Shown here: positions 1 through 64,000 of the stretch, in pieces | Numbering within the stretch: the stretch's first letter is position 1 | How the letters are laid out: every line of letters begins with the position of its first letter | Assembly: GCF_018687785.1 (NCBI RefSeq) | Contig: NZ_LTBL01000001.1 | Location: forward strand, 1,045,780 to 1,109,779 | Direction of reading: 5' to 3' | Origin: Methanovulcanius yangii | Lineage (GTDB): Archaea > Halobacteriota > Methanomicrobia > Methanomicrobiales > Methanomicrobiaceae | DNA length: 64,000 nucleotides | The notes under the pieces: model-generated | Seen by the model: the letters and a program-made list of their open reading frames with translations, nothing else | The model's database searches: none | Told to the model about the DNA's origin: nothing | Made by a program: the position numbers and the translations under genes

Positions 1-2
1 TT

Positions 3-1058
3 CCGACAGGCATCGGAACAAAAAGTCCGCTCAGGGTTTCCGACCAGGATCTCGATGCCATGATGACCGAAGGAGCATCATGGGCGGTGAACCAGGGGTA
101 TGGATTGAAAGGAGATGTCACCCGATGTGAGGAGCAGGGATCCATCGATGGGGCAGACAGCACCCATGTGAGTGGAAAAGCCCGCGCGCGGGGTCGTCCA
201 CAGTGCGGGACCCTCGGAGCAGGGAACCATTTTCTCGAGATCCAGTCCGTCGAGGAGATCTTTGACCCGGTGGCAGCAGAGGCATTCGGTATTGCACAGG
301 GACAGGTATGTGTGATGATCCATTGCGGTTCTCGCGGGCTGGGACACCAGATATGCACAGACCATATTGCAATCCTTGAAAAGGCAGCAAAAAAATACGG
401 CATTTCCCTGCCGGACCCACAACTGGCCTGCGCCCCCATCACCAGTCCGGATGGCGAGGCATACTTCGGCGCCATGGCATGCGCCGCCAACTATGCGTGG
501 GCCAACCGCCAGATGATTACCCATTTCACAAGGGAAATCATCGCACGTCAATTCTCTGTCGATTATGAAGAGATGCCCCTCATTTATGATGTCGCCCACA
601 ATGTGGCCAAATTTGAAGAACACATGGTAGATGGGAAGAAAAAGAAACTCTGTGTTCACCGGAAAGGGGCAACACGTGCATTCGGTCCCGGCAATCATGA
701 CCTGCCGCCGGGATGTGAGGAGATCGGCCAGCCCGTTCTTATCCCCGGGAGTATGGGAACGTCCTCGTTTATCCTCAAAGGGACACAGACGGCAATGGAC
801 AGGACATTCGGCAGCACCTGCCACGGAGCAGGCCGGGTCCTCTCTCGATCCCAGGCCAAGAAGCACATCGACGGTGGAGACATCCGTGACCGGCTGGGGC
901 ACCAGGGCATCAGCGTAAAGGCCACCAGCAACAAGGTAATTGCAGAAGAGGCGCCCGACGCATACAAACCATCCAGTGAAGTGGTCAGGGTGGTCCATGA
1001 GGCAGGACTGTCCCTCCGTGTTGCGCGGCTCGAACCGAAAGGAGTGATCAAAGGATGA
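3..1058 (+). CDS. rtcB: RNA-splicing ligase RtcB, 5'-truncated by the window edge
   Basis: GTP- and Mn-dependent RNA ligase that joins tRNA halves after intron removal and repairs RNA. The open frame runs in from before the window: the first full codon is at 3 and reads PTGIGTKSPLRVSDQDL, so the real start is upstream. Family motifs seen are GTLGAGNHFLEIQ, HCGSRGLGHQ (metal site) and CHGAGR, whose His is the guanylated residue in known RtcB proteins. The C-terminus is complete. The next gene overlaps the stop by four bases (ATGA), so the two are probably co-translated. Relevant locally, because the window carries an intron-containing tRNA-Met whose exons RtcB would join. Confidence 0.95.
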   Translation, partial: PTGIGTKSPLRVSDQDLDAMMTEGASWAVNQGYGLKGDVTRCEEQGSIDGADSTHVSGKARARGRPQCGTLGAGNHFLEIQSVEEIFDPVAAEAFGIAQGQVCVMIHCGSRGLGHQICTDHIAILEKAAKKYGISLPDPQLACAPITSPDGEAYFGAMACAANYAWANRQMITHFTREIIARQFSVDYEEMPLIYDVAHNVAKFEEHMVDGKKKKLCVHRKGATRAFGPGNHDLPPGCEEIGQPVLIPGSMGTSSFILKGTQTAMDRTFGSTCHGAGRVLSRSQAKKHIDGGDIRDRLGHQGISVKATSNKVIAEEAPDAYKPSSEVVRVVHEAGLSLRVARLEPKGVIKG

Positions 1059-1633
1059 TTCGGAAAGGCGGACTTGCATGGGACTGTGCAACCCCGTTTA
1101 AGCGGTATATTGAAGATTGTGGCGTACAGTGCGAACTGATAACCCCCCAGATGATGGCGGCACCCTATTACAGGGGAAAAATGGTTTCCATGATCATCCC
1201 GACTGGTTTCGGGAACCTTGCCTACTCCAGTCTTCTTCCTGCCCTCAGGGCTTCTTCAAAAAGAATCGAAAAATTCCTGAAAAACGGCGGGAACCTCCTG
1301 GTTTTCGGCGCGATGTCACCGAAACCGGATGCATATGACTGGATGCCGGTCCCGGTCACCTACGTCAATGAATATTTTTCCACACCGGTTGTAGTGGACC
1401 CTCACAACCCCCATGCCAGGATAATGGATGATTTCGATCTTTCCTCAATAGAGTGCGATGGCTATTTCAGTGAATTTTGCGGAGAGGTTCTCGCGACCAC
1501 CGATGATGGGCGTGCCATCATGATTTCCAATGAGATAGGAAAAGGCACACTCCTCGTTGCTTCACTGCATGAATACCCGTCACGCGGATTTATCAGTGGT
1601 TTTTCCTCCGGTGAAACAGAAACCTTATTTTAA
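1055..1633 (+). CDS. Conserved hypothetical protein, possibly amidotransferase-like fold
   Basis: 192 residues, not recognised with confidence. It starts with ATGA overlapping the rtcB stop. Alternating hydrophobic strands (VSMIIPTGF, NLLVFGAM, TLLVASLHE) and the helix RIEKFLKNGGNLLVFG resemble the class I glutamine-amidotransferase-like domain found at the N-terminus of eukaryotic biotin-protein ligases. No Cys-His-Glu triad could be placed. The setting between rtcB and a DUF2111/birA pair hints at a link to the biotin genes, but that is inference. The last residues (GFSSGETETLF) look like a free tail. Real gene: it has normal codon use and tight coupling. Confidence 0.75.
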   Translation: MIRKGGLAWDCATPFKRYIEDCGVQCELITPQMMAAPYYRGKMVSMIIPTGFGNLAYSSLLPALRASSKRIEKFLKNGGNLLVFGAMSPKPDAYDWMPVPVTYVNEYFSTPVVVDPHNPHARIMDDFDLSSIECDGYFSEFCGEVLATTDDGRAIMISNEIGKGTLLVASLHEYPSRGFISGFSSGETETLF

Positions 1634-1679
1634 TTCAGCATTCTTTTTAGATTTACCAAGCAGATGTGAGGTATCCGTG

Positions 1680-2102
1680 ATGAGTTCATACGTTCTGTCC
1701 ATTGATTCCGGTCCTGAGGACCTGACTGCACTTGCCCTGTGCATTCACGAACTGGTAAACAGGCTGCCGATAACCGCAAGGTCGCTGAATAAGAAAGGGG
1801 TCCGAATCGAGAGTGGCCATGTCGTGGAGATGGACTACACCGGTCCTGTGCTTGAAACTGCAATGAGAGAGAACAGGACATTAAAAAATGTCCCGGAGTC
1901 CGGGGCCTATAAGGGTGTTCCGGTCATCGTTGCACCCCTTCACGGTCCGGGCGGGGAAGTGATTGGTGCCATCGGCCTGGTGGACATTACCGGCATATTC
2001 GATCTGGGTACCCTGATGGAACACCAGTCTATGATTATGAAACAGGTCTGCGGCAAGGACCCCTGCCCCTTGCCGACCGAACTCATCGATGCCAAGAAGT
2101 GA
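1680..2102 (+). CDS. DUF2111-like methanogen protein
   Basis: 140 residues when started at the ATG at 1680; the open frame is longer upstream but overlaps the preceding gene and lacks family-like sequence there. Hydrophobic blocks VPVIVAPLHGP and GEVIGAIGLVDITGIFD look like a small ligand-binding or GAF-like fold. I associate this pattern with DUF2111, a family found mainly in methanogens with no known function, but I could not verify it by search. The stop overlaps the next gene as TGATG, so translation is coupled to birA. A role in sensing or using biotin, or in pyruvate carboxylase function, is suggested only by position. Confidence 0.7.
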   Translation: MSSYVLSIDSGPEDLTALALCIHELVNRLPITARSLNKKGVRIESGHVVEMDYTGPVLETAMRENRTLKNVPESGAYKGVPVIVAPLHGPGGEVIGAIGLVDITGIFDLGTLMEHQSMIMKQVCGKDPCPLPTELIDAKK

Positions 2103-3088
2103 TGACAATGATTGAGGCAGCATTCAGAGTACTCAAGGTTCTTGAAGAATCGGACACTCCCATCTCGGGAGAGGAGATCAGCAAACAACTCGACATCAGC
2201 AGGTCAGCGGTATGGAAACACGTGCAAGAGCTCCGCAGTTACGGGTATGAGATTGCGTCCTCGCGTGCAGAGGGATACGATCTGATTGCATCCCCCGACC
2301 GTCTGCTTCCGTATGAGATTGAAAAGCACCTAAAAACCTGGCACATCGGGCGGTATTTTGATTATCATGACAGCGTTCCCTCAACAATCGGGGTTGCAAA
2401 GGAACTCTGCAGGAACAAAAATCCTTCTGAGCTGCACGGCATGGTCGTCATCGCGGAGGAGCAGTCGGGAGGAGTCGGCCGTCTTGGTCGTGCATGGTAT
2501 TCCCCGCGGGGCGGGATCTGGACCACCATCATCCTTCGTCCTGCCATCCCCGTCGACCATGTCTTCATGGTAACGATGGCAGCTTCCATCGCCGTTGCAC
2601 GCACCATCCGCAAATTCTGTGGTGCCGGGGCGCTGATCAAATGGCCAAACGACATATATATCGGCAATGAAAAGATTGCCGGCGTACTTCAGGAAATTTC
2701 GGCAGAGGCGGAAACGGTCAATTACTGCCTGCTGAGCATCGGGATCGATGCCAACATATCGGAAGAACAGCTCCCATCGGGAGTCAAGACGCCCATCACC
2801 ACCCTCTTCAGGGCCTGTGGCGCGCCGGTAGACAGGGCACGGTTCCTTGCACAGCTCCTCAGGGAATTCGAGACAAGATATAGGGAAATCGAATCGGGTG
2901 AATACCATACCATTGCCCGTGAATGGAAGAGCCTGTCACTCACGCTCGATAAGAGAGTGAAGATAACAACGCCACGCAAATCCTTCGAAGGAGAGGCCAT
3001 CGACATCGACGAGTATGGTGCACTCATTGTGAGGAAGGATAACGGAAAAGTGGAACGGGTTTTTTCAGGAGACTGCACACCGGCCTGA
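2102..3088 (+). CDS. birA: Biotin-protein ligase with DNA-binding domain (BirA)
   Basis: Bifunctional BirA of 328 residues. An N-terminal winged helix (residues about 3-60, with EEISKQLDISRSAVWKHVQEL as the HTH) precedes the ligase domain, with GGVGRLGRAW for the biotinyl-AMP loop and IKWPNDIYI carrying the catalytic Lys; a small C-terminal beta domain follows. It would biotinylate the Lys of PycB encoded downstream and repress biotin uptake genes. The start is ATG 2102, overlapping the previous stop; a GTG one codon upstream and an ATG at 2108 are alternatives. A BirA-like operator lies just after its stop, in front of bioY. Confidence 0.95.
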   Translation: MTMIEAAFRVLKVLEESDTPISGEEISKQLDISRSAVWKHVQELRSYGYEIASSRAEGYDLIASPDRLLPYEIEKHLKTWHIGRYFDYHDSVPSTIGVAKELCRNKNPSELHGMVVIAEEQSGGVGRLGRAWYSPRGGIWTTIILRPAIPVDHVFMVTMAASIAVARTIRKFCGAGALIKWPNDIYIGNEKIAGVLQEISAEAETVNYCLLSIGIDANISEEQLPSGVKTPITTLFRACGAPVDRARFLAQLLREFETRYREIESGEYHTIAREWKSLSLTLDKRVKITTPRKSFEGEAIDIDEYGALIVRKDNGKVERVFSGDCTPA

Positions 3089-3098
3089 CCCCTTTTTC

Positions 3099-3130
3099 TT
3101 GTCAACCAACAAAAATATTGAGGTTGACAT
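3099..3130. promoter_or_regulatory. Predicted BirA operator overlapping the bioY start
   Basis: An inverted repeat TTGTCAACC - 14 bases - GGTTGACAT. This matches the published BirA signal of bacteria and archaea (TTGTAAACC, 14-15 bases, GGTTTACAA) with the same spacing and one symmetric change in each arm plus one at the edge. The right arm covers the Shine-Dalgarno (GAGGT, 3120-3124) and the first bases of the bioY ATG at 3129. Bound holo-BirA would block bioY and the downstream transporter genes. The match and spacing are seen directly; binding is inferred. Confidence 0.8.
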
Positions 3131-3638
3131 GTACGGGAATGAACAAAAGAGCCAGTTGATAGCCCTTACAGCGACATTCGTTGCCTTAATCACGGTAGGT
3201 GCGTGGATCTCCGTCCCTCTTCCTCCCGTGCCGCTGACCCTCACGACCTTCTTTGTACTCCTTGCAGGCGTGATCATGAAGCGGTATGCAGCGATTCCGG
3301 CCGCGCTGTACCTCGTACTTGGGGCCCTGAATATCCCGGTCTTCCACAACGGGCTTGCTGGAATTGGAGTCATCCTCGGCCCTACCGGGGGATTTATCGT
3401 AGGATTTATCCCGGCAGCCCTGATAGTCGGTCTCGCCTATGAGAAAAAGGACCGCACGCTCCGCATCATGGGCATCTTCGTCGCAACGGTTCTGATATAT
3501 GCCTTCGGGGTAGCATGGTTATCCTTCTCGACGGGGATTGCCCTTGCAGAGGCGATTCTGCTGGGGGTAGTGCCGTTTCTTATAGGAGACGCCCTGAAGG
3601 GGGTTGCCGTCTACTACATCGGAGAACGAATCGAATGA
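3129..3638 (+). CDS. bioY: Biotin transporter substrate-binding subunit BioY
   Basis: Membrane S-component of an energy-coupling-factor (ECF) importer that binds biotin; 169 residues with about six hydrophobic segments. Typical BioY features are the N-terminal LIALTATFVALITVGAWI helix, PLPPVPLTLTTFFVLLAG and the glycine-rich loop GPTGGFIVGF. The start is ATG 3129, preceded by GAGGT, although the open frame reaches a TTG at 3099. It is followed by two ATPase genes and a permease with overlapping ends, so this is a complete transporter operon, unlike solitary BioY. Predicted to be repressed by BirA through the overlapping operator. Confidence 0.95.
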   Translation: MYGNEQKSQLIALTATFVALITVGAWISVPLPPVPLTLTTFFVLLAGVIMKRYAAIPAALYLVLGALNIPVFHNGLAGIGVILGPTGGFIVGFIPAALIVGLAYEKKDRTLRIMGIFVATVLIYAFGVAWLSFSTGIALAEAILLGVVPFLIGDALKGVAVYYIGERIE

Positions 3639-4327
3639 TCATATGTACCGACCTTGCATTCCGAACAATCACCATTGACAGGCTTGCCATACCTCCGGGG
3701 CATGCCTGTGTCATCGGGCCCAACGGGAGCGGGAAATCAACACTCCTCTCATTATTTGCCGGTATCGAGTTGCCGGAAAAGGGGGCCATCAACATCGATG
3801 ATGAGGCTCCGCGCAGGATGGATGTAGGATGGGTCGGCGAATTTCCTGAAGACAACCTCATCTTCAGGACCGTGCATGACGAAATTGCATCCGCACTCCG
3901 TTTTCGGCACCTTCCCCCTGAAATGATTGAACAGCGGATAGAAGGAGCTCTTCACGACATTGGTCGGGAGGACCTGATATCGGCACAGTGCAGGGAGCTC
4001 TCCGGCGGGGAAAAAGCACTCGTTGCTCTTGCGGCAGCCATTGCCGTTCGTCCGGGGGTTCTTGTGCTGGATGAAATCGACTCGCATCTCGATCGGGAGA
4101 CGGCCGAGCAGGTGCAGCGAATACTGCCATCGTTTGCCTGTACATACATCCTCCAGTCGACCCAGGACATGGATACCGCCTCCGGGGCGGATTATCTGAT
4201 ATATATGGAGCACGGCACTGTCCGGCATTTCGGAACACCGGAGGAGATCTTCCCCAAACTCGTAGATACTCCCTTCTATCCCACCCTCTGGAGGTTTGCA
4301 GGATGCAACTCATTCTTGATGGGGTGA
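3635..4327 (+). CDS. ECF transporter ATPase, first copy (EcfA/BioM type)
   Basis: 230-residue ABC ATPase that powers biotin uptake. Walker A GPNGSGKST at residues 28-36, a signature LSGGEKALVALAAA and Walker B VLVLDE with following IDSHLD are all intact. The ATG at 3635 overlaps the bioY stop by four bases, and the last 25 bases overlap the next ATPase gene. It pairs with the downstream ATPase to give a heterodimer, as in ECF modules with EcfA and EcfA'. A generic EcfA role serving several S-components cannot be excluded, but co-location with bioY favours biotin. Confidence 0.9.
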   Translation: MIICTDLAFRTITIDRLAIPPGHACVIGPNGSGKSTLLSLFAGIELPEKGAINIDDEAPRRMDVGWVGEFPEDNLIFRTVHDEIASALRFRHLPPEMIEQRIEGALHDIGREDLISAQCRELSGGEKALVALAAAIAVRPGVLVLDEIDSHLDRETAEQVQRILPSFACTYILQSTQDMDTASGADYLIYMEHGTVRHFGTPEEIFPKLVDTPFYPTLWRFAGCNSFLMG

Positions 4328-5001
4328 CCCTTGCCAGAAAAAACTGGAAGCTTTCGGCAGAGGGCGCTTTTCAGGAGGGTATTCACCTGATCAGTGGGAG
4401 AGTGGGAAGTGGTAAGAGCAGTCTTGCACAGGCAATCGCCGGTATGATGGCCCCGACATCAGGAAGCATTCTCTTCAGGGATATCGAGAGGCACACCCTT
4501 TCAATGCAGTTTCCCGAATATCACACCACCGGACACCTCGTCCGGGACGAAATCAGGTCATGGGGACTGGAACCGGAAAGAATCTGCATGGAGGCCGGGC
4601 TTCAGGGGCGGGAATATGAACGTTCCTTCGCCCTCTCCCGCGGGGAACTCAAGCGTCTTCATATGAGCTGCATCCTTGCAGGCAAACGGGACCTTCTGAT
4701 CCTTGACGAACCGTTTTCAACCCTTGATCCCGAGTGGAAACGCCGGATCTGTCGGAAATTGTATTCACACCATCCACCGATCACCCTTATCTTCACCCAT
4801 GAACAGGCGGTGCTGCCGCGTGTTGATTACCTTTGGGAAATTCATGAAGGACATCTTCACAACCGGGGAAAGGTTCCCGAGGCAATTCCATCGTGGAGAG
4901 GTGCTCCCCGGTACATCGAGGAGGCGCTCAGGCGCGGGGTGGTTCCGGAAAATATCACAGTTGAGGATACGCAGGAGGCCCTATGCAGGATGCACGACTG
5001 A
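4303..5001 (+). CDS. ECF transporter ATPase, second copy
   Basis: 232-residue ABC ATPase. Walker A GRVGSGKSS lies at residues 32-40 and Walker B LLILDEP is followed by FSTLDPEW. The signature is altered: ALSRGELKRL replaces LSGGE. Such asymmetry is common in heterodimeric ABC ATPases where one composite site is weak. The gene starts inside the end of the preceding ATPase gene (25-base overlap), and its own end overlaps ecfT by 19 bases, which suggests translational coupling and a fixed 1:1:1 product ratio. Confidence 0.9.
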   Translation: MQLILDGVTLARKNWKLSAEGAFQEGIHLISGRVGSGKSSLAQAIAGMMAPTSGSILFRDIERHTLSMQFPEYHTTGHLVRDEIRSWGLEPERICMEAGLQGREYERSFALSRGELKRLHMSCILAGKRDLLILDEPFSTLDPEWKRRICRKLYSHHPPITLIFTHEQAVLPRVDYLWEIHEGHLHNRGKVPEAIPSWRGAPRYIEEALRRGVVPENITVEDTQEALCRMHD

Positions 5002-5624
5002 GGATTTTCAGCACATTTCTTCTCTCCTGTGCCGCGTTTTCTTCAATAGGCGGTGCCGTACTGGTCTTCGGGTGGTGGCTGATTTTTGCGCGGGACCGGC
5101 GAAATCTTCCCCGTCGACGGACTGCATTCATCATCTTCGGAACGCTCGGCCTCGTCGCGCTCTTTACCACGCTCGTCGGTGGGGACGGAACAGGATATCT
5201 CCTTCGCCTTTCAGTTGTGATGCTCATCGCTTTCTGGGCCTTCGGGGGCGGGGCAGGAGAGGAGCTCTTCGATGTTGCTGTCTGGGCATTTGGCAACAGA
5301 TGGGGATTTGACATTGGTCTGGCGGCAGACATGGCCCTCGGTTCCCTCGGTCGAATTGAAGATGACATCACCCTAACACGTCACGCCATCGCGATGAAGG
5401 GGACGACAGGGCCGGTGCGCTCACTTGTGCCACTGGGTGTTTCGGTTGTTCTGGTACAGATTCGAAGGGCGGGGTGCCAGGCAAAGACCCTCGCTGTCAG
5501 AGGGTACGATTCCGGAGGAACATATGTTCCCCGTTTCTCGACGGGAAAAGAAGATTTTGTGGGATTTTTCGCCTCAATCCTTATTATTATCGCTCTTTTA
5601 GGGTCTTTCGTGAGTTATTTATAG
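4983..5624 (+). CDS. ECF transporter transmembrane subunit EcfT (BioN type)
   Basis: 213-residue integral membrane protein that couples the two ATPases to BioY. Four to five hydrophobic stretches are visible (for example FLLSCAAFSSIGGAVLVFGWWLIFA and ILIIIALLGSFVSYL). The cytoplasmic coupling helix with Ala-Arg-Gly-like motifs is represented by VQIRRAGCQAKTLAVRGYD near residue 170. It starts within the end of the preceding ATPase gene and closes the birA-bioY-ECF run. Its stop codon lies inside the predicted TATA box of pycB. Confidence 0.85.
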   Translation: MQDARLRIFSTFLLSCAAFSSIGGAVLVFGWWLIFARDRRNLPRRRTAFIIFGTLGLVALFTTLVGGDGTGYLLRLSVVMLIAFWAFGGGAGEELFDVAVWAFGNRWGFDIGLAADMALGSLGRIEDDITLTRHAIAMKGTTGPVRSLVPLGVSVVLVQIRRAGCQAKTLAVRGYDSGGTYVPRFSTGKEDFVGFFASILIIIALLGSFVSYL

Positions 5625-5625
5625 C
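5615..5625 (+). promoter_or_regulatory. Predicted TATA box of the pycBA operon
   Basis: The sequence TTATTTATAGC has the archaeal TATA-box look and lies about 65-70 bases before the pycB ATG. Transcription from about 5645-5650 would leave a leader of roughly 40 bases holding the GAGGTG ribosome-binding site. It overlaps the ecfT stop codon, so pycBA probably has its own promoter while also being reachable by read-through from the biotin transport genes. Confidence 0.5.
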
Positions 5626-5686
5626 TTCAGGAGGTAAGTAATTAGAGGCTTGATCTGTCTATTTCCCGGCCCCCGTGAGGTGGAAT

Positions 5687-7423
5687 ATGAGTTTTAATCC
5701 TGTAAAGATCACAGATACGACCCTGAGGGATGCACATCAGTCTCTCATTGCAACCCGGCTCAGGACCGAAGATATGCTTGAGCTGGCCCGCGAGATTGAT
5801 ACCATCGGGTTTTTTTCCGTTGAGGCATGGGGAGGTGCAACATTTGACAGTGCCATCCGGTATCTCAACGATGACCCCTGGGAGCGCCTTCGTGACCTCC
5901 ACGAGGCACTCCCCCATACCCCTGTACAAATGCTTCTGAGGGGTCAGAACCTCGTTGGCTACCGCCATTACCCGGATGACGTTGTTGAAAAGTTTGTTGA
6001 GGCCGCCGGCAGAAACGGTGTCGGCGTATTCCGCGTCTTCGATGCACTCAATGATCTTCGAAATATGCAGAAATCGATGGAGACCGTAAAAGACATCGGT
6101 GCACATCTCCAGGGCACAATATGCTATACCACCAGCCCGGTGCACTCTACTGCGGGATTCATTGAGATGGCACGGGAACTCTATGCGATGGAATGCGATT
6201 CCATCTGCATCAAGGATATGGCCGGCCTCATCATGCCGGAAGCGGCAAGGGACCTTATCACCGGAATAAAAGAGGAAATAGACATTCCGGTCGACTTGCA
6301 TTCCCATTCCACCTCTGGAATCTCCCCCATGAGTTACCAGGCGGCAATCGAAGCAGGAGTGGATATCCTTGACACTGCGATGTCCCCCTTTGCGATGGGC
6401 ACGTCACAACCCCCGACTGAGAGTATCGTCGCAAGTCTGGCAGGCACTTCCCGCGATACCGGCATTGATCTGATGAAACTCAGGAAGGTTCGTAATATCT
6501 GTCTGCGGCTCAGGAGCAAATATGAGACTCTCCTTAACCCGATCTCCGAGCGGGTTGACAGCGACGTCCTGATTTACCAGCTGCCGGGCGGCATGATTTC
6601 CAACTTGGTCTCCCAGCTCAAGGAACAGGACGCATTGAACCGTCTTGAGGAGGTCCATCAGGAAATACCCCGCGTTCGCGAGGATCTCGGATACCCACCG
6701 CTCGTCACCCCCACCTCACAGATCGTAGGGACCCAGGCGGTTCTCAACGTACTGATGGATGGCGAGAGGTATTCCAATGTCACCAAGGAAGTCCGTGACT
6801 ATGTCCACGGGATGTACGGCAAACCCCCTGCACCCATCCCCGATGAGATACGCCAGAAGATCATCGATGGCGAGGAACAGTTCACGGGCAGGCCTGCCGA
6901 TCTTCTTGAACCAGCCTATGAAAAAATGAAGAAGGAGGCCGAGAAGGAGGGATTTGTCAGGAAGGAAGAGGATATCCTGACATACATTCTCTATCCGGCA
7001 ATTGCCCCCTCCTTCCTGCGGGGCGAACGCTCGTCCGAACCGATCCCGAAGAAGGTAGATACTTCCGTGCCTTCAGCCGGAGGTATCCCTGCGATGATGG
7101 AGGTTGAGGTTGACGGCGAGATATTTGCAGTCAGAATCCTCTCAGTGGACGGTGGAGCGATCGAGCAGACGGGAGCGATGGGTGCAAAGCAGATCCCACG
7201 CACGGCCATCGAGGGCGGTGTGAAGAGTAATATCCAGGGGATGGTGCTGAAGATCGAAACCAGTATCGGCAGCCAGGTACAGGCAGGCGACACCCTCGTC
7301 GTCCTGGAGGCGATGAAGATGGAAAATCCCATCAAGGCTCCGTCCGCAGGAAAGATTACCGATATCTTTGTTGATGTGGGAGATTCGGTCCAGAACGGTG
7401 ATGTGCTTCTGGTGATTGAATGA
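5687..7423 (+). CDS. pycB: Pyruvate carboxylase subunit B (carboxyltransferase and biotin carrier)
   Basis: Transfers carboxyl from carboxybiotin to pyruvate, giving oxaloacetate; methanogens use this to feed the incomplete TCA pathway. 578 residues from ATG 5687 (RBS GAGGTG). The N-terminal two thirds form the TIM barrel that starts ITDTTLRDAHQSL, with the metal ligand region HSHSTSGISPM; a linker follows and then a C-terminal biotinyl domain with EAMKMEN, where Lys at about residue 544 is the biotin site. Domain order matches archaeal PycB and oxaloacetate decarboxylase alpha subunits; the adjacent pycA argues for carboxylase. Its modifying enzyme BirA is encoded 2.6 kb upstream. Confidence 0.95.
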   Translation: MSFNPVKITDTTLRDAHQSLIATRLRTEDMLELAREIDTIGFFSVEAWGGATFDSAIRYLNDDPWERLRDLHEALPHTPVQMLLRGQNLVGYRHYPDDVVEKFVEAAGRNGVGVFRVFDALNDLRNMQKSMETVKDIGAHLQGTICYTTSPVHSTAGFIEMARELYAMECDSICIKDMAGLIMPEAARDLITGIKEEIDIPVDLHSHSTSGISPMSYQAAIEAGVDILDTAMSPFAMGTSQPPTESIVASLAGTSRDTGIDLMKLRKVRNICLRLRSKYETLLNPISERVDSDVLIYQLPGGMISNLVSQLKEQDALNRLEEVHQEIPRVREDLGYPPLVTPTSQIVGTQAVLNVLMDGERYSNVTKEVRDYVHGMYGKPPAPIPDEIRQKIIDGEEQFTGRPADLLEPAYEKMKKEAEKEGFVRKEEDILTYILYPAIAPSFLRGERSSEPIPKKVDTSVPSAGGIPAMMEVEVDGEIFAVRILSVDGGAIEQTGAMGAKQIPRTAIEGGVKSNIQGMVLKIETSIGSQVQAGDTLVVLEAMKMENPIKAPSAGKITDIFVDVGDSVQNGDVLLVIE

Positions 7424-8913
7424 GCAACTTCGAGAAGATACTCATCGCAAACCGCGGTGAGATTGCCATTCGTGTGATGCGGGCATGCAGGGAGATGAAT
7501 ATCGGAACAGTTGCCATTTTTTCGGAACCGGATAAAAATTCGCTGCATGCCAAATACGCGGACGAGGCATTTCTTGTCGGAGAAGCTCACCCGTCCAAGA
7601 GTTACCTGAATATGCACCGCATCATCGACATCGCCCACATGTGTGGTGCCGAGGCCATCCACCCGGGATACGGGTTTCTTGCAGAAAACGCAAAGTTCGC
7701 CAAGCTCTGCGAGGATGAGGGAATAACCTTCATCGGCCCCTCATGGCAGACCATCGAGGCAATGGGGTCCAAGCTTGCCTCCAAGCACATGATGGAAAAG
7801 GCGGGAGTCCCGGTCCTGCCGTACACCCCCGATGGTGTCACTTCCCTCGATGAGGCAAAGGCGATTTCCGCGGAGATCGGGTACCCGGTCATCGTGAAGG
7901 CCTCGGCCGGAGGCGGCGGCATAGGGATGCAGATCGTCGAGAACGAGGCAGACCTCGAGGAAGCGATTGAGAAGGCAATGCGCATCGCGGCGTCGGCCTT
8001 CGGCGATTCGACGGTCTTCATCGAGAAGTACCTGGTCAAACCGCGCCATATCGAATTCCAGATACTCGCCGACCAGCAGGGGAACAAAATCCACCTGTAT
8101 GACCGTGAATGCTCCATCCAGCGCAGGCACCAGAAACTGGTCGAGGAAGCCCCCTGCCCCATCATGACAGAAGAACTCCGCGAGCGCATGGCGGCATCGG
8201 CACTGAAGGTTGCAGAGGCTTCCGGATATTACAATGCGGGTACGGTGGAGTTCCTCTATGCCGACGGCGAGTATTATTTCATGGAGATGAACACCCGGCT
8301 CCAGGTGGAGCATACGGTCACCGAGATGGTGACGGGCATCGACCTGGTGCGACAGCAGCTGGCCATAGCGGCAGGGAAAAAAATCCCGTTCACACAGGAG
8401 GACATTCGTCTCAACGGGCATGCAATCGAGTGCCGTATCAATGCTGAGGATCCGCTGAATAATTTCCAGGCCGACCCCGGCAAGATTGTCCGGTATCGTT
8501 CACCAGGCGGACCGGGTATCCGGGTGGACTCCGGCATCCACATGGGATATGCCATCCCCCCCATGTATGACTCGATGATCTCCAAGCTCTGTGGGTGGGG
8601 CATCGACCGCAGGGAGTCAATCGAGCGGATGCGGCGCGCGATATACGAATATGTGATCATCGGTGTACGAACCACGCTTCCTCTCCATCATGCTATCATG
8701 AACAACCGACACTTCATTGATGGCAACACCCACACGCATTTCCTGCAGGAAGAGCATGTAAAGGCAAATCTGGCACGCTATCTCCATGAGGAGGAGACCC
8801 GTATGCAGACGCTTGCAAATTCACTGCGTCACGGCAAGGAAGCAGCGGCGATCGCAACGGCAGTCAATGTATATATTGCAGCACAGAAACAGCAGCAGGA
8901 TACAAACCATTAA
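7420..8913 (+). CDS. pycA: Pyruvate carboxylase subunit A (biotin carboxylase)
   Basis: 497-residue ATP-dependent biotin carboxylase that charges the biotin on PycB with bicarbonate. It opens with the family signature KILIANRGEIAIRVMRA; the ATP-grasp domain has the glycine-rich loop KASAGGGGIGMQ near residue 155-165, and EMNTRLQVEHTVTE carries the Glu and Arg of the active site. The ATGA overlap with pycB means the subunits are translated as a pair. The C-terminal tail (VYIAAQKQQQDTNH) is unremarkable. A role in acetyl-CoA carboxylation is unlikely, as archaea of this group lack fatty-acid synthesis. Confidence 0.95.
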   Translation: MSNFEKILIANRGEIAIRVMRACREMNIGTVAIFSEPDKNSLHAKYADEAFLVGEAHPSKSYLNMHRIIDIAHMCGAEAIHPGYGFLAENAKFAKLCEDEGITFIGPSWQTIEAMGSKLASKHMMEKAGVPVLPYTPDGVTSLDEAKAISAEIGYPVIVKASAGGGGIGMQIVENEADLEEAIEKAMRIAASAFGDSTVFIEKYLVKPRHIEFQILADQQGNKIHLYDRECSIQRRHQKLVEEAPCPIMTEELRERMAASALKVAEASGYYNAGTVEFLYADGEYYFMEMNTRLQVEHTVTEMVTGIDLVRQQLAIAAGKKIPFTQEDIRLNGHAIECRINAEDPLNNFQADPGKIVRYRSPGGPGIRVDSGIHMGYAIPPMYDSMISKLCGWGIDRRESIERMRRAIYEYVIIGVRTTLPLHHAIMNNRHFIDGNTHTHFLQEEHVKANLARYLHEEETRMQTLANSLRHGKEAAAIATAVNVYIAAQKQQQDTNH

Positions 8914-9101
8914 TACCCCCGGTCATTTCTTTTTTGAAAACTCAACAGCCGGCAGACATGATTTTTTGTCGTATCCCTCCCGGCAGGCCCCTCCACCGGT
9001 AAAACATTCTCCAGTGGACCCCCACCCATTTTTCTCATGATGGACCCCAGATTTTCAATATCAGAAGCTTTAATACCGAATCCAGCGTTCTTATTATGCA
9101 C

Positions 9102-9163
9102 TTGTGTGCGATGCACACGAGGCCTGCAGTACGCTGCAGGATGACCATACATACCACTTGTAT
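9102..9163 (+). other. Three consecutive small hairpins before tRNA-Met
   Basis: Three perfect short inverted repeats stand in a row: GTGTGC-GAT-GCACAC (9104-9118, extendable by two weaker pairs), CCTGCAG-TACG-CTGCAGG (9123-9140) and CATACA-7 bases-TGTATG (9146-9164). The last ends on the first base of the tRNA. They follow an AT-rich TTTAATA stretch near 9070 that may be the promoter, so they probably form the tRNA 5' leader. Whether they guide processing, form a small RNA or are incidental is unknown. Confidence 0.5.
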
Positions 9164-9274
9164 GCTGTCGTGGCCTAGTTGGTTAGGGCGCCAGACTCAT
9201 AGGGTTTGAGCACATTTCGGGGCGCTTTAGTCTGGGATATCTGGAGGCCGTGGGTTCGGATCCCACCGACAGCA
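9164..9274 (+). tRNA. tRNA-Met (CAT), elongator type, with a 37-base intron
   Basis: Acceptor GCTGTCG (9164-9170) pairs with CGACAGC (9267-9273), and the discriminator is A. D arm GCCT...GGGC, T arm GTGGG-TTCGGAT-CCCAC. The anticodon stem CCAGA (9191-9195) pairs with TCTGG (9240-9244) only if 9202-9238 is removed, giving loop CTCATAA with anticodon CAT at 9198-9200. The intron sits after position 37, the canonical archaeal site. No CCA is encoded. The first acceptor pair and the loop sequence fit elongator rather than initiator tRNA. A second TCTGG inside the intron (9231-9235) offers an alternative pairing that would have to be melted before splicing. Confidence 0.9.
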
Positions 9275-9394
9275 CTTTTCCGTGGTTCTGTTTTCCGATT
9301 TCAGAGTCAGAGGTTCACCTGTCCGCATCCTCGAATAGAACAGGCTCCAGACCACCCGATGCAAAAATGTACAATTATCGCTCTTTTCCTGCCC

Positions 9395-9598
9395 TCATCT
9401 CCTGCTGATAAAAATTACAATAAAGATCACTCCGACAATGAGCAGCCCGCTTACCATGTACAAAAATCCCCATGAAAAGAGCTGATCGTACATCACTGTC
9501 TCAAATTCCACCCCAAAGATAATCCTTGACCCAAAGAAATACAGAATCCCTGCCAAAACCGGTGCACCGAGTGCAATGAGTACTCTACCCCCATCCAT
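9395..9598 (-). CDS. Small two-helix membrane protein
   Basis: 67 residues with two clear membrane segments, roughly residues 5-25 (VLIALGAPVLAGILYFFGS) and 45-64 (FLYMVSGLLIVGVIFIVIF), and a positively charged C-terminus (SRR). No family recognised. The pattern of charged ends and long hydrophobic runs is unlikely to arise by chance in a shadow frame, and no better frame exists on the other strand. It stands alone between tRNA-Met and a divergently read DUF6508-like gene. Confidence 0.6.
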   Translation of the reverse strand: MDGGRVLIALGAPVLAGILYFFGSRIIFGVEFETVMYDQLFSWGFLYMVSGLLIVGVIFIVIFISRR

Positions 9599-9845
9599 CC
9601 CCCATCACACAGGATACTCTTTTCGTTTTCCGCAATAATTCTTTCCGGGTCACCACGGCAGGACACTTACGCGATGCGTGGAAAGAGCGCAGTCCGCAGA
9701 GAGGGCCCCACATGATGAACTTTGCCCTTAGAATGCGACACTATATCTGCCAGAACCAAAATACCATGGAAATCCCCTTCAATCCGGTGTTGGCCTCTCT
9801 CCAAAGACTTTTCAAACCACAATACAAACACAGGATGTCTGATGT

Positions 9846-10235
9846 ATGAATCTGGAATATGAAACTCCCACACGGGAAAATTTCGAGGCTGTTCTTGCCT
9901 ACCGGACCATCCTGGACGGCACCTCGTTTCTCCGTGGTTACGAGGACGAAATCATTCAAACAGGGACCTGCCCACCCATCAACACCTTCGTCCGTCACCT
10001 CTACAACAATAACTGGCTTATCAATACCCGCTGGCAGGGCTGGGCAGACGAGGCAACAGCATATTTCGAACAGCCGTCACTCCTCACTCTCGCGGACACC
10101 CAGTCCCTTCGTCGCATCCTCACCGTACATGTTCGTATCGACCGGATGATGCCCGGCGAGATAGCCGACCTTATCCGCCGCGGCTATATGCTCTCTATTC
10201 TCAATCGTATCTCAGAGATATACGAAACCGGGTGA
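9846..10235 (+). CDS. DUF6508-like protein
   Basis: 129-residue soluble protein. The central block FVRHLYNNNWLINTRWQGW and the ending block IRRILTVHVRIDRMMPGEIADLI-like (helix with VRIDRMMPGEIA) resemble the DUF6508 family, whose function is unknown. No catalytic motif stands out. The gene is a single unit; the next gene is on the opposite strand and converges with it. Start ATG 9846 follows AT-rich sequence without a clear ribosome-binding site, so a leaderless transcript is possible. Confidence 0.65.
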   Translation: MNLEYETPTRENFEAVLAYRTILDGTSFLRGYEDEIIQTGTCPPINTFVRHLYNNNWLINTRWQGWADEATAYFEQPSLLTLADTQSLRRILTVHVRIDRMMPGEIADLIRRGYMLSILNRISEIYETG

Positions 10236-10274
10236 CCTCCATACCGGTCCCACGAGGTACCCGTTCGTATTTCA

Positions 10275-11204
10275 TCACTGTTCGGGCTCCATGCCACCAC
10301 GGTGCAGTCCCGCAGCACGGGCGGCCTGTACGGCATCATCATATTCTTCACCGGTGATTCTCCTGCAAAGGCAGGTGAACTCATCCGCGGTGCATGCCTT
10401 CCATTCCGGGCGGTACTGATCCATGATATTCACATAGGTCTCGGGTGAAATCTCATCCGCCAGGAAACGAAACACAGGTTCTGAGGTTGCAAGTCCTTCC
10501 GGGAGGATGAGGTGACGAACGAGAAGACCCTTCACGGCAATCCCCTCCCGGTCACAGGCAAGATCGCCCACCTGCCGGTGCATCTCACGGACAGCCGCCA
10601 TCATATGAACCGGATAGTCAATAGCCCCCGTCAGCCTTCTTGCAATCTGTTCGTCGCCGAACTTCGCATCCGGCATGTAGATATCCACCACCCCTTCCAG
10701 CAGACGGATTGCTGCAACACTGTCGTACCCGCCGGTGTTGTAGACGAGAGGAATATCAAGCCCGCCTGAAACAGCGAAGAGAAGAGCCTCCAGAATTTGA
10801 GGGATGTAATGGGTCGGCGATACCAGATTGACATTATGACAGCCGGCTTCCTGAAGACGAAGAAAGATTCGGCCAAGCTCCTGTGCACTCACGGGCCTGC
10901 CCTCCCCCAACTGACTTGTCCGGTAGTTCTGACAGAATATGCATCCCATTGTGCAGTGCGAAAAGAAAACGGTCCCCGACCCGTTTCTGCCGACAAGGGG
11001 GGGCTCCTCACCAAAATGCGGCCCGTACCCGGAAATCTCCGCAGAGGACCCCGCCCGGCAGAATCCATGTTCACCATCAAGGCGGTTTACCCCGCATTCC
11101 CTCGGGCAGAGGCGGCAGTCAGTTAGAATTTTCCGCGCTGAGTCGGCACGTTTCTGCAGTTCACCCTCGTGATACAGGGGGACATATGATGCCGTGGCAA
11201 CCAT
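10275..11204 (-). CDS. Radical SAM protein, PflX-like
   Basis: Radical SAM enzyme of the PflX group (homologue of pyruvate-formate-lyase activating enzyme). The cluster-binding motif CTMGCIFCQNY is intact; upstream cysteines CRLCPRECGVNR are typical of this group and probably hold a further metal site. No glycyl-radical enzyme partner is seen in the window, so its substrate is unknown. Start is uncertain: ATG at 11204 gives MVATASYVPLY, which matches the family N-terminus, while ATGs at 11225 and 11231 and the longer frame to 11270 are alternatives. It converges with the DUF6508-like gene. Confidence 0.85.
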   Translation of the reverse strand: MVATASYVPLYHEGELQKRADSARKILTDCRLCPRECGVNRLDGEHGFCRAGSSAEISGYGPHFGEEPPLVGRNGSGTVFFSHCTMGCIFCQNYRTSQLGEGRPVSAQELGRIFLRLQEAGCHNVNLVSPTHYIPQILEALLFAVSGGLDIPLVYNTGGYDSVAAIRLLEGVVDIYMPDAKFGDEQIARRLTGAIDYPVHMMAAVREMHRQVGDLACDREGIAVKGLLVRHLILPEGLATSEPVFRFLADEISPETYVNIMDQYRPEWKACTADEFTCLCRRITGEEYDDAVQAARAAGLHRGGMEPEQ

Positions 11205-11285
11205 GGAGTGGCAATAGTCGCCCATGAACATGAGACTTGCGGCACCCGGACAACCCCCCCACAATGGCAAGTCCCCAACCCATGC

Positions 11286-11960
11286 CTACCACCATCGATG
11301 ATCGGGGTGAACGGGAATTATTAGACCGGGATCATCATCGACGGGCGCATTCACCCGTTCATCGACATGGTGGCATCCCATCCCCCCGGCAGGAAAGGGA
11401 GTTAGAACCGGCAGATAGTCCTCCTTTCCACGCAGCCACACATCTTCAAGCGGCTGTGCGAGGATGACCGGCATCCTTCCGTGAATTTTCCCGACGAGAG
11501 GGTTTGCGTCGCAGGTGATCATCACACAGGTCATCCGTTCTTCACCCAACCCCGGCGGCCGCCAACGATCATACAGGCCTGCACACGCGAAGAGGGGAGC
11601 ATCCCTCAGGTAAACATAATAGGGAAAGGAACGGCCGCGTTCCCGCTTCCACTCATAAAATCCCGTTGCGGGAAATATGCACCGGGAACCGGAAAGAAGA
11701 CCCCTGAACGCCGGTTTCTCCTCCAGCGTCTCAGCGCGTGCATTGAAAAGCCACTCTCCTGATTCGGCAGTCTGCTTCCACGACGGGACAAGCCCCCACT
11801 GGGCCATGGAACACCGAATCTCCCCATTCTCCGCAAAGATCACCGGAACCTCCTGTGTGGGGGCAATATTGTAACGCGGCCGCAATGCCGGCATCGGACC
11901 GTCGACACCAAACCGTTCGGCAACCTCATCCGGCCTTGAAAGGGCGTACCGCATGCACAT
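11286..11960 (-). CDS. SRAP / YedK-HMCES family abasic-site protein
   Basis: Binds abasic sites in single-stranded DNA and forms a stable thiazolidine crosslink through the N-terminal Cys exposed after Met removal. The start at 11960 gives M-C-M-R-Y, putting Cys at position 2; the open frame extends upstream but would bury the Cys, which sets this start. Active-site residues seen are Asn31 (YNIAPTQ), FNARAE, Glu103 (GFYEW) and the His in IHGRMPV. Residue 3 is Met instead of the usual Gly (MCGR). 224 residues, a normal length. The family is mainly bacterial and eukaryotic, so transfer is possible. A small unknown gene starts 102 bases away on the other strand. Confidence 0.9.
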   Translation of the reverse strand: MCMRYALSRPDEVAERFGVDGPMPALRPRYNIAPTQEVPVIFAENGEIRCSMAQWGLVPSWKQTAESGEWLFNARAETLEEKPAFRGLLSGSRCIFPATGFYEWKRERGRSFPYYVYLRDAPLFACAGLYDRWRPPGLGEERMTCVMITCDANPLVGKIHGRMPVILAQPLEDVWLRGKEDYLPVLTPFPAGGMGCHHVDERVNAPVDDDPGLIIPVHPDHRWW

Positions 11961-12062
11961 GAACACCAGATGGTCATGGGGCAATATCAAACATGCTGCA
12001 CACGCCCGGTCGGTGACATTCAAGTGCCTTGCTGATGAACCACTATCGGAGTGTAACAGACC

Positions 12063-12293
12063 ATGACTGCATCATCCAGAATTGAATATACCAATGACGG
12101 GCTCCTGATAACCTTCGAAAATGGACGGGCATATGATGTGCATCCCGGCAAAGACGGCGATGTCGTCTGTACGCTGGTTTCGGGCACCATTGATCTCCAC
12201 CCCTTTGCAAAGGCGGTCACCACCCTCGTGGACCGGGACATCCATGATGAGATCGAACGGTGTGCCGACCTGTATTATCAGAAAAGAAAGTAA
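12063..12293 (+). CDS. Small hypothetical protein
   Basis: 76 residues, acidic and basic patches mixed, no membrane segment. GGAGTG eleven bases ahead of the ATG is a good ribosome-binding site. The sequence alternates short strands (GLLITFENGRAYDV) and a C-terminal helix (VDRDIHDEIERCADLYYQKR), looking like a compact folded domain. No family recognised. It lies divergent to the SRAP gene and ends six bases before the convergent mmp10 stop. Confidence 0.55.
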   Translation: MTASSRIEYTNDGLLITFENGRAYDVHPGKDGDVVCTLVSGTIDLHPFAKAVTTLVDRDIHDEIERCADLYYQKRK

Positions 12294-12298
12294 GGGAT

Positions 12299-13534
12299 TT
12301 ATTCGCCATACTGGTTGATGAGACGGATCAGATCGGCAAACCCGTCCATCTCCATCTGCAGCACCTGATTCCGCGTCATTCCCATCGATGTCTCGGCATC
12401 GGCGGTGAGGGTCTCTGGTCCACGGATAACCGTTCTTTGTATCCCATCCGCAGAGAGGAGTTCTTCTGCCCGCCGTTCATGGACAAATGCCCTGCCGGGA
12501 ATAATGACGACCTTCTCCAGCTTCGAACAGTCGAGCTCCTTGAGATCATCGAGGGTTATCAGGCAGGCGATCTCCTTTTTTACACTTTGAACCCACGATT
12601 TGTTCCCACATGCGTCGAGTACGTCCTGAACATAGCGTGCAGCTATGCCCCCTGATATGAGGCTTGCCTTCTTCCTGACGCGGGGAAGTTTGTCGAGGAG
12701 GTCAGGTTCGTTGATGATGGCAAACGGAGAGCCGATGGTGGGGTCACCCATCGGAGTACCGCTGATCTTCAGTGAATACCTGCTGTTGAGATCGGCCACC
12801 ATCTCCTGGAATTCACGTACTGTATGCAGCCGTTGCCCCTCTACTATTGGCGCATTCCCAAGAATCAGCCCCTGGTCCGTCCTGTTTGCAAACCGCATCA
12901 GAATCAGCCCTTTTGCGCCACGTTCTTCGAGCCATTTACAGGTTCTTTCCAGCTCTTCCCCGTCGTTGACACCGGGGATGATCACCGCAGCCGCATATGC
13001 ATCAATCTTTCCGCAGAGTTTTCCCAGGACCGCAAGGGACCCTTCAGGCGTCGGATCTCCCATCCACGCCCTGCGCAGTTCAGGATTGGCCGCAAAGATG
13101 GTGAACGATATCTCTGTCAGCCCGTTTTCTATGAGAAGGTCGGCAATCCCCGGATCATCAAACCCCTTTCCGCTGGTATATCCGATGTGAAGCGGGACCT
13201 CCATCGAACCGAGAAGTTCGATGAGATCGGCAAATTCCGGATAACAGGACGGATCGCCTCCGCCGCTGATCGTAATCCTCTCGAGGTCGCCATCAATCAG
13301 CTGAAGATTGGCGAGCACATCATCGGCGACGTCGCGAAGATCCCTGAATCCTTCATACCGCTCCCTGACAAAACCGGTACAGTACTCGCATCCGACAGAA
13401 AACGGGAGGCAATACCGGCACCCGAAAGGTTCGGGGTCATCATCTTCTTTCACTTTCCTGAAGTAACAGTACCGGCAGAACCCTCTACAGTCATGGCCGG
13501 GCCGGCCTCCGATATCAACCGTCAGATGTGCCAT
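12299..13534 (-). CDS. mmp10: Methyl-coenzyme M reductase arginine methyltransferase Mmp10
   Basis: Cobalamin-dependent radical SAM methyltransferase that makes 5-C-methylarginine in McrA (methanogenesis marker 10). With ATG 13534 the protein has 411 residues, the usual family length, and begins with a VDIGGRPGHD block that precedes the cluster motif CRGFCRYCYF (Cys16, 20, 23). Further cysteines CRYC and CEYC follow, as in Mmp10 proteins with extra iron-sulfur ligands. The frame stays open to a GTG at 13618, which would add 28 residues; family length favours the inner ATG. It lies near tfuA and ycaO, which also modify McrA. Confidence 0.9.
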   Translation of the reverse strand: MAHLTVDIGGRPGHDCRGFCRYCYFRKVKEDDDPEPFGCRYCLPFSVGCEYCTGFVRERYEGFRDLRDVADDVLANLQLIDGDLERITISGGGDPSCYPEFADLIELLGSMEVPLHIGYTSGKGFDDPGIADLLIENGLTEISFTIFAANPELRRAWMGDPTPEGSLAVLGKLCGKIDAYAAAVIIPGVNDGEELERTCKWLEERGAKGLILMRFANRTDQGLILGNAPIVEGQRLHTVREFQEMVADLNSRYSLKISGTPMGDPTIGSPFAIINEPDLLDKLPRVRKKASLISGGIAARYVQDVLDACGNKSWVQSVKKEIACLITLDDLKELDCSKLEKVVIIPGRAFVHERRAEELLSADGIQRTVIRGPETLTADAETSMGMTRNQVLQMEMDGFADLIRLINQYGE

Positions 13535-13683
13535 ACGTATACTAGAGTCTTCGATTGGCTCCGATAAAGCAGTTTGTAATTCACCAATCTCCCCGTTGAT
13601 ACAGCCGCAACGGTCCACCTGCCGTCATGTTCAGCCACCTGAACGTCAAGCTTTTTACTCTGGAGCACGAATAAAATAAGAGC

Positions 13684-13757
13684 GCCTCAGTGGCTTAGTC
13701 CGGCATAGCGGCTGATTTGTAATCAGCAGGTCGGGGGTTCAAATCCCTCCTGAGGCT
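13684..13757 (+). tRNA. tRNA-Thr (TGT)
   Basis: Cloverleaf found by eye: acceptor GCCTCAG / CTGAGGC, discriminator T, anticodon arm GCTGA-TTTGTAA-TCAGC with anticodon TGT, and T arm GGGGG-TTCAAAT-CCCTC with one G-T pair. No intron and no encoded CCA. An AT-rich stretch ahead of it (around 13670-13680, ATAAAATAAG) could be part of its promoter. Confidence 0.95.
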
Positions 13758-13926
13758 CTATCGATTTTTTTGTGCCATTTATTTTTTGCATTCCTCCCCG
13801 ACAGACACTTTCATTTCCATTTGATTCCCCCGGATAACCCGCCCATCCCTTTCAACAAAGCCCCCATGCAGAAGGTAATTTATAGCTTGACGTGCAAGGG
13901 GCACGCACCGAGGGAGGAATGCCAGA

Positions 13927-14295
13927 ATGGCTAAGATGGAAACATTGCAGAAAAAAGAGACCCAGGATATTTATGTCGAACAGGCGTGGTCACGACTTGA
14001 TGAAGTCAAGGTGATGGAGAAAGACGTGAAAGAACGCATGAAGACGGCACCTGATTTGATAAAAGAGGACCTTGCCGCATGCGCTGTGGACATTGATATG
14101 TTCATCAACCTTGCAGAGGTAGAGATCGACATGGTAGAGCACGCGGATGTGAATGAATGGATAGGGATGAGGAACAGGGTAGACAATGCCATAGGTGAAG
14201 CCCAGCGTGAACTTGAACGCGCCCATGAAATCATGAGCAACCCTTATGCCTACCTGCGCTCACCGGACAATTTCCCGCGCAAGGGAATTGACTGA
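13927..14295 (+). CDS. Hypothetical helical protein
   Basis: 122 residues, almost wholly helical and highly charged, rich in Glu, Lys, Asp and Met; the middle (DLAACAVDIDMFINLAEVEIDMVEH) could form a helical bundle. No family recognised. Expression signals look strong: an AATTTATAGC TATA-like box near 13877-13886 and a full GGGAGGAAT ribosome-binding site before ATG 13927. It sits between mmp10 and tfuA-ycaO on the opposite strand, so a link to McrA modification is possible but only positional. Confidence 0.75.
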   Translation: MAKMETLQKKETQDIYVEQAWSRLDEVKVMEKDVKERMKTAPDLIKEDLAACAVDIDMFINLAEVEIDMVEHADVNEWIGMRNRVDNAIGEAQRELERAHEIMSNPYAYLRSPDNFPRKGID

Positions 14296-14532
14296 ACACC
14301 TCGCACCTTTCATTTTTTTGTCCCCATATCGAAAAGACGATGATTATTGCGCCTGCCGGTGGCAGAGCAGAAGACAACATGAGCAGCCACCCCACCTTCC
14401 CACAGGAATATCCGTATGAATCCCGTGCCGGATTAAAATCATGCAATCAACAGTGAATGGACATTTTGGACAATGGATTACAATAGAATGTCATAAAAAA
14501 AGAGAAGCTTCTCGTACAGGAGAGATGCGCTC

Positions 14533-15186
14533 CTATTCTCCTGCAGTCAGGTCTGCGATAAAGCGGATCGCCTCGATCGCATCAGCCTCCTTCTGCCGGA
14601 TGCATGACGTCTCGACCCATGCCGAAAACCGGCCCACCTCTTCCGGTCCAAAGGCTTCACTGCACCTGCGGATGATGCTTCGGTACGTCCGTTCAGGATA
14701 GTACATCCCCTCCGCTGCCATAATGATGCAGTCATGCAAGGATTCAGAGATGACCTCCCGGGCAAGGGCATCCTCGCAGGTGATGCGAATATCAACCAGC
14801 GCCTCGGAGACCGCATCGTCGGTGAACGGATCACAGGCAAGGGCCACCTCATCATCAGAGATGAGAATGCCGTCCCTGTACATCCGGTAAATCCTCCCAA
14901 TGCCGATCATCCCGAGCGTATCCATCTCACATGCCCGGAGAGCCCCCATGCTTGACGCTCCCACGACCGTCACTCCGGCCTTCAGTGCCGCAAGAATTTC
15001 CTTGTGGGCGACCGAACAGTCCTGAAAAAAAACGCCGTCGATGAGTCCGATGATATCCGCCCCTTCTTCAACGGCGCGCAGAATATCCCCGCGTTTTGCC
15101 GGGGGGTGATACTCCGCCGTGCCCAGGATCTCCCGGGCCCTGCCCGTATCAAGACTTGGACCCAGGAATATAACCACGGCGGGCAT
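14533..15186 (-). CDS. tfuA: TfuA-like protein, partner of YcaO
   Basis: 217-residue TfuA-domain protein. In methanogens TfuA acts with YcaO to install thioglycine in McrA, probably helping deliver sulfur. Typical core: AVVIFLGPSL at the N-terminus, YHPPAKRGDI and IIGLIDGVFF, then GASSMGALRACEMD. ATG 15186 begins right before the core; the longer frame to 15279 lies inside ycaO and is rejected. It overlaps the end of ycaO by 38 bases, so the pair is translationally coupled. The next gene downstream converges from the other strand. Confidence 0.9.
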   Translation of the reverse strand: MPAVVIFLGPSLDTGRAREILGTAEYHPPAKRGDILRAVEEGADIIGLIDGVFFQDCSVAHKEILAALKAGVTVVGASSMGALRACEMDTLGMIGIGRIYRMYRDGILISDDEVALACDPFTDDAVSEALVDIRITCEDALAREVISESLHDCIIMAAEGMYYPERTYRSIIRRCSEAFGPEEVGRFSAWVETSCIRQKEADAIEAIRFIADLTAGE

Positions 15187-16360
15187 GCCTGCACCTCTCT
15201 CCGACCCGTTCGTTATCCATGGCATAGACCTCAAGTCCCGGCACAATGACCCGGACCACAGGGACACCAATCTCCTCACGGGTGAGATCTACGACAATAC
15301 AGCGATCAAGCCCTCCGGACGCAAGCTGGTCCAGCGTGTATGCGATATCATCCATGAAATCACCCGACCGGAACGCTGGGAGATCACCGAATGAGACGGT
15401 CTCATCCGTCGCGAACCATTTTTTATTGAGGCGCTTCATGCGATCGTATCCGAGCATCCTTCGCATGTCCCCTTCCGTGGTATCCTCGCGTGCACCGTGA
15501 ATCTGCGTTGCACGGGACTGGGCGACCTCGGTCAGCGCCCGAAGTGCAGCAATCTCCGGGCAGGTGTGGGTCCCCATGCCGGTGACCAGAAGTGTCGGAT
15601 CCCGGAGAGTGACGTCGTCGGCGATCGCCGCAATGGTGGGAATGCCGATATCGCTGGTGATGTCCCGCACCAGAACCTCGACTCCCGCCGCCTCGAATGC
15701 CGCCAGAATTTGCATGCACCGCGGGTCGTCGATCTCCGTTATCACAGGCCCCGCACGCCCCGATGCCTCGACGAGCGACCACGCATCGCGCTCCACCACC
15801 TCGGAGAGGGCATGAAACACCGCCTCTTCGAGAGTGTTTCCGGAGGCGATGCCATTGGTGCTCGTCCGAAACAGACGAACGCTCCCGTGGGCGACCGGGT
15901 GAAAGACCGCATGGGTAGGTACATACATCCCCTCGTCCTGCATGATGTCGTATCCTCGGACCCACTCGAGGGGAACCGTGAGGTCCGCATAGGACGGAAG
16001 AATCAGGTCATCGGGATAGACGGCGCGTCCTCCTTCTGAGAGCTCAGCATAGGTTCCCTTCACCACCGCACGGTCGAGGGGTTCGGCAGAGTACCGCTCA
16101 ATTCCCTCCATGATGGCGGATACCCTGGCGGCGACCGGGGTTGCCCCCTTTCCGTTATAGACGGATATTGCTCCTGTCGCTGCTTCAGGCCGGATGCATG
16201 AATATACCGGAATGCCAATCCGGTCGAGTTTCGTGATATCTGCAACCCTGGTGATGCCGGATCTGGGGACGAGCGGTTCCACGCGGGTGAGCGTCTCCTC
16301 GGGGGGGACGGTCCGATGAGTCTCCATCTGGTACCCTTTCACGCACGACGAGAGTTTCAT
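15149..16360 (-). CDS. ycaO: YcaO protein for McrA thioglycine (methanogenesis marker 1)
   Basis: ATP-dependent enzyme that activates a peptide amide; methanogen YcaO with TfuA converts a Gly of McrA to thioglycine. 403 residues from ATG 16360, beginning MKLSSCVKGYQ, the methanogen-type N-terminus. Recognisable core blocks are GNGKGATPVAARVSAIMEGIERYSAE-like (SVYNGKGATPVAARVSA, then MEGIERYSAE) and TNGIASGNTLEEAVFHALSE with EVVERDAW, giving the Glu-rich ATP and Mg site. An ATG 11 codons later is a weaker alternative. Divergent from the copper genes across 151 bases. Confidence 0.92.
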   Translation of the reverse strand: MKLSSCVKGYQMETHRTVPPEETLTRVEPLVPRSGITRVADITKLDRIGIPVYSCIRPEAATGAISVYNGKGATPVAARVSAIMEGIERYSAEPLDRAVVKGTYAELSEGGRAVYPDDLILPSYADLTVPLEWVRGYDIMQDEGMYVPTHAVFHPVAHGSVRLFRTSTNGIASGNTLEEAVFHALSEVVERDAWSLVEASGRAGPVITEIDDPRCMQILAAFEAAGVEVLVRDITSDIGIPTIAAIADDVTLRDPTLLVTGMGTHTCPEIAALRALTEVAQSRATQIHGAREDTTEGDMRRMLGYDRMKRLNKKWFATDETVSFGDLPAFRSGDFMDDIAYTLDQLASGGLDRCIVVDLTREEIGVPVVRVIVPGLEVYAMDNERVGERCRHARRGYIPGSKS

Positions 16361-16511
16361 GAATAACGAAATGTTTGACGCGGGCGGATAATACAATTTT
16401 CTTTCAGGCCAACTGCGGCTACAAGTGGATATCCACAAGGTCCGCCATGGAAGAGGACCACCATAGATTTATGTATTTCCGGACGCTTCTTCACTCATCA
16501 GAGGATGTACA
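16361..16511. promoter_or_regulatory. Divergent promoter region between ycaO and the copper genes
   Basis: 151 bases. Reading plus, GATTTATGTA near 16468-16477 is a TATA-like box about 28 bases before a probable start near 16497, followed by GAGG (16501-16504) and the ATG at 16512. Reading minus toward ycaO, AT-rich sequence TAATACAATTTTC near 16389-16401 is the best candidate. A copper operator could lie here but none was recognised. Confidence 0.4.
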
Positions 16512-16739
16512 ATGACACAGGAAGGAAACGAATCTACCATGCTCCTGCCTATCACCGGCATGGTCTGTGACGGATGTGTGGCCGCTGTCAAAGCGGCCCT
16601 CGAATCGGTCCCGGGCGTCACCAGCGCCGAAGTCAGTCTCGACAAGAACCAGGCACTCGTTCGTTATGATCCATCACAGGCATCGAAGGATGATTTCCGC
16701 CGGGCGGTCGAGGCCGCAGGATACGGGATTGGTGAGTAA
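16512..16739 (+). CDS. Copper chaperone, CopZ-like HMA domain
   Basis: 75-residue single heavy-metal-associated domain. The metal loop is GMVCDGC (a variant of GMxCxxC), followed by VAAVKAALESVPGV and the C-terminal strand-helix ending AAGYGIG. It would bind Cu(I) in the cytoplasm and pass it to the P-type ATPase encoded 20 bases downstream, which has two matching domains of its own. Start ATG 16512 with GAGG upstream. Confidence 0.92.
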   Translation: MTQEGNESTMLLPITGMVCDGCVAAVKAALESVPGVTSAEVSLDKNQALVRYDPSQASKDDFRRAVEAAGYGIGE

Positions 16740-16759
16740 CGGAACTACCGTTCCTTCAA

Positions 16760-19255
16760 GTGTTCATACACCGGAGTGTGATCCCAGTCGTGCAATCCAA
16801 TCCCTCAACAAAGCAGGCGACACTGAAAGTTACGGGTATGCACTGTGCAACCTGTGTCGCGACGGTCGAAAAAGCTCTCCTCGCCCTTGATGGTGTACGG
16901 GAAGCGGCCGTAAACCTCAACACTGAAAAGGCAACCGCCACCTTTGATCCGGATCTGGTAACTGTGCAAACAATGGAGGAGGCGGTAATTTCAGCCGGAT
17001 ACGGAGTTATCCGGCAAACCGTAAGCATCCGTCTCGGCGGCATCCACTGCGCATCCTGCGTCCAGACCGTCGAAAAGGCCCTGATGTCACTTGACGGTGT
17101 TTCCTCGGCGCAGGTCAACCTGACGACAAACAGGGCGATTGTCGCTTATGACCCCGACCGGGTGCCGCTTGCGAAGATGAAATCGGTCATTGAACAGGCG
17201 GGATATCAGTATCTCGGGTTCGAGGGTGACGCGGGGGAGAAACAGGAGGAGGAGATGCGCGAGGCAGATATCCGCAACCTGCGCAACCGGACCCTGATAG
17301 GGTTTGCGGTTTCCCTTCCCCTGATGGCAATCATGCTTCTCGGCATACCCCTCCCCATCCCCATGCCTTACTTCATGTTTCTCGTAAGTACCCCGTTCTT
17401 TCTGTACCTGGCCTACCCAATCTTCAGGGCGGGATGGGGAGCACTGAGAAACCGCACCCTGAACATGGACGTCATGTATTCGATGGGTATCGGGGTGGCG
17501 TACGCCTCCAGTGTACTTGGCACCTTTGAAATTGTACTGACACAGGATTTTCTCTTTTATGAGACAGCGGTGATGCTTGCGGCATTCCTGACCCTGGGAA
17601 GATTCCTGGAGGCACGGGCTAAGGGGCGCACGACCGATGCCATCAAACACCTCATTGAACTTCAGGCAAAAACGGCAACGGTCATCAGGGATGGTGCGGA
17701 GACGGAAGTCGCCATCGAAGACCTGAATATCGGCGATCGGATCGTGGTAAAACCCGGCGGGAAGGTGCCTGTGGATGGAACCATCATCGCAGGAGAAAGT
17801 TTCATCGACGAATCGATGATCTCCGGGGAACCCGTCCCGGTTCACAAAACCACTGGAGACACGGTGATCGGAAGCACCATCAATACAAGCGGGGCATTCA
17901 CCTTTGAGGCTAAAAAGATCGGAAAAGACACCTATCTCGCACAGATCATAAGAATGGTGGAATCCGCACAGGGCACAAAACCCCCTATTCAGAAATACGC
18001 GGACCGTGCCGTGACATGGTTTATTCCTGCCATACTCGTCATTGCGATCTCCGCATTTCTGGTCTGGTATCTCCTCCTTGATGCAACACTCCTCTTTGCC
18101 CTTACTGTCCTGATTTCCATTCTCGTCGTCGCCTGTCCCTGCGCACTGGGGCTTGCGACGCCGACTGCAATCACGGTAGGGGTGGGACGTGGGGCGGATT
18201 TTGGTATATTGATAAAAAATTCTGAAATTCTCGAACTCTCGGAGAAAGTAACGCGGGTTATCTTTGACAAGACAGGAACCCTGACCAAAGGCGAACCAAA
18301 GGTTGCATCCGTTGCCTCCTACGGAATGAATGAGGAGGATGTGCTCTCCTATGCTGCAGGAATAGAGACCTACTCCGAACACCCGCTGGCCCGTGCAGTC
18401 CTTGAAGAGGCGGAAGAACGCCACATCAACCCAGTTGAGACAACCGGGTTCTCTGCAACCGGTGGCAGGGGGGTAGAGGCCCATGCAGGAAAGACGGAAA
18501 TACTTCTCGGAAACCGTCCGTTTATCGAGGGACGAGGTATTGGAATCCTTGCCATCGTCGACGAAGAACTGAACAGAAATGAGAAGGCGGGAGCAACGGC
18601 CATCATCCTTGTTGTTGACGGAGCCGTCGCCGGCGTTATCGGCGTTGCCGACACAATCAAGGAGACATCCGGCACGGCCGTCAGCGAACTTACTGCGATG
18701 AACATCCGTGTCGGGATGATCACCGGGGATAATGCCCGTACGGCGGGTGCCGTTGCGGCAGCCATAGGAATCGACCAGGTGATCGCAGAAGTACTTCCGG
18801 AACAAAAATCGGCTGAAATTGCTCGTTTGCAGGAAGGAGAGGAAAAAATTGTCTTTGTCGGCGACGGAATCAACGACGCCCCGGCGCTTGCGCAGTCTGA
18901 TGTGGGTATTGCCATAGGGAGCGGAACGGATGTCGCCATTGAAAGCGGCGATATCGTTCTCGTGAAGAGCGACCCGCTGGACGTCGCAGCAGCTCTCCAG
19001 CTCGGGCGAAAGGTGATGGGAAAGATCCGGATGAACCTCTTCTGGGCATTTGCCTACAACACCGCCCTGGTCCCGGTCGCCGCGGGAGTCCTCTATCCGC
19101 TCTACGGCATCACCTTCAGGCCGGAATTTGCGGGACTTGCGATGGCACTGAGTTCGGTTACGGTGGTCAGCCTCTCTCTTCTCCTGAAGCGCTACGTCCC
19201 CCCCGCCATACGAAGACGAACCTCCACCCCGGGGGAGGAGAGCCTGCGGGAGTAG
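16760..19255 (+). CDS. copA: Copper-exporting P1B-type ATPase
   Basis: 831-residue Cu(I) pump. Two N-terminal HMA domains carry Cys29/Cys32 (GMHCATC) and Cys97/Cys100 (GIHCASC). Membrane segments begin near residue 178; the transport motif CPC is at 459-461, the phosphorylation motif DKTGT at 503-507, the P1B signature SEHP at 539-542, and GDGINDAPAL follows near 708. No ATG precedes the first HMA domain: the frame starts with GTG at 16760, with further GTGs at 16778 and 16790, and no clear ribosome-binding site, so the exact start is unsure. Forms an operon with the CopZ-like chaperone. Confidence 0.95.
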   Translation: MFIHRSVIPVVQSNPSTKQATLKVTGMHCATCVATVEKALLALDGVREAAVNLNTEKATATFDPDLVTVQTMEEAVISAGYGVIRQTVSIRLGGIHCASCVQTVEKALMSLDGVSSAQVNLTTNRAIVAYDPDRVPLAKMKSVIEQAGYQYLGFEGDAGEKQEEEMREADIRNLRNRTLIGFAVSLPLMAIMLLGIPLPIPMPYFMFLVSTPFFLYLAYPIFRAGWGALRNRTLNMDVMYSMGIGVAYASSVLGTFEIVLTQDFLFYETAVMLAAFLTLGRFLEARAKGRTTDAIKHLIELQAKTATVIRDGAETEVAIEDLNIGDRIVVKPGGKVPVDGTIIAGESFIDESMISGEPVPVHKTTGDTVIGSTINTSGAFTFEAKKIGKDTYLAQIIRMVESAQGTKPPIQKYADRAVTWFIPAILVIAISAFLVWYLLLDATLLFALTVLISILVVACPCALGLATPTAITVGVGRGADFGILIKNSEILELSEKVTRVIFDKTGTLTKGEPKVASVASYGMNEEDVLSYAAGIETYSEHPLARAVLEEAEERHINPVETTGFSATGGRGVEAHAGKTEILLGNRPFIEGRGIGILAIVDEELNRNEKAGATAIILVVDGAVAGVIGVADTIKETSGTAVSELTAMNIRVGMITGDNARTAGAVAAAIGIDQVIAEVLPEQKSAEIARLQEGEEKIVFVGDGINDAPALAQSDVGIAIGSGTDVAIESGDIVLVKSDPLDVAAALQLGRKVMGKIRMNLFWAFAYNTALVPVAAGVLYPLYGITFRPEFAGLAMALSSVTVVSLSLLLKRYVPPAIRRRTSTPGEESLRE

Positions 19256-19289
19256 AAAGGAATTATTGTATGGTATCGGAAGTGATTCA

Positions 19290-19598
19290 ATGAAAAAAAT
19301 TCAGGCAAATGCCCTTGTAGACATAGCAGCATTTATAAGCTTCATTCCCATGACCATCAGCGGCATCATCATCGACCTGATGAACAGGGGAGGAGGATAT
19401 GAAGGGGGCAGAAACACGGAATATATTGCAGAGATCCTCGGACTGAGCAAGGATACATGGATCGATCTTCATACCTGGACCGGGTATGCCTTCGTCATCT
19501 TCATTCTCATACACCTCCTCCTGCACATGACATTCATAAAAAATATCATCAGATATGCCAGTGGTGCCAAAAAAACGCCCCAGGAATGCGAGGATTAA
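19290..19598 (+). CDS. DUF4405-like membrane protein
   Basis: 102 residues from ATG 19290, chosen because GGAAGTGA precedes it. Two membrane segments (residues about 6-27 and 63-83). The helix TWIDLHTWTGYAFVIFILIHLLLH has spaced His residues, the pattern of DUF4405 and related small haem b-binding cytochrome-like proteins, so a haem-linked role is possible. It follows copA by 34 bases and may be co-transcribed. Partner proteins are not evident. Confidence 0.7.
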   Translation: MKKIQANALVDIAAFISFIPMTISGIIIDLMNRGGGYEGGRNTEYIAEILGLSKDTWIDLHTWTGYAFVIFILIHLLLHMTFIKNIIRYASGAKKTPQECED

Positions 19599-19675
19599 AG
19601 GATCAGACCAGTAACACAATCATAAAATACTCTTCTTTGTCAACTTTATTTTATCAATCAACAGTGAGGTGTGTT

Positions 19676-20260
19676 ATGGTTGAGAGATTTTTAGAAGGTA
19701 ACAGAAAATTCATCGAGGAAGACTTCAGTAAAGACCCCGAACACTACGCGAAACTGGCAACCGGACAGAGTCCTACATCCCTGTGGATTGCATGTTCGGA
19801 TTCACGTGTGGACCCCGAGCGCATTACAAATGCACGAATGGGCGACATATTTGTTCATCGAAATATCGGAAACATCGTTCCTGTGGGTGACGGGAACCTT
19901 GGGACTGTTCTTGAATACGCCGTTAACCACCTGAAAGTCAGGGATATTGTGGTCTGCGGACATTCTGACTGCGGCGCGATGAAAGCCCTTGATCACGAAA
20001 GTGATGAAGAGTACATCCCCTCATGGCTCAAAAACGCCGAAGACGTCAAAATCAAGGTCGACAAGGAATTCGGAGGACCGGGAGAGTGCAAAGACCCGGC
20101 GGCACGAAAGCGTGAGATTGAATATGAGAACATCCACCTTCAGCTGGCCAATCTCCGGACTTACCAGGCAGTAAAGGCCGCCGAAGAAGCAGGAAAGATT
20201 AAATTAACGGGAATTTATTACGATCTCGGAACCGGGAAACTGGAAATTGTCGAGGACTAA
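19676..20260 (+). CDS. Beta-class carbonic anhydrase
   Basis: 194-residue enzyme that interconverts CO2 and bicarbonate; useful here because pyruvate carboxylase needs bicarbonate while methanogenesis needs CO2. Zinc ligands are Cys40 (ACSDSR, with the Asp42-Arg44 pair), His96 and Cys99 (GHSDCGAM). The start at ATG 19676 is supported by GTGAGGTG upstream; a longer frame from 19457 overlaps the previous gene and is rejected. Stands as a single gene. Confidence 0.95.
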   Translation: MVERFLEGNRKFIEEDFSKDPEHYAKLATGQSPTSLWIACSDSRVDPERITNARMGDIFVHRNIGNIVPVGDGNLGTVLEYAVNHLKVRDIVVCGHSDCGAMKALDHESDEEYIPSWLKNAEDVKIKVDKEFGGPGECKDPAARKREIEYENIHLQLANLRTYQAVKAAEEAGKIKLTGIYYDLGTGKLEIVED

Positions 20261-20685
20261 TATTCCCAAATCATCCTTTTTTCTTTGAATTACCCCTCCA
20301 AAGTCTTCTCCCAACCCCGGAAATAATTAGGTACACTGGCAACGAAGGAAAGTACGAAATTATTCATTCTATAGACCTTTTAGCACCGTTGCGGGATGCT
20401 TTGGAAAATAAACGGGCATGTAGCGCAAAACGAGATTTTAGACACATAAGATTATGCGTGAGGGCACCCCCTCCCGACGACGATATAATTAACATCGCTG
20501 ATTTTTTAACGTTTAATGATTTACTTCAGACGAAGGACTCAATTGATTCTTCTTCGAAAATCCCAGGAATTGTCGGAGTTTTTAGAAAACTTTTAATAAG
20601 CTCTGGAAAGGCGTTAAATCACCTATCTCGTATAGGTAGTTGTGTGTTATTTGGTGGTTAAAAGCCAAATGAGGTGAAATGAAAA
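20261..20685 (+). promoter_or_regulatory. 425-base leader and promoter region of fdhC
   Basis: No convincing gene; a 90-codon open frame at 20389-20661 has no family look. An AT-rich TTAACGTTTAA element lies near 20506-20517. TTTTAATAAG (20591-20600) is a TATA candidate, giving transcription from about 20620. The leader would then hold two inverted repeats: ACCTAT-CTCGT-ATAGGT (20621-20637) and ATTTGG...CCAAAT (20648-20670), the second directly before the GAGGTG ribosome-binding site of fdhC. Confidence 0.45.
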
Positions 20686-21555
20686 ATGGTATTCCATCCC
20701 CCAGTACAAATTATCTCCAAGGTCGGAGACGCTGGTAAGGGCAAGTGTGCCCTTCCGATCTGGAACATGATCCTTCGTGGATTCATGGCAGGCGCATACA
20801 TCGCAATGGGTGCAGCCCTGGCAACCGTCTGTTCGACCGGTGTCGGTGCAATGCTCGGCGCAGGTTTCGGAAAGTTCATCCTCGGTGCAGTGTTCCCCGT
20901 GGGTCTTATTATCATCGTGCTGACGGGCGCTGAGCTCTTCACCGGTGACGCAATGTTTGCCCCCATGGCAGCATTCAAGCACAAAGTCAGCTGGGCAGCT
21001 GTCATGAACCTGTGGATTTGGGTTTACATCGGTAACCTCATCGGTTCTATCGTCTTTGCCTACTTCATGGCCGTCGGTCCCCTCACCTCCTGGTCCGCAG
21101 CAGGTGTCGGCACTGCAACCATCTACGGTGTCACCGCAGTCAACATTGCAGCAGGCAAGGTCAGCTACGTCGGTGCAGCAGCACTCTGGTCCGCATTCAT
21201 CAAAGCTATCTGCTGTAACTGGCTCGTCAACCTCGCAATTCTGCTCGGTATCTGCGCAGATGATGCAATCGGTAAGATCGTTGGTATCTGGTTCCCGATC
21301 ATGGCTTTCGTTTCCACCGGATTCGAGCACTGTGTCGCGAACATGTACTTCATTCCCGCCGGCCTTCTCACCCAGCCCTACCTGACGGCAGACCAGGCAG
21401 CAGGCATCGGCGCAAAACTCGCCAACCTGTCTTGGGTCACCATGTGGACCAACAACATCATCATCGTCACCATCGGCAACATCGTCGGCGGTATGATCTT
21501 TGTTGGAGTACTCTACTGGATCTCATTCAAGAAGGATATCCAGGCACTCGAGTAA
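20686..21555 (+). CDS. fdhC: Formate transporter FdhC (FNT family)
   Basis: 289-residue formate/nitrite-family channel that imports formate. About six hydrophobic segments; family motifs include the GFMAGAYIAMGAALA helix, GAELFTGD (with the constriction-site Thr) and CNWLVNLAI. The starting ATG follows GAGGTGAAATGAAAA. Unlike the fdhCAB arrangement of some methanogens, two small genes separate fdhC from the fdhAB pairs. Codon use is strongly biased, as expected of a highly expressed gene. Confidence 0.96.
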   Translation: MVFHPPVQIISKVGDAGKGKCALPIWNMILRGFMAGAYIAMGAALATVCSTGVGAMLGAGFGKFILGAVFPVGLIIIVLTGAELFTGDAMFAPMAAFKHKVSWAAVMNLWIWVYIGNLIGSIVFAYFMAVGPLTSWSAAGVGTATIYGVTAVNIAAGKVSYVGAAALWSAFIKAICCNWLVNLAILLGICADDAIGKIVGIWFPIMAFVSTGFEHCVANMYFIPAGLLTQPYLTADQAAGIGAKLANLSWVTMWTNNIIIVTIGNIVGGMIFVGVLYWISFKKDIQALE

Positions 21556-21564
21556 CGAATCAGA

Positions 21565-22077
21565 ATGGAAATTAAAGGAACCAGGGTACAGGTTTCGATC
21601 ATCCACATTGTGATGTTCGTGATCTTTACCCTTTTTTTATCGCTGTATGTCGTTCTGACCGGGGATTACGGGACCCTGTTCTGGGGCATTCCGGTGTTGA
21701 TCATGCTCCTCGTCATCCCTATAGTGCTGAACTACATGAGCCGACAGGAATATGATCAGCTGATCCCCTCCTATGAAGCGGAAGCAAAGCTGACACGAAT
21801 CTCTTCGATCAAGCCTGCCGACATTGGAAAGATCGTCAAAATTGAAGGTGTCGTGGAACGTGCACTCTTCAAATCCCTGAATCGCCCCCAATTCATGGTT
21901 GCTGATAAATCAGGGGAAATCTCCGTCAAGATGTTCACCTCTGCATCCGAAGACATCCGCAAGGATGACGTCGTAGAGGTTCTCGGCCAGGTTATCAAAC
22001 GATATGTCGTTGTCGGAGATCCGGTCGTCAATGCAGTGAGCATCAAAAAAATCCGCAAGGATAAAAAGAACAACTGA
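21565..22077 (+). CDS. Membrane-anchored OB-fold protein downstream of fdhC
   Basis: 170 residues: two membrane segments (about residues 10-31 and 38-57) then a soluble domain (residues 75-160). The soluble part reads as an OB fold: IVKIEGVVERALFKS, QFMVADKSGEISVKMF and DVVEVLGQVIKRYVV are the usual five-strand pattern of tRNA_anti/NfeD-like domains. It could be an NfeD-type membrane protein or a nucleic-acid-binding one. It starts nine bases after fdhC and should be co-transcribed, which ties it loosely to formate transport. Function unknown. Confidence 0.75.
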   Translation: MEIKGTRVQVSIIHIVMFVIFTLFLSLYVVLTGDYGTLFWGIPVLIMLLVIPIVLNYMSRQEYDQLIPSYEAEAKLTRISSIKPADIGKIVKIEGVVERALFKSLNRPQFMVADKSGEISVKMFTSASEDIRKDDVVEVLGQVIKRYVVVGDPVVNAVSIKKIRKDKKNN

Positions 22078-22224
22078 CAGCAGGCAAATTCATTTGCGTC
22101 CTATTTTACCTTCTTTTTTGAGATCATTATCCGACCATATTTCTGATTTCGGTCGATACAAATCCCAATCGGTTCAATTAATGTACAGTAGCAACAAAAT
22201 AGTGGTAAGCGACGAGTGATAGTT

Positions 22225-22581
22225 ATGAGTCCAACCACAACAGCCACTTCATTAATATCCAGCCCACGCTTCTGGCTCATTGTACCTGCCATCGCGTTTA
22301 TCGGGATAATTCTCGGAATTGTCTTTTTCAATGTTCCGATAGTTTCTGATAGCGGCATATACAGTTGCGTAATTGCTTCATTCATCCTTGGAGCACTGGC
22401 GTTTCTCAAACCGAGACGCGACATCGTGGCCGTTCTTGTACCAGTCTTTGCCATCCTCATTTTCAATCCATGGAGTGAGGTTGCAACCGGACCGGTGACA
22501 CAGATTCTCTTTGCCGGAACAATCACCGTAGTTGCATGGAGACTGGAAAAGAGATTTAGCACCCCCCATTTCACAAAATAA
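22225..22581 (+). CDS. Four-helix membrane protein of unknown function
   Basis: 118 residues from ATG 22225 (GAGTGAT upstream). Four hydrophobic segments: roughly residues 13-35, 43-62, 68-85 and 91-106. A basic pair (KPRRD) sits in the middle loop and the C-terminus is charged (RLEKRFSTPHFTK). No family recognised. Separated from the fdhC unit by 147 bases of AT-rich sequence, so it may have its own promoter. It precedes the first fdhAB pair by 250 bases. Confidence 0.65.
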   Translation: MSPTTTATSLISSPRFWLIVPAIAFIGIILGIVFFNVPIVSDSGIYSCVIASFILGALAFLKPRRDIVAVLVPVFAILIFNPWSEVATGPVTQILFAGTITVVAWRLEKRFSTPHFTK

Positions 22582-22829
22582 CCAATTTTTCGTATGCGCG
22601 ACAGGATTTCTGATACAATTTACTGTCAATATTGCAGCAAAATTACCAAGCCCTCACCCAAAAGGTAAATACATATATATTACTTTTTTTGATGAGTAAA
22701 AATACTCCATTTTATCACTCCTTTTTCCAAAAAAAGAGTGAAAAATCGTCATTCCACCATTAATGATCAATTTATACCAATACATTTATGTAAGGTTAAT
22801 GGAAGTTACTTTTGTTAGAGGTATTGATC
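22582..22829 (+). promoter_or_regulatory. Promoter region of the first fdhAB pair
   Basis: 248 AT-rich bases. TATA-like candidates are ACATATATATTAC near 22670-22682 and CAATTTATACC near 22768-22778; the second would start transcription near 22800 and leave a short leader. A hairpin-like pair CACTCCTTTTT / AAAAAGAGTG (about 22720-22742) lies between them. From 22809 the sequence is nearly the same as in front of the second fdhA, including GAGGT and the ATG. Confidence 0.45.
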
Positions 22830-24925
22830 ATGGATATGAAGTACGTTCAGACAACCTGCCCCTACTGTGGGACGGGATGTTCATTCAACCTCGTGGTCAA
22901 AGACGGCAAGGTCGTTGATACCGCACCGTATCACCGCTCCCCCGTCAATGAAGGCAAGATGTGTCCGAAAGGAACCTATGCCCACGAGTTTGTGAACAGA
23001 GAAGACCGGCTTACCGTGCCGCTCATCAAGAAGGACGGCAAGTTTGTGGAAGCCACCTGGGATGAAGCCTACAAGCTCATCGCAGAGAAATTCAAGGGCT
23101 ACAAACCCGACGAGATCGCAGTTCTTTCCTCGGCACGTACCTCCAATGAGGAGAACTACGCACTGATGAAGCTCGCACGCGGTGCATTCAAGACCCGTCA
23201 CATCGACCACTGTGCCCGTCTCTGCCACGCATCGACGGTCGCAGGTCTTGCAGCATCGTTCGGATCCGGTGCAATGACCAACTCCATTGGCGACATCGCC
23301 GAGTCCAAGTGTGTCTTTATTCTCGGGTCCAACACCTTCGAGCAGCACCCCCTCATCGGACGCCGCGTCATGCAGGCAAAGATGAACGGTGCAAAGCTCA
23401 TCTACGCTGACCCCCGATACACCTGTACCGGAAAGCAGGCAGACCTCTACATGCAGTTCCGCTCAGGATCGGATGTTGCCATCCTCAACGGAATGATGCA
23501 GGAGATCATCAAAAACGGATGGGAAGACAAGGAATTCATCGAGTCCAGGGTCAAGGGCTTCGAGGAACTCAAGGCAGAGGTCATGCAGGAGAAGTACTCT
23601 CTCGAGAACGTCGCCAAAATCTCCGGCATTCCCCCCGAACAGCTGAAGCAGGCAACCGAATGGTTTGCAAAGGCTGAGTCCGCCTGTATCCTCTACTCGA
23701 TGGGTATCACCCAGCACACCGTCGGTGTCGACAATGTGAAGTCCGTCGCAAACATCCAGATGCTCACCGGAAACCTCGGCAAGGCCGGCGCCGGTGTCAA
23801 CGCACTGCGTGGACAGAACAATGTGCAGGGAGCCTGCGACATGGGAGCACTCCCGGTCGTCTTTACCGGCTACCAGAAGGTCATCGACCCCGCCGCACAC
23901 CAGAAGTTCGCAGACGGATGGGGATTCCCCGACGGTATCTGTGAAGCCGCGAACGGATACGAAGTCACCACCATGATGGACGTCCTCACCGACAAGCCCG
24001 GTGAACTCAAGGCAATGTACATCATGGGCGAGAACCCGCTCATCTCCGACCCGGACCTCACTCACGTCGAGCATGCATTCGAGGCAATCGAGTTCCTCGT
24101 CGTCCAGGATATCTTCCTGACCGAGACCGCACAGTATGCAGACGTTGTCCTGCCCGCCACCTGCTACGCAGAGAAGGACGGCACCCAGACCTCCACCGAA
24201 CGCCGCGTTCAGATGTGGAGAAAGGCACAGGACCCGCCCGGACAGGCAAAGGTCGACTGGAAGATCATCGCAGAAGTCGGTGCCGCAATGGGCTACCCCG
24301 AGCAGTTCGCATGGGAGTCCGCAGAGGACGTCTTCAACGAGATGGCAGGGCTCACCCCGTCCTACCACGGCATGACCTACGAGCGGCTCAACAAGCCCGA
24401 GGCACTCCACTGGCCATGCCCCACCGAGGAGCACCCCGGCACACCGATCCTGCACATCGGCAAGTTCTCCCACCCCGACGGCATGGGTGTCATGCACGTC
24501 TGTGAGTATAAGCCGCCCGCAGAAGTCCCCGACGAGGAGTACCCGTACATCCTCACCACCGGACGCTGTATCTGGCACTGGCACACCGGTTCCATGACCC
24601 GCCGGTCCGCGACCCTCGACCACGAGGTCCCGACCGGATGGATCGAGATCAACACCGAGGATGCAGCAGCCCTCGGCATCAAGGACAAGGAAGTCGTCAA
24701 GGCAATCACCCGTCGTGGAGAAGTCGAAGTACCTGCAAAGGTCACCGACGAGATCATGAAGGGCGTCATGTTCATGCCGTTCCACTTCGTCGAGTGTGCA
24801 GCAAACAGGCTGACCAACAACGCACTGGACCCAATCGCTAAGATTCCGGAGTTCAAGGCCTGTTCAATCAAAGTTGAAAAGATCCAGGAGGCCTGAAAAT
24901 GGTAGCAAAAGGCGATATGGTATAT
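22809..24925 (+). repeat. Near-identical fdhA repeat, first member
   Basis: About 2.1 kb that recurs at 26197-28313 in the same direction. It begins in the leader at CTTTTGTTAGAGG, covers all of fdhA and stops about 27 bases inside fdhB. By eye I count about 14 base differences, all third-codon and silent; roughly 850 bases in the middle (about 23185-24035) show none. Sequence outside the block is unrelated upstream and only moderately similar downstream. Confidence 0.92.
22830..24896 (+). CDS. fdhA: Formate dehydrogenase alpha subunit, copy 1
   Basis: Catalytic molybdopterin subunit oxidising formate to CO2. 688 residues from ATG 22830 (GAGGT upstream; an in-frame ATG follows two codons later). 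A [4Fe-4S] cluster is bound by Cys10, 13, 17 and 45 (CPYCGTGC ... MCPKGTY). The active site has Cys132 in ARLCHASTVAGL, at the place where selenoproteins have Sec, so this is the Cys form. The molybdopterin domains continue with NPLISDPDL and TGRCIWHWHTGSMTRRSATL. The encoded protein is identical to that of the second copy. The fdhB ATG follows after two bases. Confidence 0.97.
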   Translation: MDMKYVQTTCPYCGTGCSFNLVVKDGKVVDTAPYHRSPVNEGKMCPKGTYAHEFVNREDRLTVPLIKKDGKFVEATWDEAYKLIAEKFKGYKPDEIAVLSSARTSNEENYALMKLARGAFKTRHIDHCARLCHASTVAGLAASFGSGAMTNSIGDIAESKCVFILGSNTFEQHPLIGRRVMQAKMNGAKLIYADPRYTCTGKQADLYMQFRSGSDVAILNGMMQEIIKNGWEDKEFIESRVKGFEELKAEVMQEKYSLENVAKISGIPPEQLKQATEWFAKAESACILYSMGITQHTVGVDNVKSVANIQMLTGNLGKAGAGVNALRGQNNVQGACDMGALPVVFTGYQKVIDPAAHQKFADGWGFPDGICEAANGYEVTTMMDVLTDKPGELKAMYIMGENPLISDPDLTHVEHAFEAIEFLVVQDIFLTETAQYADVVLPATCYAEKDGTQTSTERRVQMWRKAQDPPGQAKVDWKIIAEVGAAMGYPEQFAWESAEDVFNEMAGLTPSYHGMTYERLNKPEALHWPCPTEEHPGTPILHIGKFSHPDGMGVMHVCEYKPPAEVPDEEYPYILTTGRCIWHWHTGSMTRRSATLDHEVPTGWIEINTEDAAALGIKDKEVVKAITRRGEVEVPAKVTDEIMKGVMFMPFHFVECAANRLTNNALDPIAKIPEFKACSIKVEKIQEA

Positions 24926-26053
24926 GCAATGTCCACTGATGCCGAGATTCTTAAGAAGGGCGAGCTTGGTGGCGCCGTCACCGCACTCCAGAAATTCGCC
25001 CTCGAATCCGGCACGGTCAACGCGGTGCTGGCAGTGAAGAAGGGATATGACATCTACGATGCAACCCCTGTCCTCATCAAAGACCCGGCTGAGCTTGCAG
25101 ACACTGCCGGATCCCTCCACTGCGGTACACTGCTCGTCGCCAGCCCCATTAAGAAATATCTTGATGGCGGCAAGGACATGAAGATCGGAGTCACCGTCAA
25201 GGGCTGTGACATGATGGCATTGCTCGAACTCGCAAGACGTGGCTCGGTCAATCTCGACAACATAATAACGATCGGCCTGAACTGTGGTGGATCAGTTAGT
25301 CCTGTCTCCGCCCGAAAGATGATCGCAGACAAGTTCGGAGTCAACCCGGACGATGTGCACAAGGAAGAGATCGACAAAGGCCAGTTCATCATCGAGTACG
25401 GCGATGAGCACAAGGGCATCTCCATCGATGAACTCGAAGAGGAGGGCTACGGCCGCCGGTCCAACTGCCGGCGCTGCAAGTACAAAATCCCGAGAAATGC
25501 TGATCTTGCATGCGGCAACTGGGGTGTCATCGGCGAGAAGGCAGGTAAGGCAACCTTCATCGAAGTCTGCAGCGACAAAGGTGCAGATCTGCTCACCAGG
25601 GCTGTTGCAGCCGGTGTTGTCCAGGTCGAACCAGCCATTCCAAAGGGTGTTGAAATCCGCGGCAAGGTCGAGAATGCCATGCTCAAACTCGGTGAGAAAT
25701 GGCGTACAAATGACTTCAAAAAGCTCAGCAAGGATCTCTGGGGAACAATCAACGAGGAGACCTCCCGCTGTATCAAATGTTACTCCTGTATCGAAAACTG
25801 TCCGGTCTGTTTCAAACTCGCGGATGAACTCAAGGGAGATTCCAAGATGATCACCTCCGGAGAGATCCCGCCAAACCCCATGTTCCACATGCGCCGGTTT
25901 GCACACATCAGTGACACCTGCATCAACTGCGGCCAGTGCCAAGAGCTCTGTCCGATGGACATCCCACTTGCACTCTTCTCCCATGCCATACGGGCAGAAA
26001 GTGATGTGGAATTTGAACCGAAGCTCGGCGAGGGTTCATATAACAACAAATAA
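24899..26053 (+). CDS. fdhB: Formate dehydrogenase beta subunit, copy 1
   Basis: 384-residue iron-sulfur flavoprotein that moves electrons from FdhA to coenzyme F420 or to heterodisulfide reductase complexes. FrhB-like core with VKGCDMMAL, GLNCGGSVSPVSARKMI and NCRRCKYKIP, then two ferredoxin-type clusters at the C-terminus: CIKCYSCIENCPVC and CINCGQCQELCP. ATG 24899 directly follows the fdhA stop. The first eight codons match copy 2; beyond that the two proteins diverge clearly. A T-rich run (CTTTTCTTTTTTG) after the stop probably ends transcription. Confidence 0.95.
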   Translation: MVAKGDMVYAMSTDAEILKKGELGGAVTALQKFALESGTVNAVLAVKKGYDIYDATPVLIKDPAELADTAGSLHCGTLLVASPIKKYLDGGKDMKIGVTVKGCDMMALLELARRGSVNLDNIITIGLNCGGSVSPVSARKMIADKFGVNPDDVHKEEIDKGQFIIEYGDEHKGISIDELEEEGYGRRSNCRRCKYKIPRNADLACGNWGVIGEKAGKATFIEVCSDKGADLLTRAVAAGVVQVEPAIPKGVEIRGKVENAMLKLGEKWRTNDFKKLSKDLWGTINEETSRCIKCYSCIENCPVCFKLADELKGDSKMITSGEIPPNPMFHMRRFAHISDTCINCGQCQELCPMDIPLALFSHAIRAESDVEFEPKLGEGSYNNK

Positions 26054-26217
26054 CTTTTCTTTTTTGTTAACCATTTCAATCTAAATTCATTCTCAATCTA
26101 ATATGAGTTAAATCGACTGAATTTCCATCCTTCCACCGATAATCCTCGTAAATCGGCTGTTAAACACTAGCGTTTAAATAATTCAACATCGAACTCTTTT
26201 TGTTAGAGGTATTGATT
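26054..26217 (+). promoter_or_regulatory. Promoter region of the second fdhAB pair with an inverted repeat
   Basis: 164 AT-rich bases. The perfect inverted repeat TTAAAC-ACTAGC-GTTTAA (26160-26177) overlaps the best TATA candidate CGTTTAAATAATTC. Its centre is about 50 bases before the fdhA ATG, so a bound regulator would block the transcription factors. The first copy has no matching palindrome, which would let the two operons be controlled differently. An AACGTTTAA-like half lies upstream of fdhC. Confidence 0.5.
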
Positions 26218-28313
26218 ATGGACATGAAATACGTTCAGACAACCTGCCCCTACTGTGGGACAGGATGTTCGTTCAACCTCGTGGTCAAAGACGGCAAGGT
26301 CGTAGATACAGCACCGTATCACCGCTCCCCCGTCAATGAAGGCAAGATGTGTCCGAAAGGAACCTATGCCCACGAGTTTGTGAACAGAGAAGACCGGCTT
26401 ACCGTGCCGCTCATCAAGAAGGACGGCAAGTTTGTGGAAGCCACCTGGGATGAAGCCTACAAGCTCATCGCAGAGAAATTCAAGGGCTACAAACCCGACG
26501 AGATCGCAGTCCTTTCCTCGGCACGTACCTCCAATGAGGAGAACTACGCGCTGATGAAGCTCGCACGCGGTGCATTCAAGACCCGTCACATCGACCACTG
26601 TGCCCGTCTCTGCCACGCATCGACGGTCGCAGGTCTTGCAGCATCGTTCGGATCCGGTGCAATGACCAACTCCATTGGCGACATCGCCGAGTCCAAGTGT
26701 GTCTTTATTCTCGGGTCCAACACCTTCGAGCAGCACCCCCTCATCGGACGCCGCGTCATGCAGGCAAAGATGAACGGTGCAAAGCTCATCTACGCTGACC
26801 CCCGATACACCTGTACCGGAAAGCAGGCAGACCTCTACATGCAGTTCCGCTCAGGATCGGATGTTGCCATCCTCAACGGAATGATGCAGGAGATCATCAA
26901 AAACGGATGGGAAGACAAGGAATTCATCGAGTCCAGGGTCAAGGGCTTCGAGGAACTCAAGGCAGAGGTCATGCAGGAGAAGTACTCTCTCGAGAACGTC
27001 GCCAAAATCTCCGGCATTCCCCCCGAACAGCTGAAGCAGGCAACCGAATGGTTTGCAAAGGCTGAGTCCGCCTGTATCCTCTACTCGATGGGTATCACCC
27101 AGCACACCGTCGGTGTCGACAATGTGAAGTCCGTCGCAAACATCCAGATGCTCACCGGAAACCTCGGCAAGGCCGGCGCCGGTGTCAACGCACTGCGTGG
27201 ACAGAACAATGTGCAGGGAGCCTGCGACATGGGAGCACTCCCGGTCGTCTTTACCGGCTACCAGAAGGTCATCGACCCCGCCGCACACCAGAAGTTCGCA
27301 GACGGATGGGGATTCCCCGACGGTATCTGTGAAGCCGCGAACGGATACGAAGTCACCACCATGATGGACGTCCTCACCGACAAGCCCGGTGAACTCAAGG
27401 CAATGTACATCATGGGCGAGAACCCGCTCATCTCCGATCCGGACCTCACCCACGTCGAGCACGCATTCGAGGCAATCGAGTTCCTCGTCGTCCAGGATAT
27501 CTTCCTGACCGAGACCGCACAGTATGCAGACGTTGTCCTGCCCGCCACCTGCTACGCAGAGAAGGACGGCACCCAGACCTCCACCGAACGCCGCGTTCAG
27601 ATGTGGAGAAAGGCACAGGACCCGCCCGGACAGGCAAAGGTCGACTGGAAGATCATCGCAGAAGTCGGTGCCGCAATGGGCTACCCCGAGCAGTTCGCAT
27701 GGGAGTCCGCAGAGGACGTCTTCAACGAGATGGCAGGGCTCACCCCGTCCTACCACGGCATGACCTACGAGCGGCTCAACAAGCCCGAGGCACTCCACTG
27801 GCCCTGCCCCACCGAGGAGCACCCCGGCACACCGATCCTGCACATCGGCAAGTTCTCCCACCCCGACGGCATGGGTGTCATGCACGTCTGTGAGTACAAG
27901 CCGCCCGCAGAAGTCCCCGACGAGGAGTACCCGTACATCCTCACCACCGGACGCTGTATCTGGCACTGGCACACCGGTTCCATGACCCGCCGGTCCGCGA
28001 CCCTCGACCACGAGGTCCCGACCGGATGGATCGAGATCAACACCGAGGATGCAGCAGCCCTCGGCATCAAGGACAAGGAAGTCGTCAAGGCAATCACCCG
28101 TCGTGGAGAAGTCGAAGTGCCTGCAAAGGTCACCGACGAGATCATGAAGGGCGTCATGTTCATGCCGTTCCACTTCGTCGAGTGTGCAGCAAACAGGCTG
28201 ACCAACAACGCACTGGACCCAATCGCTAAGATTCCGGAGTTCAAGGCCTGTTCAATCAAAGTTGAAAAGATCCAGGAGGCCTGAAAATGGTAGCAAAAGG
28301 CGATATGGTATAC
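26197..28313 (+). repeat. Near-identical fdhA repeat, second member
   Basis: Second member of the direct repeat starting at 22809. Same limits: from CTTTTTGTTAGAGG in the leader to about codon 9 of fdhB. Silent differences cluster in the first 350 bases and again after about position 27435, flanking a fully identical centre, the profile expected of a gene-conversion tract. Confidence 0.92.
26218..28284 (+). CDS. fdhA: Formate dehydrogenase alpha subunit, copy 2
   Basis: 688 residues, the same protein as copy 1: [4Fe-4S] cysteines 10, 13, 17 and 45, active-site Cys132 instead of Sec, and both molybdopterin-binding domains. Start ATG 26218 with GAGGT upstream. Only silent base changes separate the two genes. 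The different upstream region and different FdhB partner suggest that the second pair serves another condition or electron acceptor while sharing the same catalytic subunit. Confidence 0.97.
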   Translation: MDMKYVQTTCPYCGTGCSFNLVVKDGKVVDTAPYHRSPVNEGKMCPKGTYAHEFVNREDRLTVPLIKKDGKFVEATWDEAYKLIAEKFKGYKPDEIAVLSSARTSNEENYALMKLARGAFKTRHIDHCARLCHASTVAGLAASFGSGAMTNSIGDIAESKCVFILGSNTFEQHPLIGRRVMQAKMNGAKLIYADPRYTCTGKQADLYMQFRSGSDVAILNGMMQEIIKNGWEDKEFIESRVKGFEELKAEVMQEKYSLENVAKISGIPPEQLKQATEWFAKAESACILYSMGITQHTVGVDNVKSVANIQMLTGNLGKAGAGVNALRGQNNVQGACDMGALPVVFTGYQKVIDPAAHQKFADGWGFPDGICEAANGYEVTTMMDVLTDKPGELKAMYIMGENPLISDPDLTHVEHAFEAIEFLVVQDIFLTETAQYADVVLPATCYAEKDGTQTSTERRVQMWRKAQDPPGQAKVDWKIIAEVGAAMGYPEQFAWESAEDVFNEMAGLTPSYHGMTYERLNKPEALHWPCPTEEHPGTPILHIGKFSHPDGMGVMHVCEYKPPAEVPDEEYPYILTTGRCIWHWHTGSMTRRSATLDHEVPTGWIEINTEDAAALGIKDKEVVKAITRRGEVEVPAKVTDEIMKGVMFMPFHFVECAANRLTNNALDPIAKIPEFKACSIKVEKIQEA

Positions 28314-29525
28314 GCATCCGCAGCCGATGCAGCAATATGCGAGAAAGGCGAATGCGGTGGCGCGGTTACGGCCCTCCTCAAATACGCTCTTGAGAGTGGC
28401 ATGGTCGACGCGGTTCTCGCAGTGAAGAAGGGCTACGATGTCTTCGATGCAACACCCGTCATCATTACCAACCCCGAAGAGATTGCACAGACGGCAGGAT
28501 CTCTTCACTGTGGTACCGTGCTCCTTCCGAAACTCATCAAGAAGTACCTTGACGGTGCACGCAATGAAAAACTTGCAATCACGCTCAAGGGCTGTGACGC
28601 AAAGGCAATGTACGAACTTGCCAAGAGGAACCAGATCAACCTCGACAATGTCGTGATGATCGGTCTCAACTGTGGTGGTTCGGTTGCACCTGTCAGCGCA
28701 CGCAAGATGATCACCGAGAAGTTCGGCATCAACCCCGACGATGTCGTCAAAGAGGAGATCGACAAAGGCCAGTTCATCGTCATCACCAAAGACGGCGAAC
28801 ACAAGGGCATCTCCATCGATGACCTCGAGGAAGAAGGATACGGACGCCGTGCAAACTGCCAGCGCTGTAAGACGAAGGTCCCCCGCCAGTGTGATGTAGC
28901 ATGTGGTAACTGGGGTGTCATCGGCGACAAGGCCGGCAAGGCAACCTTCATCGAAGTCTGCAGCGACAAGGGTGCAGCCCTCGTCGACGGAGCAGTCAAG
29001 GCCGGTGCACTCGCTACCGAGGCACCCATCCCCAAGGGCATTGAAATTCGTGGCAAGGTCGAAAACGCCATGCTCAAACTCGCTGACAAGCACCGTGCAG
29101 CACAGTTCGGCGCACTCGGCGAGAGCGAGGACCGCCTCAAGTTCATCATGGACGAGACCTCCCGCTGTATCAAATGTTACTCCTGTATCGAGAACTGCCC
29201 CATCTGCTACTGTGTCGAGTGTTCCACCAAGAAACCACACCTCGTCACTCCGGGTCAGGTTCCGCCTCCCTTCATGTTCCACCTGATCAGGTTCTCCCAC
29301 ATATCGGACTCCTGTATCAACTGTGGGCAGTGCGAAGAACTCTGTGCAATGGACATTCCGAACTCACTCTTCATGCACTCCCTCCAGGTTGAGATGGAGA
29401 AGATGTTCGGATTCACCCCTGGTGTCAACATGGATCTCCCGGTCCTCGCCCTCGTGGAGGAGCCGACCGAGCGCAAGCGTCTCAGCGACACCGGCGACGA
29501 TCAGATCTTCGACATCTTCCAATAA
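28287..29525 (+). CDS. fdhB: Formate dehydrogenase beta subunit, copy 2
   Basis: 412 residues, 28 longer than copy 1, mostly at the C-terminus (VEMEKMFGFTPGVNMDL onward). The same layout: FrhB-like flavin/F420 core with LKGCDAKAM, GLNCGGSVAPVSARKMI and NCQRCKTKVP, then CIKCYSCIENCPIC and CINCGQCEELC clusters. Cluster 1 is followed by an extra pair of Cys (CYCVECS) absent from copy 1. By eye about two thirds of residues match copy 1. A long T-run right after the stop looks like a terminator. Confidence 0.95.
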   Translation: MVAKGDMVYASAADAAICEKGECGGAVTALLKYALESGMVDAVLAVKKGYDVFDATPVIITNPEEIAQTAGSLHCGTVLLPKLIKKYLDGARNEKLAITLKGCDAKAMYELAKRNQINLDNVVMIGLNCGGSVAPVSARKMITEKFGINPDDVVKEEIDKGQFIVITKDGEHKGISIDDLEEEGYGRRANCQRCKTKVPRQCDVACGNWGVIGDKAGKATFIEVCSDKGAALVDGAVKAGALATEAPIPKGIEIRGKVENAMLKLADKHRAAQFGALGESEDRLKFIMDETSRCIKCYSCIENCPICYCVECSTKKPHLVTPGQVPPPFMFHLIRFSHISDSCINCGQCEELCAMDIPNSLFMHSLQVEMEKMFGFTPGVNMDLPVLALVEEPTERKRLSDTGDDQIFDIFQ

Positions 29526-29550
29526 TCTTTTTTTTTGTTTCTTTTCCAGA
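29526..29550 (+). terminator. T-rich terminator after the second fdhAB pair
   Basis: A run of nine T followed by GTTTCTTTTCC begins two bases after the stop codon. Archaeal RNA polymerase stops on such T-runs without a hairpin, and this one closes the fdh region. Confidence 0.6.
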
Positions 29551-30181
29551 TTCGATAAATAATTGTCCTGATTCTATTCCATAGAAATTCCAGGAGATAT
29601 CCTGCTACGATTCGATAGCAGTGAATTATGAACTGACCATCCGGTCTAAAAAATCAAATGGCTTTCACCATCAGCGATTCCCAATATTTCGATGCTTCAG
29701 TCACACCCTCCGGCCAACCGGATATGACCATTTTTCACTGTTGACAAGTAGGGTGTAAACGAATGCGAGCACCACGAGATTCCATCGATAGCGTCGTGCC
29801 GCCATAAATACTACGGCACGGGCAACCGTATTCGGCATGGTCCCGGGAGTAATTACGGACTCCACCATATTCATTGTTCGGGATTTCCATGGCTTATGAA
29901 CACCGGCATATTTTCCCTGCGCGGAACACCTGCTCCTCATCAATTGGATAAAGGGCATCAACGGATAAAAATCATTTCCATACCTTTTAGAGAAATTCCA
30001 TACATCCTCAATAGAAACTGATCCCTGATTCGCTCTGACTACCGATGATATGGATATCTCTGCATACCCAGTAATTTTCAATAGATTCAAAGAATACAAC
30101 AATCATTCATAGGAGCTGCAAACGCCCATGGCATTCGCTCCGAATACAAACATTACAGAAGAGTTTCATTTTTTTTAGTCA
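29551..30181. other. Non-coding region between fdhB and 5S rRNA
   Basis: About 630 bases with no supported gene. A 133-codon frame on the minus strand (29701-30102) has a TTG start, no ribosome-binding site and a mixed sequence (MPNTVARAVVFMAARRYRWNLVVL near the end); it might be a decayed transposase or other gene remnant but I cannot show it. The short inverted repeat GCTACGATTCGATAGC (29607-29622) is the only clear structure. It lies downstream of the rRNA operon on the minus strand, where the operon terminator should be. Confidence 0.4.
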
Positions 30182-30305
30182 GCAATTGCAGCGAGGTATG
30201 GTTCCCGAGAGCTCGCGCATCTCAGTAAAGCATACTACGTGAGAGGGCTTAACTTCCGGGTTCGGGATGGGTCCGGGTGTACCCCTCTGCTATGGCCGCA
30301 ATTAC
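30182..30305 (-). rRNA. 5S ribosomal RNA
   Basis: Reading minus, the sequence has the 5S core GGGGTACACCCGGACCCAT, CCGAACCCGGAAGTTAAGCC and the loop E / helix IV part CTGAGATGCGCGAGCTCTCGG. Ends were placed by helix I, where GTAATTGCGGC at the 5' end pairs with GCTGCAATTGC at the 3' end. Last gene of the rRNA operon. Confidence 0.92.
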
Positions 30306-30320
30306 ACGTTGTTGGTATTT

Positions 30321-30352
30321 GGTGTGCACACAGGATTTCGTCTGGGTTCTGG
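30321..30352 (-). other. 23S rRNA processing stem, 3' strand
   Basis: Pairs with 33305-33336. Reading minus, CCAGAACCCA, TCCTGT and GTGCACACC here match TGGGTTCTGG, ATAGGA and GGTGTGCAC on the 5' side. The interrupted helix enclosing 23S is the usual archaeal bulge-helix-bulge processing site cut by the tRNA-splicing endonuclease. Confidence 0.75.
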
Positions 30353-30359
30353 GGACTCA

Positions 30360-33296
<2,937 letters not shown>

Positions 33297-33304
33297 TGTG
33301 TCCG

Positions 33305-33336
33305 CCAGAACCCATTTAACGTCCTATGTGCACACC
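33305..33336 (-). other. 23S rRNA processing stem, 5' strand
   Basis: Partner of 30321-30352. Three paired blocks (TGGGTTCTGG, ATAGGA, GGTGTGCAC) separated by small unpaired segments lie just before the mature 23S 5' end, fitting a bulge-helix-bulge excision site. Confidence 0.75.
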
Positions 33337-33444
33337 TTTACCCGACCTCACAGAGTCTTTTGGACTCTCGGTCCTTCCCCGGTGACTCACGTCTCCGGGT
33401 GCATTGGAAGCGGGTTTCACAAGAATATTGTGGAACCTGCTTGA

Positions 33445-33517
33445 TGGACTTAAGGGGATTTGAACCCCTGGCCTCGGCGTTGCAAACGCCGCGCTCTTCC
33501 AGCTGAGCTATAAGCCC
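33445..33517 (-). tRNA. tRNA-Ala (TGC) in the 16S-23S spacer
   Basis: Acceptor GGGCTTA / TAAGTCC with a G-T pair, D arm GCTC...GAGC, anticodon arm CGGCG-TTTGCAA-CGCCG with anticodon TGC, T arm AGGGG-TTCAAAT-CCCCT, discriminator A. Position between 16S and 23S is typical of euryarchaea. No intron. Confidence 0.96.
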
Positions 33518-33584
33518 ACAGCTTCCGTTGTTGACACCGGCAATTTTACGTTCTGTTTAGCAACCGCATCCCCTTGATTTCTTT

Positions 33585-35052
<1,468 letters not shown>

Positions 35053-35119
35053 TGTTTTTGAAGTAGCTTCATGCAAGATTCTTGCATTCAGTGGTCTTCG
35101 GCACACATGCCTTATCGGC

Positions 35120-35130
35120 TTTATATTTGG
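35120..35130 (-). promoter_or_regulatory. Proximal rRNA promoter (TATA box)
   Basis: Reading minus, GGTTCCAAATATAAAG joins a BRE-like purine/C segment to a TATA box. Transcription would begin about 25 bases on, near 35100, leaving a leader of about 50 bases before 16S. It is the closest of four promoter-like sites and is not part of the repeats upstream. Confidence 0.6.
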
Positions 35131-35242
35131 AACCATTTCTGCTCATCATCGTGATGATGGCATTCCATGGTAAAAGGAATTAGCGGTTACTAAACAGATT
35201 TCCGCATTGCCAGTGCCAACGTCAGAACCGACACTCCCCACC

Positions 35243-35680
35243 GGAGCGGTTTCGGTTCCCCATCAAAACATCGGATTACAATATTAGTTTCGAGAGGTAA
35301 TAAACCCATCGAAACCGCTTGCATCCGACGCCGGAAGCCTTCCTGCAGAGCGGCGATTGCCACCCTGCAGAGGTATTTCCTTTGTAGTGCTAATGGCGTA
35401 TTTCGGGCACCGTTTTTTCAACGGAGCATTTTGCACCCGTTTTGTGCCCGAACCATTCGACCTAACAAGGTTGTCTTCAGAGGATATAAACCCTTCGAAT
35501 CGTTTTGTTCGGCCGACGTCCGCACCCGGAGAACCGGACAGACATCCGGTTTCGCGGTTGCGGTTCGCCACGATTGCAATGTTCGTTCTTGGCGCGGATA
35601 CGCACAAACGGAGCGCGTTGCGCCCGTTTTCGTCCCGAACCATTCGACCTAACAACATGGTATCCGGAGTGATATAAAGG
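35243..35680 (-). repeat. Three tandem repeats, each with an rRNA promoter
   Basis: Three imperfect units start near 35243, 35423 and 35610 (each with GGAGC on the plus strand), 180-187 bases apart. Reading minus, each has a TATA-like box: TTTATATC at about 35672-35679, GTTTATATCC at about 35482-35491 and the weaker GTTTATTACC at about 35296-35305. About 24 bases after the first two boxes comes the same segment TTAGGTCGAATGGTTCGGG. The 36-base blocks 35433-35468 and 35620-35655 differ at only a few positions. No protein gene is supported here; the open frames are short and unrelated. Confidence 0.7.
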
Positions 35681-35851
35681 TTGCTTTCCAGAGCCCCGAT
35701 ATGCCCCCTTCAGACGAAAAAAAGGCGGAAGCCACCATGCAGATAACCACAATTTACTCATTTTTCTCACCTACGCGCAGATCAGGCACAAAAAAATCAG
35801 CGCGGGTCATTCCCAAAGCGCATGGAAAACAAAGAAAATATTGGAAATATC

Positions 35852-36142
35852 TTACCTGCGCCGGGACGCAAGTTCATCCAGGACGTCCTCAAGCCTTACA
35901 TCCCCGGCGCGCAGGGAAAGAAGCAGATGGAAGATGAGATCCGCAGACTCCTCCACCTTACGCCCATAATCATCGTTCTTCATCGCAAGAATGAACTCCG
36001 TCGCCTCCTCACCTACCTTCTCAAGGGACTTGTCAATGCCCTTTCGGTGGGTCAGTATACTCACCACATACGACCCCTCGGGCATCTCTTCCATTCGCTC
36101 TCCGATGACATCCCACAACTCTTCCAGTACTTCACTTCTCAT
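35852..36142 (-). CDS. hisE: Phosphoribosyl-ATP pyrophosphatase HisE
   Basis: 96-residue enzyme of histidine synthesis that removes pyrophosphate from phosphoribosyl-ATP. The MazG-like helical motif is clear: KVGEEATEFILAMKN and KVEESADLIFHLLLSL supply the Glu/Asp metal ligands. SD GAGGTGC precedes ATG 36142. It overlaps the end of the nusA gene by 11 bases, so both form one operon. No other his genes besides the HisA-like paralogue are in the window. Confidence 0.95.
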   Translation of the reverse strand: MRSEVLEELWDVIGERMEEMPEGSYVVSILTHRKGIDKSLEKVGEEATEFILAMKNDDYGRKVEESADLIFHLLLSLRAGDVRLEDVLDELASRRR

Positions 36143-36581
36143 ATCGCACCTCTTCGACAGTCACATCCCTGATTTCCAGACCATAATATCGCTGGCAGAG
36201 GAGCCGGGCCTTTTCGATATTTGCCCCGCCTTTGCCTATGGCCACTCCCATATCTCCTCTCTTTTTCAGAACGATCTCAACGATACGGCTTTCTCCGTCG
36301 CATTCAACCCTTGCAATCTCAGCAGGCCACATGGCATGTGAGATCAGTTCCATGGGAGATATGCCCTCCTCGACCATTTCAATGCGTTTCCCCAGAGATT
36401 TCTGCAGCCGCTTGATATTTTCACCGTTTTTTCCGATTGCAATACCCATCTCACCCTTAGCTATGAGATAGATTATTCGTTCGAACGCATCATCAATGAT
36501 GCAGTCAACGGGCGAAATTCGGGTCAATTGCTGAAGTTCTTCAGTATATCGCCGTTCCTTAATGTCTGGAGCAGGGTGCAT
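36132..36581 (-). CDS. nusA: NusA-like KH-domain transcription factor
   Basis: Archaeal NusA-like protein with two KH RNA-binding domains; 149 residues from ATG 36581. The GxxG loops are GMAIGKNGENI-like (MGIAIGKNGENIKRLQ) and MGVAIGKGGANIEKA, one in each domain. An ATG at 36644 would add 21 residues; the inner start fits the family's compact length and has a CCGGA-type site nearby. In most archaea the gene sits near rpoA and ribosomal protein genes, so the pairing with hisE is less usual. Divergent from the DUF432-like gene. Confidence 0.85.
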   Translation of the reverse strand: MHPAPDIKERRYTEELQQLTRISPVDCIIDDAFERIIYLIAKGEMGIAIGKNGENIKRLQKSLGKRIEMVEEGISPMELISHAMWPAEIARVECDGESRIVEIVLKKRGDMGVAIGKGGANIEKARLLCQRYYGLEIRDVTVEEVRYEK

Positions 36582-36708
36582 TCCGGATTCGACATAGTGT
36601 TGTTTAGCATCAGTAATAACCCCTTGGCACCCTAGCGGACACATTCCAAACGATATGGCCGCCGCTTCCGGCGAACACTTTATATCTTTCATTTTTAATC
36701 TTAATGCA

Positions 36709-37425
36709 ATGTACGGCAAAAGGGACATTCCCTTCCGGTATGAAGACGAAACAGTCCTCCTCGAGGCATCCGAGGAGAAAGGTCTCCTCAAATACAGGCG
36801 GGTAACCAGCATGAAGGACTCATTTGAGAAGACCATCATCACCTCATCGGATGCCCGCATTGTCGTCAATCCTGTAGAACCGGTTAATCTACCAAAAAAG
36901 GTAACAAATTATCTGGAAATAGAATTCCCCCCGCTGGTGATGGCCCCCAATGATCAGCGGACCATCCATCTGACCTTCCCCCTGGAGATAGGAGTCATCG
37001 TCTTTGGCAACAAGGATATGAAGGCCATAGACATCTTTTCCTACTGCCCTCAGAAATATTCGCTCTACGGTCCGGCGGGAGGGGGGCTGATTACCAAATG
37101 GCACCGGAGTGACCTTTATCAGGATCTTCCCGTCACCGATCGTCTCTGTGAAGGGATCCTCAATCTGCGCATCCAGAACAAGACCAGCGAATGGCAGAAC
37201 GTCTCCCGGGTCGTCCTGGATGGATATGCAATGAAGATCTATTTCAGCAGCGAAGCAGTCAGAATGTTCGCACGGATGAAACTGATGACCTCCACCATTG
37301 CAGAAACCGAATTCCAGAGCGTTACCTCCCACCGCGATGTCCTCCAGAAATCGATCGAGCTGTATCACACGCTCAATATTCCCAAACTGAGCAGGGTATT
37401 TACCATGGAATGGGGGTTTGACTAA
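36709..37425 (+). CDS. DUF432-like archaeal protein
   Basis: 238-residue soluble archaeal protein that I place in DUF432, a family often encoded beside MscS channels; function unknown. Strand-rich, with blocks RDIPFRYEDETVLLE, VVNPVEPVNLPKK and HLTFPLEIGVIVFG. ATG 36709 lies about 27 bases after the TATA box CTTTATAT (36678-36685), and there is no ribosome-binding site, so the mRNA is probably leaderless; this supports ATG 36709 over the frame opening at 36655. The stop shares one base with the start of mscS. Confidence 0.8.
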   Translation: MYGKRDIPFRYEDETVLLEASEEKGLLKYRRVTSMKDSFEKTIITSSDARIVVNPVEPVNLPKKVTNYLEIEFPPLVMAPNDQRTIHLTFPLEIGVIVFGNKDMKAIDIFSYCPQKYSLYGPAGGGLITKWHRSDLYQDLPVTDRLCEGILNLRIQNKTSEWQNVSRVVLDGYAMKIYFSSEAVRMFARMKLMTSTIAETEFQSVTSHRDVLQKSIELYHTLNIPKLSRVFTMEWGFD

Positions 37426-38405
37426 TGTTCGAAATCAACAGCAGCGCCATTATGGAATCGACGTTCTATGGGTCGGTGACATTCGGACAGATCATCACAT
37501 TTTTTGCAGTCCTCATAATCGCCATCATCATCGCCAAGTTTGTGACCATTAATCTTGAACGGGGGCTCAAGGACAAGGTCAGCAAAAACCACCTGAACCT
37601 CGTCTCGAAGATATTTTACTACGCCATCATCGTAATCGGCCTCGTCATCGCACTTCCAAACCTTGATATCGACTTCTCCGGCCTCCTCGTTGCCGGAGGC
37701 GTGCTTGGTATCGTCATAGGATTTGCCGCCCAGAGCGTCGTTTCAAACCTCATTTCAGGAATATTTCTCATCTTCGAGCATCCCATCAAGATCGGTGACA
37801 ACGTCCTCATCGATGATGTCCATATCATTGTTGAGGACATCCGCATACTCTCAACCATCGGCAAGACCTTCGACGGCATCTATGTCCGTATCCCGAATGA
37901 AAAGGTCTTCACTACCAATATCGTCAACTATGTTGCCAATATCGCCCGTAGATTCGAGTATGACGTGGAAATCCGTTATGCCGATGATGCGGGGAAAGCA
38001 ATTGCCATCATCGAAGATCTCATTGATAAGGAACCATTCTGCCTGAAAAATCCGGGTTCATCGGTCTACGTCGATCAACTCGCATCCGACGGGGTCATGA
38101 TCAAGGTGCGGATGTGGGCACCTTCCGAGGTCTGGTGGGATGTGCGAACCACCATGCTCTGGCGCATCAAGGTTGCAATCGAGGCAGAAGGCATTGAAAT
38201 CCCGTTCCCGCAGCGGACCCTCTGGCTCCCCGAATTCCATGAACTGATGACCCGGGGGAGTCCGGCAAGAGAGAAGGGTCTCCCCCTGCAACAGGAATCC
38301 GACACCGGAGCACGTCCGGTCTCACCCCATGAAGTCCTTTCAGGAATGAAATTATTCAAAGATTCCACAGAAGGACAGGGATCTTCTCAAAACGGAAATA
38401 GCTAA
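37425..38405 (+). CDS. mscS: Small-conductance mechanosensitive channel, MscS family
   Basis: 326-residue channel that opens under membrane tension to release osmolytes. Three N-terminal membrane segments; the third, pore-lining helix runs GLLVAGGVLGIVIGFAAQSV with Gly/Ala spacing, followed by the beta-domain block LIDDVHIIVEDIRILSTIGKTF and a cytoplasmic cage. The C-terminal tail (about 40 residues) is polar and probably disordered. Its start overlaps the DUF432 stop by one base, so the two are co-expressed from the leaderless promoter. Confidence 0.95.
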   Translation: MFEINSSAIMESTFYGSVTFGQIITFFAVLIIAIIIAKFVTINLERGLKDKVSKNHLNLVSKIFYYAIIVIGLVIALPNLDIDFSGLLVAGGVLGIVIGFAAQSVVSNLISGIFLIFEHPIKIGDNVLIDDVHIIVEDIRILSTIGKTFDGIYVRIPNEKVFTTNIVNYVANIARRFEYDVEIRYADDAGKAIAIIEDLIDKEPFCLKNPGSSVYVDQLASDGVMIKVRMWAPSEVWWDVRTTMLWRIKVAIEAEGIEIPFPQRTLWLPEFHELMTRGSPAREKGLPLQQESDTGARPVSPHEVLSGMKLFKDSTEGQGSSQNGNS

Positions 38406-38410
38406 AAAAA

Positions 38411-38818
38411 TTATTCAATTTTTGGCAGGAGTATTTTCCTGCAGAGAATATCCATAATACCATGTTTTATTCCAAATCTGCTTTGCCCTGCATGGATGGG
38501 GGACTTTAGTTGAATCTCCGTTATCCTGTTTCCAAGAGCGATGACAACTTTGTCATCCATGAATTCAACCGAAGGTGCAGACATTTCCTCGGACGGTATT
38601 TCAAGGGTGATGTAGATGAACTCATCATCTTCAACCAGCTCATAGGGCAGACCCTCATCATAATCGTCCATCTGGAAAATCCGGGTATCCTCGCCCGTTC
38701 CGGTAATGATGGTGCAACCAACAAACCGTGCCGAATCATCAACCGGCAGGTTCCTGATTAACTCTTCCATCGCTTTTGCGAGTATTTTTGATACGTCGTC
38801 GTTGGGGTCATGTGCCAT
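38411..38818 (-). CDS. Hsp20 / alpha-crystallin-like protein
   Basis: 135 residues from ATG 38818. The second half reads like an alpha-crystallin domain: PYELVEDDEFIYITLEIP, SVEFMDDKVVIALG and RITEIQLKSPI, where the last strand is the usual place of GxL. The first half is a helical extension. Either a small heat-shock chaperone or an Hsp20-fold protein without chaperone function. It overlaps the preceding regulator gene by 11 bases, so regulator and product are co-expressed, a set-up typical of self-regulated stress genes. Confidence 0.75.
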   Translation of the reverse strand: MAHDPNDDVSKILAKAMEELIRNLPVDDSARFVGCTIITGTGEDTRIFQMDDYDEGLPYELVEDDEFIYITLEIPSEEMSAPSVEFMDDKVVIALGNRITEIQLKSPIHAGQSRFGIKHGIMDILCRKILLPKIE

Positions 38819-39425
38819 TTTTCTCACGCACCTTATAGAGTTGTCCGTTCCACGATACGATCCCCGCCGCAGTCAGGCGTGCAAGGGATTTAACCAGTTC
38901 GTCTCTGGAAATTCCTGTAATTTCCACAATTTCATCCACTGAGAGGGCACTACTGCAAAGAGCAGTTACCAGAGTAATCTCTGTCTCGCCGTCTAATATG
39001 TCTTTGCTAGTGGACACAAGATCAGCGATCGCTGCATCAATATCATGCTCGATATACTCGAGACTGCTCAGGTAATAATTTCTGGAGGCAAACAGGTTTT
39101 CAAGGAGTCGCACCGAACGGAAAAAGGCCGTTTCGGTCTCCGACCTGACCATTCCACCAAGAGTTTCGTCCTCCACATCGATTCTTACATTGATTTTTCT
39201 CGAGAGGTAGTAGTATTTCCTCCTCCTCTCATCCGTCCTCCAGAGAAGGACATTCTCGCGTTCCATATACTGGAGATGCTCCACTACGGCTTTTGGGCTG
39301 ATCTCCAGCCTCTCCGATATCTCAGTCACAAAGCATGGTTTTTCGCGCAGGAGTCCGATGATCCTTCTCCGGTTCCGGTTTCCAAGCACATCCAGAAGGC
39401 GGGATACCTCATCCCCTTCGATCAT
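38808..39425 (-). CDS. ArsR-type winged-helix regulator
   Basis: 205-residue DNA-binding regulator. The N-terminal winged helix (residues about 5-75: RIIGLLREKPCFVTEISERLEIS then KAVVEHLQYMERENVL and the wing LLWRTDERRRKYYYL) is ArsR-like. A middle helical region probably dimerises it, and the C-terminus has a second winged helix (SALSVDEIVEITGISRDELV). Two DNA-binding domains in one chain is the odd point. Co-translated with the Hsp20-like gene, so it likely controls that operon. ATG 39425 follows AT-rich sequence near 39440. Confidence 0.85.
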   Translation of the reverse strand: MIEGDEVSRLLDVLGNRNRRRIIGLLREKPCFVTEISERLEISPKAVVEHLQYMERENVLLWRTDERRRKYYYLSRKINVRIDVEDETLGGMVRSETETAFFRSVRLLENLFASRNYYLSSLEYIEHDIDAAIADLVSTSKDILDGETEITLVTALCSSALSVDEIVEITGISRDELVKSLARLTAAGIVSWNGQLYKVREKNGT

Positions 39426-39468
39426 ATTTACCCAAGGTAAGGGAGATGAAAAATAAAATAGTTACTGA

Positions 39469-40935
39469 TCAGTCAACCACCCGGTAGTTGGGTGCTTCAT
39501 CAGTGATCAGAATATTGTGCGGGTGACTTTCGGTATATCCGGCAGAGGTGATGCGGACGAACTGCCCCTGCACCTTGAGATCAGCGACGGTGGCAGAGCC
39601 CGTGTACCCCATTGCGGATTTCAGTCCGCCCACAAGCTGATAGAGGACTTCGGATACATTCCCGACATACGGGATTGCTCCTTCGACACCTTCGGGAACA
39701 AACTTTGTGCGCCCGATATCCTTCTTCTGGAAATACCGGTCGCTCGACTCACCACTGCTCATGACACCCAGCGATCCCATCCCACGGTACTGCTTGTACC
39801 TGCGCCCCTTCATGGCAATCAGCCGACCGGGCGATTCATCAGTGCCGGCAAGGAGACTTCCCACCATCACACAGTCGGCCCCGGCCGCGATTGCCTTTGC
39901 AATGTCACCGCTGTACCGAATACCTCCATCGGCAATGACCGGGACGTCGTATCCTGCAGCGACCTCGGCGACATTTGATATGGCTGTTATCTGTGGGACT
40001 CCGACACCTGCCACAATGCGTGTGGTGCAGATACTGCCGGGTCCGATACCTACCTTAATTGCGTCAATCTCTCCTGCATATTCCTCCGCACCTGCTGCTG
40101 TTGCGATGTTTCCGGCAATCACGTCTGCACTGACGCTGCCCTTGATGTCCTTGACCGCCTTCACCACATTCATGTTATGTGCATGGGCACAGTCCACTGC
40201 CAGGGCATCAGCCCCTGCCTCATCAAGGAGCATCGCACGTTCAAAGTCGAATGGACCGACTGCTGCGGCGACCCGCAGATTTCCATCCGCATCCCGGATG
40301 GCATTCGGGTTCCGGTGACGTTCGAGCAGATCCTGCATGGTGATGATCCCCATAAGGATGCCGTCTTCTCCGGTGACCGGGAGACGTTCGACCTTGTTTG
40401 CATACATCACCTCGAGGGCCTCTTCAAGAGAGACGCCATCGCCAACGGTGATGAGCTCCTTCGTCATCACATTTTCAATATTCTCGGTTGCACGCCTCTC
40501 CACAATCCCACGGAGATCGCGCCTGCTGACGATGCCGATGATCCTTTCTCCCTGCATTACCGGGACGCCACCGATATCATGGAACCGCATCATGCGATCC
40601 ACATCGGCAACCGTCGCGCCGGTCTGGACGGTCAGCACATCACGCTCAATGATATCTTCAGCCTGTTTTACGATCTTAATCTCTTCAGCCTCGCGGATTG
40701 CAGGCATATTCCGGTGGAGGATACCAATACTTCCCTCGCGGGCGAGGGCGATTGCCATTTTGGATTCGGTGACCGTATCCATCGCGGCCGAAATGATCGG
40801 GATATTCAGGGAGATATTGCGGGTAAACCGGGCACGAGTATCGGCTTCCGATGGTTCTACATATGATTCCGCCGGGACGAGAAGAACATCGTCGAACGTG
40901 AGTGCCGTCGGAACCTCCCACTTCTCACTGTACAT
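39469..40935 (-). CDS. guaB: IMP dehydrogenase
   Basis: 488-residue NAD-dependent enzyme turning IMP to XMP in GMP synthesis. Catalytic Cys303 lies in GIGPGSICTTRIV. Two CBS domains span about residues 95-205. The flap contains YRGMGSLGVM with the Arg-Tyr region nearby (DRYFQ). ATG 40935 has AGGTGAT ahead. It starts six bases after the mfnB stop, so both are one operon: a purine enzyme with a methanofuran enzyme. Confidence 0.97.
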   Translation of the reverse strand: MYSEKWEVPTALTFDDVLLVPAESYVEPSEADTRARFTRNISLNIPIISAAMDTVTESKMAIALAREGSIGILHRNMPAIREAEEIKIVKQAEDIIERDVLTVQTGATVADVDRMMRFHDIGGVPVMQGERIIGIVSRRDLRGIVERRATENIENVMTKELITVGDGVSLEEALEVMYANKVERLPVTGEDGILMGIITMQDLLERHRNPNAIRDADGNLRVAAAVGPFDFERAMLLDEAGADALAVDCAHAHNMNVVKAVKDIKGSVSADVIAGNIATAAGAEEYAGEIDAIKVGIGPGSICTTRIVAGVGVPQITAISNVAEVAAGYDVPVIADGGIRYSGDIAKAIAAGADCVMVGSLLAGTDESPGRLIAMKGRRYKQYRGMGSLGVMSSGESSDRYFQKKDIGRTKFVPEGVEGAIPYVGNVSEVLYQLVGGLKSAMGYTGSATVADLKVQGQFVRITSAGYTESHPHNILITDEAPNYRVVD

Positions 40936-40941
40936 TTGATA

Positions 40942-41628
40942 TCACCTGACCATTGCTATCGCTTTTTCAACGAGATCTTCACGGACGCGGTCGCTGCGAT
41001 CGCCGCCACAGACCATGCCCCGTACCCCGATGATCTCAGGGCCGATCTCCTTGAGAGGGGCAATGTCATCAAACTTGAGCGAACCGGCAAGTGCGGTCTT
41101 GATGTTCATGCTGCCGTTGGTGTCAGTAAACTCTCCCAGCGCAGAGATATCCATGAAATCAAAGAGGCCTTTTCCGTCCTTGATACCGGTATCGATCATC
41201 GCCACATCCGCACCAGCCTCTGCAGCAAGGGGGGCCATCTCCATCGGTGAGATCGTGTTCATCCTCTCATAGTCCGCATACGCGGCGATCACCACATTCT
41301 TTTCGGGGAACTGCCACTTGACAGCCTGAACGACGGCGCCAATCAGCTCGCCGGCCTTCTCAGCCCCATTAAAATTCAGGCCAACCTTGATGTAATCCGC
41401 ACCGGCGCAGGCGGCACCGTATGCAGACAGTGATGCTCCGCCCGGGAGATAGGCGTAATCCCCTATTGCAGCGCTCACGGGTTTATCGGTCATATCCTTG
41501 ATTGCCCGGATCACCCATGGAAAATTGGCACCCAACGAACCTTCGGAGGGTTTTTTCACGTCAATGATATCCGCAGCCAGTGCATATCGTGCTTCCTCAA
41601 CACTGGAGGGACTGACTAATAGTTCCAT
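40942..41628 (-). CDS. mfnB: (5-formylfuran-3-yl)methyl phosphate synthase MfnB
   Basis: Makes the furan ring precursor of methanofuran from two glyceraldehyde-3-phosphate molecules. 228-residue TIM-barrel enzyme; the Lys pair Lys25/Lys26 in DIIDVKKPSEGSLGANFPW is where the family forms its Schiff base. Other family blocks are YIKVGLNF, VIAAYADYERM and MIDTGIKDGKGLFDF. Divergent from a HisA-like gene across only 43 bases, so they may share regulation. Confidence 0.95.
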   Translation of the reverse strand: MELLVSPSSVEEARYALAADIIDVKKPSEGSLGANFPWVIRAIKDMTDKPVSAAIGDYAYLPGGASLSAYGAACAGADYIKVGLNFNGAEKAGELIGAVVQAVKWQFPEKNVVIAAYADYERMNTISPMEMAPLAAEAGADVAMIDTGIKDGKGLFDFMDISALGEFTDTNGSMNIKTALAGSLKFDDIAPLKEIGPEIIGVRGMVCGGDRSDRVREDLVEKAIAMVR

Positions 41629-41671
41629 ACTTATTTTTGGTGACTTCCCCTAATAGTGATTACGTTAGCAC

Positions 41672-42343
41672 ATGGATTTGATTCTTGCAATCGACCTGAA
41701 GGACGGGCAGGTCGTTCATGGAAAAGGAGGGCATCGACAGACGTATCGTCCTCTGGATTGGGCGTTTTCAGATACCGCTGAACCTGGTGGATTTCTGAAG
41801 GCGTACAGGCCGAAATATATTTATATCGCCGATCTCGACCGCATCGAAGGGACCGGGGACAATACCGACCTGATTTTCGCATGCGCGCACTCGGTGGAGC
41901 TTTGTTATGCCGACCGGGGCCTGACCTCCCCCGAAGAGGCGCTCAACACGGCCGGTATCGTCGATATCATCGGCACCGAGACGGCCGCCGCCACCCTCGC
42001 AGACTTTACATCCGGGTTTGTAAGCCTCGATATCAAAGACGGCCACGTCATCCCGTCAGGCGAAGACCCGACAACCTTTCTGAAAAAGCTCAATACAACC
42101 GCCATCGACGGGTGCATCATCCTCAATATCACATCCGTCGGTACCGGGGCGGGGGTGGATGCAGACGAAGCCGCACGGATGCGCGCAGCATATGACGGAA
42201 CGCTCATTTACGGTGGCGGCGTCGCAAGGCGAGACGACCTTTTCGCCCTCGCAGATGCGGGATATGACGGCGCCATCGTTGCAACGGCAGTTCATTCGGG
42301 AGAGATACCCCTCGAATGGGTACGGGAGGGGAAGATATGCTGA
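41672..42343 (+). CDS. HisA/HisF-related TIM-barrel protein of methanogens
   Basis: 223 residues. It begins like HisA (LILAIDLKDGQVVHGKGG) and keeps barrel phosphate-binding parts (IYGGGVARRDDL and GAIVATAVHSG), but active-site segments differ from true HisA, matching the archaeal HisA/HisF-related group of unknown function. Position back-to-back with mfnB suggests a role in methanofuran or another one-carbon cofactor; that is inference. Its end overlaps tmk by seven bases. Confidence 0.85.
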   Translation: MDLILAIDLKDGQVVHGKGGHRQTYRPLDWAFSDTAEPGGFLKAYRPKYIYIADLDRIEGTGDNTDLIFACAHSVELCYADRGLTSPEEALNTAGIVDIIGTETAAATLADFTSGFVSLDIKDGHVIPSGEDPTTFLKKLNTTAIDGCIILNITSVGTGAGVDADEAARMRAAYDGTLIYGGGVARRDDLFALADAGYDGAIVATAVHSGEIPLEWVREGKIC

Positions 42344-42939
42344 TAACGATAGAGGGTATCGACGGATGCGGCAAATCCACCCTGACAAAGGGTCTCGGGG
42401 ATGCGCTGGCCGACCTCTCTCCCCTCTTTACCCGTGAACCGGGTTCGACCTGGATTGGGGATCAGGTACGACGTGGCATCGCTGAAGAGATCGACCCCAT
42501 CGCAGAAGCCCTTCTCTTCGTCGCCGATCATGCGGCCCATCTGGCCGAGGTCATCCGCCCTGCCCTTGCAGAGAGTCGCCTCGTCATATCCGACCGGTAT
42601 TCCGACTCCCGCTATGCCTACCAGCAGGTGACACTGGCCCCGTACCTCCACGACCCCCTCCTATGGCTGCGCTCGGTCCACGGGAGCTGGACACGCCAAC
42701 CCGACCGTACCTACCTGTTGATCATCCCGGTTGAAGATGCGCTGGAGCGGCTCGACGGAAAGGATGGAAGGGAACACTTCGAACAGGGTGTGGTACTGGA
42801 GCAGGTGCAGAAGAACTACCTCCTGCTGGCAGAGGAAGACCCGCAGCGGTTCGTTCTTGTCGACGCACTGCAGGAAAAAGAGAAAATATGTTCTTTTATC
42901 GCCGGAGATATCAGGCAGCTTTTCCAATCGTCACAATGA
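42337..42939 (+). CDS. tmk: Thymidylate kinase
   Basis: 200-residue dTMP kinase for DNA synthesis. P-loop GIDGCGKST at residues 7-15 region, [12 protein letters not shown] as the DRx motif and [12 protein letters not shown] with a lid after it. ATG 42337 has GGGAGGGGA ahead and overlaps the previous stop. The 3' end overlaps the convergent valS gene by 29 bases, an unusually tight convergence. Confidence 0.94.
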
Positions 42940-45508
42940 TGCCACCGTCGAGGGTAAGCACCTCGACCTCTTCTCCTGCAACGGTATATCCATAGACCGG
43001 TGCAAAGGAACCCGTCGGGACGGGGATTTCTTCTCCGTTCACGGTTACCGTTGCCGGTGCCAGTACGAGGTATTCTTCCGGAAGTGCCCGGACGGCATCC
43101 ATGAAGCCCTTTGCCTTGCCGCGCAGGGTCGGGCCGATGACGGCCATGTTGAACTCGACATCGCGGACGACACGGGTGAGGTCCGGCTCGTCCGTGCTCC
43201 ATGCCACCGTCCCGTTCAGGGTCCGGGATGCATCACCCGCATCATCAACAGGGATTGGACTGTAGACCACGATGTCTCCCAGCGGTGCGTTGAGCGCCAT
43301 CCCTGCATCATGCTTGTAGCGCCGTATCTCCGATACAACATTTACAAGGAGGGAGCCGGCCTCGTCCGCCCCTGCGTCTGCATAGGAGACGACCGGCCAT
43401 GCCTGCGCATGAACGCTCTGTGTCCCCAGATGGTGGTAGACCTCTTCTGCAAAGAACGGCGTCATCGGTGCGAGCATCCGGCATATGGCATCAAGGGCGG
43501 TCCGCAGGGCGAAGATCGCACCCGCGCGTTCATCCCCGCCTTCATAGAGCCTGCCCTTGACCAGTTCGATATAGTTGTCGGCAAAGACCTCGCGGGCAAA
43601 TTCACGGATGCCACGGATGGCGCGATCGAACTGGTAACTCTCCATCGCAGCGGTGACGTCCTCGACGGTTCCCGTAAGGCGGGCAAGGAGCCACCGGTCG
43701 GCAAGGGCGGAAGGTCCGGTCGGTTCCGGTCCGTCGTACCGTTCCAGCTGGAGGAGGACGAACCGCGCGATGTTCCAGAGTTTCGTCTGGAACCTGGATG
43801 CCGCAATCACATCGTTCCACGAGAATATGATGTCCGAGCCGGTGGAGGCTCCAATCGCACTCCACTGGCGGAAGGCGTCTGCTCCGTAGTCGGCCAGGAT
43901 ATCCTCGGGAGGGATGATGTTGTTGCGGGACTTGCTCATCTTGAACCCGTCCTCGCCGAGCACCATGCCGTTGACGAGAATCTCGTTCCACGGCTTCTCG
44001 CCGGTGAGAGCGATCGACCGGAGGATGGTGTAGAAGGCCCATGTGCGGATGATGTCATGCCCCTGCGGACGTATCTGTGCCGGGAAGTGCGCCGGAATAT
44101 CCGTGCCGTCCCAGCCGCAGACGTTGAGGACCGATATCGAGGAGTCCATCCAGGTGTCGAGGACATCCGTTTCCCCGACAAATGACTCCGACCCGCACTT
44201 CGGGCACGTTTTCTTCGGCCGGTCCGTCGTCGGGTCGATGGGCAGTTCCTCTTCCTCCGGGACGGCCATCTCACCACAATTTTCACAGAACCAGACGGGG
44301 ATGGGCGTTGCAAAGATACGCTGACGCGAGATGCACCAGTCCCATTCCATCTGGGAAGCCCAGTTCTCCAGTCGCATATACATGTGCTCGGGAGACCAGC
44401 TGATCTGTTTTGCCGCGTCGATGATCTTATCGTTGTGAATCTTCACAAACCACTGCCGCTCCGAGAGGATCTCGATGGGTGTCTTACACCGCCAGCAGGC
44501 ACCAACACGCTGGTCCAGTTCCTCCTGGCGCAGCAGAATCCCCTGCTCCTTCATGTCCGCGAGGATGCGGGCGCGGCACTCCTTCGTATCCAGACCTTCA
44601 TAGGGGCGGGCGATGGCCGTCATCTTCCCCTGCATGTCGATGGCCTTTCTCAGTTCGAGATTGTGCTGTTTCCACCAGTGCACATCCTGCTTGTCGCCGA
44701 AGGTACAGATCATCACCGCACCACTACCGAATTCGGGATCCACGGCCGCATCCCTGATGACCGGGACATCATGGCCGAAGAGCGGGACCCGGAGGGTCTT
44801 TCCTTCCATTCCTGCATACCGCTCGTCCTCCGGATGAACAGCCACCGCAACACAGGCGGCAAGGAGTTCGGGCCGGGTCGTTGCGATCTCAACGCCATCA
44901 AAGTTGAAATAATTCAGGAAGGTCGTCCGGTCTTCATAGCTGACCTCGGCAAACGCGATTGCCGTTTCGCAGCGGGTACAGAAGTTGACCGGATGTTCGC
45001 TCTGGTAGATGTCACCGGCCTTAAGCATCCGCAAAAACGATATCTGCGTCTTGCGGTAGTACTCGGGCATCATCGTGATATATTCATTCGACCAGTCGAT
45101 GGAGAACCCGCAGCGGCGCATGGTCGCACGCATCTTCTCGATATTGCCGATGGTAAGCTCCCTGCACATCTCCCTGAACTGGTCACGCGGGACGTCATTT
45201 TTTGTAATCCCGTGCGTCTCCTCCACCTTGACCTCGGTGGGAAGACCATGGCAGTCCCATCCCTGCGGGAACATGACATTGTATCCGGACATCCGCTTAT
45301 AGCGGGCAAGAAAATCAATATAGCACCAGTTAAACCCGTTTCCGATGTGGAAATTGCCGGTCGGGTAGGGAGGCGGCGTATCGATGATAAACTGGGGTTT
45401 CGTGGACGCGGGATCAAAATAATTTGACTCGTCCTTCCATATCCCGAGCCACCGTTCCTCAACGGCATTTGCATCGTAGGTTTTCGGTATCTCCTCAGAT
45501 GGCGACAT
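42911..45508 (-). CDS. valS: Valyl-tRNA synthetase
   Basis: 865-residue class I enzyme charging tRNA-Val. The ATP-binding motif reads FHIGN (a usual HIGH variant) and the second signature is [10 protein letters not shown]1 editing-domain blocks with IATTRPELL are present, and the zinc-type cysteines CENCGEM / CPKCGSESF suggest a metal site in the insert. ATG 45508 was chosen because upstream codons lack family-like sequence. The large frames on the opposite strand here are shadows. Confidence 0.96.
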
Positions 45509-45641
45509 TTCGCAATTATTTGTATTTTTTCTCTGATATAGTGATCGCATGGAGAAAGACCCCGTGTTCACAGTTGATCCGTCCCTGATTCAACGAATCC
45601 CATCCATAAACGAGATAAACTGCGGACACAATTCTATAATA

Positions 45642-46841
45642 ATGGAAAAAGAGCCGGGAATGGTGGCGGCATCCCTTCTTGCCCTCGTCTGCATCATCAT
45701 TGCCCCCTTTATTACTCCTGCATGGCTTCTTTCCCTCTTTGTCATCCTCATATGCGCACTTCTCTTTCTGGTTAAAAAATCCTTATACACGTCTTTTTCC
45801 ATCGCGGTCATCGCCGCCCTCTACGGCATCGGCGTCATTCCCCTTGTGGTCTTTTCCACCACCTTTGCGATCATCATACTCGGTGAGGCCGCATACCGGA
45901 TAGGCGGACGGAATCATGCCGGATACATCCCGTTCACGGTGGTTGCAACCGCGAGCGCTTTTCTGGTCATGCTGTATTCCGGCTACAACGAGCCCCTCGT
46001 TGCCATCACCGGCGTCGTTGTGGCACTGATCCTCCATTCGGCACTCGGGGAGAGAAATGACAAGGTATTCATCGAGACGCTGGGGGTTGCAATGACGATG
46101 CTCCTCTTCTACGAGATCGACTTCACCGTCGACTTCACGCTGCTCGCAACGGCGGTCGTCATTGCCTTTGCATTCGGGTACTTCTCGTACAGGATGAAGG
46201 CAGCGGATCTCCCCGGCATATTTGCCGCAATACTTCTCGGCATCCTCCTCATCGTCTTCGCCGACGTCACATGGTTTCTGGTGATGCTTGCCTTCTTCAT
46301 CATGGGGTCTGCGATGACCAGGTACCGGTATGACGCCAAGACGAAGATGGGCGTGGCAGAGGGTCATGGCGGCGTCCGGGGATACTTCAATGTATTTGCA
46401 AACGGCCTTGCAGGTGTCGCTGCGGCAGTCCTCTTCGGCATCACCGGTGACCCTGCCTATACTGCATTTTATCTCGGCAGCGTCGGGTGTGCAACGGCCG
46501 ACACCCTTGCAAGCGAGGTGGGCGTCACCGGCGGCACCCCACGCCTGATCACGACACTCAGACAGGTCCCCTGCGGCACCAACGGTGGGGTGACACTCAA
46601 GGGAGAGGTGGCAGGGACGGCCGGAGCCTTCATCCTCGGCGTTATCGCCTACCTGCTGGGCGTCGCCGACGTCACTCTCCTTGTCATCACCACGCTGGGA
46701 GGATTTGTCGGGACAAACATCGACAGCCTGATAGGCGCCCTCTGGGAAAACAAGGGAATCTTCGGCAATGCAGGAACCAACTTCCTGGCAACACTTCTGG
46801 CAGGCCTCTTCGCAATGGGCGTCTATATCCTGCTGGTCTGA
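45642..46841 (+). CDS. DUF92 family membrane protein
   Basis: 399-residue polytopic membrane protein with about ten to twelve membrane segments, of the DUF92 family, which is related to phytol and dolichol kinases of the CTP-type. The conserved end is present: CATADTLASEVG, PRLITTLRQVPCGTNGGVT and NIDSLIGALWENKG, so a prenol-kinase-like activity on archaeal isoprenoids is possible. ATG 45642 is preferred as the first membrane helix follows; an ATG at 45549 would add 31 polar residues. Divergent from valS. Confidence 0.85.
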   Translation: MEKEPGMVAASLLALVCIIIAPFITPAWLLSLFVILICALLFLVKKSLYTSFSIAVIAALYGIGVIPLVVFSTTFAIIILGEAAYRIGGRNHAGYIPFTVVATASAFLVMLYSGYNEPLVAITGVVVALILHSALGERNDKVFIETLGVAMTMLLFYEIDFTVDFTLLATAVVIAFAFGYFSYRMKAADLPGIFAAILLGILLIVFADVTWFLVMLAFFIMGSAMTRYRYDAKTKMGVAEGHGGVRGYFNVFANGLAGVAAAVLFGITGDPAYTAFYLGSVGCATADTLASEVGVTGGTPRLITTLRQVPCGTNGGVTLKGEVAGTAGAFILGVIAYLLGVADVTLLVITTLGGFVGTNIDSLIGALWENKGIFGNAGTNFLATLLAGLFAMGVYILLV

Positions 46842-46850
46842 AAAAAAGAA

Positions 46851-47699
46851 TCAGGAATATTTGTACCAGCGTCCCTTTTCGTCATAGACGCCCTGTTCCT
46901 GAGACGGACCGGGCAGTACCAGCCCTTCTGCAAATTGTTGGTAAAACGCCGCCTTAAAAGGTATGAATACCGCAGTAAAGAGACCCACACCAAAGGCATA
47001 GATGATGGTAAACCAGAAGAGCGCCTCTTCCCCGATGAGTGCCTCCTGCTCTTCGGGAGTCATATTCAGGACCTCACTCGTTGTCAGCGTCTCATCGAAG
47101 CTCATGGAGCCCGCAAGAAACACAGAACCGATGATGAGAAGTCCGAAGATGATGACGACCCCCAGGAGGACGCTTACCATGATGAATTTGAACACTTCGA
47201 ACGGTCGCGCAAGTACGACCTGCGCACTCCGCGAGAGTGAGGCAAAGAGCTTCAGATCCCCGAAGACCGCCGCCGTATCATACAGGAAGAAGAAGAATGC
47301 GAGCGGTACAGCCACCCAGAAAAATCCGAAGGCGCCAAATTCAGGATCCGCTCCTCCCGTTACCATGCCAAGGACGGTCATCACGATAAATCCGGATACC
47401 AGTGCAAGAACCGCGATGAATATCCCCGGCAGCAGCACCCGGAAATAATGGTTCCTCCCTTCCCTGAAGTACGCACCGAGAGAGCCGTCTCCTTCCCGGA
47501 TGACCCCGAGGCTGGCAGCGACAAAGAAGGGGAGCAGAAGCGCCCCGAAGAATGCCGCAGCTTCTCCGTACCAGATCAACCCGCTGTACATGAAGTATTC
47601 CGTGAGCACCAGAGGTATTCCCGCTGCCAGCCCGGCAAGCAGGATCACCGGATAGCGCCGGATAGACTGGAACCCACCCCTGAGAGACTGAAATGCCAT
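46851..47699 (-). CDS. DUF4013-like polytopic membrane protein
   Basis: 282 residues with about six membrane segments. Amphipathic start MAFQSLRGGFQSIRRYPVI, then repeated LLLPFF / VFFIPFKAAFYQQF-type blocks. It looks like the DUF4013 and glycerophosphodiesterase-associated membrane families; function unknown. Convergent with the DUF92 gene and 11 bases downstream of the pyruvate-kinase-like gene on the same strand, so it is probably co-transcribed with the latter. Confidence 0.75.
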   Translation of the reverse strand: MAFQSLRGGFQSIRRYPVILLAGLAAGIPLVLTEYFMYSGLIWYGEAAAFFGALLLPFFVAASLGVIREGDGSLGAYFREGRNHYFRVLLPGIFIAVLALVSGFIVMTVLGMVTGGADPEFGAFGFFWVAVPLAFFFFLYDTAAVFGDLKLFASLSRSAQVVLARPFEVFKFIMVSVLLGVVIIFGLLIIGSVFLAGSMSFDETLTTSEVLNMTPEEQEALIGEEALFWFTIIYAFGVGLFTAVFIPFKAAFYQQFAEGLVLPGPSQEQGVYDEKGRWYKYS

Positions 47700-47710
47700 T
47701 ATATTCGCCG

Positions 47711-48301
47711 TTATCTGTTGCGCGGCATCGCGACGATTTCGCGTACCTGAAGGCTGAAATACGATGCGGTGTGGGCCGGCAGTATGACGCAGACCGTATC
47801 GGCGCCCTGAGCGGTCCCCCCGACGGCAATGATCTCATCGGTGACGGGGATTTTTCCCTGGTCAGTCGCGATGAGTGTGCACTCCACGGCGACTTTGAGG
47901 CCGATCGCAACGGTCCGTCGCAGGGCCTCTGCGATGGCATCCGAACGTGACCCGCCACCTATCTTGGGATTTGCAGAGATGGCACGCTCAAGACCGGAGA
48001 GAACATGGGTTCCGGTGACGATCTCCGCGCCACGTTCCCGGAGCCAGGATTCGTTTTCGGCGTCGAATTCCCACACACCCGGTTCCCGAAAGCCCACCAC
48101 ATGCGTGACCACGACGAGCGAGAGCCCGGTCCCTTCCATCTCCTCCATAAAAATGCGGGCGGTGGACCCTGTTGTGCTTGCCACGACGATGGTTCCTATC
48201 CCCAAGTCCCGCGCCCGTTGCACCGCAATCCGTGCTGCGTCACGGGAGTTCTCCTTTCCGGGATTCTCAAAATAATATGTCGTCTTTTCCGTGAAGCTCA
48301 T
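47711..48301 (-). CDS. Stand-alone pyruvate kinase C-terminal-domain protein
   Basis: 196 residues matching the alpha/beta C-terminal (regulatory) domain of pyruvate kinase without the catalytic barrel: NSRDAARIAVQRARDLGIGTIVVAS, GSTARIFMEEM and VTHVVGF. Such single-domain proteins occur widely in archaea; the role is unknown and no kinase activity should be assumed. ATG 48301 gives MSFTEKTTYYFENPG; another ATG six codons upstream (48319) is possible. Divergent from ychF. Confidence 0.85.
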   Translation of the reverse strand: MSFTEKTTYYFENPGKENSRDAARIAVQRARDLGIGTIVVASTTGSTARIFMEEMEGTGLSLVVVTHVVGFREPGVWEFDAENESWLRERGAEIVTGTHVLSGLERAISANPKIGGGSRSDAIAEALRRTVAIGLKVAVECTLIATDQGKIPVTDEIIAVGGTAQGADTVCVILPAHTASYFSLQVREIVAMPRNR

Positions 48302-48432
48302 GATAACGTTTTTGTGCATCCTCTCATTTATACTGTCTTACGCAAATGCAGGAACCCCCCTGCAGATCGAGGAACCAGCCGGACGGAATGGTCCGGCACC
48401 CCCGATCCATTCTGAATATTGGAGGATACCAG

Positions 48433-49602
48433 ATGATTACGATTGCAATTGCAGGAAAGCCAAACTGCGGAAAATCAACATTTTTTACCGCTGCGACCCT
48501 CGCCCATGCGGAGATTGCCAACTATCCGTTCACGACCATCGATGCAAACCACGGTGTCGCATATCTCCGGACGCCATGCCCCTGCCAGGAGCTTGGAGTT
48601 CCATGCACGATGTGCACGGGGGGAGTACGGTTCATTCCCGTCGAACTGATCGATGTCGCAGGGCTCGTCCCGGAAGCCCACATGGGAAAGGGACTGGGCA
48701 ACCAGTTCCTCGACCACCTGCGGGAGGCCGACGCCATCATCCATATCATCGACGGCAGCGGGTCGACCGATGCGGAAGGCAACCCGGTGGACGCCGGTTC
48801 CCACGACCCGCGAAGCGATATCGGTTTTATTGAACGGGAGATGGCGATGTGGATCTATGGCATCCTTGCCAAGAACTGGGCGAAGATGCAGCGCTCGACG
48901 CAGCAGAAGACCTTTAACATCATCGATGCCGTCGCCGAGAACCTTGCCGGCCTCAAGATCACCCACGAACAGGTCCGGGATGCCGAACGGGGAGCAGGCA
49001 TCAACCTGAAGTCCTGCACCGACGACGAACTCATCGCCTTCTGCGACATCCTTGTCCGCATGAGCAAGCCGATGGTCGTCGTCGCGAACAAGGTGGACCA
49101 GTCCACCGGGGAGATTCTCGCGGGTCTGAAAGAGACGGACATCTCCTTCGCCACGGCCGCAGGCGAACTGGCCTTGCGAAAAGCAGTCGAGGGAGGCTTC
49201 ATCACCTATCTCCCCGGCGACCCGACATTTGCCGTCGCGGACGGCGTCACTCTCACCGATGCCCAGAAACGGGGACTGGGGGCGATCGCCCAGGCCATGG
49301 AGATCATCGGCGGGACCGGCGTACAGCAGGCAATCAACGGGGTGGTCTTCGATCTGCTGGACATGATCGTGGTCTATCCCGTCGAGGACGAGAACAAATT
49401 CTGCGACGGCAAAGGGAGAGTGCTCCCCGATGCCTTCCTGATGAAGCGCGGGGCAACGCCACACGATATGGCATATCAGGTGCACAGCGATATCGGAGAC
49501 GGGTTCCTGTATGCGGTGGATGCAAAGACAAAAATGCGGATAAAAGAGACGCATGAGCTCAAACACGGCGATGTCATCAAGATCGTCTCGACGAAAAAAT
49601 AA
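48433..49602 (+). CDS. ychF: YchF/Obg-like redox-regulated NTPase
   Basis: 389-residue OBG-family ATPase/GTPase. G1 GKPNCGKST at residues 8-16, G3 DVAGLV, G4 VANKVD, and a C-terminal TGS domain (GATPHDMAYQVHSDIGDGF). The Cys-rich stretch CPCQELGVPCTMC near residue 44-57 is typical of the archaeal branch and may bind metal. Start ATG 48433 follows a strong GGAGGATACCAG site. Thought to act on ribosomes; partners are not shown here. Confidence 0.93.
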   Translation: MITIAIAGKPNCGKSTFFTAATLAHAEIANYPFTTIDANHGVAYLRTPCPCQELGVPCTMCTGGVRFIPVELIDVAGLVPEAHMGKGLGNQFLDHLREADAIIHIIDGSGSTDAEGNPVDAGSHDPRSDIGFIEREMAMWIYGILAKNWAKMQRSTQQKTFNIIDAVAENLAGLKITHEQVRDAERGAGINLKSCTDDELIAFCDILVRMSKPMVVVANKVDQSTGEILAGLKETDISFATAAGELALRKAVEGGFITYLPGDPTFAVADGVTLTDAQKRGLGAIAQAMEIIGGTGVQQAINGVVFDLLDMIVVYPVEDENKFCDGKGRVLPDAFLMKRGATPHDMAYQVHSDIGDGFLYAVDAKTKMRIKETHELKHGDVIKIVSTKK

Positions 49603-49665
49603 CCCGGCCCTCGCCGGGGACAGACACAAACTATTTTTAGGTTGAATAAGAACACCTTTTGTACC

Positions 49666-49986
49666 ATGGGTGGAGAGATCTATCAGGCCCAGATTCTCAG
49701 GAATTTCTTTGAGACGATCACCGGGACTGACCGGAACCTGACGCGAATCTACATGTGTGTCATCACCACGGCAAAGTTGCGGATGGAGCCACCCGAAACC
49801 CTGTCACATCTCGTCGACCAGATGCGCAAATCCAAGCAGAAGAAAGAGCTCTCGGTCGACATCATCGATTATATGTGCCAGGCGGCGATTGATATCGATA
49901 TGCACTCGGTCATGACGGCGTTCGGCGTGCAGGACGTCGCGCAGATGTCTGAAGACATCATCGGGGTCAGCCTCGATTCCCTCTGA
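49666..49986 (+). CDS. Small helical hypothetical protein
   Basis: 106 residues, helical, no membrane segment; ends MSEDIIGVSLDSL. No family recognised. ATG 49666 has no ribosome-binding site but CTATTTTTAGG lies about 28 bases upstream, so a leaderless mRNA is likely. A TTG at 49642 would lengthen it by eight residues. Follows ychF by 63 bases and converges with the MATE gene. Confidence 0.6.
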   Translation: MGGEIYQAQILRNFFETITGTDRNLTRIYMCVITTAKLRMEPPETLSHLVDQMRKSKQKKELSVDIIDYMCQAAIDIDMHSVMTAFGVQDVAQMSEDIIGVSLDSL

Positions 49987-50008
49987 TAATATTCTATTCT
50001 CCGGCTCT

Positions 50009-51352
50009 TCAGATAGACGTCTCTTTCCACTTCCCGGTCTGAAACATCAGGTACAGGGCGACGAGCTGCACCAGGAGACCTACGACCATTGCATACCATA
50101 CCCCGCGAATGCCGGTCCCGGTCACGTCCGGCAGGAGGATGGCGAGAGGTATCTGGACGATAAAATACGAGATAATCCCGGCATACATTGGTTTTTTTGT
50201 GTCCCCTGCTCCGTTGAGGGCAAACGAGAGGACGAGGGCGGCGGCAAGGAAGACATAAAACGGGCTTACGACCTGCACATAAGACAGGGCGATGGACTCC
50301 GACATACCGCTCGGATCAAAGAATCCAACCAGGCTCGCGCCGAAGACGAGAAAGAATGCCGTCATTGCGACCATAAACGCCCCATAGATGGCCGTTGCCG
50401 TCCAGACCGACTGTTCTGCACGGGCGGGATCTCCTGCCCCGAGATTCTGCCCCACCATGACCGCCGCGGCGGTCGCAATGCCGAATCCCGGCATCAGCAC
50501 CATGGTCTCCAGCCGGTTGACGATGCCGTAGGCGGAGAGGGCATAGGTCCCATAGGCGGTAACGATGGTGAACATGATGAGGAACGTGACGCTGCGTATT
50601 CCCGACTGGACCATATTGGGAATGGCCACCTTCAGGATCCTGCGGATCAGCGGCGGATCAATATGCAGGTGCCGGGTAAATCCCATCTGTGCGTTCAGGG
50701 GTGAGAGAAGGGCGATTCCCGTGCAAAGCCCGATGGTGCGGGTCAAAACCGTTGCCATGGCTGCGCCCGCCACCCCCATCGCCGGCAACCCGAACCAGCC
50801 GAAGATGAAGACGGGATTGAGAATGATATTGAGGATGTTGATGATAGCGATGATGATGAGGGGCGTCGTTGAGTCCCCGATGCTCTGGAAGAAGGTGGCA
50901 ATGATCCAGAACTCGACAAGGGCTGCAATGCCAAGCGAGAGGATGGTGAGATACGCCGACCCCTCGGCCGCAACCATCGCGTCCGCACCGAGGAGAAGGA
51001 GGATATCCTCCGTCCAGAGGACGCCGACGATGGATATCAGAACAGAGAAGACAAATCCAATGGCAAGCGACTGCACGAGGACACGCCCGGCATCTTCATA
51101 ATCCCCTTTCCCGTAGTACCGGGACACAAATGCGGTCGTTCCGCCGTTGAGGCCGATGACGACCGTCATCAGCACGAAGATGACGGTGAGGGAGAGGGCG
51201 ACACCCGCAATCGCCTCGGGACTCAGGCGCCCGACGAAGAAGAGGTCCGCCACCTCGACGAGACCCTGCAGTATATTGCCGACGATGATTGGGGCTGCGA
51301 CCGCCATCAGGCCGCGGGGAATGCTCCCCTCGGTGAGGTTGACCTGCTTCAT
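50009..51352 (-). CDS. MATE family efflux transporter
   Basis: 447-residue, twelve-helix exporter (MatE domains) driven by Na+ or H+ gradients. Family blocks include GSIPRGLMAVAAPIIVGNILQ-like start, YYGKGDYEDAGRVLVQSLA and the half-repeat QNLGAGDPARAEQS. Substrate unknown. It lies 46 bases after the coiled-coil gene on the same strand, so it may belong to the larB-nadM operon. Confidence 0.92.
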   Translation of the reverse strand: MKQVNLTEGSIPRGLMAVAAPIIVGNILQGLVEVADLFFVGRLSPEAIAGVALSLTVIFVLMTVVIGLNGGTTAFVSRYYGKGDYEDAGRVLVQSLAIGFVFSVLISIVGVLWTEDILLLLGADAMVAAEGSAYLTILSLGIAALVEFWIIATFFQSIGDSTTPLIIIAIINILNIILNPVFIFGWFGLPAMGVAGAAMATVLTRTIGLCTGIALLSPLNAQMGFTRHLHIDPPLIRRILKVAIPNMVQSGIRSVTFLIMFTIVTAYGTYALSAYGIVNRLETMVLMPGFGIATAAAVMVGQNLGAGDPARAEQSVWTATAIYGAFMVAMTAFFLVFGASLVGFFDPSGMSESIALSYVQVVSPFYVFLAAALVLSFALNGAGDTKKPMYAGIISYFIVQIPLAILLPDVTGTGIRGVWYAMVVGLLVQLVALYLMFQTGKWKETSI

Positions 51353-51398
51353 GAACGTGACTCAAAAGATGGAGAGCAGGAGATATAGAACTATACCC

Positions 51399-52700
51399 CT
51401 ACGAACCGGACGGGAAGGGGACGGAAACGTTGACACCCCCACCACGGATGGCCGTCAGGCGTGCACCGAGGTCTTCCACGCTTGCGGGGATCTCCTTTGT
51501 CAGGGCGTCCATCTTCCCCTTTGCTTCGCCAAGAAGCTTCTCATCCAGTTCCCTGCGCACCTCGACGACATGAAGCGCCTTCTCGGCATCGTCAATCCGC
51601 CGGTAGATGGTGAAGGTGGACAGTTCAGCCCTGAGATCCTGTATCTTTGCGGCATTGTCGGCCCACCGCCTCCAGAGATCCGTCAGGGGGGAGATGAAGG
51701 CATCGGGCCCTGCAAAGAGGTCTTCCTCATCCCGGTTCTTGATGATCCCCTCATGCCTCCCCATGAGCGCCTGCAGGGCAGGATACAGCACCAGATACTG
51801 TGTTTCTATTCCCTGCAGGTCAATAGCATCGAGACTTGTGAGGGAGGCCTGAAATGACCCGATGGATTTTCCGGTTCCGGCATCCCCCTCACTCTCCGCG
51901 GCATGGGCAGCCTTCCTGAATACGTTGGCAGACCGGGAACGGAACTGTTCAAACTCTGCCTTCATGCCCTTTTCCTTCTTCTCAAGGTTGTTCATCTCGG
52001 TAGAGAGCGCATCGGCAGCGCCCTTCTCCTCCACCTTCATCAGCCCGGCAAGAGTCTCACGTGCCCCGGCAAGGTCGGCATCTTCACGCACGATGAGAAC
52101 GTTGAGTTCGGCTTCATTCTTCTCCATGAGCCGGAACTCTGCGATATCCGCTTCGATTGCCGCGGCGACCTCCCGGGCGGCCTCGATCGCATCCATCTCC
52201 GCACGGGCGGGGCCGAGTCGTTTCCCCAGCGCATTGACATCCCGTCCTATAATATCAAGCGATGCACGGATCTCCTTCATCTCCTTTGGAAAGACCGTCG
52301 CGATATACCGCCCTGGCCCCTTCATGTTCTTGGCGGTTCCGGCAATGATGTCGACACAGTCGTCATAATACTCTCCCGGCACCGTTGAGAGCCGGACATC
52401 AAGGGTCTTTTCCATCGCCGTGACAAACCGGGGGATGCCCTGCTCAACCACCCGGCGCAGCTTCGGACTCAACACCTGATCGGCCGGCGGCTGGAGCCGG
52501 GAGAGGCCCTCCACCTGCACCTTGAGAATTTCGATGGCGCCCTCCGCCCGCTCCCGCGATGCAAGAACCATGTCGTCGAGGTCGCCGTGAATCTCCTTCT
52601 CCCGTGCGTCCAGCCAGGCGGGAACTTCTGTGAGTGTCAGCTCGATGGCGTGCGGCTCTTCCTCTTTTCTGCCGAATATCGATTTCAGGAATCCTGCCAT
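51399..52700 (-). CDS. Large coiled-coil protein of unknown function
   Basis: 433 residues, nearly all helix with long charged heptad-like stretches (REVAAAIEADIAEFRLMEKN, LEKKEKGMKAEFEQFRS) and no membrane segment. The short N-terminus MAGFLKSIFGRKEEEP resembles the amphipathic start of membrane-associated scaffold proteins. No family recognised. It follows nadM by 18 bases and is probably co-transcribed with larB, nadM and the MATE gene. Confidence 0.75.
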   Translation of the reverse strand: MAGFLKSIFGRKEEEPHAIELTLTEVPAWLDAREKEIHGDLDDMVLASRERAEGAIEILKVQVEGLSRLQPPADQVLSPKLRRVVEQGIPRFVTAMEKTLDVRLSTVPGEYYDDCVDIIAGTAKNMKGPGRYIATVFPKEMKEIRASLDIIGRDVNALGKRLGPARAEMDAIEAAREVAAAIEADIAEFRLMEKNEAELNVLIVREDADLAGARETLAGLMKVEEKGAADALSTEMNNLEKKEKGMKAEFEQFRSRSANVFRKAAHAAESEGDAGTGKSIGSFQASLTSLDAIDLQGIETQYLVLYPALQALMGRHEGIIKNRDEEDLFAGPDAFISPLTDLWRRWADNAAKIQDLRAELSTFTIYRRIDDAEKALHVVEVRRELDEKLLGEAKGKMDALTKEIPASVEDLGARLTAIRGGGVNVSVPFPSGS

Positions 52701-52718
52701 AGTGTTCCCTCTCTCCTT

Positions 52719-53228
52719 TTAGTCGGTTTTTGCTATCTGCTGCAGGCGTGCAACACCATCGATCTCATCGATGATCTCTGCAACGACCGGGGGAATCAGC
52801 TCTTCCCAACGTTCACCGGCAAGCATTCGCCGCCGGATCTCCGTACCGCTGAGGTTATGCCGTTCGAGCATCGCCGGGGAGATGACATCGATGCCCTGCT
52901 CCTTAAAGAGCCGGACGACGAGCGGGTTGGAGGAGAAGACATGCTCGAAGGGGGGCGAAATGGACCGCACATGGGCAACCCAGAGGGCATTTCTCTGAAT
53001 GTCCTCGATGGGGATGACATAATACGGGCACCCGAGGTCTTCGAGGGCACGGGTGATCATCATTACCCGTTCACCGGCAGTGAAGGGATTGTTCACCGTA
53101 TGGCTGAACTGGGCGCTTCCCACCCCTATGACGATCTCATCGACGTCCTCTGCTATCCGCTCCAGTACCGACTGGTGACCGTTATGATACGGTTGAAACC
53201 GCCCGATGTAAAAACCCCTGTTTTTCAT
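52719..53228 (-). CDS. nadM: Archaeal nicotinamide-mononucleotide adenylyltransferase
   Basis: 169-residue enzyme making NAD from NMN and ATP. Nucleotidyltransferase motifs: [10 protein letters not shown] near the start and SGTEIRRRM (ISxTxxR-type) near the C-terminus, as in archaeal NadM. It overlaps larB by four bases. Since LarB uses nicotinic acid adenine dinucleotide, a product of this enzyme class, the pairing makes biochemical sense. Confidence 0.95.
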
Positions 53229-54001
53229 TGTTTACTGCTCCCTCGTGCAATCTGTGCGGCAAAGGCACCAGCGGTGAATCCCGCATCGATATTGACGACG
53301 GCGATGACGGCACAGGACTGGAGCATGCTTGCAAGGGCCGCCTCGCCCTGCCCCATATACCCGTAGCCGGTACTGACGGGGACGCCGATGACCGGCCGGT
53401 CCACGAGACCTGCCACCACGGTGGGGAGGGTGCCTTCCCTTCCCGCAACGACGATGTAGACATCAGCATCCTGCACCCTTCCCAGTGCCGGGAAGAGGCG
53501 GTGGATGCCGGCGGCGCCAACGTCATGGATCATGTGGACCGTGCATCCCATCTCCTCGGCGATGACGCGTGCTTCTTCTGCGACCGCGATATCCGACGTT
53601 CCCGCGGTGATGATGCCGACGACGCCGTGATTCTTTTCCGGAGGGGGTACCCGTGATGCGATGGCAATGCGGGCATTCCGGTTCTCTTCCACGGCGTATC
53701 CGTTCTCCCGTCCTGCCTCCCGGAGAGCGTCGAACCGTTCCGCGGCAACACGGGTGACGACACAACGCCCGCTCGTTTCGACCACCCTGTTCACTATGGA
53801 CACCAGATGTCCGACCTCTTTTCCCTCGGAGAGGACCACCTCCGGCATACCGCACCGAATGTGCCGTCCGGCATCAAAATGAGCAATTTCCCCGATCTCC
53901 TCAATCTCCATACCGTGAATGGCCATTTCCGCATCCCTGAGTGATATCTCACCGGATTGAAATGATTTCAGAATGTCGGAGAGGGTTGCATGGGGGTTCA
54001 T
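53225..54001 (-). CDS. larB: LarB: pyridinium carboxylase/hydrolase of nickel-pincer cofactor synthesis
   Basis: 258-residue protein of the PurE-like LarB family. LarB carboxylates nicotinic acid adenine dinucleotide and removes [19 protein letters not shown] and [18 protein letters not shown] form the PurE-like core; Cys230 (LQSCAV) corresponds to the Cys that forms the pyridine adduct in characterised LarB. No larA, larC or larE is in the window, so whether the full cofactor is made is unknown. It heads the minus-strand operon larB-nadM-coiled-coil. Confidence 0.93.
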
Positions 54002-54048
54002 GGCTGATAATAATCATATTAGTCTACGTTAAATAATTACGTATTGCC

Positions 54049-54369
54049 ATGGCGTCCACCTACCTTCTCTATGTCACAGTGTTCGGAGCACTGGTGATTG
54101 CCTATCTCTGGCTCAGGGATGCACGAATATTTTACCGGACCGGACTGCCGGGGTACCGCAAGGCTGCCTATATGGGAGTTCTCTATACCGCCCTCGGGCT
54201 GCTGGGAATCTATTTCGCCTATGCCCAGGCGGAATTTCTCGGCCTCGGCATCATCCTCCTCGCCCTCTATATCCAGGGCAGGGTGAAACGCGAAAAGGTG
54301 TTTGGGAAGAATACCCCCACGGTCGACCGGCTGCTGGGAACAGCAAATGCGCAACAGAAGAACAAGTGA
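54049..54369 (+). CDS. Small membrane protein
   Basis: 106 residues with a membrane segment at about 5-21, one at 40-60, and one at 63-75; basic C-terminal tail (RVKREKVFGKN). No family recognised. ATG 54049 follows AT-rich GTTAAATAATTACG with no ribosome-binding site, so the mRNA may be leaderless. Only 22 bases separate it from hisS, so it heads the hisS-top6B-top6A operon. Confidence 0.65.
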   Translation: MASTYLLYVTVFGALVIAYLWLRDARIFYRTGLPGYRKAAYMGVLYTALGLLGIYFAYAQAEFLGLGIILLALYIQGRVKREKVFGKNTPTVDRLLGTANAQQKNK

Positions 54370-54391
54370 GAGAATACAAGGGAGCACATCA

Positions 54392-55621
54392 ATGTTACAA
54401 AAACCCAGAGGTACACGAGATTTTTTACCGGACGAGATGGAATTCAGGCGGACGAAAGAGGCAGTCATGCGCCGGACCGCCCGCCACTGGGGATACCGGG
54501 AGATCTGCACCCCCACATTCGAACACCAGGAACTCTACACCCTCCGGTCGGGGCCGGGGATCGTGGGCGAGATGTATACCTTCCAGGACAAGGGAGGGCG
54601 TGAACTCGCACTGCGGCCCGAAGGAACGGCGGCGGTGCTGCGGATGTTCGTCAACGAAGCCAAGGTCCTCTCCCGTCCCATCCGGTGGTGCTACCTCTCG
54701 GACTGCTACCGCTACGAGCGTCCCCAGAAAGGCCGGTACCGCCAGTTCTGGCAGTTCGGCGCCGAGCTGATCGGTGCCGACACACCCGAGGGCGATGCAG
54801 AGGTCATCCTCCTTGCCGATGACATTCTGCGCTCCGCCGGGCTCGATTATGACCTGCATATCGGTCACCTCGCCCCGATGCGCCACATCCTCCGCGATCT
54901 CGCAGAGGATGTCCGCCGTGAGGTGATGGCGCTCCTCGACAAGAAGAACTACGAGGGGCTTGCCGCAGCACTTTCGGCGTGCAATAGGACTGAACTCGAA
55001 GAGCCGCTCACCGCCCTTCTGGAGGCACGGACACCCGAAGAGGCCTTTGCCATCTGCGGCGACGTGCCGGAGAAGGAGCGGATCGAGCGGATGGTTGAAA
55101 TCCTTAACTCACAGGGGCTTGCCTATACCCTCAACTTCGGCATCGTCCGCGGCCTCGACTACTATACCGGGATGGTCTTCGAAGGATTTGCCGCAAATCT
55201 CGGAGCAGAGAACCAGGTCATCGGCGGTGGGGCCTATCGGCTTGCCAAGCTCTTCGGCGGCGAGGATGTCGGGTCCTGCGGATTCGGTATCGGCTTTGAC
55301 CGGGTGCTGGTCGCCCTCGGGGACATCCCTCCGGCGGCGGACACCGTCGTTGCGGTTGTGCATACCCCCGAATCCCGGGGATACGCCTTCTCGGTGGCGA
55401 AGTCCTTCCGCGAGGCAGGCATCCGCACCGAACTCAATCTCCTGGACCGCGGCTTCGGCGGCCAGATGAAACACGCGGGCAAAACGGCCGATTATGCCGT
55501 GGTGGCAGGCGTCCGCGAGGCGGAATCGGGAACGGTGACGCTCAAGGCGCTGGCCACCGGAACCCAGAAGGAATGCAGCATTGGTGATGCCGTGGACGGG
55601 GTGACGACAGGTTGGCACTAG
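54392..55621 (+). CDS. hisS: Histidyl-tRNA synthetase
   Basis: 409-residue class II enzyme. Starts MLQKPRGTRDFLPDEM, motif 2 reads YRYERPQKGRYRQFWQFGAE, the His-specific block is LDYYTGMVFEG and motif 3 GFGIGFDRV. ATG 54392 has a GGGAG site upstream. Its 3' end overlaps the top6B start by ten bases. Confidence 0.96.
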   Translation: MLQKPRGTRDFLPDEMEFRRTKEAVMRRTARHWGYREICTPTFEHQELYTLRSGPGIVGEMYTFQDKGGRELALRPEGTAAVLRMFVNEAKVLSRPIRWCYLSDCYRYERPQKGRYRQFWQFGAELIGADTPEGDAEVILLADDILRSAGLDYDLHIGHLAPMRHILRDLAEDVRREVMALLDKKNYEGLAAALSACNRTELEEPLTALLEARTPEEAFAICGDVPEKERIERMVEILNSQGLAYTLNFGIVRGLDYYTGMVFEGFAANLGAENQVIGGGAYRLAKLFGGEDVGSCGFGIGFDRVLVALGDIPPAADTVVAVVHTPESRGYAFSVAKSFREAGIRTELNLLDRGFGGQMKHAGKTADYAVVAGVREAESGTVTLKALATGTQKECSIGDAVDGVTTGWH

Positions 55622-57417
55622 CCGAGAAGCTTGCCGCCCAGCAGCGCAGCATCAGTGTGGCCGAGTTTTTTGAGAAGAACAAGCATCTCCTCGGTTTCGA
55701 CTCGCCGACGCGGGGGATCATCACCACCATCAAGGAGGCGGTGGACAACTCACTGGACGCCTGCGAGGAGGCGGAGGTCCTCCCTGATATCTTCGTCTCC
55801 ATCGTCAAGACGGAAAAGGATGTGCTCAGGATCGCCGTCGAGGACAACGGCCCGGGCATCCTCCCGGAGAAGGTGCCCTTCGTCTTCGGCAAGCTCCTCT
55901 ACGGGTCGAGGTTTCACCAGATCCGGCAGAGCAGGGGGCAGCAGGGGATCGGCATCTCCGCGGCCGTCCTCTATGCGCAGCTGACGACCGGCATCCCGGC
56001 GAAGGTGTGGTCCCGGACGGATGCCCGGGAGCCGGCCCACCTCTTCGAGCTGATGATCAAGACCGAGAAGAATGAACCCGAGATCCTCCGCCACGAGGAG
56101 GTCGAATGGGACCGGACGCACGGGACACGCATCGAGATCGAGTTCACCGGGACGATGGCGGCGAAAAAACGGCTCATCGACTATCTCAGGTATACGGCGG
56201 TCGTCAATCCCCACGCCCGCATCCAGGCGGACATCGACGGGGAGTTCTACTCCTTCGACCGGGGTTCCGAGGAAGTGATCACGCCCCCGGAGGCGATCGC
56301 CCCTCACCCCCACGGCATTGAATTCGGGACCCTGAAACGGATGGCATCGGTCTCTTCCGATGATGTCGAGACGTTTCTCATCAACAGTTTCTCGCGCCTC
56401 GGCAAGAAAAGCGCCGAGCAGATGCTCTCCATTGCGGGCATCAAGGGCACCCGCAAGGCGAAGGGGCTTTCGGCCGAACAGCTGAAGGTGCTTCTCGATG
56501 CGATGCAGACGGTGAACGTGCCGCCGCCGCCCGCATCCCTCTGCCTCTCCCCCATCGGCGAGGAGATGATCGTGCAGGGGCTGGAGAAGGAGTTCCAGAT
56601 GGACTTCGTACGGGCCCGCACCCGCAAGGCGCAGGTCTTCTCCGGCCATCCCTTCATCGTCGAGACCGCGCTCGGGTACGGGGGCAAGCTCGATTCCGAG
56701 GGACAGGGGCAGCTCCTGCGGTTCGCCAACCGTGTGCCGCTCCTCTATCAGCAGGGGGCATGCGCCATCACGAACGCCGTCTCCGAGGTGAACTGGAAGG
56801 CCTACAACCTCTCCCAGCAGGGGCTTCCCACGGGACCGGTGCTCATTCTCGTGCACGTGGCGTCGACAAACGTTCCGTTCACCTCGGAATCGAAGGACGC
56901 GGTCGCCGCAATCCCCGAGATCGAACGCGAGATCGTCCTTGCCCTGCAGGACCTGGGACGGGAGCTCAAGACCTTCATCAACAAGCGGGAACGCAGCAAA
57001 CTCGCCGAGACCCGGGCACGCGCCATCTGCTCCATCATCCCCGACATCGCAGGAAAGGTGGCCGAGATCGTGGAACGGCCCATCCCCGATATCGCCCCCA
57101 TCGAGGGGCAGATCATGCGAAAGATCATCGCCCGCAAGACGACGCGGGACGGGACGGTGGAACTGTCGGTCCACAACTATACCCGGTCGCCTGCAGAGCT
57201 CATGCTCTACCTCATCTCGGCCGACGATGCGGCGGCGGCGGACCAGCCGCCGGACTTCACGGACGCCTTCGGGGATGAGTTCAACAAGGTCTGGAAGATA
57301 ACAATCGAACCCGAGAGCCACTGGCGGGTGCACTATCCCGGCCAGGGCGGCGGCTCTCTCGATATTCGAGGAGTGGATGAAAAGATGAAAGTGGTGGTGG
57401 ACCTCGATGTCCAGTAA
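55612..57417 (+). CDS. top6B: DNA topoisomerase VI subunit B
   Basis: 601-residue ATPase half of the type IIB topoisomerase that relaxes and decatenates DNA. The GHKL ATP site has [19 protein letters not shown] and [12 protein letters not shown]; a helix-two-turn-helix and transducer follow, with the lysine-bearing [13 protein letters not shown] region. Starts at a TTG (55612) with GGTGAC upstream; [20 protein letters not shown] is the family N-terminus, and no ATG fits. It overlaps hisS upstream and top6A downstream (11 bases). Confidence 0.95.
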
Positions 57418-58495
57418 GGATTTGGATGCCGTTGCGCGCCGTCAGCTCGTCGGCATCGCGGAGACGTGGTATGACCAGTTTACCGAGGGGCGAATTCCCT
57501 CGGTGACGCTCCCCACCCGCACGAAGCAGAACATCGAGTATGATGAGGCGAGCGAGGTCTGGAAGTACGGAGAGCGCGGGACGACCCGGACGGCAAACTC
57601 GGAGAAGAGCGCGCTCCATATCCTCAAGATGGCCTACGTGATCGGATTTTTGAAGCAGCAGCTGCAGGAGTCCCGGTCCTCGACGTTAAGGGAGATGTAC
57701 TACATCTCCGAAGGATGGAAGAGGGCAAAGTTCTCCGCCCAGGACGAGTCCAACATGCTCGTCGAGGACTTGGAGATCATCACCGAGCTCTCCCGCGAGG
57801 CGTTCCACCTCCGGCCCGAGGAGGACGGGGCGTCGGTGTACGGTCCACTGCGCCTGAAGGAGACGACGAAGCGCGGGGTGCGGGACATCCACTGCCAGCA
57901 GGACGTGGGCGAGGCGGGGTATCCCATCCCGAACAACGTGGAGAACATCGAGTTCGTCGAGCACGACGCGAAGTTCATCATCGCGATGGAGACCGGCGGT
58001 ATGTACGCCCGTCTGATGGAGAACGGCTTTGACGAGGAGCACGATGCCATCCTCGTGCACCTGAAGGGCCAGCCGGCCCGCTCGACGCGGCGGATGCTTC
58101 GGCGCATGAACCAGGACTTGGGCCTTCCGGTCGTCATCTTCACGGACGGGGACCCGTGGTCCTACCGCATCTATGCGTCGGTGGCCTATGGCTCCATCAA
58201 GGCCGCCCACATGTCCGAGATTCTTGCGACCCCCGCGGCCCAGTTCATCGGGGTGCAGCCGTCGGACATCAGCGACTACAACCTTCCCTCCGACAAGCTG
58301 ACGGAGGGCGATATCGCGGCCCTGAAGTCGGAGCTCACCGACCCGCGGTTCGATACGGAGTACTGGCGCAGGCAGATCAAGCTCCAGCTCGAGATGGGAC
58401 TCAAATCAGAACAGCAGGCTTTTGCAAGCAGGGGTCTGGATTTTGTGACGAAGGAGTATCTCCCGGCGCGGCTGGGGGAGATGGGGATATTGTGA
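57407..58495 (+). CDS. top6A: DNA topoisomerase VI subunit A
   Basis: 362-residue DNA-cutting subunit, homologue of Spo11. The catalytic Tyr is most likely Tyr99 in [11 protein letters not shown]. Toprim acidic residues are in [15 protein letters not shown] (Glu) and [12 protein letters not shown] (Asp pair). ATG 57407 lies within the end of top6B. Subunits A and B being overlapping genes helps equal synthesis. Confidence 0.95.
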
Positions 58496-58497
58496 GA

Positions 58498-59466
58498 ATG
58501 GCGAGAGTATCTCTTCTAATGGCTGTCTATAATGGAGAGAAGTATATCGAAGAGGCCATTGAGTCAATACTCTCCCAGACCTATCAGGATATTGAACTCA
58601 TCATCTGTGATGATGGATCAACCGACGGTACGAAAGAGATTCTCTCGGCTTATCGAACCAATCCAAAGGTCAAATGCATCTTTGCAGAACATAGAGGTAA
58701 AGTAGCTGCATTCAATACGGCATTTACATCTGCTACCGGTGAAGCGATTACGTTGGTCGCCTGCGATGATGTCCTTGCGCATCAGTCGATAGAGAGGAGA
58801 ATACAACATCTCATCACTGGAAAAGAGGCGGTGTATCACAATGGATACATCTGCGATAAAGAGTTGAACATCATCGGGGAGATGAATATGAATCCATCAA
58901 CTCTCTCGTGGGATCCCCATTGGCTCCCCATGGTAAGAAACAACCTCTTAAGTGGCTCTTTGATGCTTTTTTCCAAATCTGTTGCTGATAAGATATTTCC
59001 TGTCCCTGAAGAACTTCGATTTGAAGACTGGTGGATAAATTTCTTCGTCCTTTTCTATGCAACAAAAATCGAGTACATTGACGAAAATTTATTTTATTAT
59101 CGCCAGCATGGAGCCAACGCATGTGGAGCCCTCCAGGGGAGTTCGAGTAACTCCATTCTGATGAATGACTGGAAACGCCATCCGCAATTTTATTCAACTC
59201 TTTATTCTGCGGTAAAAGGTCTTCATCACAGTATCCCTCAGAATCGGGAGGTACTTGATGCAATCGAGAATAACCATGAATTAGTTGCACGTACCATTCT
59301 GAGAAAATTTACATTCCCAAACCCAAATATCCTAAAATACGCAGGAATCAGGAAATATATCCTCTCCCAACTTATGGTGCTGCATCTCTCAGGATTTGCC
59401 TGTGATTCCTATTATTATGTTCAAAAAACGAAGAAACAATGGAGAAAAATTCTTGGTGGGATGTAA
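58498..59466 (+). CDS. Glycosyltransferase family 2 protein
   Basis: 322 residues. GT-A fold: VSLLMAVYNGEKYIEEAI start, ICDDGSTDGT nucleotide site and VACDDVLAH as the acidic DxD-like triad. It has no clear membrane segment. Starts two bases after the top6A stop, with GAGA upstream, and its longer upstream frame overlaps top6A and is a shadow. First gene of the surface-polysaccharide region; base composition falls from here on. Confidence 0.88.
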   Translation: MARVSLLMAVYNGEKYIEEAIESILSQTYQDIELIICDDGSTDGTKEILSAYRTNPKVKCIFAEHRGKVAAFNTAFTSATGEAITLVACDDVLAHQSIERRIQHLITGKEAVYHNGYICDKELNIIGEMNMNPSTLSWDPHWLPMVRNNLLSGSLMLFSKSVADKIFPVPEELRFEDWWINFFVLFYATKIEYIDENLFYYRQHGANACGALQGSSSNSILMNDWKRHPQFYSTLYSAVKGLHHSIPQNREVLDAIENNHELVARTILRKFTFPNPNILKYAGIRKYILSQLMVLHLSGFACDSYYYVQKTKKQWRKILGGM

Positions 59467-60426
59467 ATGCAGGATATTTCAACAGAGTGTGCAGTCTCCG
59501 TCATTGTGAGTACTTTTTCTCCTGCCCACCGGGATGACATCATCGAAATTATTCAATCGATGCAGACCCAGTCATCCCAATCCTTTGAATTAATCATCAT
59601 TGTTGATGAAAACAGGGAACTATTTCAGGAATATTGTGACTACCTGGAAAAAGCTGGTACCTTAAACATGAGGTGCCTCTTTAATCCGGACAACAAAGGC
59701 CTTTCCTACAGCCGCAATATTGGGATACAAAATGCCCTCGGGGAGATAATCTCATATCTTGACGATGATGCAGTCCCGGATCCAGATTGGGTGGCCCAGA
59801 CAATAATTTCCTTTGAGGATGATGGTGTTGGGGCATCTACAGGAGATATCATCCCCTTGTGGGAAGATCCAAATGACGAGTGGTTCCCGAGGGAATTATA
59901 CTGGATGATCAGTTGTTCCTACTCCCTTACACCAACGGAATTTTCTGAAACAGAACGGGGATTCGGGGCGAATATGTCATTCAGAAAGAGCGTTCTCGAT
60001 GAAATCGGCTCTTTCCGTGAAGATCTCGGCATTCGGCCGGGCAAATGGGTGGGGGGAGAAGACTCGGAGATGTTCCTGAGGGTGCGACAATCCGGAAATA
60101 AAGTTATCTACAACCCGAAATCGATGGTGCACCACAAAATCCCTCACCGGCGCATCCTTCTCAAATCTCTGTTGAAGCGGGCGTACAACCAGGGAAATAC
60201 CATTGCTAAAATGGGAAAGAGCGAATCCTATGCTTCCGGGAACAAGAGTACGGAATATTCGTATCTGGGGAATCTGGTTAAGGATTTCATACCTGAAAAA
60301 TTGAGGGAATTCAATCGAATCGCATTGTATCAGTTGTTCGTTGTGACTCTTGTAGTCCTGTGCACAGGTCTTGGATATATACAAGGTAATTTTTCAGGCA
60401 ATACAGGAGAGAAAAATACCCAATAA
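59467..60426 (+). CDS. Glycosyltransferase family 2 protein with membrane anchor
   Basis: 319 residues, directly adjacent to the preceding glycosyltransferase. GT-A signs: SVIVSTFSPAHRDDI, IIIVDENRE, LDDDAVPDPDW and GGEDSEMFLRVRQSG (the ED base region). A C-terminal hydrophobic segment (LFVVTLVVLCTGLGYIQG) likely anchors it to the membrane. Acceptor and sugar unknown; rhamnose precursors made by the rfb genes nearby are candidates. Confidence 0.88.
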   Translation: MQDISTECAVSVIVSTFSPAHRDDIIEIIQSMQTQSSQSFELIIIVDENRELFQEYCDYLEKAGTLNMRCLFNPDNKGLSYSRNIGIQNALGEIISYLDDDAVPDPDWVAQTIISFEDDGVGASTGDIIPLWEDPNDEWFPRELYWMISCSYSLTPTEFSETERGFGANMSFRKSVLDEIGSFREDLGIRPGKWVGGEDSEMFLRVRQSGNKVIYNPKSMVHHKIPHRRILLKSLLKRAYNQGNTIAKMGKSESYASGNKSTEYSYLGNLVKDFIPEKLREFNRIALYQLFVVTLVVLCTGLGYIQGNFSGNTGEKNTQ

Positions 60427-60483
60427 TCTCATTTTGAAATATTATGAAAAATCATCAAAATAATAAAATTCATTAATATTCTC

Positions 60484-62244
60484 TTAACGATCTGTCAAGT
60501 TTTCAAATTCTTTAATATGTTTTAGATACACCAATAATGTTAAAACCTGCTTTTTTTCAGCACAATTTCCGTCGAGATAGAGTTTTTGGGCATCCTCATA
60601 CAGATGAGGATAATTCTTTAGTAATGGTAAATTTGCTTTAAAATATGAATCCATATATTCTCTCAGTCCTAGATTGTGGTCATACCAATATTCAGAAGGA
60701 TTCATACTATATGTTCTCGATGAATCAAATAGCCCCGTTTTTTTCTTAACTAGCTCCAATCCTCGAAAGATTGCATAATTTAGTTTAATTTTTTCCCCTC
60801 TATACACAAATGCTGGATAATTTAATGCAGTTATTTTCAAACCATTATGCTCATATTTTGCCGCCTCGGGGTATCTCTCAACAACCCACTTATAATATAT
60901 CCCATGTGCCCATCTTTTACTTGATGGGAGAGAGAGGCAGTATTCAATAAAATCTAAATCATAAAATGGTGAAAACGTTTCAGTAAAATTTTGTAGAGCC
61001 ATATGGGAACTTAAAGCACCATTAAAACCCCTGTTATATAGCATACCAATTTCTTTATTGTCATAATCGTCTTCGTCCACGAAGATGTATGATTTTAGTT
61101 TTTCGAATAATTTTGATGAATGCTCGCCCGAATTTGGCGATATAGTAAAGGGCAAGGAACGATCATTTTCTTTGAAAAAAGTACCTACCACCACATCGCC
61201 CAATTGTCCAGAATGGATTAATCCAATTTCATTCCAATTTAAATTTGAAAGTATATCAAAAGCAACTACACTCCCACCAAATGCACTCATCCCATTAATT
61301 AATGGAACAACTCTTTCCATATAAAAAGTACATAAACCGTTATCAAGACTTGCGAAAATCCAATGGTTCTTTAATTCTCTGGCTATTTTTTTGGGGATTA
61401 TTTCATCGAAATAGTCAGTTTCTGAAAATGTAATATTGAAAATATCTGAGTTGGTCAATTTTCTCATTGCGTAATTCGTCATCCGGGAATCAAGACCAGC
61501 AGATAAAAATGCAAAATTTTTATATCCATATTCATTATTTTTTTTAATTTGTTTGTTAACTGCTTTTAAAAATAAATTATTAATATTTTCAATCATTTCT
61601 TCTTCAGAGAGCTCATTACATTCCTTATTACAAAAATGATGATATTGAATAATTTCTGTAGAATTTCCTTGAATTTTTAGGTAATGTCCAGGTTGAAGTC
61701 GCCGAATAGATTCAATTAACGTCCAATCTTTTAACATATACCCATAAGTCAATAGACTGTATGCGCCTCCCATATCGAGATTAAAGTTAATATTATTCCT
61801 ATAAAAATAATCTAAAATAAAATCAATTTCAGAACCAAAAATAACTCTATTATTCAATTGTGTATAAAATACAAATTTGTCTCCCACCTGGTTTGTAAAA
61901 ATCAGTAACAGGTCATTTTTCTTATCATAAAATGCCCCTGAAAAAGACCCTCTTAAATGTTGAATGAATGCTTCACCCTCGCTCGCATACATCATTCCGA
62001 TTAATTCTTCAACACATTTTACTTTATAAAGCTCTTTCAGATCATGCAGATTGATTATAACCCCTTCAATAACCACAATGTAGTCTTCATTTTCAAAAAG
62101 ACATTTATCCTGCAAAAATTTATCAATCGTTCTTCTTTCAATATACAATTTATTTGAATCAATAGTATCAATAATCAAATCTTGATTATAACTGCTTCCA
62201 AAGCCATTTTCTTTATTTCCATATACCCCTAAAAATCCCGGCAT
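60484..62244 (-). CDS. Asparagine-synthase-like protein without the glutaminase Cys
   Basis: 586 residues with the layout of AsnB: an N-terminal Ntn-like domain (residues 1-170) and a PP-loop domain whose ATP site reads LSAGLDSR at 247-254 (SGGxDS in most). The chain begins MPGFLG where class II amidotransferases have MCGI, so Cys2 is lost and glutamine hydrolysis seems impossible; ammonia or another donor, or an amide-forming reaction on a sugar, is likely. The gene is very AT-rich compared with the rest of the window, as for transferred surface-polysaccharide genes. Confidence 0.85.
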   Translation of the reverse strand: MPGFLGVYGNKENGFGSSYNQDLIIDTIDSNKLYIERRTIDKFLQDKCLFENEDYIVVIEGVIINLHDLKELYKVKCVEELIGMMYASEGEAFIQHLRGSFSGAFYDKKNDLLLIFTNQVGDKFVFYTQLNNRVIFGSEIDFILDYFYRNNINFNLDMGGAYSLLTYGYMLKDWTLIESIRRLQPGHYLKIQGNSTEIIQYHHFCNKECNELSEEEMIENINNLFLKAVNKQIKKNNEYGYKNFAFLSAGLDSRMTNYAMRKLTNSDIFNITFSETDYFDEIIPKKIARELKNHWIFASLDNGLCTFYMERVVPLINGMSAFGGSVVAFDILSNLNWNEIGLIHSGQLGDVVVGTFFKENDRSLPFTISPNSGEHSSKLFEKLKSYIFVDEDDYDNKEIGMLYNRGFNGALSSHMALQNFTETFSPFYDLDFIEYCLSLPSSKRWAHGIYYKWVVERYPEAAKYEHNGLKITALNYPAFVYRGEKIKLNYAIFRGLELVKKKTGLFDSSRTYSMNPSEYWYDHNLGLREYMDSYFKANLPLLKNYPHLYEDAQKLYLDGNCAEKKQVLTLLVYLKHIKEFENLTDR

Positions 62245-62341
62245 AATAATGATTCAGATTCATCTGCCATAATGAATTTGTTTCTCTGTTATGAGATCAT
62301 TACATATTTACCATATAATATATGTGGCACCCAATAATCAT

Positions 62342-63352
62342 TCAACACCCCAAAAAGTCTCTGTTTTCAAGGTACCACTCAATTGTCTTTACAATTCCCT
62401 CTTCAAAACTAATCATAGGTTCCCAATTAAATTCTTTGGATAACTTGGATGAATCGATGCCGTACCTTCGATCATGCCCTTTGCGGTCATCGACATATTT
62501 AATGAGAGAATCATTGACGGATTCGTCTGCTTTATTTTTTATGTGCTCAACTACCAAATTGACGATTGAAATATTTGTTCGTTCATTATTTCCACCGACA
62601 TTGTAAATATCCCCAATTTTCCCATTTTTAATAACTACATCTATCGCTCTGCAATGATCTTCAACATATAGCCAATCCCTGATATTTTTACCATCCCCAT
62701 AAACTGGGATATCCTTTTTTAGAAGGCAATTTTTGATAATTAGAGGTATCAATTTTTCAGGATATTGAAACGGACCATAATTATTTGAACATCGGGTAAT
62801 ATTTATTGGCAATCCATGGGTATCAAAATATGATTTTACAAGAAAATCTGCTCCTGCTTTTGAAGCCGAATATGGACTGTGAGGATCTAGTGGGGTTCCC
62901 TCTGTAAATAGTCCTTCATCACCAAGACTACCATAAACTTCATCTGTAGAAACCTGAAGAAATTTCACTCCAGGCTTATAGTTCCCTTCATATTCCCATG
63001 AATTCCTTGCGGCATCTAAAAGGATTTGTGTGCCAAGAACATTTGTTCTCACAAAATCTTCTGCACTTTCAATCGAACGATCGACATGGCTTTCTGCAGC
63101 AAAATTCACAACGTAATCAATTTTATTTTCCGTAAATATTTTGTTGACTAAATTCGCATCACAGATATCTCCCTGTATGAATGAATAATTTTTACAATCT
63201 TCAACTTCACGTAAATTGGAAAGATTTCCAGCGTAGGTTAATTTATCGAGGTTTATAACATCGATTTTTTTCCCATATTTCGTAATAATATGGATAATGT
63301 AGTTTGAGCCAATAAATCCGGCGCCACCGGTGATTAGGTATCTTTTAGTCAT
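62342..63352 (-). CDS. rfbB: dTDP-glucose 4,6-dehydratase
   Basis: 336-residue enzyme converting dTDP-glucose to the 4-keto-6-deoxy sugar of dTDP-rhamnose synthesis. NAD motif GGAGFIGSNY at the start, catalytic STDEVYG and YSASKAGAD (Tyr-x3-Lys). ATG 63352 lies eight bases after the rfbA stop, with TGTGA between. A GTG two codons earlier is possible. AT-rich. Order rfbA-rfbB on the minus strand. Confidence 0.95.
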   Translation of the reverse strand: MTKRYLITGGAGFIGSNYIIHIITKYGKKIDVINLDKLTYAGNLSNLREVEDCKNYSFIQGDICDANLVNKIFTENKIDYVVNFAAESHVDRSIESAEDFVRTNVLGTQILLDAARNSWEYEGNYKPGVKFLQVSTDEVYGSLGDEGLFTEGTPLDPHSPYSASKAGADFLVKSYFDTHGLPINITRCSNNYGPFQYPEKLIPLIIKNCLLKKDIPVYGDGKNIRDWLYVEDHCRAIDVVIKNGKIGDIYNVGGNNERTNISIVNLVVEHIKNKADESVNDSLIKYVDDRKGHDRRYGIDSSKLSKEFNWEPMISFEEGIVKTIEWYLENRDFLGC

Positions 63353-63360
63353 GTTCACAA

Positions 63361-64000
63361 CTAGTCACAATTAGAATCTAATAATGATAATATGTATTGG
63401 CCATAGTCAGTCATATATAAATCATCCCCAAGAGCCCGAAGCTCATCGCCATTTATGAATCCTTGTCTCCAAGCAATTTCTTCAATACATGCGATATAGA
63501 GACCCTGACGTTGTTGAACTGCTTCAACGTATGAACTAGCAAGGAGCATGCCTTGAGGAGTCCCGGTATCTAGCCATGCCATACCTCTTCCCAAGAGAAT
63601 TACGTCTAATTCACCTTTTTTTAAGTACTCTTCATTGACAGACGTAATCTCAATTTCACCACGAGATGAAGGCCGAATATTTTTTGCAATCTCAACGACC
63701 TGATTATCATAAAAATATAGACCAGGAATTGCAAACTTGGACTTGGGGTTATTTGGTTTTTCTTCAACTGAGAGGACCCTTCCATTTTCATTAAACTCAA
63801 CTATTCCAAATTCACTGGGATTCGAAACCTGATACCCAAATATGGTTGCACCCTCTTTTTTTGTCCTTGCTTTCTCAAGAATGGAAGAGAATCCCTGCCC
63901 ATAAAATACATTATCCCCAAGTATGAGGCAGACATTGTCATCTCCTATGAAATCCTCACCAAGGATAAAAGCTTCTGCAAGCCCCCTTGGTCGATTTTGC
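63361..64000 (-). CDS. rfbA: Glucose-1-phosphate thymidylyltransferase, cut by the window end
   Basis: Makes dTDP-glucose, the substrate of RfbB. One open frame runs from the window edge to 63361, about 213 residues of the C-terminal two thirds, beginning inside NRPRGLAEAFILG. Family blocks CLILGDNVFYGQGF, EKPNNPKSKFAIPGLYFYD, GEIEITSVNEEYL and GRGMAWLDTGTP are in order. A Met at 63594 is internal, not the start. The start and the nucleotide-binding GxGTRL loop lie outside. Confidence 0.93.
   Translation of the reverse strand, partial: QNRPRGLAEAFILGEDFIGDDNVCLILGDNVFYGQGFSSILEKARTKKEGATIFGYQVSNPSEFGIVEFNENGRVLSVEEKPNNPKSKFAIPGLYFYDNQVVEIAKNIRPSSRGEIEITSVNEEYLKKGELDVILLGRGMAWLDTGTPQGMLLASSYVEAVQQRQGLYIACIEEIAWRQGFINGDELRALGDDLYMTDYGQYILSLLDSNCD

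Follow-up and report, generated by a model that had tools for sequence, protein, structure and literature searches.

Homogenized fdhA copies beside diverged fdhB isoforms in a tandem formate dehydrogenase array of Methanovulcanius yangii and its relatives

Methanovulcanius yangii, a methanogen that by its FdhA relatives sits near Methanogenium, inside the Methanomicrobiales, carries in its 2.29-Mb genome (two contigs) a tandem array of two formate dehydrogenase operons. The catalytic genes of the two operons are nearly the same, while their partner genes and leaders are not. How did such a patchwork arise, and what keeps its parts alike or apart? We analyzed a 64,000-nucleotide stretch of DNA that contains the array, called the window here (Table 1), and compared it with related loci from other genomes.

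The array encodes both full-length FdhA proteins and both close FdhB proteins of the genome; the remaining matches are weak (25 to 33% identity). FdhA scores 875.9 bits against TIGR01591 (cut-off, 666.25) and matches the formate dehydrogenases 9t1s_L and 7bkb_D in the PDB, while the top PDB match of FdhB2 is 7bkb_E, a formate dehydrogenase beta subunit (656 bits). As judged by TIGR01591 and the FrhB/FdhB domains, FdhA and both FdhB proteins fit the F420-dependent formate dehydrogenase FdhAB. A TTG-started frame of fdhA1 opens at 22812. The gene order upstream of the array is conserved (synteny) in Methanogenium marinum (G107), in a congener of M. yangii (G115), in a Methanogenium-group genome (G037), and in genomes G075 and G049. 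On the 3' side of the array lies a 5S-23S-tRNA-16S cluster on the opposite strand. The name nfeD was dropped for the gene at 21565-22077, for which family searches gave only weak OB-fold matches below cut-off. Minus-strand frames of 440 aa run antisense to both fdhA copies (23463-24785 and 26851-28173) and are probably an effect of codon bias.

Table 1. Features of the tandem fdhAB array, with coordinates of the window
Feature	Position	Strand	Remarks
Formate/nitrite transporter gene (fdhC-like), 5' of array	20686..21555	+	PF01226, 258.8 bits
Leader 1, diverged	22582..22809	+	
Homogenized block, copy 1: ribosome-binding region, fdhA1, first 26 bases of fdhB1	22810..24924	+	
fdhA1, F420-dependent formate dehydrogenase catalytic subunit	22830..24896	+	ATG start, 688 aa
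fdhB1, F420/FAD/Fe-S subunit, isoform 1	24899..26053	+	384 aa; PF04432 and PF04422 above cut-off
Leader 2, old leader class	26054..26197	+	
Homogenized block, copy 2	26198..28312	+	
fdhA2	26218..28284	+	Protein equals FdhA1, residue for residue
fdhB2, isoform 2	28287..29525	+	412 aa; PF04432 and PF04422 above cut-off

From 22810/26198 to 24924/28312, at an offset of 3388, the copies differ by 15 mismatches, of which 14 fall at silent third positions of the 688-residue frame (ATG at 22830/26218) and one at -1 (22829). A preliminary description of this DNA, made by eye, had counted about 14 silent differences and the same protein over 688 residues; both statements hold, as none of the 15 mismatches changes a residue. 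The overall identity of the fdhA pair is 99.3%. Both edges are as sharp as described there, in the leader (22809/26197) and about 27 bases into fdhB: the 20 bases before the ATG match and -21 is mismatched, and 26 bases of fdhB are identical with base 27 mismatched. From -200 to -27, leaders 1 and 2 align no better than shuffled sequences (z = -0.5 and -0.6), and fdhB1 and fdhB2 share 69.6% DNA and 65.5% protein identity. The homogeneity of the fdhA pair extends to silent sites, with 324 of 333 4-fold sites identical (97.3%) versus 61 of 111 (55.0%) for the fdhB pair.

These silent sites bear on the idea that strong purifying selection on FdhA, combined with codon bias, has held the copies together without recombination. 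FdhA is indeed conserved, and a comparison of the window with G115 gives 75 to 81% 4-fold identity for the fdh and transporter genes versus 41 to 48% for three neighboring genes. Orthologous fdhA genes nevertheless differ at 25% of 4-fold sites (G115) or at about half of them (M. marinum), as opposed to 2.7% for the two copies, which refutes this account and leaves it a negligible probability. There is also a very small chance that the assembly placed one fdhA consensus twice. The pair is known from the assembled contig alone, and the longest identical run (roughly 850 bases in the first estimate, 887 bp by measurement, 23163-24049) is central and farthest from the unique flanks, so that the identity of these 887 bp may be inflated by assembly. 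However, 15 differences were retained, spaced no more than 342 bp apart beyond that run, and both copies have unique flanks. Moreover, two 23S rRNA places identical over 1001 bp were kept separate in the same contig, and FdhA proteins pair within genomes in other assemblies too, as well as at loci that lie on separate contigs.

If the fdhAB operon had been duplicated once and recently, with one fdhB and one leader then diverging fast, tandem copies and identical FdhA proteins would result. The preliminary description had argued that such a duplication fails to explain the diverged fdhB genes, and phylogeny bears this out. We inferred quick LG+G4 trees, in which single branches need caution, from 70 FdhA-FdhB pairs encoded side by side, of which 13 tandem genomes supplied 26 and other loci 44. 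Tandem genomes number at least 13, being those examined among the matches listed; 36 loci were hand-picked for the trees, from which the third fdhAB copy of Methanoculleus sp. FWC-SCC1 (G120) was omitted, and arrays cut by contig ends (e.g., L031, L035, L037, L054, L105, and L114) were left out of the pair statistics. The FdhB tree, which covers several families of the order, separates 24 B1 from 46 B2 sequences by a single split (SH-aLRT 100). The FdhB1 proteins of the window and M. marinum share 89% identity, versus 65.5% for FdhB1 and FdhB2 within the window, and a clade of the two FdhB proteins of one genome was rejected both for the window (AU p = 1.8e-38) and for M. marinum (AU p = 4e-10). 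Leader 2 is likewise common across genera, that of the window matching leader 2 of M. marinum (z = 25) and of G111 (z = 29). Leader 1 of the window is weakly related to leader 1 of M. marinum (z = 6), and the leaders of G091, G007, and G127 fit neither leader class clearly. The single B1/B2 split and the shared leader 2 place the duplication before the species compared; as paralogues, B1 and B2 predate the genera. A recent operon duplication is refuted by the FdhB tree and leader 2, and we assign it practically no weight.

The contrast between the FdhB and FdhA trees is large. On the FdhA tree of the same 70 loci, the identity of the partner (B1 or B2) changes 15 times, at least 13 of the changes being forced by starred branches; shuffled labels gave a mean of 20.2 changes, and 2 to 3 of 500 shuffles were as low as 15, so the partner label is still somewhat clustered on the FdhA tree. 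These counts hold for the sample described above. Grouping FdhA1 of the 13 tandem genomes into one clade was rejected (p-AU 9.8e-8) even with the identical window and M. marinum pairs left free. Instead, FdhA proteins of one genome are sisters, on starred branches or by identity, in the window, M. marinum, FWC-SCC1, M. taiwanensis, M. chunghsingensis, and Methanolinea LCB019-065, and also in G111 (support of 90, unstarred).

Comparison of the near-identical pairs indicates that they were homogenized separately. The fdhA pair of M. marinum is identical in protein and 99.8% identical in DNA, and between M. marinum and the window the identities are 83% for FdhA, 89% for B1, and 87% for B2. Because FdhA is 100% identical within either genome but 83% between them, while the FdhB orthologues are closer and the B1/B2 order is common to both, the two genomes must have undergone homogenization independently. 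The last such event in the window was later than the split from its congener G115, as the 4-fold identity of fdhA between these two is only 75%.

The tracts of other relatives have different limits. In FWC-SCC1, 1981 identical columns run from about +150 of fdhA to +62 of fdhB, so that the 5' edge falls within fdhA, and the 5' stretch is about 76% identical. G008 has identical blocks of 469 and 62 bases inside fdhA and mostly 68 to 94% identity elsewhere. Three loci (L110, L079, and L083) join leader 2 and about 150 bases of type-2 fdhA to a mostly type-1 body and then to fdhB2; no FdhB above 68% identity to FdhB1 was found in these assemblies, which may be incomplete. Tract edges inside homologous sequence are thus present in all five cases. 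The comparison with fdhA pairs of relatives that had been proposed at the outset did not reveal the limits of a single duplication: B1 and B2 predate the genera, yet in several lineages the FdhA proteins pair within the genome. The edges of identity are not constant, lying at -20/+26 for the window pair and -17/+31 for that of M. marinum, at the points given above for FWC-SCC1, and inside the gene in G008. This variation led us to discard a fixed-site mechanism.

Patchiness is widespread among the tandem pairs. A run-permutation test on variable third positions gave p values of at most 0.008 in 11 of 13 pairs; 8 of these 11 pass the Bonferroni threshold of 0.0038, which the window (p = 0.0052), G034, and G096 do not. 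The test was not significant for M. marinum (p = 0.36), whose pair is nearly uniform and leaves little to test, or for G111 (p = 0.29). Homogenization itself is not general, and conversion is episodic. By DNA identity, three tandem pairs are nearly identical (98.1 to 99.8%), one is partly converted (88.1%), and nine lie at 83.5 to 86.2%. The earlier wording that the genes are "kept identical" is too strong as a rule, 9 of 13 tandem pairs having diverged with at most short identical patches. Most other tandem pairs also fail to show greater likeness within the genome than between orthologues. In eight g12 (Methanoculleus-type) pairs, 4-fold identity is 66 to 71% for fdhA versus 62 to 68% for fdhB, and this near equality likewise argues against general homogenization. 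Conversion is not confined to tandem copies, either. In three of eight genomes examined whose operons lie apart, the fdhA genes are 96.9%, 96.2%, and 92.9% identical versus 69 to 73% for fdhB; the other five display no homogenization (fdhA, 71 to 84%). In two Methanocalculus species (L048/L056 and L089/L091), fdhA identity is 96 to 97% and fdhB identity 69 to 71%, with the loci on different contigs.

Did the window pair itself undergo more than one event? A single recent whole-gene conversion in this lineage, with no repeated process there, is a minority reading that we regard as unlikely. The 99.3% identity could reflect one event and later silent changes, and the window taken by itself also fits one late whole-gene event with older edges. 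On the other hand, the 14 third-position mismatches are clustered, 6 of them within 31 codons at the 5' end (p = 0.001), and they leave a mismatch-free gap of 296 codons (p = 0.005), as is expected where a younger tract sits inside an older one. Independent homogenization in M. marinum and FWC-SCC1 and the patches found elsewhere also mean that the process recurs in the order. Polarizing the 15 mismatches with G115, G037, G075, G049, G111, and M. marinum did not reveal a consistent direction; depending on the site, G115 sides with copy 1 or with copy 2, and at two sites it agrees with neither. Repeated conversion limited to fdhA, as first suggested for this locus, thus stands as the best reading by virtue of independent homogenization across genomes: the repetition is established by the cross-genome comparison and is suggested by the clustered differences of the window.

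Several relatives appear to have lost the tandem arrangement. At the corresponding place, G037, G075, G049, and G115 possess a single fdhA-fdhB2, and their best matches to FdhB1 reach 65 to 68%, the level of FdhB2. Leaders of this single locus match leader 1 of M. marinum in G037 (z = 52), G075 (z = 20), and G049 (z = 60) and do not match its leader 2 (z = 1.5, 2.5, and 0.5, respectively). The leader of G115 matches leader 1 of the window, the weakest match of the four (z = 13.8), versus z = 1.2 for leader 2. The assemblies of G037 and G075 consist of one contig each; those of G115 and G049 are split into about 290 and 150 contigs, respectively, and could lack an fdhB1 located elsewhere. The simplest account of these leader1-fdhA-fdhB2 loci is recombination of fdhA1 with fdhA2 that deleted fdhB1 and leader 2. 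The FdhB2 tree joins M. marinum to G049 (97, starred), so that more than one collapse of the pair is likely; gain of the M. marinum tandem by transfer is less likely.

The locus of G037 (L128, G037:C1:1038000-1052000; one contig, 99% complete) is also informative about exchange between genera. Its FdhA is 93 to 94% identical to those of the window and G115 and 82 to 85% identical to those of G075, G049, and M. marinum, while the Methanogenium type is seen in its FdhB2, carbonic anhydrase, ATPase, transporter, and OB-fold gene. Judged by the sites that distinguish the two groups, the leader resembles Methanogenium, as for the most part does fdhB2; between them, fdhA is largely of the window type from about +100 to +2000, and mixed stretches occur. 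Identity at 4-fold sites to the genus of the window is 67 to 74% for fdhA versus 53 to 55% for fdhB2. Sorting of old paralogues could yield the same topology but does not predict an fdhA gene closer than the FdhB2 gene. The pattern points to replacement of fdhA alone by the type found in the window's genus, and replacement of fdhA between genera probably happens. Could both copies in the window, then, have been replaced by the same incoming fdhA of another species rather than by each other? The G037 locus, in which a window-genus fdhA is flanked by the native leader and fdhB2, lends this idea some plausibility. It would take two events in one genome, however, and the closest outside FdhA among the matches listed, from 150 genomes, is 94% identical versus 100% between the copies, which makes it very improbable. 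Replacement can combine with conversion if a replaced copy then converts the other.

We therefore consider it very probable that recombination between old tandem fdhA copies homogenizes fdhA while the fdhB isoforms and leaders stay diverged. It builds on the old fdhB split, the independent homogenization of fdhA, the variable tract edges, and the hybrid loci, all of which are seen in the genomes compared. In this reading the locus is a tandem array of long standing, leader1-fdhA1-fdhB1-leader2-fdhA2-fdhB2, whose two FdhB isoforms, split before the compared families diverged, each follow a copy of one catalytic gene. One fdhA copy (about 2.1 kb, lying 3.4 kb from the other) would be overwritten by the other through homologous recombination, putatively non-reciprocal. 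The exchange would fade with homology, on one side in the diverged leader and on the other within a few dozen bases of the start of fdhB (about 70% identity). Conversion running into fdhB was probably removed by selection, since the isoforms differ in fixed residues, and selection may thus be the cause of the lasting limits. A crossover or deletion outcome of the same recombination would give the collapsed leader1-fdhA-fdhB2 loci.

The fixed differences between the isoforms are distinct. An extra cysteine pair (C309/C312) is present in all 46 B2 sequences and none of the 24 B1 sequences, and a C-terminal tail motif, read to the stop codon, in 45 of 46 (one B2 runs off its contig) and none of 24. 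FdhB2 of the window has both, as does its top match, the FdhB of the M. hungatei complex of formate dehydrogenase, heterodisulfide reductase, and formylmethanofuran dehydrogenase (PDB 7bkb-7bke; PMC12350162), whereas FdhB1 lacks the pair and the tail. These differences suggest that one catalytic subunit may serve two electron outputs, with different acceptors for the two isoforms. An identical FdhA might be useful since both FdhB partners must fit the same surface, but recombination may just as well produce this identity as a neutral side effect.

Conversion between tandem paralogues in the Methanomicrobiales has been published for mtrA (PMC4632066). mtrA resembles fdhA in that old tandem paralogues of the same methanogen order have one part homogenized and another kept different, with identity within the genome exceeding that between orthologues. 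The diverged part of mtrA is the transmembrane domain, so that its limit lies inside one gene, between domains, whereas that of fdhA lies between two subunit genes; unlike mtrA, fdhA is homogenized in some lineages only. A survey (PMC6053082) lists 26 prokaryotic genes with long-lasting recurrent concerted evolution, taken as a pattern in at least five species. Its seven archaeal genes, all from methanogens, are mtmB, mtmC, mtbB, mtbC, mtrA, glnB, and archaeal histone. The process is of the same kind in those cases, with paralogues clustering within species and genes for complexes of energy metabolism involved; fdhA is not among the archaeal entries, and neither "formate" nor "fdh" appears in the main text. 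Our within-genome sister counts come from the quick FdhA tree rather than from the pipeline of that survey. A Methanospirillum region with fdhA1B1 and fdhA2B2 is on record (PMC11346949), and the open-access literature searched yielded no published report of fdhA conversion or concerted evolution in methanogens. Against that literature, fdhA as a further case, the limit at the level of subunits, and the linked collapse and between-genus replacement appear to be new.

If this holds true, a formate-metabolism gene would join the few prokaryotic genes listed as undergoing recurrent conversion. One subunit homogenized beside a neighbor left apart makes it testable whether homology decay or selection halts conversion at the border between the genes, and how the FdhB isoforms differ in handling electrons from a shared catalytic subunit. 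A further caution is that FdhA trees fail to follow operon or species history in the Methanomicrobiales. A wider view, to which we give even chances, is that fdhA of this order acts as an exchangeable cassette that is repeatedly overwritten, by copies from paralogous operons, whether in tandem or not, and now and then by those of other genera. The leader and the start of fdhB would set the limits, while the two electron-output subunits, FdhB1 and FdhB2, stay apart. The cost would be that recombination of like copies deletes fdhB1 and leader 2, from which the repeated leader1-fdhA-fdhB2 loci would follow.

Two further arrangements of fdhA were observed. FWC-SCC1 carries a third fdhA-fdhB unit 3' of its tandem pair (L116, 10939-14258), with an FdhA 72% identical to that of the window. 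In a locus of group g6 (G119:C231:18640-20319), a degenerate fdhA-like stretch with three TGA codons and one TAG lies just 5' of an intact fdhA.

Follow-up and report, generated by a model that had tools for sequence, protein, structure and literature searches.

Three candidate promoters in series ahead of an rRNA operon of Methanovulcanius yangii, and related arrays across the Methanomicrobiales

Introduction

Transcription of rRNA operons from tandem promoters is best documented in the haloarchaea. Five rRNA promoters are described for Halobacterium cutirubrum, and three transcription starts have been mapped in Haloferax volcanii, 185, 293 and 444 nt ahead of the 16S gene (PMC4983044). Archaeal pre-16S rRNA is processed from a long leader-trailer helix that carries a bulge-helix-bulge (BHB) motif, and BHB processing is reported to require the stem (PMC7714728). 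A literature search on rRNA promoters in Methanomicrobiales or Methanoculleus, which missed most subscription journals, found no relevant report.

Here we have analysed the region upstream of 16S in a 64,000-nucleotide stretch of the genome of Methanovulcanius yangii (the window), a member of the family Methanomicrobiaceae in the order Methanomicrobiales. As in the haloarchaea, several promoters appear to lie in series ahead of 16S, and their predicted distances from it, approximately 225, 411 and 599 nt, are comparable. Unlike the haloarchaeal promoters, those predicted here have a different start-site motif, CAACATTGTTA, and two of them also have a specific downstream block. We conclude that the arrangement is genuine and of a known kind, and that it would be expected to work like the haloarchaeal tandem rRNA promoters. 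It extends this arrangement to a whole methanogen order.

Results and discussion

Three promoter-like units precede the 16S gene

The rRNA operon is encoded on the minus strand in the order 16S (35052-33585; Rfam RF01959), tRNA-Ala (33518-33443), 23S (33289-30362) and 5S (30303-30183). Its upstream neighbours on the same strand (35852-36869) are genes for a phosphoribosyl-ATP pyrophosphohydrolase-like (PRA-PH) protein and a NusA-like KH-domain protein, and a comparable PRA-PH/NusA-like gene order is also seen in two further genomes (G002 and G004). A possible terminator hairpin of these genes lies directly ahead of the first promoter (35724-35736, minus strand); one such hairpin was found where about one is expected by chance.

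Between these genes and 16S, three TATA boxes are found on the minus strand with first bases at 35678 (P1), 35490 (P2) and 35304 (P3), giving spacings of 188 and 186 nt. Together with the preceding BRE positions they read AACC-TTTATATC for P1 (35671-35682), AGGG-TTTATATC for P2 (35483-35494) and TGGG-TTTATTAC for P3 (35297-35308). P1 and P2 carry an identical start-site motif, TTGTTAGGTCGAATGG, at 35640-35655 and 35453-35468, respectively, which is common to the distal promoters of Methanogenium. The first-pass annotation had described three imperfect repeats of about 185 bases, each with a TATA-like box; the three boxes and their spacing are indeed present, but the third shares only a core motif of approximately 45 nt with the others rather than a repeat unit.

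A motif derived from a TATA-seeded alignment of 265 sites consists of A-A-n-G before TTTATAT, followed by CAACATTGTT at positions +18 to +27 counted from the box. When the window was scored with a model built from 135 sites, all from outside the host family, P2 ranked first (26.0), P1 second (18.6) and P3 eighth (5.2) of 127,896 window positions. Simulated sequence (400 kb) reached 8.7 at best. This exceeds the score of P3, whose TATA box, TTTATTAC, is weak and non-consensus, so the case for P3 rests on its conserved position, addressed below. Further sites resembling the rRNA promoter motif occur in the window at 26173 (plus strand), 48332 (minus strand) and 61519 (plus strand), the first of them just preceding a formate dehydrogenase alpha gene (26200-28284).

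Other readings of the region were also considered. The three open reading frames that span it gave no Pfam family match, on which ground a coding explanation was rejected, and the signal for bacterial-type promoters was not above chance. A plasmid search returned no matches, and an Rfam scan of the leader up to E = 1 found no RNA family besides 16S.

These features very probably represent an array of three independent archaeal promoters of the TBP/TFB type, all driving the one rRNA operon, and the tandem rRNA promoters proposed at first pass are supported by the three in their position and geometry and in their conservation throughout the order. Each would comprise a BRE/TATA element (AAnG-TTTATAT) followed by the start-site motif CAACATTGTTA about 23 nt past the first base of the box, and would be recognised by TBP and TFB, with predicted starts near 35651, 35463 and 35277. 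Promoters in series would most likely increase RNA polymerase loading and may permit control by growth conditions. The boxes, motif, duplication, conservation and processing stem are read directly from the DNA, and each promoter would presumably be active, their output additive and perhaps regulated.

The predicted starts all precede the 16S processing stem

In the leader, positions 35220-35183 (minus strand) supply the 5' strand of a 16S processing stem and pair with its 3' strand in the trailer, at 33567-33530. The helix has 15 pairs on one side and 16 on the other of an internal loop of seven bases, which is bulge-helix-bulge in shape. The pairing holds in 23 distinct relatives, among which both strands show changes (24 distinct stems), and the 5' strand, ATGCGGAAATYTGTTTAGTAACCGC, is nearly invariant, forming the most conserved stretch of the leader in the order. 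The structure is like the described archaeal pre-16S stem in being a long leader-trailer helix with a BHB-shaped internal loop (PMC7714728). It differs in the 4-bp central helix: the loop pairs GCGG with ACGU between AAA bulges, and three of the four central pairs form here, with one G-A mismatch, whereas by eye all four form in several relatives.

Since P1, P2 and P3 are all ahead of the 5' strand of the stem, every transcript that they initiate could form the stem, and cleavage would yield the same pre-16S in each case. This bears on a fourth promoter beside 16S, which the first-pass annotation had placed with a start near 35100 and which would also feed the operon. A TATA-like box, AATATAAA, is indeed present at 35117-35126 on the minus strand, but it scores at background, lacks the start-site motif and is not conserved in relatives. 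It is also downstream of the 5' strand of the stem, so that its transcript would begin inside the stem loop, without positions 35220-35183, and could not form the stem. We therefore consider a fourth rRNA promoter at this position very improbable, and retain the three upstream ones.

Two minor features of the leader were noted. Just ahead of the stem, at approximately 35262-35217 on the minus strand, is a hairpin of the form GATGGGGAACCGA...TCGGTTCTGACG, flanked by GATGG and CTGA, whose arms co-vary in relatives, suggesting a conserved structure in the leader, possibly a kink-turn. The leader segment CCGCTAATTCCTTT (35186-35173) is complementary over 14 nt to AAAGGAATTGGCGG in central 16S (34190-34203), which is perhaps incidental. 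This complement, together with the conserved block, had suggested a U3-like element in the leader that pairs with the 16S pseudoknot; that reading was rejected because the conserved block is explained by its pairing with the 16S trailer.

P1 and P2 probably stem from an old duplication of a distal promoter

A repeat search identified a repeat of 63 nt with 79% identity and a spacing of 187 between P1 and P2. Local alignment of 35678-35607 with 35490-35420 (both minus strand) scored 84, whereas 1000 shuffles averaged 18.7 and reached at most 30. The duplicated block is thus an imperfect one of 72 nt, and contains 22 identical bases (TTGTTAGGTCGAATGGTTCGGG) in place of the 36-base block at the start site that had been reported at first pass. 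The sequence TTAGGTCGAATGG occurs twice in the window, where 0.12 copies are expected allowing up to one mismatch, and four times in the genome, each copy lying in a promoter unit of one or other rRNA operon. Across the whole 187-nt unit, P1 and P2 are 57% identical, barely above the shuffle maximum of 53%, which indicates that the duplicated spacer has largely diverged. The likeness of P3 to P2 is confined to the core (score 58, shuffle maximum 46.5).

It could be argued that the repeat is an artefact of assembly or local recombination, since repeats near rRNA operons are, as a matter of general knowledge, a problem for assembly. The genome has two rRNA operons, however, with upstream regions that are identical across 35053-35682 and unrelated further out, so the repeat is present in both operons between unrelated flanks, and a separate genome of the genus contains both diverged copies. 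An artefact is accordingly a negligible prospect.

In the separate genome, of a second species of the genus (G001), the same three boxes are present, with spacings of 188 and 187. Between the two species, P1 is 72% identical to P1, P2 75% to P2 and P3 93% to P3, while P1 and P2 are only 57 and 60% identical within the respective genomes. As each promoter is closer to its counterpart in the other species than P1 is to P2 within a genome, the duplication is older than the species split. The amplification of one unit that had been described as under way therefore holds for P1 and P2 only, and is not in progress.

Comparison within the family identifies the units. Two promoters are usual. The distal one has TTAGGTCGAATG or TAAGGC at the start, the proximal one precedes the leader element by about 97 nt, and the proximal box lies at -96 to -101 from that element in the operons of relatives. 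It can be seen that P3 occupies this place, and it is the best conserved and most positionally fixed of the three, so the third box is not the decayed one it had been taken for. We conclude that P3 corresponds to the family's proximal promoter, and that P1 and P2 correspond to two old copies of its distal promoter. In Methanogenium marinum, one of the three operons compared (L135) also has a third, distal box.

The preservation of these cores also bears on whether a single promoter, P2 or P1, is used, with the others being relics of duplication that have persisted through chance or inter-operon homogenisation. Such a history would fit the non-consensus TATA box of P3 and the divergence of most of the P1/P2 spacer to background. 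It is at odds with the strong scores of both P1 and P2, with the preservation of all three cores in the second species while the spacers diverge, and with the conservation of the proximal and distal positions across the family and of tandem sets across the order. We regard use of one promoter alone as quite improbable and favour three promoters.

A different reading of the duplication is that the main role of the TTAGGTCGAATGG block is in regulation or early elongation, for example as a site for a repressor or activator, or as a 5'-end tag on the RNA. In that case the repeat would serve to duplicate this element rather than a promoter. The block is nearly invariant in the distal promoters of Methanogenium and the host genus (TAAGGC in other genera), sits at and just past the predicted start, and is missing from P3 and found nowhere else in the genome, all of which would suit such an element. 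Yet a full TATA box always precedes it at a constant distance, and conserved structure was not found after it. That the block is chiefly an element of this kind is unlikely, though the element and promoter readings do not exclude each other, and we continue to treat P1 and P2 as promoters. A conserved hairpin just past the P1 and P2 starts was also considered and rejected: the individual folds resemble one another, yet P1 has an energy z-score of 0.2 and the alignment gave no consensus structure.

The number of predicted promoters varies across the order

The rRNA upstream regions of the order were gathered by means of the conserved leader, and units were counted with the model retrained on all sites, including the operon of the window itself. 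Among 113 non-redundant regions, five have one unit, 46 have two, 21 three, ten four, five five, 21 six and five seven; Methanoculleus and Methanoregulaceae weigh heavily in this set and some genomes contribute several operons, so that the counts are of operons and not of independent origins. At least two such promoters are therefore present in 108 of the 113 operon upstream regions of Methanomicrobiales (range two to seven), while reversed sequence used as a control gave 14 false matches in 113 kb. The common motif marks the predicted rRNA start site throughout the order.

The number of units can differ even between the operons of a single genome, and we conclude that birth and loss of promoter units, which had been read from the third box of the window, is real at the level of the order. 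Examples are three and five units in G083 (L039 and L149), five and four in G079 (L035 and L148) and three and four in G110 (L057 and L175). Natural variants of two to seven units, some of them within one genome, would allow the value of promoter number to be tested.

In favour of the promoter array, identity between the operons of one genome stops, in several genomes, close to the most distal TATA box, at a distance of a few to about 15 nt. In the host it ends at P1 (-475/-471), and elsewhere the same pattern is seen at -278/-265, -280/-276, -265/-263, -748/-743 and -750/-744; in some operon pairs identity continues for about 100 nt past this box.

Methanoculleus operons mostly have five or six promoters. 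Also in favour of the array, cores compared between these units are 59% alike, more than the spacers, which are 50% alike against a shuffled baseline of 46%. The first two intervals are constant to 1 nt despite the divergence of the spacers. In the six-promoter loci (L019 and L034-L054) the first of these intervals is 145-146 nt and the second 144-145 nt in 17 loci, and spacer identity averages 75-81%.

A broader proposal is that the Methanomicrobiales as an order use rRNA promoter arrays, two to seven units long, that evolve by gain and loss of units under constrained spacing, and that the conserved element downstream of the distal type (TTAGGTCGAATG or TAAGGC), duplicated in this genus, regulates rRNA synthesis. 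Taken as a whole, this extension is possible but doubtful.

Outside the order, haloarchaea-like upstream regions are not recognised by this motif model. Outgroups that we assume to be Methanocella-like and Methanosarcina-like (L217-L228) also have at least two TATA boxes upstream of 16S, but with weaker matches to the start-site motif and fewer units than Methanoculleus or Methanofollis. One of these outgroup loci (L226, in G320) contains a near-exact promoter duplicate at -500 and -369, 131 nt apart, which looks like the recent birth of a unit.
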